A stretch of 42,997 nucleotides of DNA from Armatimonadota bacterium (GTDB taxonomy: Bacteria; Armatimonadota; UBA5829; DTLH01), in contig JACPPP010000211.1 of assembly GCA_016190935.1 (NCBI GenBank), forward strand, positions 1-42,997, read 5' to 3'. The translations under genes and the position numbers were made by a program. Below, one piece after another: positions 1 to 42,997 of this stretch. Within the stretch, counting starts at the first letter, position 1. Each line of letters opens with the position of its first letter. The notes beneath the pieces are model-generated. The model ran no database searches. It saw only the letters and a list, made by a program, of their open reading frames with translations, and was not told the origin of the DNA.

Positions 1-180
1 CCCCCTCTCCCTCTCCTCCGGCGCCTTGTCTATCGTATCATACGGCCTCTCCTTCGCTAACCCCTGCTTCGCTAATACATGCGTTATCACCGACGTTAAC
101 GTCGTCTTGCCATGATCCACATGCCCTATCGTCCCAATGTTTACGTGCGGCTTCGTCCTCTCAAACCGCTGCTTTGCCAT
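1..180 (-). CDS. tuf: Elongation factor Tu, N-terminal part (cut by window edge)
   Basis: This is the GTPase that carries aminoacyl-tRNA to the ribosomal A site in the cytoplasm. Only the first 60 codons are present and the frame runs off the left edge, so the ORF track missed it. The translation starts [20 protein letters not shown] and contains the P-loop [11 protein letters not shown]. The later part, [12 protein letters not shown], is the start of the switch I region. The start is fixed by TGGAGG seven to eight bases upstream of the ATG. It is the last visible gene of a tRNA-Thr/Tyr/Thr/tuf operon, a layout also known from thrU-tyrU-glyT-thrT-tufB of E. coli. The identification is secure. 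Confidence 0.96.
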
Positions 181-251
181 CTTAATTCCTCCAGTTATGA
201 GTTCTGAATGCTGAGTTACAAGTCCTTTGAATCGTTAATAGTTTACCACAT

Positions 252-295
252 AGAGTTATTTCAGAACGTCCGCAGGGACGTTCTGAAATAACTCT
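252..295 (-). other. Perfect 20-bp hairpin abutting a tRNA 3' end
   Basis: A 20-bp perfect inverted repeat with loop GCAG begins directly after the CCA end of tRNA-Thr(GGT) and precedes tuf. There is no T-tract on the transcribed strand, so it is not a standard terminator. It could be an RNase III or tRNA 3' processing signal, or a dispersed palindromic repeat. Confidence 0.55.
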
Positions 296-370
296 TGGAG
301 CCCACGATGGGATTCGGACCCATGACCTCCTCTTTACCAAAGAGGTGCGCTACCCCTGCGCTACGTGGGC
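296..370 (-). tRNA. tRNA-Thr (anticodon GGT)
   Basis: The reverse strand folds into a cloverleaf. The acceptor stem is GCCCACG/CGTGGGC, the anticodon stem is CCTCT/AGAGG and the loop TTGGTAA gives anticodon GGT. The T-arm carries the loop TTCGAAT-type sequence (TCCGAATC). The discriminator base is T and CCA is encoded in the DNA. It is the third tRNA of the tRNA-tuf operon. Confidence 0.96.
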
Positions 371-373
371 GTA

Positions 374-434
374 TTAGAGGTTGGAGGTTTGAAGTTAGAC
401 ATCCAGCCTCTAACTTCTAACCTCTAACTTCTAG
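374..434. repeat. Inverted heptamer array between tRNA genes
   Basis: Words of the type AGAGGTT/GAAGTTA are followed by their reverse complements (AACTTCT, AACCTCT) with a 7-nt period. The two halves can pair into a long hairpin in the spacer between tRNA-Thr(GGT) and tRNA-Tyr. This is one of many 7-nt arrays in the window. Confidence 0.75.
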
Positions 435-436
435 TC

Positions 437-521
<85 letters not shown>

Positions 522-524
522 GTG

Positions 525-639
525 TTTAGAGGTTAGAAGTTAGATGTTAGAAGTAAGAGACTAAGCGCCTAGGTTGTGGGTGTGGTCTCCGCCAGGCCGA
601 TACCATCTTACCTCTAACTTCTAACCTCTAACCTCTAGA
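525..639. repeat. Heptamer arrays flanking a short spacer
   Basis: The left arm (525-555) carries AGAGGTT/AGAAGTT words. The right arm (606-639) carries the complementary AACTTCT/AACCTCT words. Both have a 7-nt period, and the arms can form a stem around a 50-nt loop. The array fills the spacer between tRNA-Tyr and tRNA-Thr(TGT). Confidence 0.75.
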
Positions 640-640
640 C

Positions 641-716
641 TGGAGCCGACGATGGGACTCGAACCCGCAACCTGAGGTTTACAAAACCCCTGCTCTGCCA
701 ATTGAGCTACGTCGGC
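641..716 (-). tRNA. tRNA-Thr (anticodon TGT)
   Basis: The cloverleaf has acceptor stem GCCGACG/CGTCGGC, D-arm GCTCAATTGGCAGAGC, anticodon loop TTTGTAA giving TGT, T-loop TTCGAGT and an encoded CCA. It is the first gene of the tRNA-tuf operon. With the GGT tRNA it covers the threonine codons. Confidence 0.96.
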
Positions 717-768
717 ATATCCCTCCGGCACACTCAACTGAGCCTTACCGTCCCTGCCTGACTAACAG

Positions 769-796
769 AACCGGACGGGATAACTCCCGTCCGGTT
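769..796 (-). other. Hairpin at the 5' end of the tRNA-tuf transcript
   Basis: A 12-bp perfect stem (AACCGGACGGGA) with a TAAC loop lies just inside the predicted transcription start of the operon. It could protect the 5' end or serve as a processing site for the primary transcript. There is no T-run, so termination is unlikely. Confidence 0.5.
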
Positions 797-804
797 CATT
801 CATA

Positions 805-833
805 ATTATAAGGGCATCACCCGCGATTGTCAA
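805..833 (-). promoter_or_regulatory. Perfect consensus sigma-70 promoter of the tRNA-tuf operon
   Basis: On the minus strand TTGACA and TATAAT are separated by exactly 17 nt. The start of transcription should be near 798, about 80 nt before tRNA-Thr(TGT). A full consensus match suits a stable-RNA and EF-Tu operon. Confidence 0.85.
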
Positions 834-914
834 GTCAATTCCCTTCTCATTTCCCGCCGGGGTTGTGGAACAATATTGGTGAGAGGCGAGCAGCGGGAAA
901 GGAGACCAAGGTAT

Positions 915-1172
915 ATGGCGGCTATGGGTATACCTGAAGTCCAGGAGAATCGAGCAGTCCGGCTCACAAAACGCGAACTTGAGGTCCTTTCACTCGTGGT
1001 GGAGGGACGCTCCAGCAAAGACGTTGCTGACGCGCTCTACGTGAGCAAGAGGACTGTAGATTTTCATTTGGCCAACATATATGACAAGCTACAGGTGTCG
1101 AATCGTGTGCAGGCTTTCCGGCGCGCTACCCGGCTTGGATTGATCTCGCTCGATAGCACACTTGGTAGATGA
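915..1172 (+). CDS. Small LuxR/GerE-type helix-turn-helix protein
   Basis: This 85-residue protein is essentially a stand-alone GerE DNA-binding domain. It has LTKRELEVLSLVVEGRSSKD followed by SKRTVDFHLANIYDKLQV, the turn and recognition helix of the LuxR/NarL family. There is no receiver or ligand-binding domain, so any regulation must come from dimerisation or partners. The ORF track begins at a TTG (876). I prefer the ATG at 915, because AAAGGAGA lies 10 nt upstream. A strong terminator follows directly, so it is probably a single-gene transcript divergent from the tRNA operon. The target is unknown. Confidence 0.85.
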   Translation: MAAMGIPEVQENRAVRLTKRELEVLSLVVEGRSSKDVADALYVSKRTVDFHLANIYDKLQVSNRVQAFRRATRLGLISLDSTLGR

Positions 1173-1195
1173 CCAGCCTGATCCGCGATCACTCG

Positions 1196-1239
1196 AACCA
1201 ACACAGCCGCGCTTATCAAGCGCGGCTGTGTTGGTTTTT
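1196..1239 (+). terminator. Strong intrinsic terminator after the HTH gene
   Basis: A 19-bp perfect stem (AACCAACACAGCCGCGCTT) with a 3-nt loop ends in a run of T. It isolates the HTH gene from the lipoprotein gene downstream. Confidence 0.9.
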
Positions 1240-1308
1240 ATTCTATTCATGCTACATTACGGCTTTATTACGGCTTTTTGGGGTGCCCTATCTCGCGTTG
1301 GCCGATCA

Positions 1309-1330
1309 AACTCACAACTCATAACTCACA
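1309..1330. repeat. Short AACTCAC/AACTCAT heptamer array
   Basis: Three 7-nt words (AACTCAC, AACTCAT, AACTCAC) lie between the terminator and the next promoter. This is a small member of the 7-nt repeat family. Confidence 0.6.
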
Positions 1331-1337
1331 AATGCTC

Positions 1338-1366
1338 TTGCCCGAACTATCCGCGGCCTGTACAAT
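1338..1366 (+). promoter_or_regulatory. Sigma-70 promoter giving a probably leaderless mRNA
   Basis: TTGCCC and TACAAT are 17 nt apart, and the -10 ends 6 nt before the ATG at 1373. The expected start of transcription coincides with the start codon. No Shine-Dalgarno sequence fits between them. Confidence 0.65.
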
Positions 1367-1372
1367 TGCAGT

Positions 1373-2563
1373 ATGTCAAGATGTCTTTTCCTGCTGCTTG
1401 CGCTGCCCGCTCTCCAGCTCACAGGCTGCCGACCGGCCGGTGAACTGCACGCGTGGCTGCAATACCACAATATCAAGTGGAGGCTCGTCAAGACTGTAAT
1501 GACGATGTCGGTCGGGGATGGAAGTGTCGACTTGCGACGTGCGATGAAAGAAGAGACCTACGCAGGAAGCGTCACCTCTGGCAGGGTAACGGTCGAGTAC
1601 CCCGCAGGATTGTCCAGTATTGCAGAAGATTTAGCCAAAAAGTTTGACACTTTCTATCCGGTGGTAAAAGAACAACTCGGCATAAACTGGAGCTTTGATC
1701 TCGTGCTCAAGCTCGTTCAAGTCGATCCCGAAGCCTCCGGTTTCCGCTATTCAATCAAGCTCAGCCGGGACCGGCGGTTGGTCTTTCCCATGCCGGTTAT
1801 AAGAGAAAGACCCGTAAGCTACTGGGCTCCAATCGTTGCGCACGAGGTCACCGAGGCGAGCATGATCGCACCGAAGGCGCGTAACGGGCTTGTATTGGAC
1901 GACATCTTTTCCGGCTCGTTCTGCCTGCCGACCGGCACAAGGTGGTTTCGGGATGGCGTATCGGACTACGCCGCGCATCTTTTTCACGGGAAACCTCCCG
2001 CACGAGTATACGAGGAGTTGAACCGAGTCGGGGATATGTTGACCTCTTGGTCCAATTGCAAACATCAGCCTGACTGGTACGACGCGGCATGCGGACTCGT
2101 CTTTGAGATAAAAAACAGATTCGGCGAAGACGCCATTGCGACAATGATAAGCGAACTGTCACACGACTCTGCTCCAGACGGCCTCGGCCTTGCCAGGGCC
2201 TTCAGACGGACAACAGGGCTCGATCTTGACGAATTCCTGAAGTCCTACCAAACGCCATGGGCCGGATGGACAGTCCGCGATGAGACAGTGGATGGCAAGA
2301 ATTGCGTGAAGATAGTTGCGATCTATCCTGCTACGCCTGCAAAGAGGCGGGGTGTCGCGGCTGGGGATATTGTCGCGAGCTTTGCGGGAAAGCCCGTTAC
2401 CTCAGCCGCTGAATTGGCGCACTCGCTAGCCAGGCAGAGGCCGTGGGAGATGGCGCCGGTCGAGGTCTGCCGAGGCGGCAAGCTGATTCCGATGCGGCTC
2501 AAATTGATACCGATGCCTCCGGACATCCGGCTGTTCCTCAGACTTTCTCAAGTGGGCTCGTGA
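1373..2563 (+). CDS. PDZ-domain lipoprotein with degenerate peptidase-MA-like domain
   Basis: The 396-residue protein has a lipoprotein signal peptide with lipobox LTGC (Cys19), so it should be membrane-anchored outside the cytoplasm. The middle resembles the MA-type metallopeptidase fold. AHEVTE (His157, Glu158) takes the place of HExxH, and RWFRDGVSDYAAH (about 190-202) matches the usual W-x-x-E/D-G-x-A-x-Y helix. The second zinc histidine is Glu161, so catalytic activity is doubtful. Residues about 300-385 form a C-terminal PDZ domain (ATPAKRRGVAAGDIVASFAG). The gene is alone between a promoter and the next gene. It could be an inactive protease-like receptor or chaperone. The family assignment is inferred from motifs only. 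Confidence 0.75.
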   Translation: MSRCLFLLLALPALQLTGCRPAGELHAWLQYHNIKWRLVKTVMTMSVGDGSVDLRRAMKEETYAGSVTSGRVTVEYPAGLSSIAEDLAKKFDTFYPVVKEQLGINWSFDLVLKLVQVDPEASGFRYSIKLSRDRRLVFPMPVIRERPVSYWAPIVAHEVTEASMIAPKARNGLVLDDIFSGSFCLPTGTRWFRDGVSDYAAHLFHGKPPARVYEELNRVGDMLTSWSNCKHQPDWYDAACGLVFEIKNRFGEDAIATMISELSHDSAPDGLGLARAFRRTTGLDLDEFLKSYQTPWAGWTVRDETVDGKNCVKIVAIYPATPAKRRGVAAGDIVASFAGKPVTSAAELAHSLARQRPWEMAPVEVCRGGKLIPMRLKLIPMPPDIRLFLRLSQVGS

Positions 2564-2704
2564 AAAGATCCGCCAAGGCTTGCGTATTCGTTTAGCCCTC
2601 ATCTTAGCAGGGGTACATCCACCATGGTGAGCACCGCTTTGCTGGCCACGGCGGTTTTTCGATTGAACAATGGCAAGATGCGAGCGCAAGGAGGCTTAAA
2701 GCTA

Positions 2705-3646
2705 ATGAACCGCGCAATAACTGTCACCGGCCTGGTAATCGTTTGCCTGGCCGCTATGTTTGTCGGACCTGTCACAGCCGGTGATTCTGCTCCCACTGCG
2801 TCCGAAGATGAAATGTTGGTCGTGACCGGGATCGTGACCGCTAGATACGGCAGCACAGTTACCTTGAAAACAGACGCGGACACGGTATATACGGTCGATA
2901 CAGATAACGCAGAAGTGATGCTGGACCGGTTTCCGGGGAACAGTATGAGCCTCAGAGTAGGCGATCGTATGCAAGTCCACGCAAAGCAGTTGGAGCCGAA
3001 AAGGCTTCAGGCTTCGCTAATCCAGGTATTCCTTTCCGAAGCGGAGGCGGCTGCGACTCATGCTGCGCCTGCTGGCGCCGGCGCTGGTCCGGCGGAGGGC
3101 GACGGTGATGTTCGTCTTCCTTCCATCGGGGACTCGCTTGGCGCCTGGCGAAGCAGGGGGTTTGTAGTCGATACCAATTACTCCGACAGGCTGGTCACTA
3201 TCGTGACATCGAAGGGACCGTTTGTCATAGACACCAGGATCGCTACTATCGTGGAGGCCGGCAAAAGCGTACCACTCGCGCGCTTGGGCCAGGGTGATGC
3301 GGTAAGAGTCTGGGGCGAAGTTGTGGGGCTGAACAAGATCAAGGCTGATAGGATCGAGATCATAAGAGAAAATGCAAAGCAGGACTCCGCTTTGCCGCTT
3401 AAATCAGTAGCTGTGAATGGGCGGATAACGTTCATAGACTATCCATCGTTTACTTTCAGATTGAGCACAAGCTCGGGAGACCTGAAGTTCCTGGCAGACG
3501 AAAACACGTTCATCCACTTCAGAGCCGAGCGGAAGGCGTTCCAGAACCTGGCCATCGGACAGGTAGTGAAGGTCTCTGCAATCGGCAGTCTGAACAGTGG
3601 ATATGTAGCAAGTGAGATATTGGTAATCGGCGCACCGAGAAACTGA
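2705..3646 (+). CDS. Secreted protein with three DUF5666-like repeats
   Basis: The 313-residue protein starts with a signal peptide (MNRAITVTGLVIVCLAAMF, cleavage near AGDS). It then carries three OB-like beta-rich units of about 75 residues. Each has the pattern V-x-G-x-[IV]-x-x-[IV] followed by a strand-rich stretch and a G-[DQ]-x-V-x-V turn (about 35-105, 145-220 and 235-310). A linker rich in Ala and Gly lies between units one and two. The ORF track starts 27 codons earlier. The start at 2705 is preferred because AAGGAGG lies 10 nt upstream and the signal peptide then begins cleanly. The function is unknown. It may be co-transcribed with the lipoprotein. Confidence 0.8.
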   Translation: MNRAITVTGLVIVCLAAMFVGPVTAGDSAPTASEDEMLVVTGIVTARYGSTVTLKTDADTVYTVDTDNAEVMLDRFPGNSMSLRVGDRMQVHAKQLEPKRLQASLIQVFLSEAEAAATHAAPAGAGAGPAEGDGDVRLPSIGDSLGAWRSRGFVVDTNYSDRLVTIVTSKGPFVIDTRIATIVEAGKSVPLARLGQGDAVRVWGEVVGLNKIKADRIEIIRENAKQDSALPLKSVAVNGRITFIDYPSFTFRLSTSSGDLKFLADENTFIHFRAERKAFQNLAIGQVVKVSAIGSLNSGYVASEILVIGAPRN

Positions 3647-3693
3647 CAGGTAAAACGTCCGACAGCAGATGAGCGGGGACGGGCAACACCGAT

Positions 3694-3719
3694 GGGCAGG
3701 GACATCCCTGTCCCTGCCC
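3694..3719. other. GGGCAGGGACA palindrome between convergent genes
   Basis: An 11-bp perfect stem with loop TCCC lies between the DUF5666-like gene and the first PEP-CTERM gene, which converge. There is no T-run on either side, so termination is possible but weak. A related palindrome (GGGAGGGA) lies at 38870. Confidence 0.45.
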
Positions 3720-3747
3720 AAGTTTCCCAGGACTTCCAAGTCCCGCA

Positions 3748-4293
3748 TCAGCGCCTCCTTCTCCTCATCACTACTTCCCCAAGCCCTGAGGCTGCAAGGC
3801 CGAGGGCGAGGAGGGAGGAGGGTTCGGGGATGTTGGGATCCGGTACAGGCAGAGGAGCATCTGCAAACCCCCAGTCACTGTTACCATTTACATCAACGAC
3901 ATAGTACCAATTCCAAGCGCCCATGCCGACGCGATCCTCGCGCGCATAGTCAGTCGGTACGTCTGCGAGAGTAGTAAACCGAACAGGACTTGCAGCAAAT
4001 ATCAATACCAGTTCTTCGTTTGCATAATTCAGTTCGTATTCCCAGTCATATAAATCAACATCGGCAATCGATCTGAGGCCTGCCTCACTCATACCAATTG
4101 AGATGGTCGTAACAGGGTATATCGGCTCAATGTCATTGATGAAGTAATAAGAGTAGGTCTTAACTCCATCAGCAACTGTTATGTCCCATTTTGCTCTTAA
4201 CATAGCCATTGCTGTTGCAGGCAGGAGGACAAGAAGTCCCAAGATCAGGACGATAAGCACTTTCCACCGTGTAGCAGTTTGTCGATTAAACAT
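3748..4293 (-). CDS. PEP-CTERM anchored surface protein (copy 1)
   Basis: The 181-residue exported protein has a signal peptide (TRWKVLIVLILGLLVLLPAT, then AMA) and a C-terminal PEP-CTERM sorting tail: IPEPSSLL, a hydrophobic helix, and MRRRRR. Such tails are recognised by an exosortase (EpsH family), which is not in this window. The middle is a beta-rich domain I do not recognise. The ORF track extends 30 codons upstream, but the signal peptide fixes the start at 4293. The ribosome-binding site is weak (AGAAAGAAG). The DNA coding the tail is nearly identical to that of the genes at 5010 and 6572, although this protein is otherwise unrelated to them. Confidence 0.82.
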   Translation of the reverse strand: MFNRQTATRWKVLIVLILGLLVLLPATAMAMLRAKWDITVADGVKTYSYYFINDIEPIYPVTTISIGMSEAGLRSIADVDLYDWEYELNYANEELVLIFAASPVRFTTLADVPTDYAREDRVGMGAWNWYYVVDVNGNSDWGFADAPLPVPDPNIPEPSSLLALGLAASGLGEVVMRRRRR

Positions 4294-4309
4294 TGTGTAT
4301 AACTTCTTT

Positions 4310-4978
4310 CTACTGTTTGTATATTTTATAAGCCCAGTCGTATTCGCCACTTCCGTAAAGCGGCAGCGGATCGCCGTTCCCATCCCAGTTAGGGTTGAAC
4401 GTCAAGGAATCTCCATCGTTCAGCGGGCCTACAGTCCGTGTTCCCTTGAGGAAGCCAAGGTGTGGGTCATTGGCATTGATGTCCCCAGGCCTGGTTGACC
4501 ACCTCTCTATCACATAGGTTCCCGCCTCAAGGTTTGTTATCGTGATGCTTGTGCTCGTTGGTATGTCCGTAGGTGTTGGCACATACGTCAGGTCGGGATG
4601 CTGGTCCGGCTTGCCGGCAGAGTTGTACCAGGTGCTCGTCAGGTTCTTTACATACAAGTAAGCCCGATTGATCCGATCCTGAGACCCCTTTCCCAGCATC
4701 CCATACACACCAACATCTGGATCGCTATTGGTCACTGAGATCCGAGGGCTCTGGTTCACAGGATCTGACACCGGATAGTAAGACTCCTGCGTCATCCCAC
4801 GGAAGTCTACGTCACTAAGGTAGTTGTTGAGCGGTTCGAATATGCTCCAATGGGCCGTCCCGCCATTGAAATAGCCAGGATGCCAATGACTGCCCCCAAC
4901 GGCATTGAAGATCAGTCCCCAGAACCAATCCTTGGTATGCTGCGGGAACGGTGCCTTGCGGCTGACTTTCGTCTTCGC
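4310..4978 (-). pseudogene. C-terminal fragment of a large secreted protein, possibly a glycoside hydrolase
   Basis: The open frame is 222 codons long. It begins right after an in-frame TGA (4979-4981) with no start codon or ribosome-binding site at its 5' end. The ORF track shows only the part from an internal Met (4795). The upstream residues (KDWFWGLIFNAVGGSHWHPG) read like the middle of a folded domain. The end (ITITNLEAGTYVIERWSTRP) resembles a C-terminal beta-sandwich of carbohydrate-active enzymes. The fragment lies 16 nt upstream of PEP-CTERM copy 1. The glycoside-hydrolase link is a guess from residue style, while the truncation is directly visible. Confidence 0.6.
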
Positions 4979-5009
4979 TCAGCATCCAGTTCCCACAGCA
5001 AGGGCAGGA

Positions 5010-5543
5010 CTATCTCTTCCTTCTCCTCATCACCACTCCCCCAAGCCCTGAGGCTGCTAGGCCGAGGGCGAGGAGGGAGGAGGGTTCTGGGACGGGGACT
5101 GGGAGAATAGTATTGCCCACGTAGCCTGTGCCACCCTCGTAAGTCCAAACCCAGTTGAAGCCATACCGAGGCGCATAGTCATAGCCAGTAGGCACATCCG
5201 GGTGGGTCACGATGGTGAAATCCCCGGAACTGCCAGGCTGAATTCTGTGAGCCGAAGGGTACACCCACCACTTCACTTCGTGCGGCCCGTCCCCTCGGCC
5301 TTGTATATACGTTCGCCATTCGCTTGTGGGGCCAGACAGCGACGTGAGGGATGGCACCACTGAAGCGGGTACGAAAAGGACGAAACTGTTTATCGCCGTT
5401 GTTGGGGACGTATTCGTCAGCGTGTAGATGTAAACCACGGCTTCTGAAGACCGATTTATGGTCGTCGTAATAACGGGATATGCGGCCAGTGCAGAATGCG
5501 TTGCACACAATGCAAAAAGAACCGACAACATCAGCTTTCTCAT
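5010..5543 (-). CDS. PEP-CTERM anchored surface protein (copy 2)
   Basis: The 177-residue protein has a signal peptide (MRKLMLSVLFALCATHSALA) and the tail VPEPSSLLALGLAASGLG followed by RRRKR. It is a clear paralogue of the gene at 6572-7120. Both start the mature part with YP[VI][IV]T.[ST]IN and share IYTL.NTS, SLSG and DYAP. The start at 5543 is set by GAAGGAG six nt upstream rather than the ORF-track start at 5573. Like copy 1 it should be exported and cleaved by an exosortase encoded elsewhere. The function of the beta-rich domain is unknown. Confidence 0.85.
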   Translation of the reverse strand: MRKLMLSVLFALCATHSALAAYPVITTTINRSSEAVVYIYTLTNTSPTTAINSFVLFVPASVVPSLTSLSGPTSEWRTYIQGRGDGPHEVKWWVYPSAHRIQPGSSGDFTIVTHPDVPTGYDYAPRYGFNWVWTYEGGTGYVGNTILPVPVPEPSSLLALGLAASGLGGVVMRRRKR

Positions 5544-5566
5544 AGGAGACTCCTTCATCGAAATGT

Positions 5567-5593
5567 GAGGCACAGCGAATTGTGCTGTGCCTC
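5567..5593 (-). terminator. Hairpin between PQQ stub and PEP-CTERM copy 2
   Basis: A 10-bp stem, GAGGCACAGC/GCTGTGCCTC, lies right after the stub's stop codon. It shares the core GGCACAGC with the hairpin at 7147, which occupies the same position after the intact PQQ C-terminus. It is probably the retained terminator of the lost gene. Confidence 0.5.
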
Positions 5594-5604
5594 TCTAACT
5601 TTGT

Positions 5605-5721
5605 CTACCGTACAGTTTTGAAAGCCAAGAGCTTCCCACCATCGGCTCTGGTAGTGACGAACACCCATCTGTTGTTGTCTTCGTCCACGTTATACGCGAT
5701 AGCGGGACTTGAGCAGATGAA
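5605..5721 (-). pseudogene. PQQ-protein C-terminal stub 1
   Basis: The minus strand encodes FICSSPAIAYNV...RWVFVTTRADGGKLLAFKT, then VR and stop. That is the last 38 residues of the protein ending at 7185 (FICSSPAISYNV...RWVFVTTRADGGKLLAFRTDR). Nothing homologous continues upstream, so this is a 3' remnant of a deleted paralogue. Confidence 0.85.
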
Positions 5722-5725
5722 ACAA

Positions 5726-5752
5726 AGGCCGAGCATTGTGCTCCCGGCCTTC
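5726..5752 (-). terminator. Hairpin after PEP-CTERM copy 3
   Basis: AAGGCCGAGCA and TGCTCCCGGCCTT pair with a two-base bulge just downstream of the copy 3 stop codon. This is a probable terminator or mRNA-end hairpin. The T-run is weak. Confidence 0.4.
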
Positions 5753-5769
5753 GCATTTGTATGGCCCTA

Positions 5770-6438
5770 CTAGCGCCTCGTTCGCCTCAGTGCCAGCCCT
5801 CCCAGTCCGGCAATCCCTCCGGCAAGTGCCAGAATGGAGGATGGTTCGGGAATCATTGTCAGTGTGAACTTGAAACCGTAACCGGTCAGCCCATTGGACG
5901 CAGAGTAGAAGGGAAGCACGAAGCTGGGGGGAGTTGTCCATACCGTCCATAGTTCAGGCCCTCTAGTTATCCCCTGCGGCTTCTGGATGTATTCAAGTTG
6001 CGCAAGAACTAACGGATCGCTGTATACAGGTGACTCCCACGCCAAGGAAAGATCAGAAGGCGCAGAACCCGGCACAGCCCATATATACAGCAGCCATATC
6101 TTTGTCTCACCAGGAAGCATATATGCTCGTGCATCCACGTTATAGAAACCTGTGGGACCATCCCAGCCATCTGCCACATCATGGTATGAACCGCCCGTCC
6201 AGCCGGAACTTGAGACGGTTGCCAGAGTGTCATAATGGTCGAAGCCGTCAAGGGCGCGTCCTCCGGTACCCATGCTGATGCCGAACTGTCCTGTAGACCA
6301 CGCCCCCGTTGACCAACCGCCAAGTCCAGGATATATTACTGCTTGAGCAGGACAGATTGCAGCAAGCAGCAGCGTGGCGATAAAAGTCACCCCGACTCGT
6401 AACCTTGTCTGTGTCTTACCTAGTCGTCTTGAACGCAT
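5770..6438 (-). CDS. PEP-CTERM anchored surface protein (copy 3)
   Basis: The 222-residue protein has a twin-basic N-terminus and signal peptide (VGVTFIATLLLAAICPAQA), a beta-rich domain with many Gly, Trp and Tyr, and the tail MIPEPSSILALAGGIAGLGG then RRTRR. Its tail DNA differs from that of copies 1, 2 and 4, so it is a separate PEP-CTERM lineage. The preferred ATG is 6438, with GGAGGG seven nt upstream. That site and the first codons overlap the end of PQQ stub 2 in another frame. Possible alternatives are Met at 6453 or 6495. The function is unknown, and export and exosortase anchoring are inferred. Confidence 0.82.
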   Translation of the reverse strand: MRSRRLGKTQTRLRVGVTFIATLLLAAICPAQAVIYPGLGGWSTGAWSTGQFGISMGTGGRALDGFDHYDTLATVSSSGWTGGSYHDVADGWDGPTGFYNVDARAYMLPGETKIWLLYIWAVPGSAPSDLSLAWESPVYSDPLVLAQLEYIQKPQGITRGPELWTVWTTPPSFVLPFYSASNGLTGYGFKFTLTMIPEPSSILALAGGIAGLGGLALRRTRR

Positions 6439-6526
6439 AGAGTTTCCCTCCATCTGATCTGGTTGTAATAAAGACCCATCGGTTGTGGTTAACATCTACA
6501 TTGTAGCCAGTAGCGGGACTTGAACA
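6416..6526 (-). pseudogene. PQQ-protein C-terminal stub 2
   Basis: The minus strand reads CSSPATGYNVDVNHNRWVFI then TTRSDGGKLYAFKTTR and stop. It is homologous to stub 1 and to the end of the protein at 7185. Its final 23 bases overlap the start of PEP-CTERM copy 3 in a different frame. Confidence 0.85.
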
Positions 6527-6531
6527 CCGAT

Positions 6532-6555
6532 GGCCGGGGAGATGACTCCCCGGCC
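6532..6555. other. GGCCGGGGAG palindrome
   Basis: A 10-bp perfect stem with loop ATGA lies between PEP-CTERM copy 4 and PQQ stub 2. A nearly identical palindrome in inverse orientation occurs at 40914-40936, so it may be a dispersed repeat that also acts as an mRNA-end hairpin. Confidence 0.5.
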
Positions 6556-6571
6556 AAAGTTCGGCGGATAT

Positions 6572-7120
6572 TCACCCGCCCCTGCGCCTTCTTCTCATCA
6601 TCACTCCCCCAAGCCCTGACGCTGTAAGGCCGAGGGCGAGGAGGGAGGTGGGTTCGGGGATGGGGACAGGAAGGGTAGTATTGCCTACATCTTCTTTGGA
6701 CGTTCCATCTCGGTAGCCCCAACCCCAGTTAGAACCGTTCAGGGGCGCATAATCGTAACTGGTCGCAACACCAGGCTCTGTCACCAGTGTAAAACTCCCG
6801 GAACCACCAGGCTGAAGCCTGTATTCCGCAGTCGTCGCGCGCCATCCTACGTGCCAAGAGTCCGCTACCCCAGCACGACCGTATATTGACGCCTCCCATC
6901 CTTCTGTTGAACCGGACAGGGATGTAACCATCGACACGACCGCTTCCGGTATGTAAATGAAGAAGTTGGTTACCTCTGCCGTTGCTGATGTATTCGCCAG
7001 CGTGTAGATATACGTAACAGCTCCTTGGGACTGATTGATGCTCGCAGTTACGATAGGATATACTGCCAGTGCGGGCTGCATTGCAAGAGCTAAGCACACA
7101 AAGCATAGTAATGTTTTCAT
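6572..7120 (-). CDS. PEP-CTERM anchored surface protein (copy 4)
   Basis: The 182-residue protein starts MKTLLCFVCLALAMQPALA (signal peptide). It contains the same beta-rich domain as copy 2 (YIYTLANTS, SLSG, DYAPLNG) and ends in VPIPEPTSLLALGLTASGLG followed by RRRRRGG. The ORF-track start at 7255 lies inside the upstream gene. The ATG at 7120 has AAGGAG nine nt upstream and begins the signal peptide. It lies 64 nt downstream of the stop codon of the large PQQ protein, separated from it by a hairpin. Exosortase-dependent surface anchoring is inferred from the tail. Confidence 0.85.
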   Translation of the reverse strand: MKTLLCFVCLALAMQPALAVYPIVTASINQSQGAVTYIYTLANTSATAEVTNFFIYIPEAVVSMVTSLSGSTEGWEASIYGRAGVADSWHVGWRATTAEYRLQPGGSGSFTLVTEPGVATSYDYAPLNGSNWGWGYRDGTSKEDVGNTTLPVPIPEPTSLLALGLTASGLGGVMMRRRRRGG

Positions 7121-7146
7121 ACTACATTTCTCCTTCCGAAAGGTCT

Positions 7147-7173
7147 GGCACAGCGGATAGTGCCCGCTGTGCC
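7147..7173 (-). terminator. Hairpin after the PQQ/beta-helix gene
   Basis: A 10-bp stem, GGCACAGCGG/CCGCTGTGCC, lies 12 nt past the stop codon of the gene ending at 7185. It is a weak terminator candidate and the apparent relative of the hairpin at 5567. Confidence 0.5.
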
Positions 7174-7184
7174 AACAATATCTG

Positions 7185-9803
7185 TTACCGATCAGTCCTG
7201 AAAGCCAACAGTTTTCCACCATCGGCTCTTGTGGTGACGAATACCCATCTGTCATTGCCAGTTACATTATACGATATGGCTGGACTTGAGCAAATAAAGC
7301 CGCTGTTTTGGTATCCGGTATATGCGGCTTCCTGAGAAAGAATACCATTTATGTTGTGCGTGTTGAGCGCGTAGAGCTTACCATCGTCGTTCCCGACGTA
7401 TGCCAGTCCATTGCTTGCCAGCGCAGCCGATCCGACAAAGTAGTTGGTTGCCACAAACTCATCATCGTCGTCCTCCAGACTATCAGGCAATAGCTCGTGG
7501 AAAGTGATCCCCGTATCCATACCTACGTAGAGGCGACCGAAACCGGATGCCATAGTTCCACGAATTTCTTCGGCGCTTCCCAGGTAACTTACCTCCTGCG
7601 CCTCCAATATCTCGAACGGTTCTATGGATAGACGGTAAGCGTTGATGCCATGATAACGTGATGCACCTACATACGCTTCATTCCCTACGACAGTCGGAGA
7701 CGACTCAACGCAGGCGTCCACATCGATACCTGCAACCGACCTGTCGCTGAGCTTAATCCTGTAGATATAGCCGTCATCGCAACCTACAAGAAGATATGTG
7801 TTTTCGCCCACGGTTGCTATCGCTGGGGATGAAGTTCCACATATCTTTTGCTGTAAGCCGGTAACCCCGTTTCCATCATTACCATGACCCGATTCATCTA
7901 TTGGCAATATGATCGGAAGATAGTCGTGAGCCTCGTTCGGCTCATCTGACCAGATGCGCGTGCCATTTGCATCCGCCGAGAAAGCATATACCTTCGACGC
8001 TTCGTTTGTGATATACACCACTCCGTTATGCACGACAGGGGAGGATATGATTTTGCTCAAGCTCTCTGTCCTGTCATATGTCGGGCGAGACCATATCTGA
8101 CTACCGTCGCTCAAGCTCAGGCAATACAGGTAGCCGTTGCTCGAACCAACATAAACCTTTTGGTCTACAATACATGGAGTTGATGCTACACCTCCCATTG
8201 AAGGTGTGCCGGTCGCTGTCCAAAGCGTAGCACCGTTGTCCGCGGCGTTGAAAGCCTTTACGCTTCCCGTAGCATCAAGGTAGTCTCCGCTCCAGGTCCC
8301 AACAACCACCTTGCTTCCTACAACAACAGGGCTGGAATCAATATATGGATGGGCAAATATCCAAGTATTGCCACCGGCAGGATTTGGATGGTAGACTGTT
8401 TGCCCGATGATCTGAACCGACCAGACCGGCTGAGACTCTGACGCTCGTAGTGTCTGTTGTGCCGTAGAGACACTTACCGGCGTCCAGGCTGTTGTTGTCA
8501 GCGTCTCATCCGTTACATCCCATGTCCTGCTCATACCCGTGTGCTGTGCATCATGCATGAACATCGGCCAGTCATCAGGCGCGGTATCGAAGAACCAGAT
8601 CTCCAGGGACTCGCTTGTGCTGCCCAGCCCGCAGGATCGTACAGTCACGGCTGTCACAGTCAGTTTACCTGGGGTTTGTCTGGTCACTGTCGCCGTAACT
8701 ACCCCGTTGATATTGGTGTAGCCGCAGCCCGAGGTGCTTCCCGGTGGGAACTGACTCCCGTTGATGTGTGTGAGCGTTCCGCCTGTGACGAAGAAGCACA
8801 CTGTCGCATAGTAAGGATGCTGTCCGTTCCAGTCCGTGACCGTCGCCGTAACTGTCACTGACCCGGACACCTGGCCCAGCTCTGGGTCGGCGGACATGGA
8901 AATGTAATACCATCCGCATCCGTCCGACTCATCGGCTCCTATGTCCACAGTGCTGTTCTGTATTCTATCCTCGCCGTCCATGTCCACCCAGCCTGTCTGG
9001 ACTGCCCCGTTATTGCCTGCATCCTTGCACGGCGAGTTGGGCTGAATGTGGAAGTTTTCCTCGGCCACACTGACCAGCTTCGGGTCTTCTGAGATATTAC
9101 CATTTTGTCCCGTTGGGTCAGACCCAGAATAGTTGTATTCGGAACCCGCAGGATTCCAAACACAGTTGTTCTGAAACGTCGGGTCACTACCAGTGTTATA
9201 TACCTCTGAGGAATTGGACGCGACAATGTTGTTCACTGTAGTCGAACTGGTAATCCCGGAATCGAAGTAGATGCCTCCACCACTGGCGCTGGCTGTGTTG
9301 CCAGCGATTGTGTTGTTGGTGAGCGTAGTCGTGCTGTAGAGGCCGCAGTAGATGCCGCCGCCGTTGCTTGCGCTATTGCCGGTGATCGTGTTGTTCGCTA
9401 CATTTGGCGACGAATAGAAGTCGCAACTTATACCTCCCCCCTCAGAACCCGCAGTATTCTTTGTAATCCAGTTGTTCAGGATCTCAGCCGCAGACGAATT
9501 GGTTACGTTGATTCCGCCACCTGCTCCAAGCTGAGTGCTGTTTGCAGAAATCGTGTTGTTTACGATCCGCGGAGCGCCTCCGAAACTGTGGATACCGCCT
9601 CCTTGTTGACTAGCTATATTACCTGTGACTGTGTTGTTTGAGATCGTCGGTGAGGAATCCTCGCACCGAATCCCGCCACCGTACGCGTCTGATCCAGTGG
9701 CCTGGCCGCCTTGTATCTTAAAACCATCAATCGTGGTAGCCGAGCTTGTGCAGGTCGAGTCAGCCTTGACAACGCTGTAGCCCTGATAGCCGCTGCCATC
9801 CAA
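7185..9803 (-). CDS. C-terminal part of broken beta-helix/Big-1/PQQ surface protein
   Basis: The 872-residue open frame has three regions. Residues about 20-240 are parallel beta-helix repeats (GGGI[YH]C and NNTI[TA]GN ladders). About 295-390 is a Big-1/invasin-like Ig domain (SGSVTVTATVTD, KLTVTAVT). About 440-872 is a PQQ-like beta-propeller (SSPVVVGSKVVVGT, VYVGSSNGYLYCLSLSDGSQ, SSPTVVGNEAYVG). The TTG at 9803 is not a natural start. The same frame continues upstream through an in-frame TGA (9831-9833) into the ORF at 10049, and then by frameshifts to the signal peptide at 11918. It is therefore the 3' half of one large exported protein gene, disrupted unless the breaks are sequence errors. 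Its C-terminal residues recur in the stubs at 5605 and 6416. Confidence 0.75.
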   Translation of the reverse strand: MDGSGYQGYSVVKADSTCTSSATTIDGFKIQGGQATGSDAYGGGIRCEDSSPTISNNTVTGNIASQQGGGIHSFGGAPRIVNNTISANSTQLGAGGGINVTNSSAAEILNNWITKNTAGSEGGGISCDFYSSPNVANNTITGNSASNGGGIYCGLYSTTTLTNNTIAGNTASASGGGIYFDSGITSSTTVNNIVASNSSEVYNTGSDPTFQNNCVWNPAGSEYNYSGSDPTGQNGNISEDPKLVSVAEENFHIQPNSPCKDAGNNGAVQTGWVDMDGEDRIQNSTVDIGADESDGCGWYYISMSADPELGQVSGSVTVTATVTDWNGQHPYYATVCFFVTGGTLTHINGSQFPPGSTSGCGYTNINGVVTATVTRQTPGKLTVTAVTVRSCGLGSTSESLEIWFFDTAPDDWPMFMHDAQHTGMSRTWDVTDETLTTTAWTPVSVSTAQQTLRASESQPVWSVQIIGQTVYHPNPAGGNTWIFAHPYIDSSPVVVGSKVVVGTWSGDYLDATGSVKAFNAADNGATLWTATGTPSMGGVASTPCIVDQKVYVGSSNGYLYCLSLSDGSQIWSRPTYDRTESLSKIISSPVVHNGVVYITNEASKVYAFSADANGTRIWSDEPNEAHDYLPIILPIDESGHGNDGNGVTGLQQKICGTSSPAIATVGENTYLLVGCDDGYIYRIKLSDRSVAGIDVDACVESSPTVVGNEAYVGASRYHGINAYRLSIEPFEILEAQEVSYLGSAEEIRGTMASGFGRLYVGMDTGITFHELLPDSLEDDDDEFVATNYFVGSAALASNGLAYVGNDDGKLYALNTHNINGILSQEAAYTGYQNSGFICSSPAISYNVTGNDRWVFVTTRADGGKLLAFRTDR

Positions 9804-9813
9804 GACTGTAATA

Positions 9814-10500
9814 TTAGCCGCCCAGTCTCTTCACTCCCGATATGTTTCTGTGCCTGCGAAGCCTCCGTATAGCGCTACTCCATTCTTGAGTTGTACAGAA
9901 CTTGTACCAGCATACGTCCGCTGCGGCAACCCATACTTCAGGATAGATGTTTCCGCCGTTGTAGGCGGTGTTAAGTGCGTTCTGGACGGTGGCCTTGGCG
10001 TTGGCCCAGCTAAGGCCACTATTGCTATCGCTTCCACTAGGCTTGACATATATTATACCTGCTGCGCCGCCAGGTCCGGTGATGTCGCTGACCTCGACTG
10101 TGACGTTAGTGTCAGCATAATTGCCTGCCCGGTCATAGGCGCGAGCGTATATAGTGTGCGAACCCGCAGCCATATCCCAGCCTGCATAGGTCCATTCCTT
10201 TGTCGTGGAGTTGTAGTCAGCGACAGGCGCATTCGGCCAATCCGGCGTTCCGTCCAGCCAGACTTTTACCGTTGCTATACCGCTAAATGCGTCGGTGGCT
10301 GTTCCCTCAACAGGCACAAGAGCGTCCGGGTGCTTGTGGATGTCACCGACGGGAGCGGTGATAGTTATGGTCGGCGAGTACGGATCGTACAGCTCATCAG
10401 CGCCCATATCGACCGTGTCATACAACAGGCGATCATCCCCGTCGAGGTCCGTCGAAGGAAGGGCGCCAGGAGCGGGAGGATCGTTTTCGCCGGTGTTCAT
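9814..10500 (-). pseudogene. Middle part of the broken beta-helix protein (Ig domain and DUF1565 start)
   Basis: The frame is open from 10557, before the ORF-track Met, with DDPLFRGSGDYHLGPDSPC continuing the previous ORF. It carries LLYDTVDMGADE, which closes the first beta-helix, then an Ig-like unit (PTITITAPVGDIHKHPD... GTATDAFSGIATVKVWLDG). A second DUF1565 segment follows (IIYVKPSGSDSNSGLSWANA). After VWVAA the correct frame switches near 9916-9925 to the one encoding TYAGTSSVQLKNGVALYGG, so the last 40 or so residues of the track ORF are out of frame. This is a piece of one gene spanning 7185-11918. Confidence 0.7.
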
Positions 10501-10559
10501 GCACGGGGAGTCCGGTCCGAGGTGGTAGTCTCCACTGCCCCTGAACAGAGGATCATCCT

Positions 10560-11918
10560 CTATGTTCGTTCCGTCTGAGTAACGTTGACATAGTTGCCAC
10601 CGGCGTTGTCCCAGGAGTCGTTATTCTTCAGCGTTTCTGTGACTACAGCCCCGTCGGGTTCCCATACGCCGCAGGCGTCGTTGGAGGCAAAGATGTTGTT
10701 ATAGACATCCACCGCGTAAATGCTCGATCCGGTTATGCTGAGCCCTCCGCCAAAGTTGTAACCGGGGTTAACATTGTTGTTGGTGACTGTGTTGCTAATG
10801 ATCGAAGCCGATGAGTAGTTGACATAGATCGCACCATGCATCCATGTAGTCCTGCCGTTCCCGTCTATCCAGTTGTTCACCAGCACCGGCCACGGGCTGC
10901 CATACTCCGGGGTGTTCTGCAGGATTGCGCAGCCTCCATTAGAGGCAGTATTGTCTCTGATCTCGTTCAATCGAATTGTGGGGGACGCGGCACGACCGTA
11001 GACACCGTCCTGGTGGACACCTACCGCGCCGCCAGCCTGCACACCAGTGTTGTTAACAATAGTGTTCCGCTCTATTATCGGTGAACTGCCATAACAACTG
11101 ATGCCGGCTCCGATATTCGCACTGTTGTTTATGATCTTGTTGTTTCTGATAGTGGGGTCGGCGCGCCGGCAGTAGATGCCGCCGCCGTACCAGTAAGTAT
11201 AGTATTTCGTGCCGGTGCCACCAGTAATTGTGAAGCCGTCTATGATCGTATCGTTGCCTGCTCCGGTGGGTACCGTCACCACGCTGCCGTAGTCGCCTCC
11301 GGGATTTTGTGCGTCTATGATGGTTTCGTCGAGCTCGAAATCCCGGTCCTCTCTTGAAGTCGCACCGTAGGCCAATCCACCATAAAGACCTACGCCAGCT
11401 TTCAACGTGATTTGCTCGTTGTAGGTCGCTCCGGCAACCCACACCTCGTCTCCAGCCGAGGCAGCATTAAGTCCGGCGGTTATCGTCTGTTTCGCGTATC
11501 CCCACGATAGCCCGTTATTGTTATCATTGCCATCCGGCTTTACGTAGATGATAGTTGTGGAAAGGGTACGAACCCCTCCGGACGAAGCGGCCCCGTCGGA
11601 ATCGGAAGTCAACCGCAGATAGTCTTCGAAGGTCACGTCCTGAGCCGTGACCACACACTCCTCGCGCGCCAAAGCCGTGCCTTGGGCCCAGGCTCGGGCC
11701 GAGATTGCAGTATCATGCCCGATGATGAACGGGCCAGTGTAGACGGGGCAGGCAGGTGTCGGATCGGTCCCGTCTGTTGTGTAATGGATTAATGCGCCTT
11801 CCACGGCGCAGTCGATAACTACAAACTTGCCGTATACCGCGTGAGATTGCGCGGCGGCGGCAGAACATAGAATGAATAGAACACATACACAAAAAGCTGA
11901 TATAGCTATCCTTTTCAT
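10560..11918 (-). CDS. N-terminal part of broken beta-helix surface protein
   Basis: The 452-residue frame begins with a signal peptide (RIAISAFCVCVLFILCSAAA). A chitobiase C-terminal-like unit follows (HYTTDGTDPTPACPVYTGPF, about 45-85), then a DUF1565 segment (IIYVKPDGNDNNNGLSWGYA, about 125-185) and a right-handed beta-helix of N-x-I-x-x-N rungs to about 445. The ATG has GAGGAGGT eight to nine nt upstream. It ends in QTERT and a stop created by a frameshift near 10575-10583 (one base lost or two gained). The expected continuation DGTNIEDDPLF lies in the next frame. It is preceded by a consensus promoter and a 250-nt leader. The full gene would encode about 1,577 residues. Confidence 0.75.
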   Translation of the reverse strand: MKRIAISAFCVCVLFILCSAAAAQSHAVYGKFVVIDCAVEGALIHYTTDGTDPTPACPVYTGPFIIGHDTAISARAWAQGTALAREECVVTAQDVTFEDYLRLTSDSDGAASSGGVRTLSTTIIYVKPDGNDNNNGLSWGYAKQTITAGLNAASAGDEVWVAGATYNEQITLKAGVGLYGGLAYGATSREDRDFELDETIIDAQNPGGDYGSVVTVPTGAGNDTIIDGFTITGGTGTKYYTYWYGGGIYCRRADPTIRNNKIINNSANIGAGISCYGSSPIIERNTIVNNTGVQAGGAVGVHQDGVYGRAASPTIRLNEIRDNTASNGGCAILQNTPEYGSPWPVLVNNWIDGNGRTTWMHGAIYVNYSSASIISNTVTNNNVNPGYNFGGGLSITGSSIYAVDVYNNIFASNDACGVWEPDGAVVTETLKNNDSWDNAGGNYVNVTQTERT

Positions 11919-12168
11919 TGTCTTTTGACCTCCTCACTGATTTGCCTTAACTGATAATGCACATACGCTGGGTTGAAAAGGCAGATTACTAAAGGAGGCG
12001 GGCGAGCGTGCGGGGGGGGCAGGCAGGCGGGAGGTTACCGGAGGGCGTGGCAGAAGCCCAGGCCGGTAAGATGGAGATGCCAGTGATTGCATACAGGACA
12101 AGCAGCACATCTCTGTGCTCCTTTCTCCGGCTACTGCCGGATCAAGTTGCCCAAAAACTACACAGGCT
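11919..12168 (-). other. Long structured leader of the beta-helix gene
   Basis: From the predicted start of transcription (about 12168) to the ATG at 11918 there are 250 nt. They hold a hairpin (CCGGCAGTAGCCGG), an AAAGGAG site followed by a signal-peptide-like mini-ORF (11989-12108) and a C-rich tract. I see no match to a riboswitch class I know. This covers most of the 334-base gap between the surface-protein gene and smc. Confidence 0.4.
11989..12108 (-). CDS. Possible 39-residue secreted or leader peptide
   Basis: A GTG start preceded by AGAAAGGAG at about 9 nt opens a frame reading VLLVLYAITGISILPAWASA, which looks like a cleavable signal peptide. Nineteen Pro-, Ala- and Leu-rich residues and a stop follow. 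It is too short for the ORF track. It could be a leader peptide, the remnant of another exported protein, or chance. There is no homology support. Confidence 0.25.
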   Translation of the reverse strand: MLLVLYAITGISILPAWASATPSGNLPPACPPRTLARLL

Positions 12169-12174
12169 TCTGTA

Positions 12175-12203
12175 TCTATAGCATGCTTGCCTCAGCTTGT
12201 CAA
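12175..12203 (-). promoter_or_regulatory. Sigma-70 promoter of the beta-helix gene
   Basis: TTGACA and TATAGA are separated by 17 nt on the minus strand, just downstream of smc. This gives the beta-helix gene its own transcript with a 250-nt leader. Confidence 0.75.
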
Positions 12204-12252
12204 GGGGTTTCGACTAAATTATTCGAATTATTTTGGATAAAATCGATGCATT

Positions 12253-15200
12253 TCAGGCGGTTGCGACAACTTCTGCGCCGATCTTGTGTCTTTCGGTGTC
12301 GTCGGTGAGACGGACGGAGATCAGCTTCGATACCCCAGGTTCCTGCATCGCGACGCCGTAGAGGGTGTCGGATGCCTCCATGGTGGCCCTGTTGTGAGTT
12401 ATCACGATGAACTGCGAATCCCGGCTGAACTCTCTCAGCACCTCCGCAAACCGCTCCACATTTGCGTCGTCGAGAGGGGCGTCAACCTCGTCGAACAGCA
12501 CAAACGGGCTTGGTTTGACCAGGAGCAGCGCGAAAAGCAGCGCCGAGGCCGTAAGCGCCCTCTCGCCGCCCGACAATAGCAGTAGGTTCTGGAGCTTCTT
12601 TCCCGGAGGCTGGACGATGATCTCGACCCCGGTCTCGAGCAGATTGTGCGGGTCGGTCAGGACTAACTCCGTCCGTCCGCCGCCGAACAGCTTGAGGAAC
12701 ATCTTCTCGAAATGCTCGCCGACCGCACGGAATGTCGTCATAAAAAGCTCCCTCGTGCTTTCGTCTATCTCCCGTATCGCATCGAGCAGTTTTTCGCGAG
12801 CGGCTTCGAGGTCGTTCCGCTGAAGCGTGAGAAATTCCCATCGCTCGCTGACCCGCTCGTACTCCTGGATCGCCCCGGTGTTGACCGGCCCCATAGCTCT
12901 GATCTCACGCCTCAGCCGCGCTACCTCGCTCGCCGTGCCTCTCTCGACCTCGACCGGCTCCTCACGCGCAAGCGCCTCCTGAGAGGTGACCTCGTATTCC
13001 TCCATCAGCCGCTCTGAAGTCTGGTTGATCTGCACCTCCAAGCGAGCCTCCCGCACATCGCAGTCCCTCACAAGCTCAGCCGTCTCCGATCTGGCGCGGT
13101 GGAGCGACTTGAGCTCGGCATCGACTTCGGCGGCCTTCTGTGCAAGCTCCGCCCTTCGCGTGACCAACCCATCCAGCTCCTCTTGTGCCCTGCCCAGGGT
13201 CTCCTCGCCGGACGCTCCGTCCGCCGAAAGCGCCTCCAACTCCCGCGCGTTGACCGCTATCTCTACCTCCTGCTGCTCGATCTCCTTCTGGTGAGCCTCC
13301 AGTTCGGAAACCGACTCCTGTATGGCCGACTCCGTCTGGCGGACCGACTGCTGAAGCCCGGAGCGCCGCTCCCTGACGGAAGCAAGGGTGACCGAAAGCT
13401 CCATATACTGCTCGGAAAGAGAACTGCGCCTGGCCGTTAGTTCTTCCAATCGCTTCTCTGCGCCCGCAACCAGGCCGTCCAGGTCGATGTTCTCCTGCCC
13501 AGCGGCGGAAACCTGGGATTCCAGCGCCTTCAGCGACTCGAAATCGCTTCTGAAGGCCGATTCAACGTCCTCCTTCTCAAGGGTAACGACCTCTATCTGT
13601 CCCTCAAGCCGCTTCCGCTCCTGGGCGAGGAATTCCAGTTGTCGTTCCGCCTCGACAAGGGCCATCCGGTCCTCCGAAGAACATTGCTCAAGCTTTGCTA
13701 TCTTGCCGTCAAGGTCAGCTAGAGAATCTTTCGCCGAGGCCAAGTCATTTTCGAGTTTGGCCCGCGCAGCGTCAAGCTCGGCCAGATCCCTTGTCAGAGA
13801 GTCGATCTCCTGTTTTCGCCCGAGCAGGTTAGGCCCCTTGCCTGGCCTGATCCCGCCGGTCATCGCTCCCGTAGGGACGATCACCTCGCCGTCCAGAGTG
13901 ACTATCCTTCCCCACCCCATAGCACTGCGAGAGAGCTTGACGGCGTTGTCGATATTGTCCACGACGATCACCCGGCCGAGGAGCACGTTGATCGCCGGAG
14001 CGTATTTCTTGTCGTATGAGATGATGTCGCTTGCACACCCCCGGACACCCGGCTTGTTCGTACTGCCAAGAGTTCCAGAGACCGAGGGGCGCACACCGTT
14101 TAACGGCAGGAAAGTGGCCCTTCCCGCGCGGTTGTCCTTTAGAAACCTGATCGCCTGTTTAGCTTCATCAACGCTATCGGTTATGATGTCCTGGACGGCG
14201 CTTCCGAGCGCGACCTCTATGGCAGTCTCATAGCCGCGCGGCACGGTGATGACGTCGGCGACAACCGCATAGTTCCCGCCCAATTTTCTGTTCTTGCGAG
14301 CGGCCATGACAGATCGGACGCCTTCGAAGAAGCCTTCGTGAGCCTCAGCCATCTCCTGAAGCGTGGCAAGCCGGGAAGCCTTGCCGACCGTAGTTCTGTT
14401 TATCTCAGCAAGATTCTCGGTTACGGACGCGATGATCTCGCGCGCTTGTTCACGCTGGGCGCGAAGTGGCGGAAGCTCCTCTGCTCTGGCCTTTTCCTTT
14501 GCCCGCAGTTCGTCGGCGCGGGCCGCGAAATCCTCTTGCTTCTTTACGATCTCTTCCCGATTTTGACTGAGCGACTCCAGCTCGGCTGTGTACTTGCCTG
14601 CGGCGGCTTCCAGTTCGGCTGTTCTCGTGCGCAGGCTCTCGATCTCAGTCCTCCTGGCTGCCTGTTCCTTTGCAAGCTCGATATAGGCGGATTTGCGGTC
14701 CTCGACTATTCTGGTGGCGGCTTCGATTTCGGCCTGAAGTTGTTCGATAGCCTCCGAGCACGAGGCTGTGTCCTGGATAAGCCGAGCCTCCCGCTCGGCG
14801 GCTCCACTTTCCTCCGCAGTCAGACATTCGAGCCTTTCCCGCGCCTCCTCGATTCTCCGGCCAAGCTGTTCCACCTCGGACTTAAGCCGGGCGCAAGTGT
14901 CTTCAGCAGCGCGCCGCCGCTCCTCGATAAGAGCGAGCCTGCTCTTGACCCGCTGAGCGGCGGCGGTAGTCTCCTGATGCTTGGCCCTCGCCGCCTCCAC
15001 CAGCCGGTCGTGTTCGGTGAGATGGTCGGAGAGCTTTTCCTTCTCCCATTCCAGATCGGATATACGCTTGTCCTGCTCAGACGCGCGCTCCGTGCCCTCG
15101 ATCTTCGCCTGTCGCGCGCGTTCGAGTTCCTCGGACCATCGCCTGAGATCGTTAATCAGCAACCCGGTCTCGATCTCTCTCAGCCGCGTGGTAAGCTCGT

Positions 15201-15846
15201 CGTGTCGTTTAGCTGTCTCGGCCTGCTCCGCAAGCGGTTCCACCTGGCCCGATAGCTCGGATATGATGTCGTTCACTCTTCGCAGGTTCGTCTCGGTATT
15301 CTCGAGCTTCTTCTGCGCTTCCTTGCGACGGAAGCGGTATTTCTTGATTCCGGCGGCCTCCTCGATGAGCGACCGGCGGTCTTCGGACTTCGCGGAGAGA
15401 ATGGCATCTATCTCCCCCTGGCTCACCGTCGAGTACGCCTCGCGGCCCATGCCGGTATCGAGGAACAGTTCGTAGATGTCTCTCAGCCTGCATGGACTCT
15501 TGTTTATCAGATACTCGCCTTCCCCGGACCGGAAGACTCTGCGGGTGATGGTGACTTCGGAGAAATCGAGAGGAAGAGAGCCGCATGAGTTGTCTATGGT
15601 GAGGGATACCTCCGCCATACCAAGGGACTTGCGCCGCTCACTGCCGGCAAAAATGACGTCATAAGCCCGGTTAGCGCGCAGGTTTCGCACATTCTGTTCG
15701 CCGAGCACCCACGATACGGCATCGGCGACGTTGCTCTTGCCGCTGCCGTTCGGCCCAACCACCGCAGTGATACCCGAAGTAAACTCCAGGTCAGTTCGGT
15801 CGGCGAATGTCTTGAATCCCTGGATTTCTAGGCGCTTGATAAACAT
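12253..15846 (-). CDS. smc: Chromosome segregation protein SMC
   Basis: SMC is the ATPase core of bacterial condensin, acting with ScpA and ScpB to organise and segregate the chromosome. The 1,197-residue length is typical. Walker A GPNGSGKS lies at about 31-38 in the N-terminal head. Two long coiled coils flank a hinge at about 510-640 (YETAIEVALGSAVQDII and IVTLDGEVIVPTGAMTGG). The C-terminal head has the signature LLSGGERALTASALLFAL and Walker B PFVLFDEVDAPLDD. The ORF track starts at a TTG two codons earlier, and the ATG (FIKRLEIQGFKTFADRT follows) is the standard N-terminus. There is no clear Shine-Dalgarno sequence. A GATAAT -10-like box 9 nt upstream suggests a very short leader. scpA and scpB are not in the window. 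Confidence 0.97.
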   Translation of the reverse strand: MFIKRLEIQGFKTFADRTDLEFTSGITAVVGPNGSGKSNVADAVSWVLGEQNVRNLRANRAYDVIFAGSERRKSLGMAEVSLTIDNSCGSLPLDFSEVTITRRVFRSGEGEYLINKSPCRLRDIYELFLDTGMGREAYSTVSQGEIDAILSAKSEDRRSLIEEAAGIKKYRFRRKEAQKKLENTETNLRRVNDIISELSGQVEPLAEQAETAKRHDELTTRLREIETGLLINDLRRWSEELERARQAKIEGTERASEQDKRISDLEWEKEKLSDHLTEHDRLVEAARAKHQETTAAAQRVKSRLALIEERRRAAEDTCARLKSEVEQLGRRIEEARERLECLTAEESGAAEREARLIQDTASCSEAIEQLQAEIEAATRIVEDRKSAYIELAKEQAARRTEIESLRTRTAELEAAAGKYTAELESLSQNREEIVKKQEDFAARADELRAKEKARAEELPPLRAQREQAREIIASVTENLAEINRTTVGKASRLATLQEMAEAHEGFFEGVRSVMAARKNRKLGGNYAVVADVITVPRGYETAIEVALGSAVQDIITDSVDEAKQAIRFLKDNRAGRATFLPLNGVRPSVSGTLGSTNKPGVRGCASDIISYDKKYAPAINVLLGRVIVVDNIDNAVKLSRSAMGWGRIVTLDGEVIVPTGAMTGGIRPGKGPNLLGRKQEIDSLTRDLAELDAARAKLENDLASAKDSLADLDGKIAKLEQCSSEDRMALVEAERQLEFLAQERKRLEGQIEVVTLEKEDVESAFRSDFESLKALESQVSAAGQENIDLDGLVAGAEKRLEELTARRSSLSEQYMELSVTLASVRERRSGLQQSVRQTESAIQESVSELEAHQKEIEQQEVEIAVNARELEALSADGASGEETLGRAQEELDGLVTRRAELAQKAAEVDAELKSLHRARSETAELVRDCDVREARLEVQINQTSERLMEEYEVTSQEALAREEPVEVERGTASEVARLRREIRAMGPVNTGAIQEYERVSERWEFLTLQRNDLEAAREKLLDAIREIDESTRELFMTTFRAVGEHFEKMFLKLFGGGRTELVLTDPHNLLETGVEIIVQPPGKKLQNLLLLSGGERALTASALLFALLLVKPSPFVLFDEVDAPLDDANVERFAEVLREFSRDSQFIVITHNRATMEASDTLYGVAMQEPGVSKLISVRLTDDTERHKIGAEVVATA

Positions 15847-15916
15847 AACCAACAGATTATCGCATACAGACGGGCTTTCTGACTAGATGCAATTCTCCGT
15901 GGCCCTGGAGAAATGG

Positions 15917-15946
15917 TTGACGCGCGCTCGGCGGCGGTGCTATACT
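15917..15946 (+). promoter_or_regulatory. Promoter of the surface-polysaccharide operon
   Basis: TTGACG and TATACT with an 18-nt spacer face the five-gene cluster that begins at 16122. The predicted 5' leader is about 170 nt. It lies in the divergent gap with smc. Confidence 0.65.
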
Positions 15947-16121
15947 GGGCTGGTACCGGCGCCGTACTGCGAAGAAGCAGTGGCTCCGGCTGAACTGCCC
16001 ATGAAGACTCAGCAATGCGCAGACACACTACTCGGCTGATCGGTAAACGTGTCTCATGTCGCGCCTGCGGGGACTCATTATCACCTGTTCGCACGGAAAC
16101 ATTACTGTTAAGGAGATCAGA

Positions 16122-16862
16122 ATGGGTCTGAATCACTGTCTTGCGCGGCAATGGATTCGCCTGTTGAGTAAGTGCGCTCCAAGTCCGGTTAAGAAGCGAC
16201 ACAGCGAAATCTCTCTTGTGTTTGCACAAGAGGAGGATGACGTATCTCAACCATCCCAATACTTGATATCCGTGGCGCTCGACGCAATAAGAAATGCTCT
16301 GAATGTATCACTTGAGGACATCAGCACAAGAATAAGAACCCCGCCACGCTTCCCGAATATATGGCCGGGAGAACACTACAAGTTGCTTGCAGGACTAGTT
16401 TTGGCCTTAAAACCTAGTGTTGTTGTTGAGGTAGGAACATATACGGGACTGTCTGCGCTGGCAATGAGTAAATATCTTCCACACGGATCGAAATTGGTCA
16501 CTTTTGACGTTGTGGATTGGAAGGCGATCCCTGACTCATGCTTGCGAGAAGATGATTTCCGCGACGGAGGATTTGTCCAATATGTTGCGGACCTGAGCGA
16601 TCCCAGAGTTGCTCTGGAGTACGGCGACCAGTTGGCAGAAGCGGGATTGATATTCTTTGACGCGGCAAAAGATGGAATTATGGAGCAGAAGTTTCTGGAG
16701 AATCTGAGGCTTATCCGGTTTCGCACGAATCCCCTGCTGGTTTTCGACGATATCCGCGTGTGGAATATGCTAGGAATTTGGCAAGATATTCGGCTGCCTA
16801 AGTTGGACCTGACTTCTTTCGGACATTGGTCAGGAACAGGGATCGTCGAATGGAAGTTATAA
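16122..16862 (+). CDS. Class I SAM-dependent methyltransferase (Methyltransf_24 type)
   Basis: The 246-residue protein has the SAM-binding motif VVVEVGTYTGLSALAM at about 107-122, followed by KLVTFDVVDW (motif II) and LIFFDAAKDG (motif IV). This is the arrangement of the Methyltransf_24/cephalosporin-hydroxylase-like methyltransferases often found in cell-surface glycan clusters. The start at 16122 is preferred over the track start at 16056, because AAGGAG lies six to seven nt upstream. It is the first gene of the operon and overlaps the flippase gene by 13 nt. The substrate is probably a sugar or nucleotide-sugar of the exported glycan (inferred from context). Confidence 0.8.
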   Translation: MGLNHCLARQWIRLLSKCAPSPVKKRHSEISLVFAQEEDDVSQPSQYLISVALDAIRNALNVSLEDISTRIRTPPRFPNIWPGEHYKLLAGLVLALKPSVVVEVGTYTGLSALAMSKYLPHGSKLVTFDVVDWKAIPDSCLREDDFRDGGFVQYVADLSDPRVALEYGDQLAEAGLIFFDAAKDGIMEQKFLENLRLIRFRTNPLLVFDDIRVWNMLGIWQDIRLPKLDLTSFGHWSGTGIVEWKL

Positions 16863-18172
16863 AAAGCTCGCAGATCAGCGGCGAGGCGCAATCGGACTGC
16901 CAGACGCATCCTGATCGAGAAGCCGGAGCGGGATCGACGACCGGCAAGAAACGAGTTGTCGTCGAGAACGTTGCTTCATTAGTTGTGCTCCAGGGAGCGA
17001 ATTACCTGCTGCCTGTTATCGTTTTGCCTTATCTTGTTCGCGTCCTCGGCGCTGAAAAGTTTGGTCTTCTCGCGTTCGCCCAGGCTCTTACGCAATACTT
17101 CGTTGTACTCACCGATTATGGCTTCAACTTCACCGCCACACGCCAGATTGCCGTCAGTCAGAATAATCCGCAGAGGCTGTCCGAGATTTTCTGCTCGGTC
17201 TTGGCTATAAAGTTGGTTCTTATGCTGTTCGGTTTTCTCTCGATGGCCGCGCTCGTCTTTGCTGTTCCGAAGTTCTACGCCAATTGGCCTATCTATTTCG
17301 TGACATACCTTGCGGTGCTGGGCTACGTCCTTTTTCCGGTATGGTTCTTTCAAGGCATGGAGCGGATGAAGTATATTACAGGTGTGAATGTTGCGGCCAG
17401 GGCCATTGCCACGGTGGCGATATTTGTGCTCGTACGCAGCCAAGCTGATTTCCTGTTGGCGGCGGGCCTCCAGGCCGGGGGGTTTGTGCTTGCAGGGTTA
17501 CTGGGGTTATGGTTCGTCTGGCGAGACTTCTCCATAAGTTTGATTTTGCCTTCCCGTTTTCAGGACGTGATCTCCACAATGCGTGAGGGTTCACAAGTGT
17601 TCATCGCTACCCTCTCCGGCAATGTGTATGGACAGGGAGCCGTTCTGGTAACTGGGTTGCTGGCAGGTCATACGGCGGCTGGCTACTATATGCTTGCTCA
17701 AAAGATAGGTGGTGCAGCGGTTGCCCTGGTTCAGCCGGTGGCGCAGGGGATTTATCCCCACATGGTGCATTTGTTCACGCAGGACTTCAGCGGATATCAC
17801 CGAAGCAGAAAACGCGTTCTTGCAGGAGGTCTAGCTATCGGGCTTGCCGTTGGATCCGTCTTATTCTTGTTTTCACATCCAATCGCGAGTGCGGTTGCTG
17901 GGCGGCCGCCCGTCGTGCTGCCAGACCTTTTAAAGGTATTCTCATTCATCATAGTCCTGATCGTTATGAATGTTCTGCTCAATCCATTCATTCTGGCTAT
18001 GAAAAAGTATGACGACATGCAGCGCATGTATATGATGGCAGCTATTCTCTTCGTGTTAGTCTCCATTCCGGCCACTGGTCAATTTGGGCCTATGGGTATG
18101 GCGTGTACCGTGTTGGGTATCGAAGCGTTCGTGTTTATAAGAAGTATACAAATAGCAAAGGTGCTGGAGTGA
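16850..18172 (+). CDS. Wzx-type polysaccharide flippase
   Basis: The 440-residue integral membrane protein has about 12 hydrophobic segments. It begins NVASLVVLQGANYLLPVIVL then PYLVRVLGAEKFGLLAFAQA, the characteristic N-terminus of the O-antigen flippase (MATE/MOP) family. The family role is to flip undecaprenyl-linked oligosaccharide across the inner membrane. The ATG at 16850 is chosen over a TTG at 16826. Its first 13 bases overlap the methyltransferase end. The stop codon overlaps the GTG start of the next gene (GTGA), so translation is probably coupled. The exact glycan cannot be told. Confidence 0.88.
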   Translation: MEVIKSSQISGEAQSDCQTHPDREAGAGSTTGKKRVVVENVASLVVLQGANYLLPVIVLPYLVRVLGAEKFGLLAFAQALTQYFVVLTDYGFNFTATRQIAVSQNNPQRLSEIFCSVLAIKLVLMLFGFLSMAALVFAVPKFYANWPIYFVTYLAVLGYVLFPVWFFQGMERMKYITGVNVAARAIATVAIFVLVRSQADFLLAAGLQAGGFVLAGLLGLWFVWRDFSISLILPSRFQDVISTMREGSQVFIATLSGNVYGQGAVLVTGLLAGHTAAGYYMLAQKIGGAAVALVQPVAQGIYPHMVHLFTQDFSGYHRSRKRVLAGGLAIGLAVGSVLFLFSHPIASAVAGRPPVVLPDLLKVFSFIIVLIVMNVLLNPFILAMKKYDDMQRMYMMAAILFVLVSIPATGQFGPMGMACTVLGIEAFVFIRSIQIAKVLE

Positions 18173-19011
18173 ACCCAAAAGTTTCTGTTCTCCTGAATAC
18201 TTTAAACGAGGAGCGGAATATCCGCAACTGTCTCGAATCCGTTAAGTGGGCTGATGAGATCGTCGTGGTCGACATGTACAGCGATGACAAGACGGTCCAG
18301 ATCGCACAGGAGTATACTGACAAGGTTTTCTTCCACGAACGTATGGGCTATGCTGATCCCGCACGGCAATTTGCCCTGGAGCAAGTCAGTAATGACTGGA
18401 TTCTGCTGGTGGATGCTGACGAGTTGATTCCACGGAGACTGCGTGATTGCATACTGGAAATTGCCGCCTGCGACCAGTGGGACGTCGTTTTGATCCCGCG
18501 CACGAACTATTTCTTCGGCCATGCTATGAAAGGAGCCAACTGGGGACCGATGCAAGACGTCGTGCCGCGGTTTTTCAAGAGACCGGCGATGCGTTTTTCA
18601 GAGCAGGTGCATCGATTCTATCACCCTGACCCGACTGCACGAGTAAGAACACTGAACGATGAATCGTGTGCTATTATCCACTTTAATTATGTGGACGTTG
18701 AACAATTCATCGAGAAGCTCAATCGTTATACGACCATAGAGGCTAATCTTGCGAGAGCGCAGGGCAGGCAGTTGTCTCTGACTCGGGTGCTGTATGAAGT
18801 GATTCGTGAAGTTGGCGGTCGGTTCATAGTAAGAAAGGGGTACAGGGACGGGTTTCAGGGCTTTCTGCTGTCGATGCTGATGGCTAGCTATCATGTAAGC
18901 AGTGCGTTGAAGCTGTATCTCTTGAACAAATATGACTCTGAAGAGGTAAGTCGTAAGATATTGGATGATTATGAATGCATCGCATCACGCACGCTTGCGG
19001 AGTACGGTTGA
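18169..19011 (+). CDS. Glycosyltransferase family 2 (WaaE/KdtX-like)
   Basis: The 280-residue cytoplasmic GT-A enzyme begins VSVLLNTLNEERNIRNCLES, then VKWADEIVVVDMYSDDKT and DWILLVDADE. This pattern matches the WaaE/KdtX-like GT2 group that adds a beta-linked sugar to lipid-linked or LPS-type acceptors. The DAD motif near residue 82 should bind the metal and nucleotide sugar. The GTG start forms a GTGA overlap with the flippase stop. The ORF track's earlier start (18103) would overlap the flippase by 70 nt. Donor and acceptor are unknown. Confidence 0.85.
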   Translation: MNPKVSVLLNTLNEERNIRNCLESVKWADEIVVVDMYSDDKTVQIAQEYTDKVFFHERMGYADPARQFALEQVSNDWILLVDADELIPRRLRDCILEIAACDQWDVVLIPRTNYFFGHAMKGANWGPMQDVVPRFFKRPAMRFSEQVHRFYHPDPTARVRTLNDESCAIIHFNYVDVEQFIEKLNRYTTIEANLARAQGRQLSLTRVLYEVIREVGGRFIVRKGYRDGFQGFLLSMLMASYHVSSALKLYLLNKYDSEEVSRKILDDYECIASRTLAEYG

Positions 19012-20140
19012 TGTCGTCGCGACCGAGGGCTTTGATAAGCCGGACCACACGGCAATGGACAGTCGAGTCTGGATCGTCATCATAAATTGGAACGGCTGGC
19101 GCGATACGATCGAGTGCCTGGAGAGCGTGTTCCGTATCGATTATCCAAACTATCGCGTGATAGTTTGCGACAATGCCTCAGAAGATGGGTCTCTTGAACA
19201 TATCAAGGCGTGGGCTGAAGGACGCATGGACGTGTTCGTGCCGACAGATAACTCGCTGCGCTCACTCTCGTTTCCGCCAGTTCCTAAGCCCATCTCTTAC
19301 ATTGAGTACGGCAGAGCTCCTGCGGAGAAGGGTGGCGACTCGACTCACGCTGACGCAAGACTTGTTCTGATCGGGACTGGCGCTAACCTGGGCTTCGCAG
19401 GAGGAAACAACGTCGGCCTGCGTTACGCGCTCGCGCGGGATGATTCCGATTACGTATGGCTGCTTAATAACGACACTGTTGTGCATTCCAAAGCCTTAGG
19501 GCTGATGGTTAAACGGATGCAGGAAAGTCCTAACGCTGGAATGTGCGGTGCCACAGTCCTCTATTATGACGAGCCGGAGAAGGTGCAAGCGCTTGGCGGA
19601 GGCGTCTACAATAGGTGGCTTGGTCTGTCCAGCCATATCGGCGCGTTCCGTCCCACAGGCTGCCCGGCTGAACCCGAACGAGTCGAACGTCAGATGGACT
19701 ACATTCTTGGCGCATGCGCGCTGGTATCGAAACCATTCCTGCAAAACGTCGGCCTGATGTGCGAGGATTACTTTCTGTACTATGAAGAGGTTGATTGGGC
19801 GTTGCGGGCACGAGGACACTACTCTTTGGCCTATGCTCCAGAGAGCATCGTCTACCATAAAGAAGGAAGAGCTACCGGCGCCAGCAATTCAAAGCAGGAA
19901 GAGAAGAGCCTAACCTCCGATTTCTTCCTCATCAAGAGCAGGTTCACTCTGTCCAGAAAGTTCTTCCCCTGGCTGCTGCCGACGGTCTATATCGGGCTGT
20001 TAGTTACCTTGGTTCGTAGGATCGGCCGGGGTCGATGGTGGGCAAGATTGTGGATGATAGCAAGGCTAGCGATGGAAGTACGACACAGAGGCAGATGCTC
20101 GGTTGGAGAAGCGCCGAGACTTGAGGAGTCGCGTCGCTAA
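18965..20140 (+). CDS. Glycosyltransferase family 2 (rhamnosyltransferase-like)
   Basis: The protein of up to 391 residues has the GT2 N-terminus VWIVIINWNGWRDTIECLES, then VIVCDNASEDGS, an NLGFAGGNNVGLRYAL helix and the DXD-like WLLNNDTVV. Near 250-270 EDYFLYYEEVDWALRARG is typical of WcaA/rhamnosyltransferase-like members. A hydrophobic stretch follows (LLPTVYIGLLVTLV). The start is uncertain. The ATG at 18965 overlaps the previous gene by 47 nt, and an alternative is the ATG at 19055 just before the catalytic domain. Neither has a good ribosome-binding site. Its TAA overlaps the next ATG (TAATG). Confidence 0.83.
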   Translation: MIMNASHHARLRSTVDVVATEGFDKPDHTAMDSRVWIVIINWNGWRDTIECLESVFRIDYPNYRVIVCDNASEDGSLEHIKAWAEGRMDVFVPTDNSLRSLSFPPVPKPISYIEYGRAPAEKGGDSTHADARLVLIGTGANLGFAGGNNVGLRYALARDDSDYVWLLNNDTVVHSKALGLMVKRMQESPNAGMCGATVLYYDEPEKVQALGGGVYNRWLGLSSHIGAFRPTGCPAEPERVERQMDYILGACALVSKPFLQNVGLMCEDYFLYYEEVDWALRARGHYSLAYAPESIVYHKEGRATGASNSKQEEKSLTSDFFLIKSRFTLSRKFFPWLLPTVYIGLLVTLVRRIGRGRWWARLWMIARLAMEVRHRGRCSVGEAPRLEESRR

Positions 20141-21450
20141 TGGCAACGGCAGCAGGATACAATTCAATTAGGCGTCTGGATCCACTGTACATTATTATGG
20201 GCTTCGGTGGTGTGCTGCTGCTTACTAATAAGATTCCGGCTCTGGCCATAGCTGCCACTCTGGTTACCGTGTACCTAGGCATTTCGGCGTGGCTTATGAG
20301 CGGCAGGATACTCTCCATCTGTGGTAAGCCCTTCGCATTGCTAGGCTGCATGTATACTTATCTGCTCATCAGCTACTTCGCCAGCGGCCAGCCAGCCTCC
20401 GGTCTTGTGTCCTACGATTTTCTGAAGGAAGACGGCAATTTCTTCTTTGCCTATGCCATGTTCTTTGCCTTTGTCGCGTCTAATCTCAACTATAGGTCGC
20501 TGTTCTCGGTCTATCACACTCTGGTATTATTGGCCTTTTCGTTTGCGGCGGTTCTGGGTGTGATCGAAATAGCACTCGGAAAGCCGGGTCTCGTATCAAG
20601 TTATTATCAGGGAGAGTTTTATTTCTCGGCGCTCAATAAGTCGCATAACGCAACAGGCTCCGTCTACGCGGCGGCATGCATTGTAGCGCTCTCGGCGTGG
20701 CTTTTCCGAAGTAAGACCCAGAAGACGAAGTGGCATTATCTATTGGCTCTACTGTGCTGTTTACTCGGACTTCTTATCACCAAGAGCAGGGGAAGCATTC
20801 TATCCTTTGCCTTGGCTGCAGCCTTTCTCTTCTACAAGCGCTACGGACCGTGGTTCATCGCTAAGAGGCAGTTTATATCCCTCATTACTGCGGTCACCAT
20901 TGCAGCTATCTTCACGGGTGCGCATGTCAGATGGATCCACGCTGTGAACTATCCGAGTGACACGAACATTGTTGACCGAGTGACGAAGTGGCAAAACGCC
21001 TGGCTATTGTTTACACTGAGCCCCGCAATTGGCGTCGGATTTGGAAGATACAACGATATTTGTCCGCCGCTCACCGTCATCGATCCTCCTCTATTGGATG
21101 GTATTCCCGGCCTGGCTTCGCTTTGTACCAATGCCACTCCCGTCTATGACAGCTCTCACGCTCACAACTCTTACCTCCAGTTCCTTGCCGAAACCGGTAT
21201 TTTGGGTCTGGGACTCCTGCTCTGGTTCTGGCACTCTATATATGTTCGGCTCTCCCGCGCCTTCAAGATTACACAAGATGAGAGCATAAGAACCGCGTCG
21301 GTACAAGGAATGAGTAATATCATTCTTCTTCTCATTCTGTCCTTAACCGAAAACTATCTATCGGCGACCACAGTTATGTTGTTTATGTCGTCGAGCATCG
21401 GCATCAGCCTTGGCTTGATCGGCCGCTCCGACGCCGCACGTGAGAGATGA
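20140..21450 (+). CDS. O-antigen polymerase/ligase-like membrane protein
   Basis: The 436-residue protein has about 10-12 membrane segments and the Wzy_C/O-antigen ligase hallmarks TKSRGSILSFALA, GVGFGRYND and SSHAHNSYLQFLAETGILGL in a large periplasmic loop. Such proteins polymerise lipid-linked repeats or join glycans to a lipid or protein acceptor. It is the last gene of the five-gene cluster and starts within the TAATG overlap. No priming glycosyltransferase or chain-length regulator is nearby, so the pathway must be completed from elsewhere. Polymerase versus ligase cannot be decided here. Confidence 0.82.
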   Translation: MATAAGYNSIRRLDPLYIIMGFGGVLLLTNKIPALAIAATLVTVYLGISAWLMSGRILSICGKPFALLGCMYTYLLISYFASGQPASGLVSYDFLKEDGNFFFAYAMFFAFVASNLNYRSLFSVYHTLVLLAFSFAAVLGVIEIALGKPGLVSSYYQGEFYFSALNKSHNATGSVYAAACIVALSAWLFRSKTQKTKWHYLLALLCCLLGLLITKSRGSILSFALAAAFLFYKRYGPWFIAKRQFISLITAVTIAAIFTGAHVRWIHAVNYPSDTNIVDRVTKWQNAWLLFTLSPAIGVGFGRYNDICPPLTVIDPPLLDGIPGLASLCTNATPVYDSSHAHNSYLQFLAETGILGLGLLLWFWHSIYVRLSRAFKITQDESIRTASVQGMSNIILLLILSLTENYLSATTVMLFMSSSIGISLGLIGRSDAARER

Positions 21451-21485
21451 GCCGCCCGACTCCTGAGAGTGTGCCCGGCCAACGC

Positions 21486-22724
21486 TCACCTTCCAAGCTT
21501 CAGCAGGTCCGTGCGGTATCTGGCAACATCCATTTTCTTCTGAGAACGCAGCATTTCCCAAAGGTGACGACTAATTATTTCTGCGATTCTGTGGATTGCT
21601 TCGTGGCGCGACAGACCCTCTGACATCAATCTTTTTAGAGCATCACGAGCCTCATGCGGATTGTTTGAGGCAATCTGCCTTTCGACCACAGCGTGCATAT
21701 ACACGTGCATTCGGGGGTTTACACCGTCCTCGGTCTCCGACGCCGCGTTCGCGGCGTCGGGTCCGAACCACTCCGCATACTCTGGATGTTCGTCCCAGAC
21801 AGCGGCTACGATTTCATGTTCATCTTCCTCACTTTTGACCAACACCTTGTCTATAGCTGCTTCGTATTCGTCTTCGGGAAGCGCTCCCACTTCATCAAGC
21901 GCGTCAGCGATCGATCGAATATGGTCCGAATCCCCCAGCTCTACTGCCAGTTCAAAGGCTTTTCGGAGCAAGGGAATAGCGCGTTCTTCGTCCCCAGTAC
22001 GTAGGAGTGTAAAACCAAAGGTTTCATAGTTGTAAATCTCATCGGGTTCTTCGGCCGCCAGTTCCTGCTGAATCGCGAGGCCGGCGGCGGGGTTGCCTGA
22101 ACGGATGAGCATATCACCCTTTTCGCGCCTCAGCCCGGCCAATATCTCAGGTATTGCCGCGGCCGCCGATGCTAACCCGATCAATCTGTCGGCGCACTCG
22201 AGCGCAGCAGCCCAATCAGCCTCGTTCGTGCACCAATAGCTGAGCTGGAGGAGTTGGCCCTGATAGTCAACAAGATGATCGAACTCACCGCTTGTTCCGA
22301 GCAGTTCCAGAGCGCGGCGGGCGTAGTCTCGGTCGCGCCGCGGCGCCTTGTCGGCAAGGAACGCAAGCTCGACGTCGTAGAAGCCCTGGTCCAGATCCAG
22401 TAGCTGGCCACGGTACTTGTTGCGAAGCATTGCATCAAGGCGCTCTACACGGAAAACATGAGTGCTGATCTCGGCCATGTGTTCTGCGTCCCAGAAGTCG
22501 GACTTCGGTGGAGGGATGTTCAGTTGGCGGGATTCGTCTAGGATTGCGTCCCACATCGGACCTTCCCCGGTCGCAGGCCAGCAGCACAGCTTGTACTTCT
22601 TCCCGCTGCCGCACGGGCACGCGGCATTCCTCCCCTTCGGCGGGGGATCCGGACATATTTCACTCAGCACGTAATTCCACAAACTTTTGCTAATATTGGA
22701 GAACTCAAACAACACAATCGACAT
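21486..22724 (-). CDS. SEC-C motif protein with TPR-like middle and DUF1841 C-terminus
   Basis: The 412-residue cytoplasmic protein has a SEC-C zinc motif near its N-terminus (ACPCGSGKKYKLCC, about 35-48), like that at the SecA C-terminus. The middle is helical with TPR-like pairs (about 150-290). The end matches DUF1841 (HVYMHAVVERQIASNNPHEA, then MSEGLSRHEAIHRIAEII). SEC-C modules usually mediate zinc-dependent protein or ribosome contacts. The overall role is unknown. No strong ribosome-binding site precedes the ATG. It lies 7 nt after the DUF167 gene and probably shares its transcript. It converges with the polysaccharide operon. Confidence 0.8.
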   Translation of the reverse strand: MSIVLFEFSNISKSLWNYVLSEICPDPPPKGRNAACPCGSGKKYKLCCWPATGEGPMWDAILDESRQLNIPPPKSDFWDAEHMAEISTHVFRVERLDAMLRNKYRGQLLDLDQGFYDVELAFLADKAPRRDRDYARRALELLGTSGEFDHLVDYQGQLLQLSYWCTNEADWAAALECADRLIGLASAAAAIPEILAGLRREKGDMLIRSGNPAAGLAIQQELAAEEPDEIYNYETFGFTLLRTGDEERAIPLLRKAFELAVELGDSDHIRSIADALDEVGALPEDEYEAAIDKVLVKSEEDEHEIVAAVWDEHPEYAEWFGPDAANAASETEDGVNPRMHVYMHAVVERQIASNNPHEARDALKRLMSEGLSRHEAIHRIAEIISRHLWEMLRSQKKMDVARYRTDLLKLGR

Positions 22725-22731
22725 AGTTTAG

Positions 22732-23004
22732 TCACCGGTTCCTATACGTTGTCAACCGCTGATTTGTTTCCTGGTCACTCAACCCTTTTACCTCAAAGGT
22801 CTTGTCCCGGCTCTTTTCACCGGAGACGAGAGTGATTTGCGCTCGCTTGACATCCAGGACCTTGGCCAGGAACTCTATGCAGGCTTTGTTAGCAGCGCCC
22901 TCGACCGGCGGCGCGGTGAGCTTTATGGCAAGAACATCGTCCCGCCAGCCGATTATTTCGTCTTTTGATCCCCTCGGGGTTACTCTGACCTTCAGTCGCG
23001 CCAT
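22732..23004 (-). CDS. DUF167/YggU (UPF0235) family protein
   Basis: The 90-residue protein fits the UPF0235 family throughout: LKVRVTPRGSKDEIIGW at the N-terminus, KLTAPPVEGAANKACIEFLA in the middle, and ITLVSGEKSRDKTFEVKGL near the end. The family is a small conserved fold of unknown function, often beside yggT or proline-synthesis genes. A heptamer array starts 6 nt upstream of the start codon and leaves no recognisable ribosome-binding site. It is likely to be co-transcribed with the SEC-C gene. Confidence 0.88.
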   Translation of the reverse strand: MARLKVRVTPRGSKDEIIGWRDDVLAIKLTAPPVEGAANKACIEFLAKVLDVKRAQITLVSGEKSRDKTFEVKGLSDQETNQRLTTYRNR

Positions 23005-23010
23005 GGGAAG

Positions 23011-23165
23011 CTTTCAGCGTTCAGCTATCAGCCGTCAGCGGGGTGTTGGGTGTTGGGTGCTGGGTGCTGGTAAGAGTCATGGGACATGGGTCATGGGGCA
23101 TGGGAAGGCCCTCTGTTACCTGTTACCTGTTACCTGTTACCTGTCACCTGTTACCTGTTACCTCA
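23011..23165. repeat. Composite 22-unit heptamer array
   Basis: Read from 23011 in steps of seven, the words are CTTTCAG, CGTTCAG, CTATCAG, CCGTCAG, then TTGGGTG types, then GGGNCAT types, a two-word junction (GGGAAGG CCCTCTG), and finally TTACCTG repeated. The 7-nt register is unbroken across all the word changes. A second copy in inverse orientation lies at 39905-40012. Confidence 0.9.
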
Positions 23166-23167
23166 GC

Positions 23168-23624
23168 TTACCTCAGCCGCTTCAGTGCCACCAACGGCAG
23201 CAGCCGCTCGACGTCCTCCTTTTTTCCTATTTCTGTGCCATCGCTCATAGCAGTGGACGCGCCTGCCCATTGAGATAACCGCTATCTCGATCCCAAGCCG
23301 CACGAGTTCCTCCGCGGCATCTGCAACTTCTTCAACGGAAGATAGCTCTGCACTACAAAGTCACCGGGCTTCGTCCAGATTCGGCTTTATCATCATCGGA
23401 CAGGCAGGCATTCCCAGCTTGAGCGGTTCGCCGTCAGCATCAAGGATCGCGCGCGTCCCCACGGCCTGGGCTATTTCTATAAGCTCGCGATAGACCTCCG
23501 TATTGACTCCCTCTCCGCCTGCGTCGAGTTCCGTCCTATCGATCCGGTTGGTATCACCGAGGACGATACTCTTGACGTAGATGGTCTTGTCGAGGGTCGG
23601 GTTAAGCGTAACGGTGGTGATCAT
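23168..23624 (-). pseudogene. Scrambled 1-phosphofructokinase (PfkB family) remnant
   Basis: 1-phosphofructokinase makes fructose 1,6-bisphosphate. Here only pieces remain. The N-terminus is MITTVTLNPTLDKTIYVKSI to DAGGEGVN. It joins directly to what is normally the middle (RELIEIAQAVGTRAILDADG, MIKPNLDEA), and about 110 residues are missing between them. After a stop the next frame gives ELSSVEEVADAAEELVRLGI. A final piece in yet another frame gives DGTEIGKKEDVERLLPLVAL followed by KRLR and a stop at 23168. The catalytic GAGD segment is absent. The track ORF (23361-23624) is only the first part. It sits downstream of the aldolase gene, a sensible former operon. It cannot be functional as read. 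Confidence 0.85.
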
Positions 23625-23846
23625 ATGAGCGATGAGCTACGAGTTATGAGTTGTGAGTTGTGAGTTGTGAGTAACCATGTCATCCTGGGCAGTATATACT
23701 TGTCATCCTGTGCGTTGCGTTGGATCTACTCTCGGTTGCAGATCTCCTGCCACTTGAGGACAGATTCTTCGCTGTGCTCAGAATGACAGGACTTTTTGAC
23801 TTTTGGCTTTGGACTTTTGACTTTGCACTTGTCACTTGTCACTTCA
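23623..23846. repeat. Heptamer arrays flanking a dispersed palindrome
   Basis: Words ending in GAG (TTATGAG, TTGTGAG) run from 23623, overlapping the start codon of the kinase remnant. Between 23698 and 23790 lies an imperfect palindrome (TGTCATCCTG ... CTCAGAATGACA). From 23791 a second array of CTTTTGA/CTTGTCA-type words runs to 23846, 12 nt before the aldolase stop codon. Confidence 0.75.
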
Positions 23847-23858
23847 TGCACAATGACT

Positions 23859-24815
23859 CTACTCGTGGTATTTGATCTCGCTTGCCTGAATTCCGGAGAC
23901 GGCGCCGTTTTTTGCGGCCTTGCCGTTCGATCCGAAAAGCCTTATATAGTAGCGCACGACTTCTTTTACGGCATTCTTGCCGGGAAGCAGTACCTTGCGC
24001 ATATCCTTCTCGTTCGGTCGCTCGGCGAAAGCTTCCTTCATGCCGCGCAGGAAGGCCATGCTCAGTTCTGTAGCCACATTGATCTTGGAGACTCCATGCT
24101 TGATGGCATCTTCAATAGTGCCTTCGTGGTTAGCCAGTTTTACCTGTTTTGCTGAGGCGTCCTCGCGCGTACAGAGAACTCCAGAGGCCCCATGCAGCAC
24201 AATCGGCACGCCTGTCCGGCGGCGGATGTCATCAAGCCGCTCGATGTTGAGAGGCTGGATGCTCTCCTTCATACCGTGAACACTGCCTATAGCAGCAGCC
24301 AGAGAGTCGCATTCGGTCCCTTCGATGAATTTCTCGGCCTGCTCCGGGTCGGCCATCAGGTCTTCGACCTGCTCAGGCGTCAGGTTGTCCTCGATCTTCG
24401 GAATCTTGCCAAGCTCGGCCTCGACAGGGATACCTATTGAGTGGGCAATCTCCGTGATCTTACGGGTGGTCTTGATGTTGTCATCGAGCCGGAGGGCTGA
24501 ACCATCGAACATAAGGCTGGTGAACCCCGCCCGCAGGCACCTTACGTTCTGGAGAAAGTCGGTGCCATGGTCAAGATGGAGCACTACCGGGACAGTCGCA
24601 AGTTCAGCCGCTGTCTTAACGAGCATACTGGCAAACTCCAGGCCGGCGTAGGCTATCGCTCCCTGGCTGACCTGCAGGATGACCGGGGACTGCTCTTCCT
24701 CGGCTGTTTCGATGACCGCTTGAACGCACTCCATGTTGTTGGCATTGAACGCCCCGATGGCGAAACCCTCCGCCTGGGCCCGCTGCAGCAACTCTTTGCT
24801 GGTCACTAATGGCAT
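23859..24815 (-). CDS. fba: Class II fructose/tagatose-bisphosphate aldolase
   Basis: This zinc enzyme reversibly splits fructose 1,6-bisphosphate (or tagatose 1,6-bisphosphate) into dihydroxyacetone phosphate and glyceraldehyde 3-phosphate. The 318-residue length is typical. Zinc and catalytic residues are visible in LHLDHG (His80, Asp82, His83), EAELG (Glu132/Glu134), GSVHG (His180) and LHGASG (His208). The phosphate loop KINVATEL resembles the KbaY/GatY branch more than the NIDTD of classical Fba, so tagatose specificity is possible. The following 1-phosphofructokinase is a pseudogene. A terminator separates this gene from hpf upstream. Confidence 0.9.
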   Translation of the reverse strand: MPLVTSKELLQRAQAEGFAIGAFNANNMECVQAVIETAEEEQSPVILQVSQGAIAYAGLEFASMLVKTAAELATVPVVLHLDHGTDFLQNVRCLRAGFTSLMFDGSALRLDDNIKTTRKITEIAHSIGIPVEAELGKIPKIEDNLTPEQVEDLMADPEQAEKFIEGTECDSLAAAIGSVHGMKESIQPLNIERLDDIRRRTGVPIVLHGASGVLCTREDASAKQVKLANHEGTIEDAIKHGVSKINVATELSMAFLRGMKEAFAERPNEKDMRKVLLPGKNAVKEVVRYYIRLFGSNGKAAKNGAVSGIQASEIKYHE

Positions 24816-24875
24816 AACTGCTGTGTCACGCGGGTCCGCACCGCGCTGCCTCCTTGTACTTACGTTATGTTATAA

Positions 24876-24896
24876 GCGGCGGGAATAACCCGCCGC
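24876..24896 (-). terminator. Terminator after hpf
   Basis: An 8-bp GC-only stem, GCGGCGGG/CCCGCCGC, with a TTATT loop sits 6 nt past the hpf stop codon and is followed by CTTATAA on the minus strand. Confidence 0.6.
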
Positions 24897-24901
24897 CAGT
24901 C

Positions 24902-25471
24902 TTAAGCCTCCGGTTCTATCAGGCCGTAGTTTCCGTCTTTGCGACGATACACTACGTTCACGGCCTCCGTGTCCTGATTGAGGAACACGAAGAAGTCGTG
25001 ATGAAGCAGTTCCATCTGGTTTGCCGCTTCCTCGGGCGCCATAGGCTTGATCGGGAACCGTTTTGTTCTTACTATCTCAGGCGCCAACTCCTCTTCGGCT
25101 GCTAATTCGGGCGACTCAACCCCAGCAACCTCTGCCAGCATCTGCTCACGCTGAGCCTGCCGCTCTCTCGGGCCTTCCTCAGCAGCTCTACCGTAGTGCT
25201 TGCCTTTGAACTTCTTTACTCGCCTCTCAAGCTTATCAACCACTTGATCAATAGAGGCGTACATATCATCGGTGCGCTCCTCTCCACGCAGGAGCACCCC
25301 ATCCCCCTCGAGCATGACCTCAACAATGTGCCAGTTCCTCTGAACGCTCTGAGTGACCTGCGCTTCCTTTATCTCCCCGAAGTACTTCTCCAGCTTCTGG
25401 ATTTTCTTTTCCGCGTAACGCTTAAGCGCGTCCGTCACTTCCACGTTCTTGCCCTTAACAGTTATGAGCAT
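24902..25471 (-). CDS. hpf: Ribosome hibernation promoting factor, long form
   Basis: Hpf binds the 30S decoding region in stationary phase, and the long form dimerises 70S ribosomes into 100S particles. The N-terminal S30AE/RaiA domain (about 1-100) begins MLITVKGKNVEVTDALKRYA and contains HIVEVML and DMYASIDQVVDKLE. A charged linker of about 35 residues follows. The C-terminal dimerisation domain (about 135-189) carries RTKRFPIKPM, EEAANQMELLHHDFFVFLN and VVYRRKDGNYGLIEP. AAAGGAG precedes the ATG, and a promoter (TTGACA-N18-TAAACT) lies 50 nt upstream. It is a single-gene unit. Confidence 0.95.
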   Translation of the reverse strand: MLITVKGKNVEVTDALKRYAEKKIQKLEKYFGEIKEAQVTQSVQRNWHIVEVMLEGDGVLLRGEERTDDMYASIDQVVDKLERRVKKFKGKHYGRAAEEGPRERQAQREQMLAEVAGVESPELAAEEELAPEIVRTKRFPIKPMAPEEAANQMELLHHDFFVFLNQDTEAVNVVYRRKDGNYGLIEPEA

Positions 25472-25528
25472 TAAGAGTGGAAACTCCTTTCGACGTTCTG
25501 CCGCGGGTCCGCTGACCCAAACGTTAAG

Positions 25529-25558
25529 AGTTTAGCACGGGGATGGAGGGAATGTCAA
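25529..25558 (-). promoter_or_regulatory. Promoter of hpf
   Basis: TTGACA and TAAACT with an 18-nt spacer on the minus strand give a leader of about 50 nt before hpf. Confidence 0.6.
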
Positions 25559-25595
25559 TGTCATGAAAGACAGACGGATCAAGTTGGGGGTAAGG

Positions 25596-25677
25596 GATTT
25601 CAGATTTCAGATTGCAGATTGTAGATTGAACCGGAGGGATTTCAATCTGAAATCTAAAATCTCAAATCTGAAATCCC
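25596..25677. repeat. Inverted GATTTCA/AATCTGA heptamer arrays
   Basis: Five words (GATTTCA, GATTTCA, GATTGCA, GATTGTA, GATTGAA) are followed after a short spacer by complementary words (CTGAAAT, CTAAAAT, CTCAAAT). The result is a hairpin-forming array that ends 11 nt from the ribonuclease G stop codon. Confidence 0.85.
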
Positions 25678-25688
25678 TCCAGTGAAAC

Positions 25689-27386
25689 TCACGATTTCGT
25701 TCCACCTACGACTTCTCCAAGCGCATACGAACGCTTGACGTCCATAAGCTTCGCTTTCACTCGCTGCCCGACGTATTTTCCACCGTTTGAGAGGTCTATC
25801 AGGTATCCGTCAAGCCACGCCGTAGACCTCGGCAGCAGAGAGAACGGGTTGCGGACTACGTGGCATTCTACGAGTTCGGCAGGTTTGTAAGGCAGCATCT
25901 GCCGCTCTATCTCCTGGAGGTTTCCAGGCACGATCTCATACTTTTCAATATGCAAATCTTCGTTTGCCCTGATGTAGACCGCTCTGCGGAGCCGCCTTTC
26001 TATCTCGTCAATGGTCTCTCCCATAGGCCCGACCAGGTGAATGGCCACCTCCGGATGCACGCTGACCACGAAAGCTTCCTCGTCTGTTTCAGACATGAGC
26101 TTCTTAAGCTCGCGTTCGACTTCAATCGAGATAGTCTCCGGGGATTCTATCCTCCCGCGGCCCTGGCAGTAGGGACAAGGCTCCGTCAGCGCCTCAGAGA
26201 TCGTCTCGCCGGTCCGCTTTCTTGTCATCTCTATCAGCCCGAGCGGGCTGATGTGTGAGATCTTGGTCCTCGACCGGTCTTTTCTGAGCGTTTTCTCCAG
26301 GGCCGATACCACGTGCTGCCTGTCCTTCGGGTTCACCATATCGATAAAGTCGATGATGATGATGCCTCCGATATCGCGCAGCCTGAGCTGCCTTGCGATC
26401 TCGGTCACAGCTTCAAGGTTCGTCTTGAGTATCGTGTCCGAGAGACTGGTAGTGCCTATATACTTGCCCGTGTTGACATCAATCGTGGTGAGCGCCTCTG
26501 TCTCGTCTATCGTAAGATGCCCGCCGGATTTCAGCCACACCTTTCGTCTCAGAAGACGCTCGATCTCTGTTTCCAGCGCGAACCTCTCGAATACGGGCTC
26601 CGACTCTTCATAAAGCTGGATTCGAGACTTCATCTTCGGCGAGAGCAGTTCGATCAGCTCGGTAGCCTTTTCGTAGTCCACCGACGAGTCGATCAGCATC
26701 TTCGTCACATCCGATCCGAAGACGTCCCTGATGGTCTTGTAAATCAGCGACAGGTCCTGGTGGACCAACCCCGGCGCTCTTATCTTCCGCGCTTTCTCCT
26801 GGATCTGGTTCCACATTCTAAGCAGGAACTCAAGGTCCTGCCTCAGATCACCTTCGCTCTTGCCCTCGGCCTCCGTCCGGACTATCAGTCCGAACCCGAG
26901 CGGCTTCATGTTGTCGGCGATCCTTTTCAGCCTATCGCGCTCGCTGCCTTCTTCTACCTTTCTTGAAATGCCGATGTTATCGGCATCCGGCATCAGCACA
27001 AGGTAGCGTCCGGGCAGAGAGATTCTGGTCGATACCCTTGAGCCCTTTGTCCCACGCGGCCCTTTTATTACCTGGACAAGCAGTTCCTGGCCTGCCTTGA
27101 TGAGGTCTCTTATCCGCACCTGCCTGCCCTCTCTTCGCGCGGAAGGCAGCTCGTCGTCGGCCTCGGGCAGAACGTCCGCGACATAAAGAAACGCGTTTCG
27201 CTCCAGACCTATGTCCACAAACGCCGCATCCATACCGGGAAGAACGTTGGAAACTTTACACTTGTAAATACTTCCGACTACGCGCTCGGCTCGCTCGATA
27301 TGCAATTCGACGAGCTTTCCTGCCTCTATCAGCGCGACCCGGGTCTCCCTGGTATCGACGTTTACTATTATTTCTTTCGACAACAA
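25689..27386 (-). CDS. rng: Ribonuclease G/E (CafA-type)
   Basis: This 5'-monophosphate-dependent endoribonuclease matures rRNA and turns over mRNA. The 565-residue length fits the catalytic half of RNase E/G. An S1 domain lies at about 35-120 (VGSIYKCKVSNVLPGMDAAF). The metal-binding aspartates fall at Asp303 (TIDVNTG) and Asp346 (IIIIDFID), and the zinc-link CPYC at Cys404/Cys407. All four numbers coincide with E. coli RNase E. The start is a TTG (27386, or the next codon, also TTG), with AAAGGAGG six nt upstream. It follows the radical SAM gene in the same orientation, a pairing seen in many bacteria, but a 386-nt repeat-filled gap separates them. Confidence 0.95.
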   Translation of the reverse strand: MLSKEIIVNVDTRETRVALIEAGKLVELHIERAERVVGSIYKCKVSNVLPGMDAAFVDIGLERNAFLYVADVLPEADDELPSARREGRQVRIRDLIKAGQELLVQVIKGPRGTKGSRVSTRISLPGRYLVLMPDADNIGISRKVEEGSERDRLKRIADNMKPLGFGLIVRTEAEGKSEGDLRQDLEFLLRMWNQIQEKARKIRAPGLVHQDLSLIYKTIRDVFGSDVTKMLIDSSVDYEKATELIELLSPKMKSRIQLYEESEPVFERFALETEIERLLRRKVWLKSGGHLTIDETEALTTIDVNTGKYIGTTSLSDTILKTNLEAVTEIARQLRLRDIGGIIIIDFIDMVNPKDRQHVVSALEKTLRKDRSRTKISHISPLGLIEMTRKRTGETISEALTEPCPYCQGRGRIESPETISIEVERELKKLMSETDEEAFVVSVHPEVAIHLVGPMGETIDEIERRLRRAVYIRANEDLHIEKYEIVPGNLQEIERQMLPYKPAELVECHVVRNPFSLLPRSTAWLDGYLIDLSNGGKYVGQRVKAKLMDVKRSYALGEVVGGTKS

Positions 27387-27772
27387 CTATCACCTCCTTT
27401 CTTGTCTGTTTTTCATTGCAAAATGCTCCTTAAAAAGCTGTCAGCCGTCAGCTATCAGCAATCAGCCTCCGGCGGGGGCCGGGTGTCAGGGGCCAGGTGC
27501 TGGAGGGATTGCAGATTGAAGTCTTTACGATGGGTGGCTATCTACGAATCGCCGCCTATCATGTTTTTTGGTATTGCCCGTATAAAGCATAGTGGCTCCA
27601 GGTTCGGTTGTTTTGCCTCCAGAACCGCGGAGACGCGGAAGGCAATCGAGCCAAGGAAGGTTGGAATTCCGCGTCTCCATCGCTTCCCCGCTTCCCCGGT
27701 TCTGGTATCACGCGTTATCCGAGCAACACTTATTCCTTCAATCTAAAATCTGCAATCTAAAATCTAAAATCT
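27387..27772. repeat. Repeat-filled gap between radical SAM and ribonuclease G genes
   Basis: No gene is visible in these 386 bases. At 27438-27521 twelve consecutive 7-nt words run in one register: CTGTCAG, CCGTCAG, CTATCAG, CAATCAG, then CGGGGGC/CAGGGGC types, then ATTGCAG, ATTGAAG. At about 27613-27706 there is an inverted pair (CAGAACCGCGGAGACGCGGAA against TTCCGCGTCTCC and CGGTTCTGG). At 27740-27774 five AATCTAA-type words run into the radical SAM stop codon. Confidence 0.8.
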
Positions 27773-30328
27773 CTAGTACACCTTCACCCTATGAGCAAAA
27801 CGCAGCTCAAGACCGGGAGCAGTACACCTCAGCGCATCAACAAGTTCGCTCGGCCTCACGTTTGCGAGGCGGGCCCTGATGAGCGGCGCTTCGTCCTCCT
27901 GATCCGCTCTGAAGAGCGTTTCCACAGACTCTATACCGGGCCGGATGTCTATGCTCTTGCTGCCGTTCTCCTTCTTCCTTTCGACCACAACAGTGGCTTT
28001 CGAAAGCAGTTCGCGAGCGGCCGTATGTAGGTCGCTTTCCGACGTGCCGCATACACCTATCAGATACTCGCTTCCGCGGATATCGGGCGATCTCCGCCCA
28101 TCCACCTCCTCCGCCGCCCTGATAACAAGTCCGTCCGGCAGAGCGGAGTTAAGCGCGCGTACGAGTTCATCTGTGTCCACCCTGCTGTTAAGCTCTATAG
28201 TCATCGGCTCGGCTTCGCCAGTCGTGCCCACCGAAAGCTGGCTGTAGAACGACATTCGAGGTCTGGGATTAAACCCTTCGGAGTAGGCCACCGGGAGGCG
28301 GGACCTTCGCACAGCCCGCTCGAATGTGCGGACCACGTCCATGTGGGAGAGCCATCTCAGGCTGCGGTCCTTTGCGTATCTCAGCCGGTACCACACTCTT
28401 TCGACAGGGTGCGGACTATCTTCGACAGGAGCGGTTTTTCGCGCCTCCTCCACAGCTTCGCGGTCACCCTGGAACGTCTCTACCGGCTCTTGGAGGTTCA
28501 GCGGACAGGGATCATCAACTTTGCCAGCCAGGAACTCCTTTATTCCACAATTCAGACATGTGCCGTATCTACAGTCTATGTTCTCTTTTGACCTGTCTGC
28601 GAGCCTGTCCTGAATGGAAAGCCACCTTTTGGTCACACCGCAGTCGATGTGGTCCCACGGCAGCGGCTCGTCGTAACCGATTCTTCTATGCGCTATCGAA
28701 TCGGTGCCAACCTGCGTCTCCCGGAATGCCGCGCGCCATCTCTCGGCATCGAACTGATCGTCCCAACCGTCGAATTTAGCGCCAATCTCCCAGGCGCGCA
28801 GGATCGCTGGACCGATCTCCCGGCCCGCTCGTGCCAGCACCGCCTCAAGCTCGCTCATCTCGGTATCGTGCCACGAGAGCGACACCGCCCGCCCACGCAG
28901 GCGAGTCTTAAGCAGACCGATCTTCCTATCAAGCTCATCTATCCTGTCCTGCGCCCTCCACTGGAAGGGAGTGTGCGGCTTCGGGACGAAGGATGACACT
29001 CCCACGTTTATTTTGAGCGGCCTTTTCCGCGCCCTGGCAAGCTCCAGCACCTTGTGCACCAGGCCGGCTATGGCGATCACGTCCTCATCGGTCTCAGTGG
29101 GCAGCCCAATCACAAAGTAGAGCTTGATCTTCCTCCACCCGCATCTGAGCGCCTCGTCTACCGCTTCCAGCAGATCGCCCTCCGTCACATTCTTGTTTAT
29201 CGCATCCCGCAGCCGCTGAGTTCCAGCCTCCGGCGCGAACGTAAGCCCGGTCTTGCGGACCCGCTGGATCTCCGCTGCAAACTGCACGCAGCCGGCGTCC
29301 GCCCTGATCGATGGCAGCGAGACCCCAACCCTGTCGCCCTCGTGTTTCTGGACAAGATCGTGCACAAGCCGACCGATCTCCGAATAGTCGGCGCTCGATA
29401 GCGACATCAGGCCAACCTCGTCGTAGCCCGTGCTTGAGATTAAGGTCTCTGCCTGCTCCTCCAGTCTGGCCGGTGATCTCTCTCTCACAGGTCTCGTGAT
29501 CATCCCCGCCTGACAGAACCGACACGTCCTTGTGCATCCCCGCATAATCTCGACCGCTGCCCGGTCGTGTATTGTCTCAAGGAACGGCACTACGACACTG
29601 TCCGGATAGTCAGCCGTCTCAAAATCGGTGACTACGGTCCTGCTGACATTCTGCGGAATATCGTCCTCAACTGGTTCAAGAGTCTTGCCCGTAGATCGGT
29701 AGAACGAGGGAACATAGACCCCCTCTGTTCGCGCCAACGCCCGAAGCAGTTCTCTGCGGTCGGCTGTGTGGTCTTTATATACATCGACGATTCTGTGCAC
29801 TACCTCTTCGCCGTCTCCGATGACGAAGGCGTCGATGAACATAGCCATAGGCTCGGGGTTGACTGTGCAGTGGCCGCCGGCGATGACCAGCGGATGAGAT
29901 TCGTCTCGATTATCCGAGCGGATTGGGATTCCGGCGAGGTCGAGCATATTGATTACGTTGGTGTAGGTTAGCTCGTACGCGAGAGAAAAACCGATGATAT
30001 CGAAGTCCCGAACCGGTGCGAACGATTCGAGCGCGTACAAAGGAATACGCGCCACCCGCAACTCGTTTTCCATATCCGCGGCTGGCGCAAAGACACGTTC
30101 CGCCGCCGTATCGTCCCGGCGGTTTAGAGTGTGGTAGAGGATCTTTAGCCCGAGGTTGGACATTCCGACTTCGTACACGTCCGGGAAGGCAAGAGCAAAA
30201 AGAACATCCACCATAGAGCGGTCCTTTTTGACCTCGCCGAGTTCCCCGCCCGTGTAGCGCGCCGGTTTGCTCACCCTCGGCAGGATACTCTCCACCTGGT
30301 CTCGTATCCCGGTGAGCCGGAAATCCAA
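27773..30328 (-). CDS. Radical SAM protein fused to DUF2344 (TIGR03960/TIGR03936 type)
   Basis: The 851-residue protein has an N-terminal B12-binding-like region (about 40-200). The radical SAM core at about 255-490 has the iron-sulfur motif CTRTCRFC (Cys265, 269, 272). A cysteine-containing segment follows (CRYGTCLNCGI). The C-terminal DUF2344 domain starts at about 660 (YRLRYAKDRSLRWLSHMDVV, SEGFNPRPRMSFY). Members are often encoded next to ribonuclease G and ribosomal protein genes, but their reaction is not established. An RNA or ribosomal substrate is only a contextual guess. The start is a TTG with GAGGAAG about 10 nt upstream. The stop codon lies partly in a heptamer array. Confidence 0.9.
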   Translation of the reverse strand: MDFRLTGIRDQVESILPRVSKPARYTGGELGEVKKDRSMVDVLFALAFPDVYEVGMSNLGLKILYHTLNRRDDTAAERVFAPAADMENELRVARIPLYALESFAPVRDFDIIGFSLAYELTYTNVINMLDLAGIPIRSDNRDESHPLVIAGGHCTVNPEPMAMFIDAFVIGDGEEVVHRIVDVYKDHTADRRELLRALARTEGVYVPSFYRSTGKTLEPVEDDIPQNVSRTVVTDFETADYPDSVVVPFLETIHDRAAVEIMRGCTRTCRFCQAGMITRPVRERSPARLEEQAETLISSTGYDEVGLMSLSSADYSEIGRLVHDLVQKHEGDRVGVSLPSIRADAGCVQFAAEIQRVRKTGLTFAPEAGTQRLRDAINKNVTEGDLLEAVDEALRCGWRKIKLYFVIGLPTETDEDVIAIAGLVHKVLELARARKRPLKINVGVSSFVPKPHTPFQWRAQDRIDELDRKIGLLKTRLRGRAVSLSWHDTEMSELEAVLARAGREIGPAILRAWEIGAKFDGWDDQFDAERWRAAFRETQVGTDSIAHRRIGYDEPLPWDHIDCGVTKRWLSIQDRLADRSKENIDCRYGTCLNCGIKEFLAGKVDDPCPLNLQEPVETFQGDREAVEEARKTAPVEDSPHPVERVWYRLRYAKDRSLRWLSHMDVVRTFERAVRRSRLPVAYSEGFNPRPRMSFYSQLSVGTTGEAEPMTIELNSRVDTDELVRALNSALPDGLVIRAAEEVDGRRSPDIRGSEYLIGVCGTSESDLHTAARELLSKATVVVERKKENGSKSIDIRPGIESVETLFRADQEDEAPLIRARLANVRPSELVDALRCTAPGLELRFAHRVKVY

Positions 30329-30359
30329 ATCTTTTTAACTTCCTCGGTCCGGGCTTTCT

Positions 30360-30587
30360 TCAGCCCGGCTCAATATACTTAACCTCGACGCAAACAATTT
30401 CCGCCGAGTTATAAAAATCTTTGTCCACTGTTATTATACCATCCGGCCCGGCATCGGTCAAATCAAAAAGGCAGGGAGGCAACAGGAGCATCGTTTTTAG
30501 CATATTCAAGGCATCCTGAGCCTGTCGAAGGGTGCCGACTACGAAGCGCCTCACCTTTCGTGCTTCGACATGCTCATCCTTCGACAA
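30360..30587 (-). pseudogene. Doubtful small ORF crossed by palindromic repeats
   Basis: The track shows 75 codons. The first third (TLRQAQDALN) is simply the translation of the CCTTCGACAAGCTCAGG repeat. The second part (DGIITVDKDFYNSAEIVCVE) has a more protein-like composition and could be the end of a small gene whose 5' half was replaced by the repeat. I recognise no family. Confidence 0.2.
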
Positions 30588-30595
30588 GCTCAGGA
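30514..30595. repeat. Inverted pair of CCTTCGACAAGCTCAGGA palindromes
   Basis: TCCTGAGCCTGTCGAAGG (30514-30531) and CCTTCGACAAGCTCAGGA (30578-30595) face each other across 46 nt. A third copy is at 40785-40801. Similar short palindromes are dispersed in many bacterial genomes. Confidence 0.75.
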
Positions 30596-30821
30596 TGGCT
30601 TAGAATGCGTTGCTAAAGTTAATCCGCCAACAAACGATGCTCCCGGTATTACCTCCCCCACCGCTGTCAATGTTTCCCCAGCAAACTTTTGCATTCTCCG
30701 CTCGCATTCTGACGACTCTCAGGATGCGCAAAGGTATAATGAGCGAGCCAAGCAGTCGCACAGGCGTGTGCGACAGAAAGAACGATCTGTCTGCCATCTG
30801 GCTTGGGCGGCATAACTCGTC

Positions 30822-31022
30822 CTAATCTCCCTCCTCGAAAATGAATACTTCGTCGATGCTGCTGTCAAGCGCCTTGGCTATGCGATAAGCCAGCAGAAGC
30901 GAAGGGTTGTATCTTCCACGCTCTAAGTGTAGTATGGTCTCGCGCCGCGCGCCCACACGCTTTGCGAGATCATCCTGCGTGATCCCATAACGCGCGCGAA
31001 GCTCAGGCATCCGCGTCTTCAT
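30822..31022 (-). CDS. XRE-family transcriptional regulator (small)
   Basis: The 66-residue protein is one helix-turn-helix domain. It has [20 protein letters not shown] then [20 protein letters not shown] and [17 protein letters not shown], close to the YgzD/YozG-type stand-alone XRE regulators. It probably binds its own promoter together with, or in response to, the membrane protein encoded just upstream. The GAGGAG of its ribosome-binding site lies inside the last codons of that gene and the gap is 4 nt, so translation is coupled. The pairing of a small XRE protein with a four-helix membrane protein is common in bacteria. Confidence 0.9.
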
Positions 31023-31026
31023 CCAT

Positions 31027-31377
31027 TCAAACTCCTCTATGCTCGTAGTATGCGTAGACGATCATGAGGCTGGTTACGTGAAGCCCGTAGGTGATGGCAA
31101 GCATTATGCCAAACATCTGAAGGAATTGTCCCGCCTCCCATTTCATCGCCTGACCGATTCCCGTTAACAGAAGTGTTGACACCAGCATGGCGAGAGTAAG
31201 CGTGTAGCCTACGGCAGCAGCACGTCCGAGATTATTCTCGGCGCGCTCATCAGCCCCGAATAATGGGGAGAATACCGAGAAGCCGAATAGCCCCCACAAC
31301 GCGTCAAAGTCGAACGCCCATCCGAGCAATCCCAGCGGTGCGAGCAAAGTCAGCCACTTTAGGTTGCGCAGTCTCAT
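31027..31377 (-). CDS. Four-helix membrane protein (DUF2178/DUF3796-like)
   Basis: The 116-residue protein has hydrophobic segments at about 8-25, 27-42, 56-75 and 85-108. The motif [20 protein letters not shown] resembles the conserved DER...R[AT]A segment of DUF2178-like proteins, which are regularly encoded with an XRE regulator. The ATG has GAGGAGG 8 nt upstream. A TTGACA-N16-TATATT promoter lies about 45 nt upstream, so this gene leads the two-gene operon. The function is unknown. It may sense membrane state or control the regulator's activity, which is an inference only. Confidence 0.75.
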
Positions 31378-31420
31378 TGTAGATCCTCCTCTAGTTATCT
31401 ATTTCTAACTTTATATTATA

Positions 31421-31448
31421 AATATACCACATTACTAGCGTCTGTCAA
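31421..31448 (-). promoter_or_regulatory. Promoter of the membrane protein/XRE operon
   Basis: TTGACA and TATATT with a 16-nt spacer on the minus strand lie in an AT-rich region about 45 nt before the membrane protein gene. Confidence 0.65.
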
Positions 31449-31513
31449 GCGCATTGCGGCGATTTATGTGTCGCGGGAACGCCGGGTTGGGTTAAATGGA
31501 CGTTGACAATCGT

Positions 31514-32941
31514 TCACAGCAGGCTTGCGAGGAGTTCGCAGATGGAATCTTGTATCCTCCTTGCCTCCTTCTGCGGACAAAGATGGTTGTTCATCATTAT
31601 CGAGAATACCAGCGGCTCGCCGGAACGGGTCGTGACATATCCGGAGAGATTGCTTACACGGGATACGTGGCCGGTTTTTGCGCGCACGTTGCCGCCCGCT
31701 TCCGAATCCCTCATCCGCCGCCGCAGAGTGCCATCGATCCCGCCGACCGGAAGCGAATCGATAAAGATGCGGGAATGCTGGTGGCTCCACATGTACCTTA
31801 AGAGGACTATGAGGTTGCCGGGGGTTATGTAATTCAGCCGGGACAGCCCCGATGCGTCCGCAAACGCGACTGCATCGAGGTCAAGCCCGACCCGCCCCAG
31901 GAAATCTCTCTCGACATCTATGCCCGCTGCGGCCGTTCCCTCGCCCTTTATCTCGGCGCCAAGCGACTTCAGCAGAACCTCAGCAATCAGGTTGTCGCTC
32001 GGTTTGAGAAGCAGTGGCAGTATATCCCGCAGCGGAGGAGATCTGTGCTCGACCAGAATCTTTGCATCATCGGGTTTATTGCCGGCCGCAGCCCTTCCTT
32101 CCACGACTACACCGGCTCGGCGCAGAAGCCCTTGGAGTATCGCAGCAGCATACAGAGCAGGCTCTTCCATAGTTATCGGCTCGGTGGGCTTTGACGAGGA
32201 ATAGCCGAGCGGAACCGAGCCGCTTATTCTGATTTCGTTCTTCGCCCTCGCCCGCGCGACGAATACTGTGTTCTCAGAATCCGGGGGACCTGTGGTTGCC
32301 GTGTTGCGTATCGTAAAGTAGCCGCTCGGCGGGTCCAGCGTGACCCTCGCGGTTGCCCCGACCCTCCGGCCGGGGCGGACGTATACATCGACCACATTTC
32401 TGTCCAGGCAGATGGCGCTGATCTGGGCAGAGTAGTAATCGGACTCGTTGTCCCATCTCCAGCCTTCGCCCAGCCTGACGTCGTCAAATAAGGTGTCATC
32501 AGCTATTACCGCGCCGGTGACTCTGCGGATGCCTGTCCTTCGGACATCCTCTGCCAGGCTCCTAAGATCTGCAGTGGAGAAGACCGGGTCTCCGCCGCCG
32601 ACCAGCACCAGGTCGCCGTGAAGCGCCCCCTGTCCGTCCAGCCGGCCTGCTGTGTAGAGATGCGTGGCGAATGTGTGGTCTGGCCTCAGCCTGTCCAGCG
32701 CGGCTGCCGACACGATAAGCTTGAAATTGGATGCGGGAATCAGTGCGACATCACTGTTTTTCTCGTAGAGCACGCGGCCTGTCGAGAGGGACTCTACAAC
32801 CACTCCCTGCACCCCACGTTTCAGCGCAGGGTCGCCAAGAAGAGCATCGATCGCCGCTTTCAGCTCAGAAGCGGGCGACTTTATTGAAAGACAGGCGATC
32901 AACACGACCGCCAGGACGAAAGTCCGTCGGTTCGGGTTCAC
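31514..32941 (-). CDS. dacB: D-Ala-D-Ala carboxypeptidase/endopeptidase (PBP4, peptidase S13)
   Basis: This periplasmic serine peptidase removes the terminal D-Ala from peptidoglycan stem peptides or cuts cross-links. The 475-residue protein has a signal peptide (FVLAVVLIACLSIKSPAS). All three penicillin-binding motifs are present: SNFK (Ser71 nucleophile, Lys74), SDN (315-317) and KTG (422-424). The large insertion between the first two motifs is typical of the PBP4 class. The start is GTG (32941) with AGAGG upstream. It is divergent, 40 nt away, from a dipeptide epimerase gene, which links peptidoglycan turnover to recycling of its peptides. Confidence 0.94.
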   Translation of the reverse strand: MNPNRRTFVLAVVLIACLSIKSPASELKAAIDALLGDPALKRGVQGVVVESLSTGRVLYEKNSDVALIPASNFKLIVSAAALDRLRPDHTFATHLYTAGRLDGQGALHGDLVLVGGGDPVFSTADLRSLAEDVRRTGIRRVTGAVIADDTLFDDVRLGEGWRWDNESDYYSAQISAICLDRNVVDVYVRPGRRVGATARVTLDPPSGYFTIRNTATTGPPDSENTVFVARARAKNEIRISGSVPLGYSSSKPTEPITMEEPALYAAAILQGLLRRAGVVVEGRAAAGNKPDDAKILVEHRSPPLRDILPLLLKPSDNLIAEVLLKSLGAEIKGEGTAAAGIDVERDFLGRVGLDLDAVAFADASGLSRLNYITPGNLIVLLRYMWSHQHSRIFIDSLPVGGIDGTLRRRMRDSEAGGNVRAKTGHVSRVSNLSGYVTTRSGEPLVFSIMMNNHLCPQKEARRIQDSICELLASLL

Positions 32942-32965
32942 TTTTTACCTCTGCTTTTCTTCTGG

Positions 32966-32971
32966 TATAAT
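32966..32971 (+). promoter_or_regulatory. TATAAT box close to the epimerase start codon
   Basis: A perfect -10 box ends 10 nt before the ATG at 32982, with TTTTAC as a weak -35 at 17 nt. The mRNA leader would be only 2-5 nt, so this gene is another candidate for leaderless translation. Confidence 0.55.
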
Positions 32972-32981
32972 CTTCATAGTT

Positions 32982-34049
32982 ATGAGTCGTATAACCAGCA
33001 TCTCCGCGGCACCGGCGCGCAGACGGTTGAAAACGCCTTTCGAGGTCGCAAAACGGCGCGCCGATAACGCCGCAACAGTCTTTGTCCACGCGCGGATCGA
33101 AGACTCCGTGAACGGCATCGGGGCCGCCACGCCTGTTCGGTACGTGACCGGAGAATCGATCCGTTCCGTCCTATCCGACGTAAGAAAGGCTTCTACCCTG
33201 CTCGCCGGTCGTGCGGCTGATGACCTCCCGGCCATTGTAGAGGACCTTGCTGGAATCCTGCCTCGCGCGCCCAGCGCGCGAGCCGGTATTGAAATCGCGC
33301 TCATCGATGCCCTCGGCAAACTCCACGGTGTCCCCTCTTATCAGCTTTTCGGAGGGACTCCGATAACCGCTGAGACGGATATCACAATACCTATAATACC
33401 ACCAAAAAGCGCCGGTGAGCGCGCAGTTTGGGCGGCCGAGCAGGGGTTCCGCCTGCTGAAGATCAAGGTCGGCGGCTCGGACCGAACAGAGGACGTAGAT
33501 CGGGTGACGACAATTTCTCAAGCCGTTCCCAAGGCCGGGCTGATTATCGACGCCAACCAGGCGTTCAGACCTGATGAAGCCGTCGATTTCTCGCACAAGC
33601 TCTTGGACCTGGGGGCGCGAATCGTCGTGTTCGAGCAGCCGGTGGAGAAGTTTGACCTTGGTGGTCTCGCCTGGGTGACGGAACGCGCGGGGATTCCGGT
33701 ATTTGCCGACGAGAGCGCGCAAACAGCAGAGGACGTTGCCGTGCTCGCAGCGTCAGGCATCGTCAATGGAGTCAACGTCAAGCTGATGAAGTCCGGATTC
33801 ATCGGAGCGCTCGAAATAGCCGACATCTGCCGGGAGGCAGGGCTTGGGCTTTTGCTCGGATGTATGCTCGAGCCCCGAGCAGGCATCACCGCCGCACTCC
33901 ACGCAGCCTGCGCCGTAGGAGGCTTTGATTATTACGACCTGGACGCCGACTTGCTGATCGGCGGCGACACTTCCGGCGGCTTCATCCGCGAGGGAAGCCG
34001 CATCCATCCGACTGCGGGGCCGGGTCTCGACTGCCAGGCGAACCTTTGA
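32982..34049 (+). CDS. Dipeptide (L-Ala-D/L-Glu) epimerase, enolase superfamily
   Basis: The family epimerises the L-Ala-D-Glu dipeptide from peptidoglycan to L-Ala-L-Glu so that it can be hydrolysed and reused. The 355-residue protein shows the muconate-lactonising subgroup residues in order: KIKVG (catalytic Lys), IIDANQ (metal Asp), FEQP (metal Glu), ADES (metal Asp), NVKLMKSG (second catalytic Lys) and a late DLDAD motif that in this family contacts the dipeptide amino group. The capping domain is formed by the termini. Its divergent neighbour dacB supports a murein-recycling role. Other dipeptide specificities are possible. Confidence 0.9.
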   Translation: MSRITSISAAPARRRLKTPFEVAKRRADNAATVFVHARIEDSVNGIGAATPVRYVTGESIRSVLSDVRKASTLLAGRAADDLPAIVEDLAGILPRAPSARAGIEIALIDALGKLHGVPSYQLFGGTPITAETDITIPIIPPKSAGERAVWAAEQGFRLLKIKVGGSDRTEDVDRVTTISQAVPKAGLIIDANQAFRPDEAVDFSHKLLDLGARIVVFEQPVEKFDLGGLAWVTERAGIPVFADESAQTAEDVAVLAASGIVNGVNVKLMKSGFIGALEIADICREAGLGLLLGCMLEPRAGITAALHAACAVGGFDYYDLDADLLIGGDTSGGFIREGSRIHPTAGPGLDCQANL

Positions 34050-34066
34050 TCGCAGGAGCATCGTTA

Positions 34067-34173
34067 GTTTACCTGCGGGCGCTGGGGGGTAAACGGCTAT
34101 AGAGGACGGGCAGCCAGCGTTCCGCAGCGGCTTGCCGGCATGTGACCAATCAACGGTCCGGCTGCTCGTCCTC
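34067..34173 (+). ncRNA. Structured RNA candidate downstream of the epimerase
   Basis: Two stems lie in a 280-base gap: GTTTACC/GGTAAAC (34067-34094), and a 14-bp helix GAGGACGGGCAGCC with GGCTGCTCGTCCTC (34102-34173) closing a 44-nt interior. A smaller hairpin (ACGAC/GTCGT) and a strong terminator follow. It could be an epimerase 3' UTR or an independent small RNA. I recognise no family and see no clear promoter. Confidence 0.3.
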
Positions 34174-34296
34174 AAGAATTTTCTTCGGGAACCTAATGAC
34201 TTCTATTTGCGTATTGTAAGTAGAGTTAAACGCTTGCGACTCTTTTCTCCTTTCTGAAACGACCGAAAGTCGTAAGACGGACGGTCAAACTGGTAC

Positions 34297-34333
34297 GGCC
34301 TGCCGATTCCCCACTTATCGGCAGGCCTTTTTT
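34297..34333 (+). terminator. Strong intrinsic terminator between convergent genes
   Basis: An 11-bp stem, GGCCTGCCGAT/ATCGGCAGGCC, with a 9-nt loop is followed by six T residues that run into the ASCH stop codon. It ends the epimerase or RNA transcript. Confidence 0.9.
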
Positions 34334-34724
34334 ATACCAGCCAGCGCTCGAACAGGTCTTCCATCTCTGCTTTAGGCTCTTCCCTTACAGGGGAGAACGA
34401 GACTATAGTCACAGTGTCCAGCGGCGTAACGACCCGGTCATAAACTCTGGATAGGAGTGTCATAACCTCCTCAGGCAGCCTGAACTCTGGGTTCTCCTTC
34501 TCCACTTCCCTTGTCGTAAGGCTTCCAACCTGCTTGACTATAACCTCGTCGATAATGGCGGTGAAAAGTCGTTGGCGGGGTCCGAACCTGCGTCCGACAG
34601 TTATCCAGACAAGTTGGCCAGACTGGTACTTGCCAGACTTGTCTCCCAGTCGAATAGTTGCGGTTTTTCGCCCCTTCCGCAACATGTCTGCGTACAGTTC
34701 TGAATAGAAATTGAGTGCGAACAT
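34332..34724 (-). CDS. ASCH-domain (PUA-like) protein
   Basis: The 130-residue protein fits the ASCH fold: an N-terminal helix (ELYADMLRKGRKTATIRLGD), the groove segment SGQLVWITVGRRFGPRQRLF, then VKQVGSLTTREVEKENPEF and a closing strand DTVTIVSFSPV. ASCH domains are thought to bind RNA, and some members are amidohydrolases on modified cytidines. The role here is open. The track start (34745) is 7 codons earlier. I choose 34724, because CAGGAG lies 7 nt upstream. A perfect TTGACA-N17-TATAAT promoter suggests strong expression. Confidence 0.85.
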   Translation of the reverse strand: MFALNFYSELYADMLRKGRKTATIRLGDKSGKYQSGQLVWITVGRRFGPRQRLFTAIIDEVIVKQVGSLTTREVEKENPEFRLPEEVMTLLSRVYDRVVTPLDTVTIVSFSPVREEPKAEMEDLFERWLV

Positions 34725-34769
34725 CGCGTCACTCCTGATCTTCATCTTTGTAATAGCAACCGATGCAGC

Positions 34770-34798
34770 ATTATAAACTCAGGACACGGGTCTGTCAA
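34770..34798 (-). promoter_or_regulatory. Perfect consensus promoter of the ASCH gene
   Basis: TTGACA and TATAAT are exactly 17 nt apart on the minus strand. The predicted leader is about 38 nt. Confidence 0.8.
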
Positions 34799-34994
34799 CC
34801 CTTGAGCTTGAAAATTTATTTGATGAGCCGGTTTAGCCTGTTTGCTATGGGGGGTATATAGACTCTGCCTACGGGACGGTGCCGACCTGGCAAAACGACC
34901 GTCCTCTATTGCCCCGAGCAGGTGGCATCCTGACCGTGCCACCTGCTAAATTTGTTGGATTGGTCAAAATTCTCACAGTTCTGACTCTGCGCGG

Positions 34995-35023
34995 TTTAGC
35001 TCTCCGCTGGATTTGGCTATACT
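34995..35023 (+). promoter_or_regulatory. Promoter of the BON-domain gene
   Basis: TTTAGC and TATACT have a 17-nt spacer, giving a leader of about 70 nt before the GTG at 35101. Confidence 0.5.
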
Positions 35024-35100
35024 AAATTTGCCTGGTCAGTTTTGCATTAATATTACGGACTCCGGTTGTTAGTAAAGCTTCTGCGAAAGGGGTGTGCTGA

Positions 35101-35337
35101 GTGAATCTCAGGGAACAGGCTATTATTATGACAATTCAGAGCAAGCTCGCGGAAGACACGCGAACCTACGGTCAGACTATCGACGTCTATGCTTCGGACG
35201 GAGATATCTATCTGATCGGTATGGTGGATTCAGAACTCCAGCGACTTATGGCGGAGGAACTGGTCCGCGGGCTGCCCGGAGTCCGATCGGTAGTGGATAA
35301 CCTGCGCATAAGACACGTGCGCACTCCCGCCGTATAA
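35101..35337 (+). CDS. BON-domain protein
   Basis: The 78-residue protein is a single BON domain: a helix (IIMTIQSKLAEDTRTYGQTI), the strand turn DVYASDGDIYLIGMVDS, and VRGLPGVRSVVDNLRI. BON domains bind phospholipid or associate with membrane proteins such as OsmY and secretins. No signal peptide is visible, so this copy may stay in the cytoplasm. The start is GTG with AAAGGGG about 10 nt upstream. It stands alone between its own promoter and a run of hairpins. Confidence 0.85.
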   Translation: MNLREQAIIMTIQSKLAEDTRTYGQTIDVYASDGDIYLIGMVDSELQRLMAEELVRGLPGVRSVVDNLRIRHVRTPAV

Positions 35338-35485
35338 ACTCCCATCGGTGCTTACAACTCAAAACCAGTACAATTCAATTGTATCTTTCTGCTTCGCACG
35401 CGATTCGGAGATCGCGCGTGATCGATGGGATGCCGCACGGGGACGTGCGGCACATTGGGCCCGTCTCGCGCCGGGCCGGGCCATC

Positions 35486-35534
35486 AAAACTCATAACTCA
35501 AAACTCGTCGCTCATTGCTCATCGCTCGTCATTG
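35486..35534. repeat. AAAACTC/ATTGCTC heptamer array overlapping a gene end
   Basis: Seven words (AAAACTC, ATAACTC, AAAACTC, GTCGCTC, ATTGCTC, ATCGCTC, GTCATTG) run in register. They supply the stop codon and the last six or so codons of the M48 protease gene. Confidence 0.85.
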
Positions 35535-36675
35535 CACTTGTCTTGACCCAATCGCTCCACAGCGCATAGCGAACGGCCTCCGCCGCACGGGCAAGCAGCG
35601 TAGTGGGCGGCAGCCCTATGGCAGCGGAATCGGCGGAAGTAATCTGTAGGATCACTCGCTTGCGCCCGGAGAGCTGCATCGTGGAGGGATTGTCTCTCAG
35701 TTCAAACGGGCTCAGACCTTCCCGCAGCAGCTCGTTTATTGCGGCCCGCGTCTTCTGCGCCCGTTGATAGGATGACACTCCGTTATCATCCGCGACAGTG
35801 CAGACCTTTCTGCCCGCAAGACTCACCGTGGACAAGTTCCTTCCGTTCACAGTAGTCAGACTGATCTCAGCAGCGGCCAGGTCAGCGGCTTGCCGCTTGT
35901 CAACCTGGACCCCGAGATCGGCCAATTGTTGAGCAACTCGTGTCGAACGCTCAACACTTGGCGGGTGCGTCTGGAATATTCCCAGATTTCGCACCTCTCC
36001 GCGTTTCTGCTGATAGTCCGTCAACTGTTCGAGGAACTGCAGTATGCCGCGCGGGTCATAGCCTGCTTTGTGCGCGTAGATCACGCCTGTGCTGTCTGCA
36101 TCGAACTCCGCCGTTTGGCCGTAACCGGTCAACCGCGCTGTCCGCACGAATTGCGCGCCGTAGAGGATGTTGGTCAGGTCCCTGCCGTTCATCTTGCTCA
36201 GAGCGGCAGTCAAGGCGATCAGCGCAACTACCGAGTCCATCTTCGATTGCTTGCGCATCAAGAACATCATGTGATGGTGCGATGCGTGGGCTATCTCGTG
36301 GCCGAGCACCCCGGCAAGCTCATCGTCCGACTTCACGAAGTCGATCAGTCCTCTATAGACGTAGATGAAGCCCCCCGGCAGAGAGAAGGCGTTGATGTCC
36401 TGATTGTCTATGACTTTGAAGCGATAGTCGAAATCCGAAAGATCGGATGAACCATACTCGGCAGGAACTTCGTGCGCCTTTGCTACCTGTGCGAGCTTTA
36501 CGCCGATGCGGTTTACACGTTCCACGATATCAGGATCTTCGACCAGCTTGGCCTCTTTTTCGAACTGTTCGGCATTTTCTCGCCCGATCTTCACCTCCTT
36601 GGACTCGTTGGAAAACGAGGGAGTAATTGCGGCAATTATGATTACGAGAACAACGAGCGTCTTGCTGCGGAACAT
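35512..36675 (-). CDS. M48-family zinc metalloprotease (BepA/YfgC-like)
   Basis: The 387-residue exported protease has a signal peptide (TLVVLVIIIAAITPSFS). The zinc site is HEIAH (His126, Glu127, His130), with Glu190 in AEFDAD as third ligand. NAFSLPGGFIYVYRGLI is the usual strand before the active helix. M48 proteins of this type act in envelope protein quality control. The C-terminal part (about 270-387) has no obvious TPRs and is unrecognised. GGAGGG precedes the ATG. The last residues (MTSDEQ) and the stop codon are encoded by a heptamer array, so the natural C-terminus has probably been altered. Confidence 0.9.
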   Translation of the reverse strand: MFRSKTLVVLVIIIAAITPSFSNESKEVKIGRENAEQFEKEAKLVEDPDIVERVNRIGVKLAQVAKAHEVPAEYGSSDLSDFDYRFKVIDNQDINAFSLPGGFIYVYRGLIDFVKSDDELAGVLGHEIAHASHHHMMFLMRKQSKMDSVVALIALTAALSKMNGRDLTNILYGAQFVRTARLTGYGQTAEFDADSTGVIYAHKAGYDPRGILQFLEQLTDYQQKRGEVRNLGIFQTHPPSVERSTRVAQQLADLGVQVDKRQAADLAAAEISLTTVNGRNLSTVSLAGRKVCTVADDNGVSSYQRAQKTRAAINELLREGLSPFELRDNPSTMQLSGRKRVILQITSADSAAIGLPPTTLLARAAEAVRYALWSDWVKTSAMTSDEQ

Positions 36676-36769
36676 AAGTTACCCTCCATCCGTCTGACAC
36701 CCGCTTCGCTTGCTTACGTAACCTGTACTCGCTTGTGCTGCCAATAAAACGCGTCCGCAGAGCAAGAGT

Positions 36770-36798
36770 TTGACACGCGGCGCTCTGGCGGATAGAAT
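36770..36798 (+). promoter_or_regulatory. Promoter of the ligase/TPR gene
   Basis: TTGACA and TAGAAT with a 17-nt spacer lie 20 nt before the ATG at 36819. Confidence 0.7.
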
Positions 36799-36818
36799 CT
36801 GAACAGGTAGATAGATTC

Positions 36819-38783
36819 ATGAAGACTTCGCGAACGTTCGAGAGCCTCTCGGCGGCACTGATTGTTGCTGTACTCTTTGCTGCGCCGTTCATCGGTGGTA
36901 AGGATGAGTTGGCTGGCACGGCTGCTCTGTCTGTTCTCTGCTTTGCCGCCGCCCTTCTGCTATGGACCAGAAAATTTGCTATTCCAACCGCAGTCCTGCC
37001 GCTTGTGGTGTTTGTTGCGCTTGTAGCATCGTCTGCTATTGTCACCGCAAGCCTTCGCGCCACCATCGAGCAAACGCTTTACTTTGCCGCGTGCGCTGCT
37101 GCCGCGATAGCGGCGTCTTCGGCCATCAAAGACACACGGTGGTTCACGGCAACACTGGTTGCACTTGCCGGAGCAGGACTGCTGCTCGGAGCACTCGGTG
37201 TAAGAGAGCACCGCCTCTCCGGACAGGAATGGAGGGTATTTGCGACCTTTGCCAGTCCGGGCTTTTTCGGCGGTTATCTGGTGATGGCCCTGCCTGTAAC
37301 TCTCGCGGTGTTCCTAACGGCTTCATCACCGGTGGTGGTGCTGATTACGGGCCTCGCATGGGGTTTCGAACTCGCCGCGCTTCTCCTTACGGGGACGAGG
37401 CTGGCTATTGCCGCCGCCGGGGGTTCGCTGGTAATATTCTTCATACCGGCACTCTGGACAAGGTGTTTAGAGCGAAGGCAGTTCGTCCGCCTGGCTACAA
37501 TCCTGGCGCTTGCGATTGTCGCATCGGCCGTTGCCATTGCCCCCACGACCTATCGTGTGAAGGGGCCGGCCGCCGGTCAGCAATCTCACTCCGGACCGTT
37601 TCGGATAGCGACGATTAAGGGCACGATCAACATCGTCCGGGCAAATCCGATCCTTGGGACCGGCGCAGGCACGTTCGAGATGGTCTTCCCGCGTTACATG
37701 GTGGCCGGATATACGAGAATGGCGCACAACGGCTACCTGCAGCTTGCATCGGAGGCCGGGATTCCGGCGCTGGCGGCGGCTGGGGTTTCATTCGGCGCGC
37801 TGCTCCTTGCGGGAGTTCGGGGCCTGCGCAGCCGCAGTGATTCGGGTTCGCCGTCCGGGAGTGAAATCCTCCTGACAATCGGCATAATTGCAGCCCTTGC
37901 AGGCTCGCTCGCAAGGAACCTTCTCGATTCGGACATCTACAACCCTGCCATCGGCTTTACGTTCTGGACACTTGCTGGGCTTGTGTCTTCGCGTGCCGCG
38001 AGTCGCAGAGTTGCCGGCCCTCATTCGGCGCTTCGCCTCGGCCTTACCGCAGTGCTCGTCCTCATGGCGTGCACATGGTCGCTCTTCAGCCTGGGGCAGC
38101 AGCGCGCAACTGCGGCGGTAAGGGCAATCGACAACCAGGATGTATATTCTGCGTTGGAGCTTTATCGCTCTGCTGCTATGGTCGATCCGCTCAACGCCGA
38201 GTATTGGGTGCGATACGGGCAGATTCTTGCGCTCTCTGCAGGCCCGGATGACGACCAGTGGCGGGAGGGGATCGCGTACGTCCGGCGCGGGGTCCGGCTC
38301 GAGCCGACCAGAGCGCGGCATGCGATCTCGCTTGCCAGACTGCTTCAGTCACACGGCGACACTGCGGGCGCGGTTCGCGCTTTTCGACGGGCGCTCGATA
38401 TGGATCCCCACGCTACCCCGGCAATGCTTGCCCTTGCGAGGCTTCTTTCGGGCCGGGACGCGGAGGAAATGTACCACCGGCTCTTGAAAGAGGAAGGGAG
38501 TCCATTTGAGCAGTTGAGAGGAGTCCCGGAGATCGTCAACCCGGACTATGCCTGGGCGCATTACTACTTCGGGAGGAAATTGCTCGAAAAGGGTGAATAC
38601 AAGCAGGCGGCGGATCATTTCCGGTCCGCGGTGGAGAGATTAGAGCGCCGAAAATCGTTCGGGCTGTACATCGAGGCGATGGAGTCCGCTGGTCTGGCCG
38701 ATACCGAGTCTGAGTCGGACCTCGACGGGCTGCTCGATGATTCGAAGGCAGGTCTGGCGGAGGCGGTCAAGAAGCACGAATAA
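36819..38783 (+). CDS. O-antigen-ligase-like membrane protein with C-terminal TPR domain
   Basis: The 654-residue protein has about 12 membrane segments in the first 430 residues. It shows the Wzy_C/WaaL-type loop features LLTGTRLAIAAAGGSLVIF and ILGTGAGTFEMVFPRYM followed by MAHNGYLQLASEAGIPALAA. After a final membrane helix (about 405-425), TPR helices follow (ALELYRSAAMVDPLNAEYWV, AVRAFRRALDMDPHATPAML, EYKQAADHFRSAVERLE). Ligases with TPR tails are thought to join glycans to lipid or protein acceptors. It has its own promoter and is far from the glycan cluster at 16122. Its short leader carries AGGTAG as ribosome-binding site. Confidence 0.82.
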   Translation: MKTSRTFESLSAALIVAVLFAAPFIGGKDELAGTAALSVLCFAAALLLWTRKFAIPTAVLPLVVFVALVASSAIVTASLRATIEQTLYFAACAAAAIAASSAIKDTRWFTATLVALAGAGLLLGALGVREHRLSGQEWRVFATFASPGFFGGYLVMALPVTLAVFLTASSPVVVLITGLAWGFELAALLLTGTRLAIAAAGGSLVIFFIPALWTRCLERRQFVRLATILALAIVASAVAIAPTTYRVKGPAAGQQSHSGPFRIATIKGTINIVRANPILGTGAGTFEMVFPRYMVAGYTRMAHNGYLQLASEAGIPALAAAGVSFGALLLAGVRGLRSRSDSGSPSGSEILLTIGIIAALAGSLARNLLDSDIYNPAIGFTFWTLAGLVSSRAASRRVAGPHSALRLGLTAVLVLMACTWSLFSLGQQRATAAVRAIDNQDVYSALELYRSAAMVDPLNAEYWVRYGQILALSAGPDDDQWREGIAYVRRGVRLEPTRARHAISLARLLQSHGDTAGAVRAFRRALDMDPHATPAMLALARLLSGRDAEEMYHRLLKEEGSPFEQLRGVPEIVNPDYAWAHYYFGRKLLEKGEYKQAADHFRSAVERLERRKSFGLYIEAMESAGLADTESESDLDGLLDDSKAGLAEAVKKHE

Positions 38784-38801
38784 CGCGAAAAGGGGCCGGG
38801 G

Positions 38802-38836
38802 GATTTCAGATTTCAGATTGCAGATTTCAGATTGAA
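38802..38836. repeat. GATTTCA heptamer array
   Basis: Five consecutive words (GATTTCA, GATTTCA, GATTGCA, GATTTCA, GATTGAA) repeat the word set found at 25596. They start 19 nt after the ligase/TPR stop codon. Confidence 0.85.
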
Positions 38837-38869
38837 AGGAACGGCGACTCGGGAGGGATACACACGCCT

Positions 38870-38894
38870 CGGGAGGGACATGCTATCCCTCCCG
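38870..38894. other. CGGGAGGGA palindrome
   Basis: A 9-bp stem, CGGGAGGGA/TCCCTCCCG, with a CATGCTA loop lies in the gap before ispE. It resembles the GGGCAGGGACA palindrome at 3694 and has no T-run. Confidence 0.4.
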
Positions 38895-39025
38895 GAAGGG
38901 CAGATGAGGCATCTCCAGATGCCGGATGTGCAAGATTACACACCCGGAAACACAGATTCCTAAGCTGCCAGACCGGGCCGGATTGCAAATCCGCCCGAGC
39001 AAGTACTTAATCTAAGTTTGAGCGT

Positions 39026-39910
39026 ATGCAAATCATACCCGCGCGATGTTGTGCAAAGATCAATCTGACGCTTGATGTTCTTGACCGCCGTGCGGACGGC
39101 TACCATAATATCGAGAGCGTCATGCAGTCGATAGACCTTGCGGATGCGCTGACTGTTCAGACACCGCCTGGAGCAGACATTGAGGTTATGGTAGACGTTA
39201 CAGGCGTGCCGGGTGGCCCGGAAAACACTGTGTACACTGCCGCCAGGCTCTTCAGGGAGGCTTCAGGCTTAACCACAGGCATCAAAGCGTCGATCACCAA
39301 GCGGATTCCGGCGGAGGCGGGCTTGGGGGGCGGGTCGAGCGACGCAGCCGGGGCGCTTCGGGCGCTGAATACACTCTTCGGCTCACCTCTTTCGGACATG
39401 GATTTGGCTGTTCTGGCATCGAGAATCGGCTCGGATGTTCCCTACTTTCTGGTAGGGGGCACAGCGGTTGTGAGCGGCCGGGGTGAGATCGTCAGGAGGC
39501 TGCCGGACGCTCCCGAAATGCAACTGCTCGTAGTGAAGCCTGCTTTTGGGGTCAGCACCGCCTGGGCCTATAAGAGTCTTGCGGCGTCCCAGAAAAGACA
39601 CAGCGGGTCATCCGAAGTGATAATAGACGCAATTATGAGAGGAGATCGATCGAGCGTTGTAGAACACCTTCATAACGACTTTCAGGAGATTGTAGTGGCT
39701 GACCACCAGGAGGTCGCCGAAGTAAAGCGCGATATGGCCGGCCTGGGCGCGGAGGCCTGTCTGCTTTGCGGAAGTGGTTCCGCGGTCTTTGGTGTCTTCC
39801 ATACGGCGGACGATGCTCACCGGGCCTGTGCTGCGCTCAAGCACAAGTATCCCTTTTCAGCCGCAGTCGGCACGACAACGAGCGCGATTACGATAGACGG
39901 AACGAGGTAA
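39026..39910 (+). CDS. ispE: 4-diphosphocytidyl-2-C-methyl-D-erythritol kinase
   Basis: IspE phosphorylates CDP-methylerythritol in the non-mevalonate isoprenoid pathway. The 294-residue GHMP kinase has the N-terminal ARCCAKINLTLDVLDRRADGYH (quoted in part), the ATP-binding loop PAEAGLGGGSSDAAGAL at about 95-111, GSDVPYFLVGGTA with the catalytic Asp137, and the C-terminal CLLCGSGSAVFGVF. Length and all motifs are normal. There is no clear ribosome-binding site. The last codon and the TAA stop lie in the first unit of an AGGTAAC array. It may be transcribed with the nucleotidyltransferase that follows. Confidence 0.95.
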   Translation: MQIIPARCCAKINLTLDVLDRRADGYHNIESVMQSIDLADALTVQTPPGADIEVMVDVTGVPGGPENTVYTAARLFREASGLTTGIKASITKRIPAEAGLGGGSSDAAGALRALNTLFGSPLSDMDLAVLASRIGSDVPYFLVGGTAVVSGRGEIVRRLPDAPEMQLLVVKPAFGVSTAWAYKSLAASQKRHSGSSEVIIDAIMRGDRSSVVEHLHNDFQEIVVADHQEVAEVKRDMAGLGAEACLLCGSGSAVFGVFHTADDAHRACAALKHKYPFSAAVGTTTSAITIDGTR

Positions 39911-40012
39911 CAGGTGACAGGTGGTAGGTAACAGGTAACAGGTAACAGAGGGTCTTCCCATGCCCCATGACCCATGACCTATCACCCGACACCCAACACC
40001 CAACACCCAACA
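39905..40012. repeat. Composite heptamer array, inverse copy of 23011-23165
   Basis: Six AGGTAAC-type words are followed by a two-word junction (AGAGGGTCTTCCCA), three CCCATGA types and three CCCAACA words. Its reverse complement gives GGGTGTT, CATGGG and TGTTACC words in the same order as the array at 23039-23165, with a junction differing at one base. Confidence 0.9.
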
Positions 40013-40018
40013 AACGCA

Positions 40019-40777
40019 ATGGAAGTTAACGCGGTAATACTGGCAGGAGCCCCGGCGGACCCAGAGATGTGCCCCGGGGAGAATACGATCAGTCGGGCCA
40101 TGCTTCGCATTGGGCCGAAGACGATGCTCCAGTGGGTGGTTGATGCCCTGATCTCCGCAGAGTCCATAGACAGAATCATCGCCGTGGGCGATGTGGCCGC
40201 CGATTCGCTGGACGCGACGGTCATTCCGGGATCATCTTTCCTCGAGAACCTGATGCTGGGAGTGGAGGCAAGCGGCTCGGATGAGCGCGTGCTTGTGCTC
40301 AGCTCGGATATTCCTCTGATCGGCCCTCAGGCGGTGGACGACTTCGTCACGCGCGCGCTCGATTCCGGCGCCGAGATGTGCTATCCCATCATCCGGGCTG
40401 AGGACTGCCTTGCGAAGTACCCGGCTTTGAAAAGGACCTTCTTGAGAACAAGTGAGGGGTCCTGGACGGGCGGAAACATGCTGCTTGTCAGCCCCACGTT
40501 CCTGCGCCGGAACAGGGAGAGGATATCTCAGGCCTATGCGGCTAGGAAGAAGCCGCTTGCGCTCGCCGCTATGCTCGGTCCGGGCGTTTTGGTGCGGGCC
40601 GTTGCAGCGCAGCTCTTTTGGCCGGCCCTCCTACCAATTTCGAGGCTTGAGCAGGTAGCCTCAAAGCTCGTTGGAGGCCATGTTGTGGCTGTCGTGACTC
40701 ACTACCCGGAGATAGGTGAGGACGTGGATAAGCTGGCCGACCTGGAAGCTGTGCGGAGGGAGTTGGGGGGAAGTTGA
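40019..40777 (+). CDS. MobA-like NTP transferase domain protein
   Basis: The 252-residue protein has a GT-A nucleotidyltransferase fold. It begins VNAVILAGAPADPE, then LRIGPKTMLQWVVDALISAE, with VLVLSSDIPLIGPQAVDDFV as the metal-binding strand and TGGNMLLVSPTFL. The usual G-G-x-S-x-R-[MF]-G loop is replaced by GAPADPEMCPGENTISR, so nucleotide handling may differ from MobA, GlmU or IspD. The track start (39974) reads through the heptamer array, giving HPTPNTQHPTNA. The ATG at 40019 starts the domain, but no ribosome-binding site precedes it. Proximity to ispE hints at an isoprenoid link, unproven. Confidence 0.75.
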   Translation: MEVNAVILAGAPADPEMCPGENTISRAMLRIGPKTMLQWVVDALISAESIDRIIAVGDVAADSLDATVIPGSSFLENLMLGVEASGSDERVLVLSSDIPLIGPQAVDDFVTRALDSGAEMCYPIIRAEDCLAKYPALKRTFLRTSEGSWTGGNMLLVSPTFLRRNRERISQAYAARKKPLALAAMLGPGVLVRAVAAQLFWPALLPISRLEQVASKLVGGHVVAVVTHYPEIGEDVDKLADLEAVRRELGGS

Positions 40778-40784
40778 AACGCGT

Positions 40785-40989
40785 CCTTCGACAGGCTCAG
40801 GTTGCGCGGATTGTACGGATTGCGCGGAAGAAGCTATCAGCAATCAGCCGTCAGCATTCGCCAGGGGCCGGGAGCCGGGGGCCAGGGTCCGGACGAATGT
40901 CCGAGAGACACGCGCCGGGGAGGAATCTCCCCGGCCATCGATACCCAACCCGAGTAAGAGCGATCTAAAATCTAAAATCTAAAATCTAA
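40785..40989. repeat. Mixed repeats between nucleotidyltransferase and comF
   Basis: In order, there is a CCTTCGACAGGCTCAGG palindrome (40785-40801), three 9-nt units (GCGCGGATT types), and in-register heptamers CTATCAG, CAATCAG, CCGTCAG, CATTCGC, CAGGGGC, CGGGAGC, CGGGGGC, CAGGGTC (40834-40889). Next come a GCCGGGGAG/CTCCCCGGC hairpin (40914-40936) and four ATCTAAA words (40963-40989). No gene is visible in the 247-bp gap. Confidence 0.85.
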
Positions 40990-41024
40990 GATCCCTCCGG
41001 CCCCGGCTGAAGGACATTTGATAT

Positions 41025-41777
41025 ATGCCTGAGTTTCCGTTTATTTCGATTAGTTACCGACGAAGAGCTTTGCGTCTGGTTAGAGATATCTGGTGCGGCC
41101 TGCTCGATCTCGTTTACCCACCTAAGTGCCTCGTATGTGGCAAGATGCAGCCAAAGTATTTATGTGACGCGTGTGTCGAACAAATCGTCTATATCGATCC
41201 GCCGATTTGCAGGCGGTGCGGAGCGCCGCTCACGGAGGGCCGCTGCCTGGAATGTGCGGGTGCGGAGTTCGAGTTCAATTCAGCGGAATCCGTCGGCGTC
41301 TACGAAGGAGTCCTGAGAGAGGCTATTCATCAGTTCAAATACTCGCGGCATAGAGTCCTTGGGCCGGTGCTCGGTGGGCTATTGGTGGAGCACATGCGCA
41401 GCCGTGGCGACCTTAAGTATCGTGCAGCATCTATTGTCCCGGTACCCATTCACAAATCTCGCTTACGGATGCGGGGGTTTAATCAGTCGGAGATGCTCGC
41501 CGAACACATTGGGAAATCCTTGTCTCTGCCGGTGTTGCGTGACGCGCTGCTCCGGTCAAAGCCGACTCGTGCGCAGGTGGACCTGCCTGTCGAGGTCCGC
41601 AAGGAGAACGTGCATGGAGTCTTTCAGGTAAAAAGGCGGGACGCGGTAAGCGGCAGGATATTGCTCCTGATCGACGACGTCTACACGACCGGCAGTACAG
41701 CGGACTCTGCGGCTCGTGCGCTCAGGGCAGCCGGTGCGGAAGAAATCCACGTCCTTACGCTGGCGCGGAGTGTGTAA
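41025..41777 (+). CDS. comF: ComF/GntX-type phosphoribosyltransferase-like protein
   Basis: The 250-residue protein has a zinc-finger N-terminus (YPPKCLVCGKMQPKYLCDAC, then ICRRCGAPLTEGRCLEC). The type I phosphoribosyltransferase fold follows (about 95-250), with VPVPIHKSRLRMRGFNQSEM and the PRPP loop LLLIDDVYTTGSTADSAARA. ComF proteins are required for DNA uptake in competent bacteria, probably handling incoming single-stranded DNA. In non-competent species their role is unclear. GAAGGA lies 11 nt upstream of the ATG. No other competence genes are nearby. The identification is secure, the pathway less so. Confidence 0.92.
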   Translation: MPEFPFISISYRRRALRLVRDIWCGLLDLVYPPKCLVCGKMQPKYLCDACVEQIVYIDPPICRRCGAPLTEGRCLECAGAEFEFNSAESVGVYEGVLREAIHQFKYSRHRVLGPVLGGLLVEHMRSRGDLKYRAASIVPVPIHKSRLRMRGFNQSEMLAEHIGKSLSLPVLRDALLRSKPTRAQVDLPVEVRKENVHGVFQVKRRDAVSGRILLLIDDVYTTGSTADSAARALRAAGAEEIHVLTLARSV

Positions 41778-41876
41778 AATCATCCTGACCGGAATCAGTT
41801 CTCTGGATGCGTCCGGGTCGGTAGTTTACATGAGGTTTCCCGAAGGCATGCCCGCCCCGCCCGACCCCACGCCCCT

Positions 41877-41910
41877 GCTGATGGCTGAAACCTGTCTGCT
41901 GATAGCTTAA
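41877..41910. repeat. Short GCTGATG heptamer array
   Basis: GCTGATG, GCTGAAA, CCTGTCT, GCTGATA and GCTTAA run in 7-nt register between comF and the promoter of the RsbW-like gene. This is a degraded member of the array family. Confidence 0.6.
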
Positions 41911-41953
41911 TTTACACCGGGAAAAATTCCCCACCTATATTCGGGAATTCTCG

Positions 41954-41982
41954 TTGACATTGGGCTGCTGCTGTGCTAAATT
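41954..41982 (+). promoter_or_regulatory. Promoter of the RsbW-like gene
   Basis: TTGACA and TAAATT have a 17-nt spacer. It rules out the track's TTG start at 41954, which would lie inside the promoter. Confidence 0.7.
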
Positions 41983-42058
41983 ATCGTCGCGCCCCGGGCA
42001 AGGGGCAATTAGTCGTGGGATGGCGCGCGGCCTTAGCTGTGCCAGGATGGGGATAATT

Positions 42059-42505
42059 ATGTCTAGCGGCAGTGGAACTATTACGGAGGTATCGATGCCA
42101 AGCAACCCGGACTACCTTTCGAGACTTCGGAGGATAGTGGGGCGCCTTGCCGACTCGGCGGGCATGAGCGCAAAAGAGAAATACGATACAAAGCTGGCAA
42201 TCACGGAGGCCTGCGCGAACGCAATCCGACACGGATCTCCTCAAGGGATCGAAGATCGCGTCAGTGTCCGGTTTTCCACGATCTCCGGGGCCGTAGTAGC
42301 CGAAGTCACCGACCGCGGCGGTGGCTTTGATCCGACAGGCCTGCATTCCAGGCCCACGACAGAACCCGGAGGTCTCGGAATCCCCCTGATGAGGGCTATG
42401 ACGGACGGCGTCGAGTTTCTGAAGAACGGTAGTGGCATGACGGTCCGTCTCATCAAGCGGGCAAATAGCATACGGCGCGCGCCGTTGGAGCCCAGCAAGG
42501 CCTGA
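42059..42505 (+). CDS. RsbW/SpoIIAB-like ATP-binding protein (anti-sigma factor type)
   Basis: The 148-residue GHKL ATPase domain has the N box KLAITEACANAIRHG, the G1 box EVTDRGGGFDPTG and the G2 box PGGLGIPLMRAMTDGVEF, followed by MTVRLIK. Such stand-alone HATPase_c_2 proteins are usually serine kinases that inhibit a sigma factor and phosphorylate an antagonist. No sigma factor or anti-antagonist (STAS) gene is adjacent, so the partner is unknown. The start at 42059 is chosen because the promoter lies 80 nt upstream and the first 35 residues of the track ORF have no family match. An alternative start is the ATG at 42047. Confidence 0.85.
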   Translation: MSSGSGTITEVSMPSNPDYLSRLRRIVGRLADSAGMSAKEKYDTKLAITEACANAIRHGSPQGIEDRVSVRFSTISGAVVAEVTDRGGGFDPTGLHSRPTTEPGGLGIPLMRAMTDGVEFLKNGSGMTVRLIKRANSIRRAPLEPSKA

Positions 42506-42531
42506 TCGCACGTTCTAGCGCACGTTTAGGC

Positions 42532-42551
42532 TTATACCCCCCTGGGTATAA
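42532..42551. promoter_or_regulatory. Inverted repeat overlapping a -10 box, CsoR-operator-like
   Basis: TTATACCC and GGGTATAA are separated by CCCT. The right arm overlaps TATAAA, a possible -10 for the zinc-ribbon gene. The shape resembles operators of the CsoR/RcnR family of metal-responsive repressors. No such repressor is in the window. Confidence 0.35.
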
Positions 42552-42652
42552 AATACGAGCAAGCTAGCGAAGGCAGTTTGCTAAGAGGATGTTCAGTCGG
42601 CAAATGACGTTTCTGACTTAACGGAGCGTCAGCCGGGAAGGCGGTGTTTACT

Positions 42653-42844
42653 ATGAAGTGCAGCAAGTGCGGCGCGGAGATTAGGCACCTGCCGGATTAC
42701 CTGGAGGAGACGCGCACCGAGGTGCAGTGCACAAAGTGCGCCGGTATTCCTGAGGGAGAAACAGGTACTCCAGTATCTTTCGACAGGTATCGCTACTCGA
42801 AGTCGCTCGTCTATAGCGGCAGCGACTTGGAGTTGGCTGCATAA
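42653..42844 (+). CDS. Small zinc-ribbon protein
   Basis: The 63-residue protein starts MKCSKCGAEIRHLPDYLEET and continues TEVQCTKCAG. The two CxxC pairs (about residues 3-6 and 26-29) form a rubredoxin-like zinc ribbon. The rest is charged and probably short helix or disorder. The track starts three codons earlier at a GTG (42644). AAGGCGG is nearer the right distance for the ATG at 42653. An inverted repeat overlapping its presumed -10 box hints at repression. No known function. Confidence 0.7.
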   Translation: MKCSKCGAEIRHLPDYLEETRTEVQCTKCAGIPEGETGTPVSFDRYRYSKSLVYSGSDLELAA

Positions 42845-42854
42845 GCGCGAAGTC

Positions 42855-42882
42855 GGCCTGCCGGTCGTGCAACCTGCAGGCC
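42855..42882 (+). terminator. Weak hairpin after the zinc-ribbon gene
   Basis: A 7-bp stem, GGCCTGC/GCAGGCC, with a 14-nt loop lies 11 nt after the stop codon. There is no T-run, so this is a low-confidence terminator. The remaining 115 bases of the window show nothing clear. Confidence 0.3.
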
Positions 42883-42997
42883 GGCCGCCATAACCCCCCA
42901 ACCCGGCGCAGCAGGTGATAGTATCTAACAACTGAAATTGCGTTCAATCTGCACGCAACATGAGTAGTCTATGCTGCGGCAAGAGACGGGATAACGA

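Follow-up and report, generated by a model that had tools for sequence, protein, structure and literature searches.

Heptanucleotide arrays abutting gene ends in an Armatimonadota genome share a polarity and supply the stop codon in a minority of cases

The gene for an M48 peptidase in an Armatimonadota genome ends inside a tandem array of 7-base units. This locus raises the question of whether such arrays are directed to stop codons, grow in place at gene borders, or arrive there as elements whose effect on the coding sequence is incidental. Heptamer arrays have been known for decades, and we know of no settled explanation for the period of seven or for the hugging of gene ends. The window, i.e., the whole stretch of DNA analysed, is contig C163 (42,997 nt) of a 3.84 Mb, 366-contig Armatimonadota metagenome-assembled genome (MAG) that is 92% complete. 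Arrays were found by a period-7 scan and TRF; the period scan and the genome-wide statistics cover 736 kb (~19% of the genome), a sample that includes ten stretches picked from contigs holding the composite element described below. Genes were called with a purpose-written dicodon model, in which stops are model-independent once an ORF is accepted and starts are model-dependent. The RNase G of the window is best matched by Armatimonadota MAGs, at 84% to JAKPFN010000071.1; a search for same-genus genomes returned this genome only. The JAKPFN genome, array-poor and of the same family, is the main empty-site reference (~530 kb used), and the empty-site comparison is thus with one close relative at mostly 50–84% protein identity. 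An entry titled Methanoregulaceae archaeon (L056, JADZEW010000001.1) also has an Armatimonadota-like RNase G locus and is likely mislabelled or a mixed bin.

Three genes of the window had been proposed by a first-pass annotation to take their stop codons from arrays. The features concerned are as follows.

35484–35530, minus strand: heptamer array of the GAGCGAT/GAGTTAT type, sense to the M48 gene (period-7 scan, TRF)
35512–36675, minus strand: M48 peptidase gene with an array-coded C-terminus (Pfam Peptidase_M48, 2.8e-32)
39026–39910, plus strand: ispE, whose last codon AGG and stop TAA form the first array unit (GHMP kinase domains; C-terminal comparison)
39905–40012, plus strand: composite element occupying the ispE–nucleotidyltransferase junction, in the order (AGGTAAC)n–AGAGGGYCTTC–(CCCATGA)n–(CACCCAA)n (sequence)
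40019–40777, plus strand: MobA-like nucleotidyltransferase gene, native Shine-Dalgarno (SD) position displaced by the element (Pfam NTP_transf_3; start aligned with L084; gene call)
27740–27772, minus strand: GATTTTA-type array directly after the radical SAM stop, outside the gene (period-7 scan; stop conserved in L004)
27773–30328, minus strand: radical SAM/DUF2344 gene with an unaltered C-terminus (Pfam; comparison with the relative)

In the case of the M48 peptidase, the proposal holds: the last 19 nt of the ORF are array, and the terminal T-S-D-E-Q together with the TGA, about five codons plus the stop, is array-coded (array 35484–35530, ORF end 35512). The C-terminus reads WSDWVKTSAMTSDEQ-stop here versus WSDWVKTGWNNSELYQ...IEK-stop in the relative L133; the tail of the array-poor relative, WSDWVKTGWNNSELYQAALTNSNRPIGAGSGTARIEK-stop, is not necessarily ancestral, and the tail is a variable region because other relatives differ again. 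The M48 stop of L134 (E14_metabat.bin.108 genome) also lies within a heptamer-like run, GACAGTGAACGGTGAACAGTGACC, an independent stop-in-repeat case. A second M48-like fragment in the same genome as the window (L003, G000:C339:6107-6604) has two in-frame stops and is likely a pseudogene. GC-rich palindromes (e.g., GCCGCACGGGGACGTGCGGC and GCCGGGGAGATTCCTCCCCGGC) recur between arrays at 35400–35483, at 40890–40940, and in many intergenic regions, and look like REP-type hairpins or terminators. IspE likewise ends, as had been proposed, with AGG TAA as the first array unit (39905–39910); its C-terminus is SAITIDGTR-stop here versus SAIMFSGV-stop in the relative, with the stop shifted by one codon. 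The claim fails for the radical SAM gene, since its TAG (27773–27775) adjoins the array (27740–27772) at 0 nt without overlap, and the array-free relative has the same stop (FAHRIKVY-stop versus FAHRVKVY-stop here).

The window contains 18 arrays. In the 736 kb scan, 132 arrays have a period of 7 and 60 a period of 14, a harmonic of 7, versus two to four each at periods 4–6, 8–13, and 15; seven is the only enriched repeat period. About ten heptamer families occur in this genome. In 293 kb of the array-poor relative, ~2 arrays of period 7 were counted. The predominance of period 7 recurs in a set of 80 RNase G loci from the phylum (nine arrays versus 0–2, the harmonic 14 apart), with heptamers that differ from those of this genome, and (GGTAACA)3 has 105 matches here and 0 in 290 other genomes of the phylum. 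The arrays are thus head-to-tail 7-base units above other periods, intergenic, dispersed, and taxon-specific, as in the heptanucleotide LSSR/STRR arrays. Matches to AGGTAAC-like arrays occur in plasmids of Enterobacter, Klebsiella, Erwinia, and Anabaena sp. 90 as well, which could be chance or convergence. A LacPavin Armatimonadota MAG (L010/G009) has unrelated heptamers at the same two junctions (L010 5663-5759; L258 880-910), with the radical SAM stop within an AGTTATA array and the nucleotidyltransferase ATG within an AACTTAT array.

The arrays sit in the gaps between genes, often ~10 nt or less from a gene 3' end. Among 130 arrays scoring at least 15, no contact with a CDS is made by 103, whereas 24 run into a 3' end, two into a 5' end, and one lies inside a CDS; overlaps rarely exceed 20 nt, and CDS account for 7% of array bases though coding DNA makes up 81%. 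Counting only the first array in the 150 nt that follow a stop, 23 overlap the stop, 20 lie at 0–10 nt, and 26 farther away; the 20/46 within 10 nt contrast with 11.7% expected from uniform placement within the relative's intergenic lengths (p = 6e-8). The abutment on gene ends is therefore real. It also occurs at tRNA genes:

409–637, no strand assigned: arrays 409–433, 526–558, and 606–637, 3–4 nt from the ends of tRNA-Tyr (437–521) and tRNA-Thr (641–716)

Because tRNA ends are abutted too, the abutment is not about stop codons. An account in which the elements target stop codons, or exist to supply them, would draw on the excess of arrays between −20 and +10 nt of stops and on the stops carried by many sense-strand units, and is very improbable: tRNA ends are abutted likewise, most native stops are unchanged, and stop triplets are no commoner on the sense strand of arrays 0–30 nt downstream (9 sense versus 10 antisense). 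The sense-stop excess of 17:2 concerns the overlapping arrays, where selection forces it, and stop-codon targeting was rejected on the 9:10 ratio. Furthermore, since 7 equals 1 modulo 3, any unit whose sense strand carries TAA, TAG, or TGA stops every frame within 21 nt; stop supply follows from period and sequence, and therefore no targeting is needed.

Comparison with the array-poor relative divides the genes into two groups. Altered tails are found in five genes, M48, IspE, L185 32-727, L213 5625-6137, and L183 11746-12462. The same stop and C-terminus are retained in the radical SAM gene, L182 3145-3987, L184 14339-15208, L192 8757-9758, L197 1893-2696, L213 6260-7129, L237 6210-7937, and L237 10855-12180. 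Stop supply is a minority side effect, because the radical SAM gene and most other genes tested keep the C-terminus and stop of the relative, the outcome that the first-pass annotation had named as refuting; M48, IspE, and the three others with altered tails do not. Junctions lengthen from 4 to 108, 16 to 191, 33 to 236, and 82 to 389 nt between the relative and this genome, and the arrays are gains relative to the same-family genome. Insertion into or growth at gene borders, tolerated as far as expendable codons, had been suggested by the first-pass annotation; the empty junctions and the 7% of array bases in CDS support this part.

Similar abutment is found at the 5' side of genes, where arrays had been noted to leave no ribosome-binding site.

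22732–23004, minus strand: DUF167 gene, no SD-like motif beside the array (Pfam DUF167; sequence)
23009–23163, minus strand: a further copy of the composite element, the window's second, continuing into GCTGATA units (sequence)
23625–23672, minus strand: array abutting the ATG (23622–23624) of a kinase remnant (sequence)

All three proposed contacts are confirmed. At DUF167 (start 23004), the composite copy stands 4 nt away and no SD-like motif is present; at the kinase remnant, the array touches the ATG at 0 nt; and at the nucleotidyltransferase, the array stops 6 nt short of the start at 40019, which the aligned sequence of the relative supports over the ORF start at 39974. The ispE–nucleotidyltransferase spacing is 108 nt here versus 4 nt in the relative, where AGGAG lies inside the ispE end ahead of the nucleotidyltransferase. 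The ORF at 23361–23624 is short, seemingly lacks its middle part, has no Pfam match, and is probably a remnant; its beginning resembles a 1-phosphofructokinase-type kinase. Across the sample, an SD-like motif is present in 1/11 genes whose start is within 12 nt of an array, compared with 275/429 otherwise (p = 3e-4), so that the motif is lacking in 10 of 11 such genes. The junction grown from 16 to 191 nt keeps the SD GGAGGAAA beside its start.

The unifying rule of placement is polarity: largely whatever the heptamer, the G-rich strand points inward from the edge of the gene. Each main family keeps an almost constant orientation towards the upstream gene, as in GATTTCA (16:0) and AGGTAAC (13:0), while CATTTTG (8:1) and GTCACTT (6:0) lie the opposite way. 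Family-consistent orientation is found in 63/69 arrays (p < 5.1e-5, random flips with the majority re-chosen) and in 31/31 arrays located 0–30 nt after a stop (p ~1e-4 or below). The consensus direction of a family was set from the data, for which the permutation re-chooses the majority, and the G-skew test is independent of these directions. In intergenic regions (IGRs) between co-directional genes holding at least two arrays, both outer arrays point inward in the same sense (19:3 at the 3' side and 21:1 at the 5' side). The G-rich strand runs inward in 62:8 cases at 3' borders and in 26:1 cases at 5' borders of multi-array IGRs, compared with 115:72 and 45:162, respectively, in array-free IGRs (p = 1.7e-5 and 1.6e-14). 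The G-rich strand is accordingly sense after stops and antisense before starts, as in the rule described for GGGAATC-type repeats. In a check against the replication strand, orientation flips with gene strand in 5/6 same-contig pairs, too small a number to discard a replication-strand explanation, and same-strand pairs are concordant 3:2.

A polarity that follows transcription would be expected if the arrays were functional RNA-level elements under selection, acting in 3'-UTR processing or termination or in translation control, with the transcribed strand setting the polarity. The scarcity of SD motifs in array-abutted genes (1/11 versus 275/429) is consistent with this, as is one inverted pair in the window:

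25596–25675, no strand assigned: two GATTTCA arrays in inverted orientation, located downstream of RNase G, with a strong predicted hairpin (RNA fold z = −7.8)

A translational or regulatory role has also been put forward for TAACTGA (PMC4679880), and such roles have been considered in the case of GGGAATC (PMC4692102). However, the same operons do without arrays in the array-poor relative, another genome has different heptamers at the same junctions, and single or composite arrays fold little (z = −2.1, −0.6, and +0.7); an RNA-level function as the general explanation is therefore unlikely. A quadruplex function was rejected as well, since most families have no G-tracts: no GGG run, of which four would be needed, occurs in the common families GATTTCA, AGGTAAC, CATTTTG, and GAGCGAT, and quadruplex formation is consequently not required for the placement.

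In addition, part of the array load consists of copies of composite modules with a conserved non-heptamer linker, and one such element recurs at ispE and at DUF167. Its order is often (GAGCGAT)n, then (AGGTAAC)n AGAGGGNCTTC (CCCATGA)n CCTTACC (CACCCAA)n, and often (GCTGATA)n. The composite has 42 matches, and the linker AACAGAGGGNCTTCCCATG occurs in 65 copies within two mismatches genome-wide, compared with 0 for the reversed control. Between co-directional genes, the composite lies along transcription in 23 cases and against it in four (p = 3e-4). Its two halves have mutually inverted polarity, and weak self-folding is predicted for the ispE copy (z = −2.1).

Such an arrangement bears directly on replication slippage in place, in which a short native seed at each gene end would be extended without module dispersal. 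The native flanks at two loci share bases with the start of the array (GGATAGGC and TAGCTG), as slippage from a seed would predict, and the exclusive use of period 7 accords with the polymerase slippage put forward by Mrazek (cited in PMC4679880). In-place slippage is nevertheless quite improbable as the whole account: a fixed 19-base linker, itself present in 65 copies, repeatedly joins the same arrays in the same order, and gains reach ~300 nt with non-repeat hairpins. The fixed order and linker point to the copying of pre-formed modules over independent slippage at each site. No transposase and no target-site duplication could be linked to the elements. RAYT-associated REP/BIME elements are small dispersed intergenic elements of inverted polarity; Y1 transposase genes (PF01797) are present here too, but the elements are built of heptamer arrays, and the Y1 genes do not discriminate because the array-poor relative also has them. 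Dispersal of a retroelement type by an own reverse transcriptase was rejected, with no PF00078 match above cut-off in this 92% complete MAG.

Taken as a whole, the arrays are probably best explained as lineage-specific intergenic heptanucleotide-array elements. An element landing just before a native stop writes a new tail of up to ~6 codons with its own stop, as in M48, IspE, and the three other genes. Deeper insertions into genes would be purged by selection, leaving the borders as the edge of tolerance; arrays may lengthen by slippage, and a strand-asymmetric process tied to transcription or to the gene boundary may set the polarity. Besides the absence of an element-linked transposase or target-site duplication, two observations weigh against this explanation: neutral insertion alone does not predict polarity relative to transcription, and the shared bases at array starts also fit growth in place. 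The interpretation first given to this locus is partly supported, being sound but incomplete; it did not include the polarity rule, the dispersed composite, or the like abutment on tRNA genes.

The placement rule has precedent. The GGGAATC/GGGGA(C/T)T repeats of Xanthomonas and Nostoc, as described in PMC4692102, have a period of 7 and are dispersed and intergenic with many inverted pairs, and Rehm and co-workers place the G-rich strand of the quadruplex-forming GGGAATC on the coding strand in the 0–50 bp that follow stops, overlaps included, and upstream of starts on the non-coding strand. The arrays here resemble them in period, intergenic dispersal, inverted pairs, and G-strand placement. 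However, that system is one quadruplex-capable family type, whereas here ~10 families, most without G-tracts, share the same polarity, composite modules carry a fixed linker, and a same-family relative is without arrays at the same junctions. The TAACTGA direct repeats of Beggiatoaceae, some Cyanobacteria, and Bacteroidetes contain stops in all frames, a point made by MacGregor, who gives an ORF-end overlap limit of 18 nt, and lie near start codons mostly without ribosome binding sites (PMC4679880). The arrays here are likewise stop-bearing heptamers that overlap ORF ends and stand near starts without such sites. In contrast to TAACTGA, a single family mostly at starts, many families here lie mainly at 3' ends and array-free orthologs were compared; the TAACTGA unit is not among the families found here. 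Cyanobacterial STRR/LSSR, known here from a mention of Calothrix heptamers in PMC4692102 and the citation of Mrazek in PMC4679880, are similarly 7-base tandem, intergenic, and taxon-specific; the present arrays differ in phylum, composite order, and a quantified positional rule. Beyond the coverage of the available parts of PMC4692102 and PMC4679880, the present analysis adds a further phylum, many families under one polarity, and composite modules, and its ortholog comparisons show stop replacement to be a minority outcome.

Some 10 families under one polarity, together with an array-poor relative, allow sequence-dependent effects (quadruplex, stops) to be separated from sequence-independent ones, and comparing orthologous junctions makes the question of array placement testable. 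The arrays represent a simple route by which repeats can rewrite protein C-termini and remove Shine-Dalgarno sites, and MAG annotation near them can choose false starts, e.g., the ORF at 39974. We tentatively raise, while leaning against it, a sequence-independent polarity law for bacterial heptamer arrays that spans CDS and tRNA borders in unrelated phyla; if true, it would imply that arbitrary 7-base repeats are written or selected at gene ends by a process that is strand-specific and probably coupled to transcription.
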